From IMG/VR virus record IMGVR_UViG_3300027791_000137, positions 1 through 23,883 of that record: a stretch of 23,883 nt of DNA; one strand, written 5' to 3'. Made by a program: the position numbers and the translations under genes. Source of the DNA: a virus. Positions 1 through 23,883 of the stretch are shown piece after piece (positions within the stretch are counted from its first letter, which is position 1; each line of letters begins with the position of its first letter). The notes under the pieces are model-generated. The model saw only the letters and a program-made list of their open reading frames with translations. It did not search any database and had not been told where the DNA came from.

Positions 1-271
1 CAACTTTTCTGTTGCCAGGTAAGTTGCCAACCCCTACGTGCTTATTACTAAGCCGCTAATGCCATTTCTGGCGCTATATTTGCGTTTGCAATTATAAAGT
101 TCGTTCGCGATAACCGTGCTTACATCCGGGCAACTCCACTCTTCTACTAATCCGCCTGTCGATCCTAGTTCGCCCCCATCATAAGCACACTAACTGTGCA
201 ATGTGTTTATGGTGGAGGCGTCGGGTACTGCCCCCGAGTCCAGCTCGTCGTTTGAATTGCTTCAACGTTAC
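1..271 (-). ncRNA. ssrA: Permuted two-piece tmRNA, 3' end cut by window edge
   Basis: On the minus strand the acceptor piece comes first (about 271 to 210) and ends in CGCCTCC-A-CCA at 210. A 32-nt intervening segment (209-178) follows. The coding piece then starts at 177 with GGGGGCG, which pairs with CGCCTCC over all seven positions (one G-U). A T-arm (TCGGG/CCCGA with a 7-nt loop GGCAGTA) precedes the acceptor end, and the GGATCGACA motif near the coding-piece 5' end is tmRNA-like. The tag reading frame starts with GCA at 89-87 and encodes ANANIAPEMALAA, then TAG-TAA-TAA (50-42). The ALAA ending is the usual protease-recognised tag end. Downstream pseudoknot sequence runs off the window at base 1. 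The acceptor-first order is the circularly permuted form known from Alphaproteobacteria. tmRNA rescues stalled ribosomes with SmpB; no smpB gene is seen here, so host SmpB would be needed. The exact 5' end is inferred. Confidence 0.92.
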
Positions 272-276
272 AATAC

Positions 277-307
277 TATTTATAACATAGTTATGCCGCT
301 ATGTCAA
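277..307 (-). promoter_or_regulatory. Dual early/late promoter of the tmRNA
   Basis: The minus strand reads TTGACA (307-302), a 17-nt spacer, then TATAAA (284-279) preceded by an extended -10 TG. The same bases form a perfect T4 late box TATAAATA (284-277). Either polymerase form would start near 271-272, just before the acceptor piece. The -35 element lies inside the 3' end of the neighbouring gene, across its stop codon. Confidence 0.8.
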
Positions 308-596
308 GTTCTTTTTTTACTTTTTCTTTAGTTTTTGAGTTTGGATTTTTAAGTGGTTCAAGCCAAGTGTCAGCAATGTATGCTCTAGGACTGGGTCCGA
401 ACAAGCTCGAAAGGTCGTCTGCTTCAATCCACCAATAGTGATCTGTTACAGGACATTGACAAGGCAAAGTTCGAAACTCAAATTGGTCTCCAGCTTGGTG
501 CTTTCCAATATACTCTACTACTTTTACAACACGGCCGATGTTCTCTGGGCGTACTGAATACTTAATTTGGGCTAGATCGCCTTGTTTACATTTCAT
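291..596 (-). CDS. Conserved phage protein of unknown function, SH3/KOW-like
   Basis: A 101-residue soluble protein. The N-terminal part (residues 5-40: GDLAQI ... NIGRVVKVVEYIG) has the hydrophobic pattern of a small SH3/KOW-like beta barrel. A conserved-looking centre follows (CQCPVTDHYWWIEADDL, about residues 46-62), and the tail is lysine-rich (KTKEKVKKELD). I do not recognise a function. No clear Shine-Dalgarno sequence precedes the ATG. Its 3' end overlaps the -35 element of the tmRNA promoter, so the two are tightly packed. It diverges from the small plus-strand genes that follow. The reading frame is convincing from its composition and from the resemblance to proteins I recall in other phages, but the fold is a guess. 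Confidence 0.7.
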   Translation of the reverse strand: MKCKQGDLAQIKYSVRPENIGRVVKVVEYIGKHQAGDQFEFRTLPCQCPVTDHYWWIEADDLSSLFGPSPRAYIADTWLEPLKNPNSKTKEKVKKELDIAA

Positions 597-611
597 ACTA
601 CTACTTATAGG

Positions 612-620
612 TGTTATAGT
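612..620 (+). promoter_or_regulatory. Possible extended -10 promoter for the small plus-strand genes
   Basis: TG-T-TATAGT lies about 50 nt before the ATG at 669. No good -35 is present, so this would have to work as an extended -10 promoter. The 597-668 gap is the divergent intergenic region between the 101-residue gene and this pair. Confidence 0.3.
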
Positions 621-668
621 AGCATTTTAACAGAAATGAACTAAGTAATAATCAAAAAGAAAGGACTT

Positions 669-812
669 ATGAAAGTACACAAAGCATTTGAAGCACACGA
701 GCCAATTAAGAAGAAAACTAATCAATCAAGCAAGAAGCGTTCTTGCAAAATGAGTTCTATGAACAAGAGCAAGAAACGTAGTTTAAAATTTAATAAAGGA
801 CAAGGAAAATAA
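669..812 (+). CDS. Small highly basic protein (47 aa)
   Basis: A 47-residue ORF starting at ATG 669 with a good ribosome binding site (AGAAAGGA) a few bases upstream. Its stop TAA shares its last A with the ATG of the next gene (TAATG), typical of translational coupling. The protein is rich in Lys, Arg and Ser, with a C-terminal stretch (SSMNKSKKRSLKFNKGQGK) that resembles small basic proteins I recall from marine T4-like phages. It could bind nucleic acid, but no domain is visible. It was found by reading the sequence. The RBS, the coupling and the lack of any alternative gene in this interval support it as real. Confidence 0.65.
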   Translation: MKVHKAFEAHEPIKKKTNQSSKKRSCKMSSMNKSKKRSLKFNKGQGK

Positions 813-1000
813 TGGCCGGAGTTAAAGCAAAAGGGATTGTCTCAGTAAATCAAAAACGATATCATAACGACAGAGAAGTAGTGCCATCTAAATGGGTTAG
901 TGCAAGAGGTGGCCGTGGGATTATGGTTGCCGCTTATAAAGACACACGCGACATGATATTTGATAGTAACGGAAAACCATTACCTTTTTCAAATATTTAA
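812..1000 (+). CDS. Small hypothetical protein (62 aa)
   Basis: A 62-residue basic protein whose start codon overlaps the stop of the preceding small basic gene. The AAGGACAAGG stretch just upstream can act as its ribosome binding site. The sequence (VSARGGRGIMVAAYKDT in the middle, then DMIFDSNGKPLPF) looks like a compact folded beta protein rather than random translation. No family is recognised. The pair 669-1000 forms a two-gene plus-strand unit that converges on the minus-strand cold-shock gene, whose stop codon is only a few bases away. No terminator is visible between the convergent genes. Confidence 0.6.
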   Translation: MAGVKAKGIVSVNQKRYHNDREVVPSKWVSARGGRGIMVAAYKDTRDMIFDSNGKPLPFSNI

Positions 1001-1003
1001 AGT

Positions 1004-1231
1004 TTATTGATTAAAATTATCTGGACGGTGTACAACACCAGCTATCATTCTTCCACGGTTATCAACCATTTCAAATTCAAGTTGCATTTTGTTTTGGATA
1101 TCAGTTATTTGTGCGGCATTAAATGCACTAACATGCACGAATACGTCTTGTCCACCTTCCGTTGGTGTAATAAAACCGTATCCTTTTTTAGCATCAAACC
1201 ACTTCAGTATGCCATGTATTCGTTCGCTCAT
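1004..1231 (-). CDS. csp: Cold-shock domain protein (CspA family)
   Basis: A 75-residue single cold-shock domain starting MSERIHGILKWFDAKKGYGF. The RNP1 motif KGYGFI and the RNP2 motif DVFVHVSAF are both present, and the length matches stand-alone CspA-type proteins. These OB-fold proteins bind single-stranded RNA/DNA and act as RNA chaperones or antiterminators. The ATG at 1231 is chosen because AAAGGAAA sits about 10 nt upstream. A longer upstream reading frame (to 1321) runs through the terminator hairpin and has a hydrophobic, non-Csp extension, so it is not credible. It has its own upstream region with a late-like box and lies just downstream of a terminator, so it is probably transcribed alone. 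Confidence 0.93.
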   Translation of the reverse strand: MSERIHGILKWFDAKKGYGFITPTEGGQDVFVHVSAFNAAQITDIQNKMQLEFEMVDNRGRMIAGVVHRPDNFNQ

Positions 1232-1289
1232 AAGTTTAGTATTTCCTTTAATTAACAATGTAAGTATTGTTAAGTGTTTGCTTATAGTA

Positions 1290-1297
1290 TATTTAGT
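1290..1297 (-). promoter_or_regulatory. Late-like promoter box ACTAAATA for the cold-shock gene
   Basis: ACTAAATA differs from TATAAATA in the first two bases. The same octamer occurs at 21709-21716 upstream of another minus-strand gene. A sigma-70 reading (TATACT, no good -35) is possible but weaker. Confidence 0.4.
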
Positions 1298-1308
1298 GAT
1301 TTGTAACC

Positions 1309-1345
1309 AAAAAAATAGCACGACCCGGATTAAAGGGCCGTGCTA
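1309..1345 (-). terminator. Intrinsic terminator after the small basic gene
   Basis: On the minus strand an 11-position stem (TAGCACGGCCC against GGGTCGTGCTA, one mismatch, 8-nt loop) is followed by A and seven T (hairpin 1316-1345, U-tract 1315-1309). It separates the 59-residue gene from the cold-shock gene. Confidence 0.9.
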
Positions 1346-1358
1346 CATTTTATATGAA

Positions 1359-1538
1359 CTACATCGAGTTCTTTTTTTCCTGAATTTCAGCTCTACGTGA
1401 CTTAGTAAGTTTACCTAGATCGCCTAGTGCTTTTCTTGCTCTTGCCGCTGAGGCCTTTACACCTTTAGTTTCAAACGATTCGCTCTCTACTAAGTATGAT
1501 TCCATTGCGGCTTTAATTGCTTCGTGATGTTGTGACAT
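1359..1538 (-). CDS. Small histone-H1-like basic protein (59 aa)
   Basis: A 59-residue ORF starting MSQHHEAIKAAMESYLVE with the strong Shine-Dalgarno TAGGAGA 5-7 nt upstream, ending just before an intrinsic terminator. The N-terminal half is an acidic helix. The second half is basic and helical (KGVKASAARARKALGDLGKL, then TKSRRAEIQEKKNSM). Proteins of this type are common in marine T4-like phages and are sometimes annotated as histone-like or DNA-associated; that role is inference here. It sits alone between a palindromic leader and the terminator, so it is probably a monocistronic, highly expressed transcript. Confidence 0.8.
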   Translation of the reverse strand: MSQHHEAIKAAMESYLVESESFETKGVKASAARARKALGDLGKLTKSRRAEIQEKKNSM

Positions 1539-1551
1539 AATTATCTCCTAT

Positions 1552-1565
1552 TGTGTTATAACACA
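1552..1565. repeat. Perfect 14-bp palindrome in the leader of the 59-aa gene
   Basis: TGTGTTA/TAACACA is a perfect inverted repeat. It contains the best -10 candidate (TATAAC with extended TG) and lies just upstream of the Shine-Dalgarno of the gene at 1538. It could be an operator or a small RNA hairpin. Confidence 0.45.
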
Positions 1566-1608
1566 CTTTTATTTACTAGTCTTGCATTTAAGACGGTTTA
1601 AAAGTGGT

Positions 1609-2676
1609 TTAGAACTTATATTTGATTGATCCTAAAATTTGCTGTGTTTCTACATAGTCAGCACCAGTAAAAACGTTCACTCCGCCTTTATCATGGAAGA
1701 ATAAACCAACTTCTAGACCATCTTGCTTATCAGCACGTTTGCTCGGATCGTATGACGCATACACATTATGAACAATGCCGTAATAGTTACCATCGTAACC
1801 TAAGTCATCATTCTCAGTTCTGTGTGCAGTAACATAAGTTGTTGGAGTAACATTGTACATTACACCCATATCAATTCTGTCATCACTTGCACGACCTGTG
1901 TCTTTGTCATCCCATAGCTCAACTCCCCATTGCATAGGAATATTCCAACGGCGGAGTGTTCCACCAATTGCATAACCTTCTTGCTTTGTGTCTGTTGTAT
2001 AACTTGCTGAACCGGACGCTTTAGTATCAATCATCATGTATGATACATCAGCATAACCTAATAGGCTAACTGTTGCACTTGCATACAATGAGTCTTCGTT
2101 GTTATCATATCCTATAGTTGCTCCCCAAGGTTGTTCCTTAGATAGTCTATAAGCATCAAATTCAAATTCATTTTCTTTTTGAAAACCACCAAAGACTAGT
2201 ACAGTCTTTTCATTGTGGTCAAGTCTTGAACTTGATTCAGTAATGATAATTGGTGCACCAATTTTGGAAGTCTTAGCAAATCCAATTCTTTGTGCATCTG
2301 TTTCACCTACATATAATCTTGCAAAGTCATTACCAAACCCTAATTGTTTTTCAACAAGAGTATTGTCTAATGTACTGTCTAATGCATAATCACTATCATA
2401 TGTCATAGTTGCGCCTACCCAATCAATATTGAGTGCGTTTTCGCCTAGATCCTGATCAATACCCACTTGCAGTTCTGCACGTGAATCCCAACCTGAGTCA
2501 TAAGTTTTGTCGTCATAAAAACCTTGTACTTCGCCATTGACATAAAGTCCTGACGGTAAGTTAGGCATGTTACTTTCAAGATTAGAAACTCTTTGTTCCA
2601 TAGTCTTGGTATCATCTGCTAGTGCAGATGTTGTTAGCCCCATAAGAACGGCTAACGTGATCGCTACTTTTTTCAT
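1609..2676 (-). CDS. Phage-encoded outer-membrane porin-like protein
   Basis: A 355-residue protein with a classical signal peptide (MKKVAITLAVLMGLTTSALA, cleavage at ALA-DD). A short coiled-coil-like segment follows (MEQRVSNLESNM). The rest is alternating polar/aromatic beta strands and ends in the aromatic terminal residue expected for BAM-inserted barrels (SIKYKF). The length and layout match general bacterial porins. The start at 2676 is preferred over the in-frame ATG at 2688 because GAGGAAA, the ribosome binding site, lies between them. It has its own late promoter. Phage porins are known to alter host surface receptors and block superinfection (the Lc porin of phage PA-2). Applying that here is inference. 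A structural role is unlikely given the signal peptide. Confidence 0.85.
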   Translation of the reverse strand: MKKVAITLAVLMGLTTSALADDTKTMEQRVSNLESNMPNLPSGLYVNGEVQGFYDDKTYDSGWDSRAELQVGIDQDLGENALNIDWVGATMTYDSDYALDSTLDNTLVEKQLGFGNDFARLYVGETDAQRIGFAKTSKIGAPIIITESSSRLDHNEKTVLVFGGFQKENEFEFDAYRLSKEQPWGATIGYDNNEDSLYASATVSLLGYADVSYMMIDTKASGSASYTTDTKQEGYAIGGTLRRWNIPMQWGVELWDDKDTGRASDDRIDMGVMYNVTPTTYVTAHRTENDDLGYDGNYYGIVHNVYASYDPSKRADKQDGLEVGLFFHDKGGVNVFTGADYVETQQILGSIKYKF

Positions 2677-2728
2677 TAATTTCCTCATTATCGATAATAA
2701 ATTAAGTTCATTGCAAACTTAACGACTT

Positions 2729-2736
2729 TATTTATG
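2729..2736 (-). promoter_or_regulatory. Late promoter CATAAATA of the porin gene
   Basis: Matches the NATAAATA box seen repeatedly in this window. Predicted transcription start is about 2723, leaving a leader of about 47 nt. Confidence 0.7.
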
Positions 2737-2750
2737 CACTCGAAGAGTGC
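2736..2750 (-). other. Small hairpin after the PAAR-lysozyme gene
   Basis: GCACTC-TTC-GAGTGC forms a perfect 6-bp stem 30 nt downstream of the preceding stop codon and directly abuts the late promoter box. There is no U-tract, so it may be an RNA 3'-end stabiliser or processing element rather than a true terminator. Confidence 0.4.
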
Positions 2751-2779
2751 GTGAGGATTAGTTGTGGTTTAAATGCGGA

Positions 2780-3949
2780 CTAGATTGCACAGATTGCTAA
2801 ACAATCTTGACGTTCTTTTTTAAATCTACGTGCTACGCTGGCTTTGACACCTGGAGTACTTCTTTTAAAATACACATCAACACGATCACGTTCGTTATAG
2901 ATAGCGTTAATAAAGTCTACGTCTGTAGGATTTGGATTTGAAGCTCTTGCGGCTACTATTCCTTTACGTACAATACTACTACCCGGTCCATGCTGTACTG
3001 AGATTGACCATGCGGCATCTTGTAAACCATTACAATGACTGCCATCACAAATATCAACTCCTGTAGCCTTTTTAACTTTAGCAATTAGCTTGTCATGGTG
3101 TGTTGCTTGAATGAAATCGTGTTGACATTTTTTAAATTCAGCATCACCCTTTAAGTCTTTCCATTGCTGTTTGAATTTAGCTGTACCTGCTGAAGCGCCT
3201 GCGTTGCCGCCTGCGGCATCTAGTATTCCGTATATTCTAGGAAACTGTGAGTTCAGATAATTCATGTAGTTTTTAAATGTTCCTACCTTAGTTGCAATTT
3301 GGTATGTACCATAACTCCAACCACCTGTACTATCATTACCAATAGCACTTGGATTACCATTCGACTCGTATCGTTCACTAACTTTACCAAGGTCTGCTCT
3401 TGTACAATTACCCGGAGGTCCAGGTTCAAAGTCAGGACTAGCTACGTCAGCATTACCAGCTTGTGATACTGGTCCACCATCTAGTGAAGGAGCAATAGCA
3501 CCACCACCTGGAGCACCACCTCTTGGAGGTTCTGGTTGATCAGCTGTAGGAGTCTCAATGTTCTCTGGAGCAATCTCAAGAACAAATCCTACTGTACCTT
3601 CATCATCAAGTGCTTCAACTTTTGGGTTTCCATCTCCTGGATCGCCAATTACATCTGTACTACCTGTAACAATAATTGCTACATACGGAGCATCTGTTGC
3701 AACGTTATCTCCAAGCCTAGCTGTTAGTATGTTGTTAGTAATATCTATAGTTGACCCTGTGATGATCTTTCCTATATGTCCACAATCAGTTTCAACTAGA
3801 TCGCCTAGTCTTGCTGTAGGTATATTGTTAGTAAACACATTTGGACTACCTGTAATAATAGTGCCGCCAACTCCTAAAGGCACAAGATGACTAGGATGAT
3901 AACAAGTTCCATCTGTCCTGTCACCAATTCGTGCAATAGGCTGTCCCAT
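2780..3949 (-). CDS. PAAR-domain spike tip fused to a lysozyme-like domain
   Basis: 389 residues. Residues 1-100 carry PAAR repeats: ARIGD ... GGTIITGSPNVFTNN, then TARLGD twice with IITGSTIDITNN and IIVTGSTDVI, including the His/Cys residues (CYHPSH, DCGH) typical of the metal-bound tip. A Pro/Gly-rich linker spans about 120-180. The C-terminal domain (about 183-389) has a muramidase/transglycosylase-like core: SERYESNGNPSAIG with candidate catalytic Glu, then GGWSYGTYQIA. PAAR proteins sharpen the central spike of contractile tails, and the hydrolase would open peptidoglycan. In T4 these roles are split between gp5 (lysozyme) and gp5.4 (PAAR). It is the last gene of a late operon and overlaps the previous stop codon (TAATG). 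The hydrolase subtype is uncertain. Confidence 0.85.
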   Translation of the reverse strand: MGQPIARIGDRTDGTCYHPSHLVPLGVGGTIITGSPNVFTNNIPTARLGDLVETDCGHIGKIITGSTIDITNNILTARLGDNVATDAPYVAIIVTGSTDVIGDPGDGNPKVEALDDEGTVGFVLEIAPENIETPTADQPEPPRGGAPGGGAIAPSLDGGPVSQAGNADVASPDFEPGPPGNCTRADLGKVSERYESNGNPSAIGNDSTGGWSYGTYQIATKVGTFKNYMNYLNSQFPRIYGILDAAGGNAGASAGTAKFKQQWKDLKGDAEFKKCQHDFIQATHHDKLIAKVKKATGVDICDGSHCNGLQDAAWSISVQHGPGSSIVRKGIVAARASNPNPTDVDFINAIYNERDRVDVYFKRSTPGVKASVARRFKKERQDCLAICAI

Positions 3950-4608
3950 TATGCGGCCGCCTGTGGAAAGTGTTGATCAAGTAATGCTTTTGTACCGTGA
4001 ATTCTATATAACTTTAAACCTTCACTCATGTAATCATACATAGCATCTCTGTATGGTAACTTCTTATCAACATTAAAGTTAACAACTCCGCCACCAGCTT
4101 TTACCATTAAGGTCTTTGTAGGTTTATTAACATTATCTTTCTTGTAATCAGGCAACGGTTCGTCAGCTGGAACATCACCAAGTAGCTTCTTAGCATTCAG
4201 TATCTTACCTTCAAGCTCTCCTAAAGATGCAAGTTGACTAATGTTTACTGTGTTCATGCCTCCAAGGCTAGTAAACAATCCGCTAATCTTAGTACTAGCA
4301 CTTGCTACTGATAAGTTTGCTAACTTTAATTTGTCAGCTGTAGAGTTAACTATTGAATCTGGAATAAGGCTGGACATGTTTGTTGGCATTACTGGAAGGT
4401 CTGCTGTTAGATCTGGTATACCATACCCTGGTAAACTTGCTTCTAAAACATCTGGAAATCTTTCAGCAATTAATGTTGGATCACCGAACACTTCTGTTTC
4501 TACACCAGCAACGCTTACTATCTGACTGTTTAATTTAGTATTAACATTAAAGTTAACAAGTTGGCTGTTAGCTCTTAGTTGTACTTTAGGTATATTAGGT
4601 ATACTCAT
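3949..4608 (-). CDS. Tail/baseplate-type protein with VNFNVD modules at both ends (219 aa)
   Basis: The N-terminal module (about residues 9-52: LVNFNVN ... IAERFPD) and the C-terminal module (about 169-216: GGGVVNFNVDKKLPYRD ... LLDQHFPQ) are copies of a unit also found twice in the upstream neighbour. The central region (55-160) is predicted mostly helical and low in aromatics. The gene lies between the 319-residue paralogue and the PAAR-lysozyme gene with TAATG couplings on both sides. This suggests the three products assemble together, probably at the central spike or baseplate. No family name is recognised, and the function is inferred only from context. Confidence 0.7.
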   Translation of the reverse strand: MSIPNIPKVQLRANSQLVNFNVNTKLNSQIVSVAGVETEVFGDPTLIAERFPDVLEASLPGYGIPDLTADLPVMPTNMSSLIPDSIVNSTADKLKLANLSVASASTKISGLFTSLGGMNTVNISQLASLGELEGKILNAKKLLGDVPADEPLPDYKKDNVNKPTKTLMVKAGGGVVNFNVDKKLPYRDAMYDYMSEGLKLYRIHGTKALLDQHFPQAAA

Positions 4609-5567
4609 TATACTGACACCGTAATTGTTTCTGGGAATCGCTTATCTAATTGTGCAGTTGAAGCATACACTCTTGTAAGTTTTCCATTGTACTGTACATC
4701 TCTGAATGGTTTCTTCTTGTCAATGTTCCAATTAACAATTTGTCCATCTGATTGAATAGTTCTTGTTTGTGCAGGAGCATCACTTTTTATCTTCTGTTGA
4801 ATCTCACCTGCATTACCACTTGGAATAAATGTAGCATTTTGCATTGCGGCTGTGACACCTTTACAGTTACCTGTCTTAACCACAGCAACCATAGTCGCCA
4901 ACTCACTAGAGCATGTAGAAATGTTAGCAGATACTTCGTCACACGCTACTGCAATAGCCTCTCCAACGTCAGGTGCTTCGTCACCAAATATTTCGTTCGT
5001 CTTGTTTACTGATTCAGACACACCATTTAGATAGTTGTCTAGTGCAGTTTCAAGTTCTTCTCTTGCGACTGTATATGGTTGTGGATCAGGAGTGTCATCG
5101 CTATCTTCAATTGCGTTTAAGCGAGCAACAAGAGCATCAACTTGTTCTGACTTACTAGTTGCATCTTCTATCTGAACATTCATTTCAGATATCTTTTCAA
5201 CTGCTTCGCCAGACGAATTAATTACATCTGTTAGCAATGCATTTACTTTAGTTTCAACTAGAGCGGCACTCTCAGCAACTTCAATGCTAGGTGCTAAAGA
5301 ACCAATAGTTCCCATAACTGCACAAGCATCAGTTGCTGTCGCTAATGTTTTATCAACTGCTAGTTCAAGTTTTGCGGCTTTGGGTGCAACTGTGTCATCA
5401 ACATATACTGCTTCACCACCTTCTGGAAATCTCTTATCTAATAGAGCTTGTTCTCCAGAGATTCTAGTTTCTTTGCCTAAGTATGTTACTATTTTAAATG
5501 GTGTAGCTTCAGGGTCGACATTGAAATTAACAATACCACCCCCGGTTTGAATACGTCTGTTTAACAT
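4608..5567 (-). CDS. Tail/baseplate-type protein with VNFNVD modules at both ends (319 aa)
   Basis: First gene of the spike operon. Residues 6-49 (GGGIVNFNVD ... ALLDKRFPE) and 269-313 (GQIVNWNIDKKKPFRD ... AQLDKRFPE) are the same module repeated at the two ends. Between them lies a long acidic, helix-rich region (about 60-255) with heptad-like stretches, probably a coiled coil. A strong ribosome binding site (AAAGGAG) precedes the ATG, and a late promoter lies about 17 nt further upstream. The next gene starts inside its stop codon. The layout suggests an elongated protein with identical docking modules at both tips. Its virion role is inference from position beside PAAR-lysozyme. Confidence 0.75.
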   Translation of the reverse strand: MLNRRIQTGGGIVNFNVDPEATPFKIVTYLGKETRISGEQALLDKRFPEGGEAVYVDDTVAPKAAKLELAVDKTLATATDACAVMGTIGSLAPSIEVAESAALVETKVNALLTDVINSSGEAVEKISEMNVQIEDATSKSEQVDALVARLNAIEDSDDTPDPQPYTVAREELETALDNYLNGVSESVNKTNEIFGDEAPDVGEAIAVACDEVSANISTCSSELATMVAVVKTGNCKGVTAAMQNATFIPSGNAGEIQQKIKSDAPAQTRTIQSDGQIVNWNIDKKKPFRDVQYNGKLTRVYASTAQLDKRFPETITVSV

Positions 5568-5589
5568 TAAAATACTCCTTTATCAGTAG

Positions 5590-5597
5590 TATTTATC
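5590..5597 (-). promoter_or_regulatory. Late promoter GATAAATA of the spike operon
   Basis: NATAAATA box with predicted transcription start near 5584, followed by AAAGGAG and the ATG at 5567. It drives the three genes down to 2780. Confidence 0.75.
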
Positions 5598-5600
5598 TTG

Positions 5601-5921
5601 TTACATTTTAAGAGCTGATGCTAATCCTGCGGGTGCTTTAACGATTGCTGATGTTTGCTTACTATATGACTCAGCAAATTGCTTTGCAGTTGGCACACAT
5701 ATTGAATATGCGGCATGTCTAATAGTGTACGATCTAGCAACTTCTGCTGTGAATAAGAACTGTTGTAGACCTAAGCCTTTTTCTGTAGCAATCAATGTTA
5801 AAGGATAGTGTAGTGTAAGGCTTTTATCATCTTCTGATTCAAACTTACCTACAAGTTCCTCACCTGATATTAGTTTGACTGTGACTACATCGCCGACTTT
5901 GTAAGATGTTTTAAGTAACAT
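5601..5921 (-). CDS. Sm-like fold protein (106 aa)
   Basis: Residues 6-45 (YKVGDVVTVKLISGEELVGK followed by FESEDDKSLTLHYPLTLI) have the Sm1-type pattern of LSm/Hfq-like beta barrels: a short helix or turn, then strongly bent strands with G-x-E-L-x-G. The remaining 60 residues are unassigned and include a second beta-rich part and an Ala/Lys-rich tail. It is the last gene of the early nrdB-glutaredoxin operon, beginning right after the glutaredoxin stop codon. Similar small proteins occur in other marine T4-like phages without a known role. RNA binding is possible but unproven; the match is to fold pattern only. Confidence 0.65.
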   Translation of the reverse strand: MLLKTSYKVGDVVTVKLISGEELVGKFESEDDKSLTLHYPLTLIATEKGLGLQQFLFTAEVARSYTIRHAAYSICVPTAKQFAESYSKQTSAIVKAPAGLASALKM

Positions 5922-5924
5922 ATA

Positions 5925-6191
5925 TTATTCTCCAATTGATTTAAAGTGATCTTCTAATTGTACATAACCACCCATATACTTACCCTTAAAGATAATCTGT
6001 GGTGCAGTTCTTGGTGGTGGAAGTTTGTTAATTTCAAACTCTTCCATCAGTTGCTGAACTGGAATGTCCTTACCGATAATCATTTCTACAAACGGAATGT
6101 TCTTACGTTTAAGTAAAGTCTTTGCCATTACACAAAAACTACAATTAGGCTTTGAATATACTATTGTTGTTTCGTTACTTGCTGTGTCCAT
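5925..6191 (-). CDS. nrdC: Glutaredoxin
   Basis: 88 residues with a glutaredoxin/thioredoxin fold. Strand IVYSKPNC contains the active-site C17-S-F-C20, the TAPQIIF segment carries the cis-proline, and GGYVQLEDH is the glutathione-binding GG motif. It would reduce the disulphide formed in the ribonucleotide reductase large subunit at each turnover, as phage NrdC-type proteins do. Its ATG overlaps the nrdB stop codon, so the two are translationally coupled. The symbol nrdC follows T4 usage; grx would be an equal name. Confidence 0.93.
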   Translation of the reverse strand: MDTASNETTIVYSKPNCSFCVMAKTLLKRKNIPFVEMIIGKDIPVQQLMEEFEINKLPPPRTAPQIIFKGKYMGGYVQLEDHFKSIGE

Positions 6192-7294
6192 TACAGTTTA
6201 AATCCTTTTATCGCCGCCGCATCTACATCTTGTTTAATTCCACCAACAATATAAGATTCTACTTCTGTCTCCTGAGGAGCAACTTGCAAGCCTGAACTTG
6301 ATAACCAATGCTGTGTCCACGGTAACGGGTTTTGTGTTGATGATGCATCAAAGATAGTTGAGTATCCTAATGCTTTAAGTCGTCTATTAGCAATATACTC
6401 AACGTAGTCGCCGAGCAATCTTTCATTAAGACCAATAATTGATCCGTCTTTCATTAAATGCTTTGCCCATGCTTTCTCTTCTAGAACGCAAGTCTTCCAC
6501 ATTTCATAAACTTCAGTTTCGCACTCTTTAGCAATCTGTGCCATCTCTGGATCGTCATTGCCACGCATCCAATTTTTAATAACATGCGAGCTTAGTGCAA
6601 GGTGTTGACTTTCGTCACGAGCAATAAGACTAATAATCTTAGCACTACCTTCCATTTTCTTTAACTCGCCAAATGCAAACGTACATGCAAAGCTAACGTA
6701 AAAACGCAAGCCTTCAAGAATGTTTACATTCATCATTGCTAAGAACATCTTCTTCTTAACGTCACGCATATTGCCTTCACCTCTGTGGATGAACGCATCT
6801 GCCGAGGCAGTAAATGCATCGTAATTCTTAGTTACACTAATTGCACGTTTAACAATCTCATCGTCATCTAGAATGTGATCTAACACATCACTTGGATTAG
6901 GATAGATGTTTTTCATAATGTGTGTATAACTACGACTGTGAATTGTTTCAAAGAAGTCCCAAGTAATAATACACCCTTCTAGTTCAGGAATGGATACATG
7001 AGGCAAGAAAGCTAGACAAGGTCCGCGTCCTTGAACACTATCAAGTAGTGTTTGGTATTTTAAATTAGCAGTAAAGATATGCTTTTCTTCTGGTCTAAAG
7101 TTTTGGAAGTCTGCTCGATCTTTTTGCAAACTTACTTCTTCAGGACGCCAAAAGTAACCAAGCATTGTTTGATTAAGTTTGTCGAACACCGGAAAGCGAA
7201 ACGTATCGTAACGCTGTGTGTTCATATCTTCGCCGAAGAACATGTGTTGCTTTGTGAAATCAACCTGCTCTCTATTAAATACTGTCTTTGCCAT
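6191..7294 (-). CDS. nrdB: Class Ia ribonucleotide reductase small subunit (R2)
   Basis: 367 residues. Di-iron ligands are all present: D85 (LLDSVQGR), E116 and H119 (WDFFETIHS), E194 (NILEGLRFY), E228 and H231 (ARDESQHLAL). The radical tyrosine is Y123 (HSRSYTHI). D85, E116, H119 and Y123 lie one residue after their E. coli counterparts. It supplies the tyrosyl radical to NrdA for making deoxyribonucleotides. Length is normal and the C-terminal acidic/aromatic tail that docks on R1 is present. It is the first gene of an early unit (nrdB, glutaredoxin, Sm-like) with its own sigma-70 promoter in the nrdA-nrdB gap. The ribosome binding site is AGGAAAAA. Confidence 0.98.
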   Translation of the reverse strand: MAKTVFNREQVDFTKQHMFFGEDMNTQRYDTFRFPVFDKLNQTMLGYFWRPEEVSLQKDRADFQNFRPEEKHIFTANLKYQTLLDSVQGRGPCLAFLPHVSIPELEGCIITWDFFETIHSRSYTHIMKNIYPNPSDVLDHILDDDEIVKRAISVTKNYDAFTASADAFIHRGEGNMRDVKKKMFLAMMNVNILEGLRFYVSFACTFAFGELKKMEGSAKIISLIARDESQHLALSSHVIKNWMRGNDDPEMAQIAKECETEVYEMWKTCVLEEKAWAKHLMKDGSIIGLNERLLGDYVEYIANRRLKALGYSTIFDASSTQNPLPWTQHWLSSSGLQVAPQETEVESYIVGGIKQDVDAAAIKGFKL

Positions 7295-7315
7295 GTTTTT
7301 CCTATTCCTCTAATA

Positions 7316-7343
7316 GCGTACAAGTATTGTACTTGGTATACGC
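7316..7343. repeat. Inverted repeat over the nrdB promoter -10 region
   Basis: GCGTA-CAAGTA, loop TTG, TACTTG, three unpaired bases, TACGC. The 6-bp inner arms are perfect and the 5-bp outer arms are also complementary. It covers the -10 element and extends past the predicted start site, a position suited to an operator. Confidence 0.55.
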
Positions 7344-7354
7344 TACGTTGTCAA
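7326..7354 (-). promoter_or_regulatory. Early sigma-70 promoter of nrdB
   Basis: TTGACA (7354-7349), 17-nt spacer, TACAAT (7331-7326). Start predicted near 7319, 25 nt before the nrdB ATG. Confidence 0.85.
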
Positions 7355-7359
7355 CCTTT

Positions 7360-7367
7360 TATTTATA
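7360..7367 (-). promoter_or_regulatory. Late promoter TATAAATA upstream of nrdB
   Basis: A perfect TATAAATA that contains the nrdA stop codon TAA and lies just upstream of the -35 of the early promoter, so nrdB has tandem late and early promoters. Confidence 0.6.
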
Positions 7368-9705
7368 TGTTACAGGCTTCGCACTCTTCACCTTCGTCAA
7401 CGACTTCAGCTTGTGCTAATCCTACCTGCGGTTCAAACCCAATTGGGCTATCTAATTTTACTACTACATCGTCTTCTAAATCACTTGGATCTGATTTAAA
7501 ATCATATGTGTTTTGATAGTAACTTGTTTTCCATCCTAGCTTGTACGTAGTCAATAAGTCCTGTACCATAACACTCATTGGAACTTCGTTGTTCTCAAAG
7601 TGTGTTGGGTTATAACTCCAGTTGCCACTAATAGCTTGATCAAAGAACTTTTGCATTACTGCAACAATATGAATGTAACCTTCGTTACTTGGCATATCCC
7701 ATAGCAATGTGTAATGTTGTTTTAATGACTGATACTGCGGAACAATCTGTTTAAGAGGCCCTTTCTTTGACTTCTTAATGGACAAGAATCCCCTAGGTGG
7801 TTCAATTCCATTTGTTGCGTTCGACACAACGGAACTGCTTTCTGAAGGCATTTGTGCGGACAATGTGCTGTGCCGTAAACCGTGTGTGGTGATGTCCACT
7901 CTAAGAGCTTCCCAATCATATTTTAACTTGATATTGCATATCTCATCCAAGTCTCTTTTGTATGTATCAATAGGTAGTATACCTTCACTGTATTTAGTGC
8001 GGTGGAAGTAATCACACTTGCCTTTTTCTTTAGCAAGATTGTTTGATGCTAGTAACAAGAAGTACTGGAATGCTTCTGAAAGCTCATGCACTTTAGTTAA
8101 TGCTTTCTTGTCACTATACTTAACTTGATTCTTAGCAAGGTAATGTGCAAGACCAATATAGCCTACACCTAAACTGCGTCTTGCTTTAGTGCTTTTCTCT
8201 GCGGCTATGATTGGATACTTTTGGTAATCAATAATTTCGTCTAATGCTCTTACTGCTAAGTCACATAGTTCTTCTAAGTCACTTAGATCTTTAAGCGTAC
8301 CTACATTAATAGCACTAAGGATACACAATGCAATTTCTCCGTCTGGATCATCAATGTGTTGTAGTGGCTTAGTTGGTAATGTAATCTCTTGACATAGGTT
8401 ACTCATGTAAACTGTGTCTTTAAATGAGCTGTGTGTATTACAGTGATCAACATTCATAATATAAATGCGTCCTGTCTCAGCACGTTCTTTAATCATAGAA
8501 CTAAACAGATCCATTGCTGAGATTGTCTTAGTACGTAATGACTTCTTACGCTCATATTTCGTATATAACTCAGCAAACTTATCTTGGTCTGCATAAAATG
8601 CTTCGTATAAGTCTGGCACATCATGTGGCGAGAACAAAGTTATGTCACCACCAGATAACAATCGTTCATACATCAATTTATTAATCTGAATTGAATAATC
8701 TAATTTACGTACACGGTTATCTTCAGTACCCTTGTTATTTTTTAGTACAAGGATGTCTTCAATTTCATAATGCCATATAGGAAAGTGTGTAGTTGCACTT
8801 CCACCACGTACACCATTTTGTGTACAACAACGTACAGTTGCTTCGAACTTTTTAAGGAACGGAACTACACCAGTGTGTGCTACTTCGCCTCCCCTAATCT
8901 TACTGTTAACTGCTCTAATACGTCCTGCGTTGATTCCTATTCCTGCTCTTTGCGCCGTGTAGCGTCCAATAGCCATATCAGAACTAAAAATGGAATTAAG
9001 GGTATCGTCACTATCAACAAGTACACAACTAGCAAACTGTCTAAGAGGGGTGCGGACGCCTGCCATGACTGGCGTCGGGATATTGATTTTAAAAAGGGAA
9101 GTCGCATCGTAGTATCTCCTTACATATTGCATACGTGTAGCTTCTGGATACTCTGCAAACAGAGTGGCCGCAATCATCATATACATCATTTGAGGTGACT
9201 CGTAAATGTCTCCACTTGAACGATCTTGTACAAGGTACTTGTCAACTACTTGACGTAGTCCTGCATAGGTAAAGTTCTCATCACGTTTGTGCTTTATGTA
9301 TTTGTTTAAAGTTTGTAATTCATCTTCTGTGTATTTTTCTAAAATATTAGCATCGTATACACCACGATCAATGTTTCGTCTAATTACATCATATAAAGAT
9401 ATTGGAGCATACTGTCCAAATGATTCCTTGTAGATAGGATACAGTAGTAACCTAGCCGCCGCAAACTGGTAATTAGGAGCTTCTAAACTAATTAAATCGT
9501 TTGCACTTTTAACTAAAATTTCTTGAATTTCGGCAGTACTCATTCCGTCATAGAATTGAATGTTACCTTTCATCTCAATCTGTGAGCTACTAACTCCATG
9601 AAGTCCTTCACACGCTTCTTCAACTACAAAATGTATCTTGTTGATATCTAGCGGAACACTTGACCCATTTCTCTTTTTGATTTGGATTCCCAAGCCATTT
9701 GACAT
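7363..9705 (-). CDS. nrdA: Class Ia ribonucleotide reductase large subunit (R1)
   Basis: 780 residues, full length. An ATP-cone-like region spans about 7-97. Active-site residues are C227 (FASCVLVDSDD), N436/C438/E440 (NLCQEITLP) and C461 (ALCILSAINVG). The phosphate-binding part SESSSVVSNATNGIEPPRG is also present. YY in GWKTSYYQNT forms the radical-transfer pair, and the C-terminal CEACNI carries the redox cysteines C775/C778 re-reduced by glutaredoxin. It reduces ribonucleoside diphosphates together with NrdB. The gene has a late-type promoter upstream with AGGAGA as ribosome binding site, while nrdB downstream has an additional early promoter. No intron or intein is seen. Confidence 0.98.
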   Translation of the reverse strand: MSNGLGIQIKKRNGSSVPLDINKIHFVVEEACEGLHGVSSSQIEMKGNIQFYDGMSTAEIQEILVKSANDLISLEAPNYQFAAARLLLYPIYKESFGQYAPISLYDVIRRNIDRGVYDANILEKYTEDELQTLNKYIKHKRDENFTYAGLRQVVDKYLVQDRSSGDIYESPQMMYMMIAATLFAEYPEATRMQYVRRYYDATSLFKINIPTPVMAGVRTPLRQFASCVLVDSDDTLNSIFSSDMAIGRYTAQRAGIGINAGRIRAVNSKIRGGEVAHTGVVPFLKKFEATVRCCTQNGVRGGSATTHFPIWHYEIEDILVLKNNKGTEDNRVRKLDYSIQINKLMYERLLSGGDITLFSPHDVPDLYEAFYADQDKFAELYTKYERKKSLRTKTISAMDLFSSMIKERAETGRIYIMNVDHCNTHSSFKDTVYMSNLCQEITLPTKPLQHIDDPDGEIALCILSAINVGTLKDLSDLEELCDLAVRALDEIIDYQKYPIIAAEKSTKARRSLGVGYIGLAHYLAKNQVKYSDKKALTKVHELSEAFQYFLLLASNNLAKEKGKCDYFHRTKYSEGILPIDTYKRDLDEICNIKLKYDWEALRVDITTHGLRHSTLSAQMPSESSSVVSNATNGIEPPRGFLSIKKSKKGPLKQIVPQYQSLKQHYTLLWDMPSNEGYIHIVAVMQKFFDQAISGNWSYNPTHFENNEVPMSVMVQDLLTTYKLGWKTSYYQNTYDFKSDPSDLEDDVVVKLDSPIGFEPQVGLAQAEVVDEGEECEACNI

Positions 9706-9750
9706 TTTTTATTCTCCTAATCTTTTAATCTTTATTTCTAATGTATAGTG

Positions 9751-9758
9751 TATTTATG
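9751..9758 (-). promoter_or_regulatory. Late promoter CATAAATA upstream of nrdA
   Basis: The box contains the stop codon TAA of the upstream 142-residue gene. Predicted start near 9745, 40 nt before the nrdA ATG. Confidence 0.6.
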
Positions 9759-10182
9759 GTAACCTGGGCATTCGATATATGCGTTGTGACACAAATTCTC
9801 TCGGTAAATCTGCCCTTTGGCAAACCTCGTCAAACTCATAACACAGTACATTGTTATCTACGAATACAGGATAAAATAATACCTCACTTGTTCTATCAGT
9901 ACTGATATGTATCTCAAAATTACTCTGAGAAAACCTATCTGTTAATTGTAAAGTATAACACACTCCGAGGCTATGTGTCAAGTCACAAAGTTTGTTTTGA
10001 GTAAGTAACTCCCATGGACCCTGCGGCCATGTCTTTTGATCCCAAGGATCAACACTTAAATTGCACTTTTCAGTTGCATTGTAATAGTTTATTACATCTT
10101 TGAAAGGTGTCTTGCTAGTTTCTAATTGTTTTCTGAAGCGGAACCAACTTGAAAGTTTGTTCTCGAAATCTAGTTCTTGCAT
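9754..10182 (-). CDS. Conserved T4-like phage protein of unknown function (142 aa)
   Basis: A soluble protein with an aromatic-rich centre (WDQKTWPQGPWELL, about residues 47-60) and a beta-rich second half (LGVCYTLQLTDRFSQSNFEI). The C-terminus is basic (QRIYRMPRLP). I recall related proteins in other marine T4-like phages beside structural genes but no function. It starts four bases after the tailspike stop codon, so it is probably translated from the same late message as the tailspike. It might be a small virion or assembly factor for the tailspike; that is only context inference. Confidence 0.65.
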   Translation of the reverse strand: MQELDFENKLSSWFRFRKQLETSKTPFKDVINYYNATEKCNLSVDPWDQKTWPQGPWELLTQNKLCDLTHSLGVCYTLQLTDRFSQSNFEIHISTDRTSEVLFYPVFVDNNVLCYEFDEVCQRADLPREFVSQRIYRMPRLP

Positions 10183-10185
10183 TAA

Positions 10186-11814
10186 TTAAGTTTTATATGT
10201 AACGTTAAACGATATTGATCCTGTATCACTAGTTGTCGTGTTCTTCATTTGAATCACAATAGTTTCACTTGTACCATTGCCATCTTCGTCCGCTAGTGTT
10301 GTTTGAAACTCTAAGTTAGGTCTATATGAATCAGTACCTAGGAACGTAAATTCATCTGTTGTTTGTGTAGTACCGTCTGCTAAGTTAACAAAGATGTTTA
10401 GTACACCTTCTCTAATTGCGTTAACGGCTGTTGACTTATACACATAAGCAATTTGTACGTTCTTACTAACATCACCACTACATTTTAATACTCTAACAAA
10501 TGTATTTTGTTGTAGAATTGGAATTCTGTAAGAGAAGTCATTCTTAAATACACCTGGTCCTTCTACTTCTGGAACATATGCATAACCTGAAATCAATGTT
10601 TGGTTATACGTTAAGTCAGCAGTTCTATCAAAAAAGTCACCTGTTGAACTGTTAGTTAATGCAGTACCGTCTGTAAATTTAATAACTGCAAATGAAGCAT
10701 TAGCATTTGATCCGCCATTGTTACCTACACTAGTAAATGTGTTGTGCGAGCTTCTATTAAAGTTACCCTTGTTAACAAAGATACCATATTCGTCAATGTT
10801 GCTAAACTTAGAATTTGTAATTGAATTTTGTACTGGCCCAGTTAGTTGTCCTTGGCTACCAATGTTCGTACCTTGTCCAAACGCAACGCCTCTGTCAAGT
10901 GTATTAAATGTTACGTTGTCAAATAAGTTTTCTTTAATATCAAAGTCTGAAAAGACTCCGTATGTATGTCCGTCAACTGTAACGTCTTTGAACGTATTAC
11001 TATTTGAACTTACTGCTGTTGATAAACTGTTTAATAAAATACCAGCTTGTGTAGAAACTGCGGCACCGCCTGCGGTCCAAGTACCTTTAATTTTAATATC
11101 AGTAAATGAACTATCTCTACAACTAACTAACTTAATACCTTCGTTAGCTGTTTGTTGTACTAATGAAAAGCCTGTTATTTGAATATCCTGTGCTTGGTTG
11201 TTATAAGAACTAGTAGCGTCACTAGCATATACACCCGGAGTACTTGTACTGTTAACAGTTTCTAATATTGGAAATGCTCCAGACTGTGTAATAACTGTTC
11301 TTTCGGAACCTTCACCAACTAGTGTTGCATGTGGAGGAACTTTTAAACTATTTGTTATTAAGTAATTACCTGCTGGAAAATGTAATCTAATTCTACTTGC
11401 TACACTTCCTTTAGAAGCTGAGTTCAAGTATAGCTGGTCAATAGCACGTTGTAATTTTAAAGTTTGATCTGTGCCATCAGCAGTAGCATCAAATGCTAAT
11501 ACGTTTACATTTTCATCTAATCTTGCTTGTAATGTTCTAGTAATAGGTGTAGTTGTAGTTGCACCTGTTTGGATTGTATCATCACCTGATTTATACTTAT
11601 AAGTGTCTGCGAACGTAAACAGGTTATCGTGTTGTGTAATAACCTTTGTATTACCTACTGCTGGTGCTCCTTCTGATACAGAGCCGTTACCAATGTAAAG
11701 CTCACGTGTATCTACAGCCCAACCAAACTCACCACCAGCTAATTGTGGTATGCCAGTACCTGCATTTTTCTGTCCGCGTCTAACTTGTATACGGGAAATT
11801 TGTACAATCGCCAC
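10186..11814 (-). CDS. Tailspike/tail fibre with beta-helix fold
   Basis: 542 residues, starting at GTG 11814 with TTAGGAGA upstream and a late promoter before that. The N-terminal 60 residues (VQISRIQVRRG, then GGEFGWAVDTRELYIGNGS) form a virion-attachment module common in marine T4-like tail proteins. Residues about 110-420 have the repeating N-x-F/D-V and Asn/Ser-rich turns of a right-handed parallel beta-helix (for example NTFKDVTVDG, NLFDNVTFN, NSITNSKFSNI), as in pectate-lyase-like tailspikes. It begins with the Asp/Gln pattern that opens these helices (FDATADGTDQTLKLQRAID). The C-terminal 100 residues look like a separate beta-sandwich. It would bind or cleave host surface polysaccharide. 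Catalytic residues cannot be picked out. Confidence 0.88.
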   Translation of the reverse strand: MAIVQISRIQVRRGQKNAGTGIPQLAGGEFGWAVDTRELYIGNGSVSEGAPAVGNTKVITQHDNLFTFADTYKYKSGDDTIQTGATTTTPITRTLQARLDENVNVLAFDATADGTDQTLKLQRAIDQLYLNSASKGSVASRIRLHFPAGNYLITNSLKVPPHATLVGEGSERTVITQSGAFPILETVNSTSTPGVYASDATSSYNNQAQDIQITGFSLVQQTANEGIKLVSCRDSSFTDIKIKGTWTAGGAAVSTQAGILLNSLSTAVSSNSNTFKDVTVDGHTYGVFSDFDIKENLFDNVTFNTLDRGVAFGQGTNIGSQGQLTGPVQNSITNSKFSNIDEYGIFVNKGNFNRSSHNTFTSVGNNGGSNANASFAVIKFTDGTALTNSSTGDFFDRTADLTYNQTLISGYAYVPEVEGPGVFKNDFSYRIPILQQNTFVRVLKCSGDVSKNVQIAYVYKSTAVNAIREGVLNIFVNLADGTTQTTDEFTFLGTDSYRPNLEFQTTLADEDGNGTSETIVIQMKNTTTSDTGSISFNVTYKT

Positions 11815-11841
11815 TATATTTCTCCTAATATTTGCTACAAG

Positions 11842-11849
11842 TATTTATC
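11842..11849 (-). promoter_or_regulatory. Late promoter GATAAATA of the tailspike unit
   Basis: Overlaps the TGA stop of the upstream exonuclease gene (TGATAAATA). Predicted start near 11836, 22 nt before the GTG. Confidence 0.75.
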
Positions 11850-12528
11850 ACTTCATAGTGTCATAGTACTTATACACTCGGTCCCACCATTTAGCTTCCC
11901 AGTCTGCAAACTCGTCTGGCCATAGGTCAAACTGCTGATATGTTAGGTCTCTACAGCATACAAACACATGGCCTTCTTTAATGTCGGTTCCGTGTATCTC
12001 GTTGTGTGCTAGTGCATAGGCTGTTAACTGTAGGAAGTAGTCTTCAATCCATTCTTTTTTCTTAGGCTTGTTAGATTGTTTAAAATCCATGATGCAGGGC
12101 TGGCCTTTGTATGTTCCTACGAGATCAGTTGTTCCTGCGTAGATTTGAGGGTGATAAAGCATCACTTCAGTACCCCATATAGCATCTACATCAACCATAG
12201 CATTATCACGGATTTGTTCACCCATCTTATTTGCTTGTTGACTGTAAGGGTTACTGCCTGGTTGTGGCCATTCACCTGTTAGTATATAATCCTCTAAGAA
12301 CTTGTGCATACGTGTGCCAACACTTGCGGCTTCAGTAACAATCTCTTGTGCTTTAGCTTCGCCTACTCTCTTACGCCAAGCTATTAAATGGGTCATGTCT
12401 TTAGTTTTACTAAGAATAGTTGTAACACTAGCAACGTGATTTCCATCTGGACAAGCATACAGACGCTTGCCTTCTACACTTTCTCTTTTTAATTCTTTAT
12501 AATCGAATTTTTCTTTTATTAAACTCAT
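11848..12528 (-). CDS. PD-(D/E)XK nuclease, RecB/Cas4-like exonuclease
   Basis: 226 residues with the RecB-family nuclease layout. H75 lies in GTRMHKFLED, E121 in IWGTEVMLY, D135 in AGTTDLVG, D148-F-K150 form the PD-(D/E)XK core, and Q167 starts QLTAYALAHN (motif QxxxY-like). The N-terminus (SVTTILSKTKD) is typical of phage members. There is no iron-sulphur cysteine cluster of the Cas4 type. It would act as a 5' or ssDNA exonuclease in phage recombination or host DNA breakdown. It is the last gene of the early operon with two oxygenase-like genes, and its ATG overlaps the preceding stop (ATGA). Confidence 0.88.
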   Translation of the reverse strand: MSLIKEKFDYKELKRESVEGKRLYACPDGNHVASVTTILSKTKDMTHLIAWRKRVGEAKAQEIVTEAASVGTRMHKFLEDYILTGEWPQPGSNPYSQQANKMGEQIRDNAMVDVDAIWGTEVMLYHPQIYAGTTDLVGTYKGQPCIMDFKQSNKPKKKEWIEDYFLQLTAYALAHNEIHGTDIKEGHVFVCCRDLTYQQFDLWPDEFADWEAKWWDRVYKYYDTMK

Positions 12529-13157
12529 TTAATTTCATCCTGTGGGTTAAATTCTTCGTCGGGCTTGAAGTACTCATATTCAAAGTCAACTACCCATGTA
12601 CGCCTTGGCGCCTTACAAGGGTATACTCCGTGCCATACTTTGCCGTCCATAATAACTGTTCGCCCTGGGTAAGGAGCAAATTGATTATATTCTTGTGTAG
12701 TGTCTGGGTTTGGCATTAATGAATAAAGCATGCCATTGTCTGCAGACATACGTTCGCCTGCTGGTGCAGTATCATCCATAGCCATTACCATACTAATACA
12801 TCCACTACCGTGATTGTGTATTACTTGATACCCACCGTCATCGTAATCAACACACCAAGTTTTAACTACCTTTAAACTTTTAACAGGTATTCCATTGCGT
12901 CTGACCATAGTCATAACCCATGTCATTAACTCTTGGTAGTCAACAGTACCATCCATAGGCTTGTTGTCTTTCCATACAGGTAAGTTTGCAGGTGTTATGT
13001 CAAATTGATATCCGTTGAGTGTTGTTTTAATATTACTTTCGTCATCACCCCTAAGTGTTTGATCTTCAAACAACGGTAAGAACTTTTCGTAGAACGGGCA
13101 TTTAACATCAACTATCCATTGATTAGATGCACTATAGATTATTCCTAAATCAATCAT
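12525..13157 (-). CDS. 2OG-Fe(II) oxygenase-like protein (210 aa)
   Basis: A double-stranded beta-helix oxygenase-like protein. The first metal-site region is YQVIHNHGSGCISMVMAM (H114, H116). The second is PGRTVIMDGKVWHGVYP (H176), followed by RRTWVVDFEYEY with the Arg expected to hold 2-oxoglutarate. The usual H-x-D/E is replaced by H-N-H, so the exact iron ligands are uncertain. The N-terminal 80 residues resemble phage oxygenases that begin with a short beta region. Phage members of this superfamily hydroxylate proteins or nucleobases, but no substrate can be named. The start codon overlaps the end of a 54-residue gene. Confidence 0.7.
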   Translation of the reverse strand: MIDLGIIYSASNQWIVDVKCPFYEKFLPLFEDQTLRGDDESNIKTTLNGYQFDITPANLPVWKDNKPMDGTVDYQELMTWVMTMVRRNGIPVKSLKVVKTWCVDYDDGGYQVIHNHGSGCISMVMAMDDTAPAGERMSADNGMLYSLMPNPDTTQEYNQFAPYPGRTVIMDGKVWHGVYPCKAPRRTWVVDFEYEYFKPDEEFNPQDEIK

Positions 13158-13314
13158 TCTTTATAAACCTCAATTCTTTAAGTGCAAGTCCGTAAGTGCC
13201 TTTGTTAGTTACTAATTCAAATCCGTTAAACGAAATAACTTTTTCTTTAGTGTTAGTCTCTAAATACTTTTTAACATCGCCTAAACTAGACCAACTGCGT
13301 TCTAAATGTTTCAT
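13150..13314 (-). CDS. Small hypothetical protein (54 aa) inside the oxygenase operon
   Basis: A 54-residue ORF starting MKHLERSWSSLGDVKKYLET. Its ATG overlaps the stop of the upstream oxygenase gene (ATGA) and its end overlaps the start of the next gene by 8 nt, as expected for a coupled operon member. Composition is coding-like: an N-terminal helix, then VISFNGFELVTNKGTYGLAL as beta strands. No family is recognised. It fills an otherwise unexplained 150-base gap, which supports it as real. Confidence 0.7.
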   Translation of the reverse strand: MKHLERSWSSLGDVKKYLETNTKEKVISFNGFELVTNKGTYGLALKELRFIKND

Positions 13315-13907
13315 ATTTGTTTCACTTCAACTGGCTTTCTATATTCAATGTTAAGGGTAAACACAATACGGCTATCGTTTGATTTACTAGGCTGTGTTCT
13401 ATGTGATAGCCATCCTGGAAATAATACAACATCGTTTTGTTGTACACTTATTTCTCTCCAGTAATCGTGAATAGTGCCTGCTGGCAGTCTTGATTGTGCA
13501 ATCCATCTGCTTCTTAGTAACTGTTCAAATTCTATATTGCCACTATTAAATGGCTTCTTTACGTATACTGATGCAACTACACTAGTACCACCGTGATCGT
13601 GTGGTAATGTATGTGCTTTTTCGTTGTGTATGTTAGTCCAACTACCTGTAATGACAATCGTAGAATAATCAATATCCCATTCACTAGCACAAATTTCTAA
13701 CTTAGGCTTTAACCATTTTAGAAATGTTTGATTACAATCCCACTCATGGGGCATGTTATCCATTCCTGCTGTTGACTTGCCACCATCTGCCTCAGTATCG
13801 TGTAGTTCTGCTGTACTAACAATGTACTGTTCAAATGAAGTAATATCAAAGCCCGGTTCGTAGTTGTATTTCCAAACTAGGTTAGGTGTGATTGACACTT
13901 CGTTCAT
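13311..13907 (-). CDS. 2OG-Fe(II) oxygenase-like protein (198 aa)
   Basis: First gene of the early operon. The core carries HTLPHDHGGTSVVASVYV (H103-D-H105), then VQQNDVVLFPGWLSHRTQP (H169) and SRIVFTLNIEY (R180). This is the pattern of the phage-rich 2OG-Fe(II) oxygenase family in which a short-chain double-stranded beta helix follows a helical N-terminus. The Arg is the expected 2-oxoglutarate anchor. It shares only the general fold with the second oxygenase in this operon, so they are probably old paralogues or separate acquisitions. AAGGAG lies about 12 nt before the ATG. Substrate unknown. Confidence 0.82.
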   Translation of the reverse strand: MNEVSITPNLVWKYNYEPGFDITSFEQYIVSTAELHDTEADGGKSTAGMDNMPHEWDCNQTFLKWLKPKLEICASEWDIDYSTIVITGSWTNIHNEKAHTLPHDHGGTSVVASVYVKKPFNSGNIEFEQLLRSRWIAQSRLPAGTIHDYWREISVQQNDVVLFPGWLSHRTQPSKSNDSRIVFTLNIEYRKPVEVKQI

Positions 13908-13929
13908 ATGTATATACTCCTTGCTTACA

Positions 13930-13958
13930 AGTATATACTAGTTTTAACTAAATGTCAA
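13930..13958 (-). promoter_or_regulatory. Early sigma-70 promoter of the oxygenase-exonuclease operon
   Basis: TTGACA (13958-13953), 17-nt spacer, TATACT (13935-13930). Start predicted near 13923, with AAGGAG and the ATG at 13907 close behind. Confidence 0.9.
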
Positions 13959-13976
13959 GTTATTTGTGAATGTTTA

Positions 13977-14317
13977 TTATGCAGTTGCTTTGGCTGTTGC
14001 TCTTTGAGCCATTTTATCTACTTCGCCGTCACCTTCTTCACCACCTTGAGGAGCATCGCTTGGTGCTTCTGTTTTAGTGAATAGTGTTACACCCTTTTCG
14101 TCAAAGTTCTTAACTAATGGTTGCATGTCTGGATTGGCATCGTAGATTGCTTTGAAACCATCGTAATCGAATTGTGGTCTCTTTAGATTCATCATAATAT
14201 TGTTTAACGCATCAAATGAAAGATAGGCAGGCTGATCTTGATTATCAGCACTACCTATTACATTTCTAAATACATTTATTAGGGATGACTTTGTGTCTGA
14301 GTCGGACCCCTCAACTA
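13977..14317 (-). CDS. C-terminal extension read by -1 frameshift from the 313-aa gene
   Basis: An open frame of 113 codons begins at GTA (14318-14316), the codon entered if ribosomes slip back one base at the A-AAA-AAG site of the upstream gene. It contains no stop until 13977. Its residues look like a folded domain from well before the first ATG pair (SSLINVFRNVIG, QPAYLSFDALNNIMMNLKR), then DYDGFKAIYDANPDMQPLVK and an acidic Ala-rich tail. If translated alone it could only start at ATG 14195, giving 72 aa with no Shine-Dalgarno and half the apparent domain lost. The frameshift product would be 313 + 113 = 426 residues. A single-base sequencing error in the A7 run would also explain it. Confidence 0.6.
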
Positions 14318-14345
14318 CTTTTTTTGAGTGGGCGCCTTTTTTTTT
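14281..14345 (-). promoter_or_regulatory. Probable programmed -1 frameshift signal
   Basis: On the minus strand, codons CAA-AAA-AAG are followed at once by TAG. The heptamer A-AAA-AAG (14324-14318) is the classic bacterial -1 slippery sequence in the correct frame. A second in-frame A-AAA-AAG lies in the A9 run (14345-14337) 18 nt upstream and leads to the same open -1 frame. Six bases after the first site, 14311-14281 can fold as AGGG...CCCT enclosing GACT...AGTC. Confidence 0.6.
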
Positions 14346-15256
14346 GAATCTGTTAAGATTGAAGCTAGTCTACGTGAGCGTTTAATACTTTCTCGTTTCG
14401 CTCTATCTGCAACTTCGTCTCCGCCTGTTGCTGGTTCACTTGCACCAAACTCATCATCTACTGGTGCATCAACATCTGCGTCCGCATCAACTGTTGGTTC
14501 CATTGCTGGATCTGCTTCTGGGTCCATTGCTGGATCTTCAGCTCCCATAGTTGCTGGAGCGCCTTCGCCTGTTACGATAGCTACGCCACCTGTTAGTGCT
14601 TCTCTAGTTGTTTCGAAAACTGTGTAAAGATTTTCTAGTGCTGGTTTAACAGTTCCAATGAACTGCTCTGATGCCTCTGAACCTAACTCGTCTCTAATCT
14701 TATCGCCTAGTTCTAGCATTGATTCTGTTTGCATTTCTGCTGTGTCTTCCATCCAACCTGTAACACGGTCTACCATGTCCTTGGCCGCCATAACTAAAGT
14801 AGCCGCTTCTTCTGCGCCTTCGTTAGTTTTCTTTTTGCCTGCAATAGCTTTTTGCAAACCTGCTGGAAGTTTCTTTTGTTTTGCTGATAAGCCTTTTGAA
14901 TCTGAATCTTTTGAATCGCCTTTTTCTTTTGCGGCTTTCTTCATTGGTTCTTTCTTGTCGCCATCTTTATCTAAATCTAAAAAGTCGGGCTTAGCCTCTT
15001 TAACTTCTCTTTCAAGTACTTCTTGATTGATAACGTCTAGGAACATCTTTGTTTTTTGGTATGTGTCACTTGACAATACGCTTTCAAATTTCTCGCTAGT
15101 TTCAACTTGGCTTAATTGTGTACGTAATCTATTACGTGCATCTTCTAACTGCTCATTAGTAAATTTATTAAGAGCAAGTTTCGTGCCAAATGTTTTTGCT
15201 AGGCTTTCATTTAAAGCATTAGCAGTCATAGGTTTTTTCAAATCGTTCAATTTCAT
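14315..15256 (-). CDS. Head-associated (probable core/scaffold-type) protein, 313 aa
   Basis: The N-terminus, MKLNDLKKPMTANALNESLA, and the helical region to about 80 are followed by a very charged stretch (KPDFLDLDKDGDKKEPMKKA) and a helical middle (about 150-225). Next comes an acidic Ala/Pro repeat (AEDPAMDPEADPAMEPTVDA, about 240-275) and a basic tail (KRSRRLASILTDSKKK). Similar proteins in marine T4-like phages lie among head genes, and the composition suits a prohead core component; this role is inference. It has its own late promoter. Its 3' end carries tandem slippery sites and an in-frame stop that can be bypassed. Confidence 0.7.
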   Translation of the reverse strand: MKLNDLKKPMTANALNESLAKTFGTKLALNKFTNEQLEDARNRLRTQLSQVETSEKFESVLSSDTYQKTKMFLDVINQEVLEREVKEAKPDFLDLDKDGDKKEPMKKAAKEKGDSKDSDSKGLSAKQKKLPAGLQKAIAGKKKTNEGAEEAATLVMAAKDMVDRVTGWMEDTAEMQTESMLELGDKIRDELGSEASEQFIGTVKPALENLYTVFETTREALTGGVAIVTGEGAPATMGAEDPAMDPEADPAMEPTVDADADVDAPVDDEFGASEPATGGDEVADRAKRESIKRSRRLASILTDSKKKAPTQKK

Positions 15257-15282
15257 AATCGTTGTTCCTTACACATTAATAT

Positions 15283-15290
15283 TATTTATC
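15283..15290 (-). promoter_or_regulatory. Late promoter GATAAATA of the 313-aa gene
   Basis: Overlaps the TGA stop of the upstream gene (TGATAAATA). Start predicted near 15277, with AAGGA before the ATG. Confidence 0.7.
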
Positions 15291-15717
15291 ATTCTTCGTT
15301 AAAGATGTACCGGTCTATCTGGTCCATATACTGAAAAGTACGGTCTTTTGCTATTTCAAACCGTGTTTCCAGTGCCATTTTGCGTTGTTCGTCTTTAGAT
15401 TGCTCTATTCCGTGCTTATGAAACAAGCTATCCATGTAGTGTTTACTAAGAGCTTGGTCTAAAACCAGTATCTCATCACATACATTGCTGTATCCTTTAG
15501 CACGAGCTTTGGCAAATGCTATAGCCCCACGCTTACTAAACGTCTCTGCTACCCTTGTATGTGTTTTAACATCAAAGACAAGAAAGCCTTGTTTAGTTTG
15601 TCTAATTACAGTATTCTTAATACGAACACTTTTACCTTTAGCATACGGAATGTTAACCCTTGTCAGGCCAGCTTCCATTATACTATCTAGTTCTTCAATT
15701 ATATGTTTCGAGTTCAT
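15289..15717 (-). CDS. Conserved T4-like phage protein (142 aa)
   Basis: A protein with a helical N-terminus (IIEELDSIMEAGLTR), then a basic beta-rich domain (KGKSVRIKNTVIRQTKQGFL, VFDVKTHTRVAETFSKRGAI), and a helical C-terminal half rich in charged residues. Homologues I recall in marine T4-like phages share the SVRI...TKQG-(F/W)-LV(F/Y)D...VAETFSK pattern but have no assigned function. The gene overlaps the end of the 71-residue gene by 23 nt and belongs to the late head-gene run. A virion or assembly role is inferred from neighbours. Confidence 0.68.
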   Translation of the reverse strand: MNSKHIIEELDSIMEAGLTRVNIPYAKGKSVRIKNTVIRQTKQGFLVFDVKTHTRVAETFSKRGAIAFAKARAKGYSNVCDEILVLDQALSKHYMDSLFHKHGIEQSKDEQRKMALETRFEIAKDRTFQYMDQIDRYIFNEE

Positions 15718-15910
15718 TTGCGATCACCATAGTCATTCCGTTGTTGGAAACTTTTGTTACAAGTGCTTTCCGAATCAAACTTTCAATTATGAATTGTTCT
15801 CTTTCTGGAAAAGCATTAAGGGGAGTAATATGAGTCATTCTATCAAGAACCTCTTGCTCCTCGTTACTTATTTGGATTGTTAATCCTTCTAAAACTTGTT
15901 TCAACTTCAT
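15695..15910 (-). CDS. Small conserved protein (71 aa)
   Basis: Starts MKLKQVLEGLTIQISNEEQE. The first nine residues resemble the short acidic capsid-targeting peptides seen on neighbouring proteins. The rest reads like a small winged-helix-like or helical domain (FPEREQFIIESLIRKALVTK), followed by a beta strand and a short acidic tail. It is tightly coupled to both neighbours: it starts four bases after the Ala-rich gene and overlaps the 142-residue gene. Function unknown. Confidence 0.65.
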   Translation of the reverse strand: MKLKQVLEGLTIQISNEEQEVLDRMTHITPLNAFPEREQFIIESLIRKALVTKVSNNGMTMVIANELETYN

Positions 15911-15913
15911 AGT

Positions 15914-16372
15914 TTAACTCTTGCCCTGCTGTGCTATTGCATCAGCTTTAGCTTTAACTAAGCTGTCTAGATCTTTTTTGTTATACACAAATGATTGTGG
16001 TTCGCCTGCTTGAGGCTTTGGATTTTTTAAGATAACAGTATCGCCCTTAACGTCATCTATATCGAATTCTTGTTCTTTGCCACCTGGCCCTTGCGTTGGC
16101 ATTGCTAATTTTGCACCCTTTTTAAGTATGCTCTTAGATATGTTAGCTTGTGCTTTGCCAATAGCACCCATTGCCGCTTTGCCTGCACCCTTAGCTAGAT
16201 TTGCTCCAGCCTTTGCGCCTGCTTTCATACCAGCAGTAGCAACTTTCATGCCAGCCTTAGCGGCCGCCGATCCCATTTGAGCTCCTACACGACCAACAGC
16301 CGCCGCAATAGCCGGAACTACTTCAACTACTTGTTGTTCTTGTTTTGCTTTTATAAACTCGTCTGCTCTCAT
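15914..16372 (-). CDS. Ala/Gly/Lys-rich head-region protein (152 aa)
   Basis: MRADEFIKAKQEQQVVEVVP forms an N-terminal peptide of capsid-targeting type. Residues 22-90 are an amphipathic low-complexity region with short repeats (AGMKVATAGMKAGAKAGAN, then KGAGKAAMGAIGKAQ). The C-terminal 60 residues (EFDIDDVKGDTVILKNPKPQ ... VYNKKDLDSL) look like a small beta domain. The repeated helix could interact with membranes or DNA. As an internal head protein it might be ejected with the genome, but that is inference. The start overlaps the previous stop (ATGA). Confidence 0.62.
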   Translation of the reverse strand: MRADEFIKAKQEQQVVEVVPAIAAAVGRVGAQMGSAAAKAGMKVATAGMKAGAKAGANLAKGAGKAAMGAIGKAQANISKSILKKGAKLAMPTQGPGGKEQEFDIDDVKGDTVILKNPKPQAGEPQSFVYNKKDLDSLVKAKADAIAQQGKS

Positions 16373-16698
16373 TTGGATCTCTTTTTAAAACTTTTGCGTC
16401 TAGTAGGCTTTCTATATCTACTCTGCGACTGTGGTTTATTAGCAGATGCTAGTCTTTTACTTAATCCACTTGCACGTTTTGTACGTGCGGATCTGACTTT
16501 CATCACACTACTCTTACTTGCCTTTGCTCTCTTAAGGTTAAGTGAACTTGACACTCTTTTTGTTGCATTACATGTTTCAGGCTTTGCAACAATACGCCCC
16601 TTACGTGTTCCGCTTGTACATCTGTACTTACGAACTAGTTTACCTTTGGTCTTACCCCAAATACCAATGACACCTTCTGTCACCTCTTGAATCTTCAT
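16369..16698 (-). CDS. Basic YRCT-motif protein, paralogue 2 (109 aa)
   Basis: After a targeting-like N-terminus (MKIQEVTEGVIGIWGK) comes the block GKLVRKYRCTSGTRKGRIVA with a second Cys 17 residues after the first (PETCNA). A long Lys/Arg/Ser tail follows, ending KKRSK. The same block occurs in the next upstream gene, so the pair is a tandem duplication. Very basic proteins of this sort in T4-like heads are candidates for DNA-associated internal proteins. The two conserved Cys could bind metal or form a disulphide. The biochemical function is unknown. Confidence 0.7.
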   Translation of the reverse strand: MKIQEVTEGVIGIWGKTKGKLVRKYRCTSGTRKGRIVAKPETCNATKRVSSSLNLKRAKASKSSVMKVRSARTKRASGLSKRLASANKPQSQSRYRKPTRRKSFKKRSK

Positions 16699-16979
16699 TA
16701 CTTGCGTCCTGCCTTGTTCAATGCCTGTACTCTGCGAGAAGCTGGATTAGTACGTTTAGTTCTACGAGCTTTACGCATCATTCGTCCTCCAATCCTTGCT
16801 CTAGTACGTTTCATTTGAATTCGTCTTTTAACATCGGGAGCGGCAAAGCATTGGGCCATTTTCTTAACAATGCGACCCTTACGCATACCTTGGGTACAAC
16901 GGTACTTACGTACCACCTTCTTTCCAGAACGTGCCCATATTTGTTTTTCGTCTATTGATATAACTTCACGTATCAGCAT
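16698..16979 (-). CDS. Basic YRCT-motif protein, paralogue 1 (93 aa)
   Basis: Starts MLIREVISIDEKQIWARSGK, then KVVRKYRCTQGMRKGRIVKK with a second Cys (AQCFAAP), followed by an Arg-rich tail (RRIQMKRTRARIGGRMMRKA). It is the tandem paralogue of the following 109-residue gene and is first in the late operon running to 15289. The ATG lies exactly five bases after a late promoter box with no Shine-Dalgarno, so its message may be leaderless. IDE near residue 10 fits a gp21-type L/I-x-E cleavage site. A role as packaged DNA-binding protein is inference. Confidence 0.7.
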   Translation of the reverse strand: MLIREVISIDEKQIWARSGKKVVRKYRCTQGMRKGRIVKKMAQCFAAPDVKRRIQMKRTRARIGGRMMRKARRTKRTNPASRRVQALNKAGRK

Positions 16980-16984
16980 ACGTG

Positions 16985-16992
16985 TATTTATC
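16985..16992 (-). promoter_or_regulatory. Late promoter GATAAATA five bases before an ATG
   Basis: By T4 geometry (box at -13 to -6) the first transcribed base is the A of the ATG at 16979. Confidence 0.7.
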
Positions 16993-17013
16993 TATGTAAG
17001 GTTGGAAGTGTTA

Positions 17014-17247
17014 TTAGTTGGTAAAGTTCATCAGTATGACTATAATTGTGCTTAATAGTCCTGCTACTATGGTGCCAGTTGCACCTATGATAACTTTTAC
17101 CATCGACTTATTACCGTGAGTAATGTCTTGGTGTACGTGCTCTAGCTTAGATTCTACAGAAGCTAGGCGAGATTCTAATGTTATATATCTTTGTTCGCAC
17201 AAATCAACATGTGCTTCTAAATTCTTTTTTTCTAAGGCAGTAGCCAT
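17014..17247 (-). CDS. Membrane-anchored coiled-coil protein, XhlA-like (77 aa)
   Basis: An N-terminal coiled coil (about residues 5-45, KKNLEAHVDLCEQRYITLES then ASVESKLEHVHQDI) is followed by one C-terminal transmembrane helix (VIIGATGTIVAGLLSTIIVI) and a short tail. This is the layout of XhlA/haemolysin-type small phage membrane proteins that act with holins, and a common small protein of marine T4-like phages. A holin or spanin helper role is plausible but not proven, as only one TM helix is seen and no endolysin is adjacent. AGGAAAAG precedes the ATG. Confidence 0.65.
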   Translation of the reverse strand: MATALEKKNLEAHVDLCEQRYITLESRLASVESKLEHVHQDITHGNKSMVKVIIGATGTIVAGLLSTIIVILMNFTN

Positions 17248-17265
17248 AATCTTTTCCTATAAAAC

Positions 17266-17282
17266 ACTCTTGCTCAAAGAGT
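17266..17282 (-). other. Hairpin in the leader of the XhlA-like gene
   Basis: ACTCTT-TGAGC-AAGAGT (6-bp perfect stem) followed by GTTTTAT just before the ribosome binding site. Too AT-rich for a strong terminator; it may be a weak terminator or leader structure. Confidence 0.3.
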
Positions 17283-17347
17283 AATTAGTGATCTAAACGT
17301 TGTCGTTAGCCTAATGCGTTCTAAATTTATTGTGCCTTTACAATATG

Positions 17348-17355
17348 TATTTATT
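17348..17355 (-). promoter_or_regulatory. Late promoter AATAAATA of the XhlA-like gene
   Basis: NATAAATA box just after the stop codon of the upstream gene. Start near 17342 would give a leader of about 95 nt that contains the hairpin at 17266-17282. Confidence 0.5.
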
Positions 17356-17361
17356 AGCAGT

Positions 17362-17766
17362 TTATGCATCTTTATCTACTACTTTAAATATTATATTAAT
17401 ACATTCTTTACCCTTGGTTCTGAATGCGTTATTATTTATATCTATCGTACTATCTAACCCAGCAATGATAGGTATCAAGTTGAAGTCATCTATTAAAGCA
17501 TCGACTGTAACTGCACCTTCTTGTTCAACATTAAATTCAAAACTCCATACCTTGTGTTTGCCTTTGTATGCTGTACCAAACTCACTGACAGACGTTTCTG
17601 TTATCGTTGGTTTCGTATCAAAGTAGACATTAGCTCTCATGCTAATAACTTGTTGAAAGGTATTCCAATTTGTTTGTTGATTGATTAGTTTACGGTCATC
17701 TGTCTTAAACTTGTTAAGGCCAGTCTTAGTAATGTCAATCAGGGTGTGTACTTTGAATGTGTCCAT
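17362..17766 (-). CDS. Conserved T4-like structural-type protein (134 aa)
   Basis: MDTFKVHTLIDITKTGLNKF, then NQQTNWNTFQQVISMRANVY, and further on EFGTAYKGKHKVWSFEFNVE and DALIDDFNLIPIIAGLDSTI. This is the pattern of a protein widely conserved in marine T4-like phages, where I recall it near tail and head genes; function unknown. The start at 17766 is preferred over the ATG at 17784. The latter sits directly behind the U-tract of a terminator, has no ribosome binding site, and lies upstream of the predicted late transcription start. The late box ends five bases before ATG 17766, so the message may be leaderless. Confidence 0.75.
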   Translation of the reverse strand: MDTFKVHTLIDITKTGLNKFKTDDRKLINQQTNWNTFQQVISMRANVYFDTKPTITETSVSEFGTAYKGKHKVWSFEFNVEQEGAVTVDALIDDFNLIPIIAGLDSTIDINNNAFRTKGKECINIIFKVVDKDA

Positions 17767-17771
17767 GCTAT

Positions 17772-17779
17772 TATTTATG
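17772..17779 (-). promoter_or_regulatory. Late promoter CATAAATA five bases before an ATG
   Basis: Same spacing as at 16985-16992. The first transcribed base is predicted to be the A of ATG 17766. Confidence 0.65.
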
Positions 17780-17784
17780 GCCAT

Positions 17785-17816
17785 AAAAAAAGGGCCCAGT
17801 AAAAACTGAGCCCTTT
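17785..17816 (-). terminator. Intrinsic terminator after the 112-aa gene
   Basis: Minus-strand stem AAAGGGCTCAG/CTGGGCCCTTT (one mismatch, 6-nt loop) running into seven T (17791-17785). It ends the preceding late unit immediately before the next late promoter. Confidence 0.93.
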
Positions 17817-17839
17817 AAGATAGTTACTGTATTAGCTTA

Positions 17840-18178
17840 TTAAGCCGCTACTATGAACTGTCCACCTTTAGTTGCAGTTGCACCAGTCGCGTCATAATCG
17901 CCTGATCCAGCTGTTGTGCCTAGATGTCTGATTGCCGCTTGTAAAGATGCCGCATCCCACTGACTTCCGTCAACTACGATGTTTAACAATCCTGCTGTGC
18001 CTTCACTGTTCATTGCTACTGGGTTGATTGCTTGTGCAATAAGCTCTAATGCTTTGCCAATTCCGCCCTCAGCCGCTAATGAAGCACCTGCGTTAATTAC
18101 GTAAAAATCTAAGTTCGTTGTTGAATATAGTACTGCGTGTGCATGTCCTAATCCAGTTGTTCTTGCTACTCCAGCCAT
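17840..18178 (-). CDS. Probable abundant virion protein (112 aa)
   Basis: An Ala/Gly-rich soluble protein starting MAGVARTTGLGHAHAVLYST, with LDFYVINAGASLAAEGGIGK and LLNIVVDGSQWDAASLQAAI in the middle. I recall proteins with the same start in other marine T4-like phages, probably structural, but no defined role. It is transcribed alone: late promoter, structured 75-nt leader, strong AGGAG ribosome binding site, and a strong terminator right after the stop. This arrangement suggests high copy number, as for a decoration or tail component. Confidence 0.75.
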   Translation of the reverse strand: MAGVARTTGLGHAHAVLYSTTNLDFYVINAGASLAAEGGIGKALELIAQAINPVAMNSEGTAGLLNIVVDGSQWDAASLQAAIRHLGTTAGSGDYDATGATATKGGQFIVAA

Positions 18179-18253
18179 TTTATTTCTCCTATGTTATAAA
18201 TGAGGTCTCCCTCGGCTCTAATGGCCACACACTTGTTCTCGTGTATTGTGGTT
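18179..18253 (-). promoter_or_regulatory. Structured 5' leader of the 112-aa gene
   Basis: Two hairpins: CCACA/TGTGG with inner CAC/GTG, and GAGG-GAGA-CCTC (18213-18202) closed by a GNRA tetraloop. TAGGAG follows. Likely stabilises the message or controls translation. Confidence 0.5.
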
Positions 18254-18258
18254 ACTTT

Positions 18259-18266
18259 TATTTATC
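18259..18266 (-). promoter_or_regulatory. Late promoter GATAAATA of the 112-aa gene
   Basis: NATAAATA box, start predicted near 18253. Confidence 0.75.
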
Positions 18267-18287
18267 CGTTTTAACAGATTGGGTGAG

Positions 18288-19160
18288 TTATCGGGCTTTT
18301 TTAGCTCTATTTTGCAATGCACGAAGCATTTGAATGTATCCTGGTCCTGCTTTAACAATATCGTCTATCATTTCTATTGCAGGTAAGTAGGCTTGTACAA
18401 ACGCTGGAGACATACTCTTACCAGCTTTGGCCGCATCTAAGAACTTCTTAGTACCCATTACATTCTTTGCACCAACAATGTATCTGTATAGTGCTAGGTC
18501 CTGTGCAGTAGTTGGTACCATGTCTGGCATACTTACTGTTGGTTCGTTATCTTTTACTCTTGCACTTTCAAGATCTCTTTCTTTAGCTAGTTTTTCTAAG
18601 TGAATAATAATATCACTGTTACGAAGTTTAGCTCTTGACGCAAGTAATAGTTTAGTTACATACTTCTTCTTGTCTGGAGTACTCAAACTATTAAAATTAG
18701 TTAATGCTCTTCTAATTGTTTTATAGTCAGTGTTTCTAATATTAAGTCTACTTTCTAATTGAATAAACAATTCACTGCTTGAAGTAGAGTTGTTACTCTT
18801 TACATAGGTTAACCATCTATTCAATCCCATAACAGGTAAGTGTGTTTTTGCTCTTACTGCTTTAGCACTTTCAAAGTCTTTTAGTTTTGCAAGAGCATCA
18901 TCATCACCGTCTACAAAATGTATTAGGTTATAAAGATCAGTGCCATGCATTCTAAAATGTCTGTACGAAGATTGTTGCGTAGTATTCTTAGCATACCCTG
19001 CCGCAATAGGTACAAACTGTGGGAATTTTCTTAACAGTTCTAAGGTTAGTACAGTCAAATACAGTCGCTCGCAACAATCTGTGTAACTCAGCTTAGAGTT
19101 ATCAGATGAATTACGAGTCATCCTTGCTTCGTGTAGCTCTGTTAAGAATTCTAATTCCAT
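18288..19160 (-). CDS. Conserved T4-like head-operon protein (290 aa)
   Basis: Starts MELEFLTELHEARMTRNSSD, a peptide very like the T4 capsid-targeting sequence, with L-T-E as a gp21-type cleavage site after residue 8. The body is almost all helical (YTDCCERLYLTVLTLELLRK, HFRMHGTDLYNLIHFVDGDD) with charged repeats and a basic C-terminus (ALQNRAKKAR). Homologues occur in other marine T4-like phages without a function. It is last in the nucleotidyltransferase/ligase operon, its ATG lying in the previous stop (TAATG). Packaging into the head is inferred from the N-terminus and neighbours. Confidence 0.7.
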   Translation of the reverse strand: MELEFLTELHEARMTRNSSDNSKLSYTDCCERLYLTVLTLELLRKFPQFVPIAAGYAKNTTQQSSYRHFRMHGTDLYNLIHFVDGDDDALAKLKDFESAKAVRAKTHLPVMGLNRWLTYVKSNNSTSSSELFIQLESRLNIRNTDYKTIRRALTNFNSLSTPDKKKYVTKLLLASRAKLRNSDIIIHLEKLAKERDLESARVKDNEPTVSMPDMVPTTAQDLALYRYIVGAKNVMGTKKFLDAAKAGKSMSPAFVQAYLPAIEMIDDIVKAGPGYIQMLRALQNRAKKAR

Positions 19161-20716
19161 TATGTGTAGTTACTTCTTCTTTCAGTATTGCCGCCGTCTG
19201 CCATGTACTTGTCTTTAAATATTTGAATCATATCATTTTGACTCTTAGCACTTGACATTGCTCCTAGTAGTTCATCCTGTTGGATGTCTAGTGTAAACTC
19301 TCTTTTGATGTTAGGTTTAACTGCATCAGTTGTTAACATCATTTTGATTGCTTGTGCATGAGCAGTAGTAATTTTATACTTTTTACCACTGTCACTTGTT
19401 AATTGTGTAATTGGATTAGGATTACCTCTTGAATCTAATACTTTACCAACTTGTGTAATCATTGGTGTTTGTTTAAACTCTTTATCCATGTCTGCATCGT
19501 CACTATCCGCAGGGTCGAAACCCTTTTTCATATCTGCGAAGTCGCCGTCGATGCTATCGTCTTCAATGAAGTCTATAGCTTTCATTTCGTTACTCTCCCG
19601 TTTGATTGCTCTGTTAGCTTTACTAAATTCAGAGCGGTTTACTAATTTAATATCACCACCTGGGTTGGCTAAAACATAACCTTCTCCACCTGGCTTCCCT
19701 GCGATACTTGCCTTGATATCAGTCTGTTGGCTTTCCATCTGTGTAATGATGTCATCTTTGACTTCCATTATACCCTGTACAGTTTGCCACATAGACTGAA
19801 ATGCCTGCATGTGTGTTTTAATATACTCAATAATCTTTGCTTGTTTCTTCTTTGAAACTTTGCTGTTAGTTAACCATTGTACAAAGTCTTTACCAATGTT
19901 AGCTAATCCTGAGTCAACTTTACTATTTGTATAAGCATAAAGTATTTGTGCAAAGTCACTAACTTGCATTGAAACAAGTGTTTCTTTATTTAATAGTGTA
20001 TCAATTGCAGGGCCGTTCTTAGCAATTACGCCCTTTAAACTTTTTAGTTTGTCTAAATTAACACGTGGTGCAGTCTGTGCAACCACTGGCGGTAATACTA
20101 ATAGCTTTGATCCTGTAAAGATATCATAATCTGTTAAAGGACTTTCAGCACCTTCAGCATCAACTACTCTGTGAATAACAACAGCCGCAGAACTTGCTAT
20201 GATTCTTTTACCAACATCACTGTCTGCTTGTACTGTGTAAGTTACTGTGTTAGGTGTAAATGCTAGTTCACCGTTTTGAACAGTTGGTGTATCAAAGTAA
20301 AGCATGTCGCCTTTGAAGTAACCTCTATGTTCAATTGGAACTGCCTTTTCCATAATAGGAAACATTGCTTTCATTCTACCTGCGAATGCTACATAGCCCG
20401 GCTTATCTCTGTTCTTTCCACCACTACGGTTGAGGAACATCTGCTCAAGGTCATCAGCACTTTTTGATTTGCCGTCGTATCCTTTTGCACCAAAGCCTGA
20501 TTTGTCTGTAAGTATGAACTCTCCATTTTCATCGCGGCCAAAAATGACTGCGGGAGAACCGTCCCATTTAATTGTTGCACTGGTGTGTCCTCCTGTACCC
20601 ATACTAGACAACGAATCCAATGCACGGTTTGCACCTGCACTACCTTGGAAGAATACTAAATCTTCAGCATGTTGGATTCTAGCCTCAGCTTCGTTTATTA
20701 TTTCGTTAAATCTCAT
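19160..20716 (-). CDS. Ligase-superfamily covalent nucleotidyltransferase (518 aa)
   Basis: Motif I is K50-W-D-G (TIKWDGSPAVIFGRD) and an RxDxNGxF-like strand follows. A motif III-like element is GYFKGDMLYF (132-141), motif IV is E345-GYVL, and motif V is DIKLV (K357). This order fits DNA/RNA ligases and capping enzymes that form a lysyl-AMP. A helical insertion (about 220-335) separates motifs III and IV, and an acidic linker plus C-terminal domain follow. The N-terminus MRFNEIINEAEAR resembles a T4 capsid-targeting peptide (I-N-E cleavage site). The start overlaps the upstream nucleotidyltransferase stop (ATGA). The substrate (DNA nick, RNA end or tRNA) is unknown. It may be packaged and injected; that is inference. 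Confidence 0.78.
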   Translation of the reverse strand: MRFNEIINEAEARIQHAEDLVFFQGSAGANRALDSLSSMGTGGHTSATIKWDGSPAVIFGRDENGEFILTDKSGFGAKGYDGKSKSADDLEQMFLNRSGGKNRDKPGYVAFAGRMKAMFPIMEKAVPIEHRGYFKGDMLYFDTPTVQNGELAFTPNTVTYTVQADSDVGKRIIASSAAVVIHRVVDAEGAESPLTDYDIFTGSKLLVLPPVVAQTAPRVNLDKLKSLKGVIAKNGPAIDTLLNKETLVSMQVSDFAQILYAYTNSKVDSGLANIGKDFVQWLTNSKVSKKKQAKIIEYIKTHMQAFQSMWQTVQGIMEVKDDIITQMESQQTDIKASIAGKPGGEGYVLANPGGDIKLVNRSEFSKANRAIKRESNEMKAIDFIEDDSIDGDFADMKKGFDPADSDDADMDKEFKQTPMITQVGKVLDSRGNPNPITQLTSDSGKKYKITTAHAQAIKMMLTTDAVKPNIKREFTLDIQQDELLGAMSSAKSQNDMIQIFKDKYMADGGNTERRSNYT

Positions 20717-21417
20717 TTTGGTAATTCAATCCCGTTCTTGGCAAAGTTATCTCTAGCATCTTTAACTAAGTTTTCGTAATTTGGATCTGTTTTAATTTTT
20801 GCAATAATAGACTCAACGCTGTCCATATCAGCTACACCAGCGTTAGGTCCTAGCAGTTGTTTAGCAATCTCGTCTGGATTCTTTGATATTGATTGATTAG
20901 TAATTCTATCAACAAGTCCAGCACCACTACTAAATTTATATCCTTGTGCTTTAGCAATGCTACTAATAAGTATCATTCTATGCATACCTTTGTACGGAGT
21001 GTTATCTCCACTACCTTTTAGTGCGAACTTCATAAACTCTGGCTCACCAAACATCAAGTCTGTTTGTACATAGCCTTCTTCTGGATTACCATTAATAGGT
21101 GTTAGGAAGTGTACATTAATGCCACTCTTTCTAATCCACTTTTTAAGATCATCACCAGGATGATTCTTTTGTACCCATGCCGCAAGTTTAGCAACCATTT
21201 CGTCTTTGCTAACTTCTTCTTGGTTAACAGCAATATCCATGTCGCCACTTGTACTTCTAATACCTGTGCTACCTAATTTAAAATCTTTGTGTGGAAGACC
21301 TGTGATCTTCTCTAACCATGCTAGTGTAGGATCTACATCTGCTTGATTAATACGTTGTGTAACAGGTTCTTTAGTTTCAGGATCTTTAAATATGTTCCCA
21401 CCTTCTTTAAGAATCAT
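20713..21417 (-). CDS. Pol-beta superfamily nucleotidyltransferase (234 aa)
   Basis: Minimal nucleotidyltransferase core: G49-S50 (FKLGSTGIRS), D59-x-D61 (SGDMDIAV) and the third metal Asp D120 (GYVQTDLMFG). The C-terminal half is helical. The start at 21417 (MILKEGGNIFKDP) is chosen because AAAAAGGA lies about 8 nt upstream; a longer frame to 21450 lacks this. It overlaps the 91-residue gene by 11 nt and the ligase-like gene by 4 nt. Enzymes of this fold add nucleotides to RNA ends, proteins or small molecules. Pairing with a ligase-like enzyme hints at RNA-end repair, but the substrate cannot be read from sequence. Confidence 0.8.
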   Translation of the reverse strand: MILKEGGNIFKDPETKEPVTQRINQADVDPTLAWLEKITGLPHKDFKLGSTGIRSTSGDMDIAVNQEEVSKDEMVAKLAAWVQKNHPGDDLKKWIRKSGINVHFLTPINGNPEEGYVQTDLMFGEPEFMKFALKGSGDNTPYKGMHRMILISSIAKAQGYKFSSGAGLVDRITNQSISKNPDEIAKQLLGPNAGVADMDSVESIIAKIKTDPNYENLVKDARDNFAKNGIELPK

Positions 21418-21682
21418 TTGATGTGTCCTTTTTGGTTCTAGACTCAACAACTCTGTCTACGCCGCGTTTAAACTTGCGTGGGTCGCCACTTCTAATACTG
21501 TTAATAAAACGCCTCTCTAGATCGGACGCAGTTTCAGCATCGTATGTCTCAGCAATGCGATTAAGTAAATTAATAGAACTTTCAATGAGGTTATTACCTG
21601 TAGTCTGTACAAGTGCATCATTGTCACTAGGAGCTCGAAAGCTACTAAGTTCTTCTAGAATTGATCGTGTTCGTTTTCTCAT
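21407..21682 (-). CDS. Small helical protein, first in the nucleotidyltransferase operon (91 aa)
   Basis: MRKRTRSILEELSSFRAPSD opens with a basic helix and an I-L-E site. The rest is helical (NNLIESSINLLNRIAETYDA, DLERRFINSIRSGDPRKFKR) with a basic C-terminus. Similar small proteins precede the nucleotidyltransferase gene in other marine T4-like phages as I recall; function unknown. A weak ribosome binding site (GGAATAGAG) and a late-like box ACTAAATA lie upstream. It could be an adaptor for the enzymes or an internal head protein. Confidence 0.7.
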   Translation of the reverse strand: MRKRTRSILEELSSFRAPSDNDALVQTTGNNLIESSINLLNRIAETYDAETASDLERRFINSIRSGDPRKFKRGVDRVVESRTKKDTSNDS

Positions 21683-21708
21683 GTTACTCTATTCCGTCCC
21701 TATGTTAC

Positions 21709-21716
21709 TATTTAGT
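21709..21716 (-). promoter_or_regulatory. Late-like promoter box ACTAAATA of the nucleotidyltransferase operon
   Basis: Same octamer as upstream of the cold-shock gene. Start predicted near 21703, 21 nt before ATG 21682. Confidence 0.45.
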
Positions 21717-21762
21717 CGTTACATTACTTAAACTTTCATTAAAGAGATTAATCATAAAGTAC

Positions 21763-21791
21763 TTGACAAATTCATTAAACGACTATATATT
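21763..21791 (+). promoter_or_regulatory. Early sigma-70 promoter of the tRNA unit
   Basis: TTGACA (21763-21768), 17-nt spacer, TATATT (21786-21791). Start near 21798, 15 nt before tRNA-Gly. Confidence 0.9.
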
Positions 21792-21812
21792 AGTAAGTAC
21801 AACACAGGACAG

Positions 21813-21886
21813 GCGGGTGTTGTGTAATGGTAAGACCTTAGGTTTCCAACCTAAAGATAGGAGTTCGATTCTCCTCACCCGCTCCA
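21813..21886 (+). tRNA. trnG: tRNA-Gly (TCC)
   Basis: Acceptor GCGGGTG/CACCCGC, anticodon stem CTTAGG/CCTAAG with loop TTTCCAA, anticodon TCC, T-arm with TTCGATT. Discriminator T as in bacterial Gly tRNAs, and the CCA end is encoded. Confidence 0.97.
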
Positions 21887-21896
21887 TACTGTTGTC

Positions 21897-21972
21897 GCCG
21901 CAATAGCTCAGCTGGTAGAGCAACTGATTTGTAATCAGTAGGTCCGGGGTTCAAATCCTCGTTGCGGCACCA
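21897..21972 (+). tRNA. trnT: tRNA-Thr (TGT)
   Basis: Acceptor GCCGCAA/TTGCGGC, D-arm AGCTCAGCTGGTAGAGCA, anticodon stem ACTGA/TCAGT with loop TTTGTAA, anticodon TGT. T-loop TTCAAAT, discriminator A, CCA encoded. Ten bases after tRNA-Gly, same transcript. Confidence 0.97.
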
Positions 21973-21995
21973 TTTTGTACTAAGAGGAGTCAGTA

Positions 21996-22433
21996 GTGTC
22001 TATTATACTTAATGATAATTTGTTTGACTCATATATTCAGCCAATAGAAAGCACGTCAACATATGATGACCTTACAAAAGTTTGTAGTAAATGCGGAGTT
22101 GAACACTCGATAGAAAATTTTGGCCGCTCTAGTGGTGCAAAATATCGTAGGTCTGAATGTAATTATTGCAACAGAGAGTTAGGAAGAGTCAGACGTGAAT
22201 TAAAACTTGTTACTCCTCCTCCACCTGAAGATCACAGATGTCCAATATGTGAAAAAACATCTGACCAAGTTAAAGGCGCAGGCGGCAAAAAGTCAGGGCA
22301 TTGGTGTTTAGACCATGACCATAAAACACATCTATTTCGCGGCTGGATATGCCATACTTGTAATAGAGCTATTGGCCAACTACAAGATAATGTAAGAATA
22401 TTAGAAAACGCAATTAAATATATTAGTCGTTGA
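21996..22433 (+). CDS. Endonuclease VII family (HNH) protein
   Basis: 145 residues from a GTG start with AGAGGAGT just upstream. An N-terminal zinc ribbon-like pair is present (VCSKCGVEH ... ECNYCNRE). The EndoVII core has RCPICEKT, WCLDHDHKTHLFRGWICHTC with the His-Asp-His of the beta-beta-alpha-metal site, and CNRAIGQLQDNVRILENAI. T4 gp49 (EndoVII) resolves branched DNA during packaging. Stand-alone copies near tRNA genes are also found as homing nucleases. The position directly behind two tRNAs and the zinc ribbon fit either role. It is shorter than or near the usual size for phage EndoVII domains (about 150 aa). Confidence 0.92.
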   Translation: MSIILNDNLFDSYIQPIESTSTYDDLTKVCSKCGVEHSIENFGRSSGAKYRRSECNYCNRELGRVRRELKLVTPPPPEDHRCPICEKTSDQVKGAGGKKSGHWCLDHDHKTHLFRGWICHTCNRAIGQLQDNVRILENAIKYISR

Positions 22434-22457
22434 CTATTAGCTTATAGGAACAATCCA

Positions 22458-22487
22458 TTAGACTTTTCGCTTTTTTAGTGTTATAAT
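22458..22487 (+). promoter_or_regulatory. Early promoter of the oxygenase-like gene
   Basis: TTAGAC (22458-22463), 18-nt spacer, TATAAT (22482-22487) with an extended -10 TG. Start near 22494; AGAAAGGAG precedes the ATG. Confidence 0.7.
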
Positions 22488-22528
22488 TAATTAAATAACA
22501 TTAGGTAAGACTAGAAAGGAGAAAGACA

Positions 22529-23584
22529 ATGGGTGCAAGAAACCATAAGAACTGGCTGGCAAAGCCAACAGTTGAATCAATCAGTAGTGAATGCTACAGT
22601 AGTCATGAAATTTACGAACAAGAGATCGAAAAGATATTTTCTAAAGTTTGGATCCCTATCATTCATGAGAGTGAAATAAAGAATCCAGGAGACTACAGAG
22701 TATCTCAAATTGCATTTCGAAACATAGTTATAATCAATCACGGCGATCGTATTGGATGTTATATCAATCCTGGATTTAGAGGAGTAGCTGGTACAGTTGA
22801 TCCAACTACTGTAATTGAATCTAGAGAACTACATTCAGAAGTAAAATATGGTGGTATGGTATGGACAACACTAAACGATAATCCAACCATGGACGTAGAA
22901 CAATGGACAGACGGTGCATTTGATTGCATCACAACAGCTATTGATACAGAAAAACTAGAAGTGTTTCATTACCATAAAGCAATTATTCCAACAAACTATA
23001 AGTTATGGCATGATACCAACAGCGAGTTCTATCACGACTACATGCACTACTTCAATCGTATAACAGGTTTCAACGATGAATACTTTGCTCGGCCATGTAC
23101 AGGATTTGATAATGGACACGTAAACGTAGGTAGCTTTGAAGTGCAGTACGATAAGTTTGAAGGAGCAACTGATCGAGGAGCATTAAGTTTTCCAGGACTT
23201 CCACCCAACCAGTGGTACATGGTAGACTTGTTTCCAGGATACAACTTTAACCTACGTGGTAGTGCTTTCCGTAGTGACAGTATTACACCACTAGGTCCTA
23301 ATAGTGTGCTTATAGAGTTTAGAGGATATGGCTTGTTAAAAGACACACCCGAAGAACGTAAGCAACGTATAGATCATCACAATACTATATGGGGACCGTT
23401 CGGACGTAACCTGCATGAAGACCTATTAGGTGTAACAGGACAAGGAGTATCAATGGCACCTGGTACAGAGAAGAGACACATATTGCATGGCCGTCATGAA
23501 AACAATACTATACATGATGAAGTTGGTATGCGTCACTATTATGCCGAGTGGGGGAAATATTTAGACATTGACCCATATCAGTAA
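22529..23584 (+). CDS. Ring-hydroxylating oxygenase alpha-subunit homologue lacking the Rieske cluster
   Basis: 351 residues. The N-terminus follows Rieske oxygenase alpha subunits: IYEQEIEKIFSKVWIPIIHE, SEIKNPGDYRVSQI, then GCYIN. Where N-x-C-x-H-R-G and the second C-x2-H should follow, the protein has NPGFRGVAGTVDP and goes straight to ELHSEVKYGGMVWTTLN, so the 2Fe-2S site and roughly 45 residues are missing. The catalytic half is kept: TNYKLWHDTNSEFYHDYMH with H169 and H173, E166 where the bridging acid lies, and NLHEDLLGVTGQGVSM with D298 (or E297) as third iron ligand. Strong ribosome binding site and its own early promoter. Activity without a Rieske centre is unclear: it may use another donor, be a partner subunit, or bind substrate only. 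Substrate unknown. Confidence 0.85.
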   Translation: MGARNHKNWLAKPTVESISSECYSSHEIYEQEIEKIFSKVWIPIIHESEIKNPGDYRVSQIAFRNIVIINHGDRIGCYINPGFRGVAGTVDPTTVIESRELHSEVKYGGMVWTTLNDNPTMDVEQWTDGAFDCITTAIDTEKLEVFHYHKAIIPTNYKLWHDTNSEFYHDYMHYFNRITGFNDEYFARPCTGFDNGHVNVGSFEVQYDKFEGATDRGALSFPGLPPNQWYMVDLFPGYNFNLRGSAFRSDSITPLGPNSVLIEFRGYGLLKDTPEERKQRIDHHNTIWGPFGRNLHEDLLGVTGQGVSMAPGTEKRHILHGRHENNTIHDEVGMRHYYAEWGKYLDIDPYQ

Positions 23585-23593
23585 ACTAAAAGG

Positions 23594-23622
23594 TTGACAA
23601 GTATAAATAAAGATAGTATAGT
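23594..23622 (+). promoter_or_regulatory. Overlapping early and late promoter of the short transcript
   Basis: TTGACA (23594-23599), 17-nt spacer, TATAGT (23617-23622). A perfect late box TATAAATA lies inside the spacer (23602-23609). Starts predicted near 23629 (early) or 23615 (late). Confidence 0.8.
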
Positions 23623-23657
23623 ATAAACATACTAAAAAGTAATACAAGGAATTTACA

Positions 23658-23720
23658 ATGCACAAGACAGCACAACAATCATTTTATTGGTGCCCACCGA
23701 CAAGGAGGGGTTTGTCTTGA
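23658..23720 (+). CDS. Putative 20-residue peptide
   Basis: ATG 23658 to TGA 23718-23720 encodes MHKTAQQSFYWCPPTRRGLS, with AAGGAA eight bases upstream. It is the only ORF in a short promoter-to-terminator unit. Its 3' part contains AGGAGG in the loop of a GACAA/TTGTC hairpin (23699-23716). It could be a micropeptide, a leader peptide or a by-product of a small RNA. No family recognised. Confidence 0.4.
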   Translation: MHKTAQQSFYWCPPTRRGLS

Positions 23721-23752
23721 TGTGACTTTTGTAAAAAAGTAATATTATTATA

Positions 23753-23787
23753 AGCCCTTAGCACAAATAGTGTTAGGGGCTTTTTTT
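23753..23787 (+). terminator. Intrinsic terminator directly before tRNA-Trp
   Basis: A 12-bp stem AGCCCTTAGCAC/GTGTTAGGGGCT (two G-U pairs) with loop AAATA, then seven T (23781-23787). The U-tract touches the first base of tRNA-Trp. Confidence 0.92.
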
Positions 23788-23862
23788 ATGGGTGTAGTGT
23801 TAATGGTAGCACGTGGGATTCCAAATCCTAAAGTTGCGGTTCGAGTCCGTACACCTATGCCA
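23788..23862 (+). tRNA. trnW: tRNA-Trp (CCA)
   Basis: Acceptor ATGGGTG/CACCTAT, D-arm GTGT/GCAC, anticodon stem TGGGA/TCCTA with loop TTCCAAA (anticodon CCA), T-arm TGCGG-TTCGAGT-CCGTA, discriminator G, CCA encoded. The A1-U72 pair and G73 fit bacterial tRNA-Trp. Confidence 0.95.
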
Positions 23863-23867
23863 ATTTA

Positions 23868-23883
23868 CTCGATGTAGCTCAGT
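23868..23883 (+). tRNA. Start of another tRNA, cut by window edge
   Basis: CTCGATG followed by TAGCTCAGT gives a 5' acceptor strand, U8, A9 and the start of a D-arm, five bases after tRNA-Trp. The amino acid cannot be told. Confidence 0.7.

Follow-up and report, generated by a model that had tools for sequence, protein, structure and literature searches.

A complete circularly permuted tmRNA gene with a predicted hybrid promoter in a T4-like phage contig

Results

A two-piece tmRNA gene at the end of a T4-like phage contig

The window analysed here, an IMG/VR virus record of 23,883 bases, carries on its minus strand (311..2) a complete circularly permuted (two-piece) tmRNA gene. Our preferred reading, to which we give a probability of roughly 0.7, is that this gene encodes a functional tmRNA of a phage lineage, which is expressed from its own promoter and would use the SmpB, AlaRS, EF-Tu and proteases of the host to recycle stalled ribosomes during infection.

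The genes of the window are of T4-like or general phage type and include ribonucleotide reductase subunits, an exonuclease, a PAAR/lysozyme-like protein and endonuclease VII. The closest NrdB relatives (about 62%) come from the Pelagibacter phages HTVC008M and Mosig; at the DNA level, the window otherwise shows little resemblance to reference phages. Together with the nature of the record, this NrdB affiliation agrees with the assignment to a T4-like phage made by a first-pass annotation of the sequence. The record is metagenome-derived, as would be expected if a bacterial or chimeric contig had been mis-binned as viral; however, the phage-type reductase subunits, exonuclease and PAAR/lysozyme-like protein, the recurrence of the tmRNA and its neighbouring open reading frame (ORF; phrog_2529) on many viral contigs, and a similar gene in an isolate phage refute this explanation in practice, and we consider it extremely improbable. 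The window also encodes, on the plus strand (21813-21972 and 23788-23862), tRNAs Gly(tcc), Thr(tgt) and Trp(cca).

The match to the alpha_tmRNA model RF01849 (cmscan) covers the full model (1-355/355), promoter region included, with 119.2 bits and E=2.3e-32 (gathering threshold 50), and the tmRNA_permuted model RF04321 matches at 271..48 (-) with 104.2 bits and E=1.1e-19 (cut-off 47 bits). The end of the contig coincides with the 3′ end of the gene. The first-pass annotation had suggested an RF01849 search with the 3′ flank included; a near-identical viral contig (IMGVR_UViG_3300027813_000262, hereafter L121) extends beyond position 1 of the window and scores 127.6 bits, so that only the last few bases of the flank are absent from the window. 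Beyond the 3′ end of the tmRNA, L121 presents a weak terminator-like hairpin (5582-5597). Both Rfam models and the tag frame described below thus bear out, for the minus strand, the earlier proposal of a two-piece permuted tmRNA with a tag of its own. ARAGORN missed the gene when run on the window and misses 50 of 121 similar viral stretches; published counts of phage tmRNAs are therefore probably too low.

As in other permuted tmRNAs, the CCA-bearing acceptor piece precedes the coding piece. The acceptor piece (210..271 (-), delimited by the Rfam match and covariation, with a 5′ end probably at about 271) comprises a P2 strand, an alpha-type T-arm (237..221), the acceptor 3′ strand CGCCTCC (220..214), the discriminator A and CCA (212..210). 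It is followed by a 32-nt spacer (178..209 (-)) whose ends pair, extending the acceptor hairpin in the precursor, and which, by analogy with known two-piece tmRNAs, would be excised during maturation. The coding piece (1..177 (-)) contains the acceptor 5′ strand GGGGGCG (177..171), the D-loop region (167..155), the mRNA-like part and the conserved 3′ motif ACCTGGCAACAGAA (20..7). The acceptor strands are complementary and, as had been claimed, perfectly paired (7/7), provided that the G3·U70 wobble, an alanine-identity pair, is counted. This wobble is present in all genes with readable acceptor stems, whether phage (158/158) or bacterial (92/92). The predicted precursor fold is more stable than those of 200/200 dinucleotide shuffles (z=-3.87). 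Some relatives (L131:5400-5548, L148 about 6027-6134, L172, L173, L189 and L191) have a long spacer that accommodates a small ORF between the two pieces; its product is zinc-ribbon-like in L131, for instance, and a hydrophobic peptide in L148. Maturation of the tmRNA would sever such a nested protein gene.

Covariation between the two pieces

We aligned 46 distinct relatives, rearranged to the standard (unpermuted) order, and predicted a consensus structure of 27 pairs, in which 98% of the cells are standard pairs. Seventeen of these pairs bridge the acceptor and coding pieces, and 97.3% of their cells are standard; the inter-piece paired fraction (0.973) exceeds the values obtained in 500 shuffles (at most 0.869) and in a slid control (at most 0.53). 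Since the structure was predicted from the same alignment, the paired percentage is biased upward, whereas the two-sided changes seen in 14 of the 17 inter-piece pairs are read directly in the sequences. Comparative data thus support a pairing between the two tmRNA pieces.

A complete tag with a phage style

The tag frame (89..51 (-)) reads GCA AAC GCA AAT ATA GCG CCA GAA ATG GCA TTA GCG GCT, i.e., ANANIAPEMALAA, and presents a resume codon, a hydrophobic end terminating in Ala-Ala and three stop codons, TAG TAA TAA (42..50 (-)). Among 78 distinct phage tag readings, the C-terminus is AA in 66 and LAA in 57, and extraction errors account for several of the exceptions. Unusually long tags (29-31 aa) were observed in L033, L036, L060, L069 and L050, e.g., ANDNALSNVTFVDFSAPVTAVNEDFALAA and ANDNVAQPKFMKKRNTFARKVGFTKGMALAA.

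A phage tmRNA could alternatively act as a decoy that competes for host SmpB and EF-Tu and dampens host trans-translation. A precedent is the mycobacteriophage DS6A, which resembles the window in encoding a tmRNA-like gene; according to PMC11915505, its tag-less RNA inhibits the endogenous tmRNA when present in E. coli, and a phage RNA that is transcribed from a strong promoter could outcompete that of the host. The DS6A gene lacks a tag frame, however, whereas the gene of the window is of the permuted form and, like its relatives, has kept the resume codon, G3·U70, the full tag with its stops and a C-terminus of the degradation type. A decoy would need none of these, which makes this explanation improbable.

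The composition of the tag suggests another possibility, that the phage RNA is a retagging device whose PEMALAA-type tag changes the fate of proteins, for instance by evading host adaptors such as SspB or by favouring another protease. The PEM motif occurs in 10 of the 78 distinct phage readings vs none of 52 bacterial ones, and tags beginning with ANAN in seven phage and no bacterial readings of the same sample. However, the host sample is limited, the difference may reflect drift within one phage lineage, and the terminal -ALAA is an ordinary ClpX-type signal. Since the tag retains its -LAA end, ordinary proteolysis is the simplest expectation for tagged proteins; we regard retagging as unlikely, if somewhat less so than the decoy.

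A putative composite promoter specific for phage tmRNAs

Upstream of the tmRNA (307..277 (-)), we identified a putative composite promoter, TTGACA-N17-TATAAATA (searched for as TTGAC(A)-N17-TATAAATA), which combines a sigma-70 type −35 element (302..307) with a −10 element (277..284, 17 nt further on) identical to the T4 late-promoter consensus. The TATAAATA element is found at the equivalent site in 92 of 119 unique phage tmRNA upstream regions, vs 0.4 in shuffled sequences; in 85 of these 92 regions the −35 spacing is 17 nt, and in 83 at least five of the six bases of TTGACA are matched. The complete composite motif precedes 79/119 phage tmRNAs vs 0/102 bacterial ones. In 1.27 Mb of phage loci, 104 copies lie near a tmRNA and nine elsewhere, a ratio that partly reflects the choice of loci for containing a tmRNA. 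Several of the nine copies away from a tmRNA sit directly after a phrog_2529 ORF. A role as general tRNA promoter was rejected, as ARAGORN detected no tRNA after the extra copies in L134, L137, L138, L139, L148 and L194. Taken alone, the TATAAATA element shows no enrichment in the window (4 found vs 2.3 expected).

TTGACA at a 17-nt spacing is a sigma-70 signal, and the late sigma factor of T4-type phages is gp55. Because the −35 element and spacing fit the host sigma-70 and the −10 element fits a gp55-type late promoter, early and late use is plausible, and the tmRNA may be transcribed in both phases from this hybrid promoter. We saw no gp55 gene in the 23.9-kb window, so that late use rests on the family to which the phage belongs; TATAAATA could also be merely a variant of the sigma-70 −10 element. 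The −35 box coincides with codons at the very end of the upstream ORF (L-D-I), so that the two overlap; homologues of this ORF frequently have a C-terminal Leu-Asp, which may be retained because of the promoter and not because of the protein.

A conserved upstream ORF

Viral contigs contain many homologues of the upstream ORF (596..291 (-), 101 aa, phrog_2529). In 42 of the 45 homologous loci that are non-redundant and evaluable, a permuted tmRNA lies downstream in the same orientation, at a distance of at most 50 nt in 24 and at most 300 nt in 36 of them; we considered a locus evaluable if it showed a tmRNA or if its downstream sequence was available for 2 kb or more, which somewhat favours presence. 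In the remaining phrog_2529 loci (L132, L135 and L153), the available downstream DNA contains no tmRNA. The AlphaFold model of the protein (pLDDT 85) predicts a small SH3/KOW-like beta-barrel, with weak matches in the PDB (best E 0.066). A relationship to SmpB was considered and rejected: the protein has no Pfam match at E<=10, and SmpB does not appear in the list of 50 PDB fold matches. As the fold matches are weak, it is only a guess that the protein might act with RNA or ribosomes. In one locus (L200), a close homologue of a 351-aa window ORF (22529-23584 (+)), which by eye resembles a Rieske-type dioxygenase, sits between the phrog_2529 ORF and the tmRNA.

SmpB itself was found in none of 32 records (fragments) of relative phages, while a control search was positive in 10 of 14 known genomes. 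This is in line with the earlier suggestion that the phage tmRNA requires the SmpB of its host; an SmpB gene located elsewhere in the phage genome, outside these fragments, is possible.

A phage-only lineage of tmRNAs

In a FastTree phylogeny, the tmRNA of the window belongs to a clade (support 0.79) without bacterial genes, which comprises 79 phage genes, itself included, plus that of the Methylophilales phage Melnitz. In a second, midpoint-rooted tree that also included alphaproteobacteria with small, AT-rich genomes, a phage-only grouping could be read for a 48-member clade around the window, which still contains no bacterial sequence. The small number of aligned positions, about 160, limits what these trees can show. 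A close host source was sought and rejected: there is no near copy in 385 alphaproteobacterial genomes, the best match being 82% over 84 nt vs 85% over the full length for a phage contig (L101), and the small AT-rich genomes fall outside the phage clade. The first-pass annotation had proposed capture from an alphaproteobacterial host; the position of the gene within a phage-only clade gives no support to a recent capture, and from the trees any capture looks old. Its premise that permuted tmRNA is a trait of Alphaproteobacteria does not hold either, as such genes also occur in betaproteobacteria and cyanobacteria (PMC9004378, PMC11915505).

These data also bear on whether the gene might be a functionless passenger, i.e., a host ssrA that was captured recently or is decaying, or what is left of an integration site. 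Host ssrA is indeed a known integration site, and fragments of it are found in prophages (PMC9004378). Against this, the gene is complete, with covarying pairs, a conserved place across diverged phages, a phage-specific promoter and a clade devoid of bacterial sequences, and we judge this explanation very improbable. Instead, the conservation of its promoter and gene neighbour, together with covariation, speaks for the phage tmRNA being selected for.

Comparison with known tmRNAs

Phage-encoded two-piece tmRNAs are not new. That of Melnitz was published in 2022, together with 53 two-piece tmRNAs detected by ARAGORN among phage genomes and permuted tmRNAs in 17 of 47 related contigs (PMC9004378), and the tmRNA database (PMC11915505) has 79 entries from bacteriophages, all forms taken together. 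Our exact pattern scan of viral contigs retrieved at least 119 permuted tmRNA loci. Given these published cases and loci, the tmRNA of the window is not a first. We did not find the promoter, the neighbour ORF and the phage-only lineage described in the consulted parts of the literature on phage tmRNAs.

Melnitz (EXVC043M, Kyanoviridae; PMC9004378) is, like the phage of the window, a T4-like marine phage with a permuted alpha-type tmRNA, and the two share the -ALAA tag end, the promoter TTGACA-N17-TATAAATA and, in the first tree, the same wide phage clade. They differ in the tag (ANDNYVPVDYALAA in Melnitz), in the spacer (142-nt vs 32-nt) and in the phrog_2529 ORF, which tblastn did not find in Melnitz. 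The Melnitz promoter was called early, and the consulted part of that paper reports no late-type element (PMC9004378); the composite motif is nevertheless present in the sequence of this isolate. A glutamine riboswitch is said to control the Melnitz tmRNA. In our Rfam scan, this motif (RF01739, 52.8 bits; 2856-2904 of L278, Melnitz-1) starts 8 nt past the tmRNA match and is thus more likely connected with the sequence further downstream than with the tmRNA, and none was detected in the window or in the L121 flank.

Alphaproteobacterial tmRNAs (RF01849) share with the window the order acceptor piece, spacer, coding piece, the T-arm GGCRGUACC, the D-loop UAGGAUCGAC, G3·U70, an AxxN...LAA-type tag and the 3′ motif CUGGCAACAGAA. 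In contrast, the sampled bacterial genes have neither the composite promoter (0/102) nor PEM or ANAN tags.

Discussion

The complete gene, its conserved pairs and its setting suggest how a functional phage tmRNA would operate. Transcription would be driven by TTGACA-N17-TATAAATA, possibly both early and late, and yield a precursor in which the acceptor stem runs on into the spacer hairpin. By extension from known two-piece tmRNAs, host tRNA-processing enzymes would remove the spacer, leaving the base-paired acceptor and coding pieces. The mature RNA would be charged by the host AlaRS via G3·U70 and delivered by host SmpB and EF-Tu to ribosomes stalled on broken messages. Translation would resume at GCA, append AANANIAPEMALAA, including the extra alanine of the charged tmRNA, and stop; ClpXP-type proteases of the host would then degrade the tagged product. 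The likely benefit to the phage would be to keep ribosomes free while mRNAs are cut or replaced in the infected cell and while the host ssrA is possibly lost with the chromosome.

A broader and more tentative proposal, which we hold with limited confidence, is that the phage-only lineage, its own tag style, a hybrid promoter found almost only here and the linked KOW-like protein, possibly acting on RNA or ribosomes, constitute a dedicated module of marine T4-like phages. If so, phage-run ribosome rescue would be a standing part of infection at all its stages. The promoter itself predicts that the tmRNA is transcribed throughout early and late infection.
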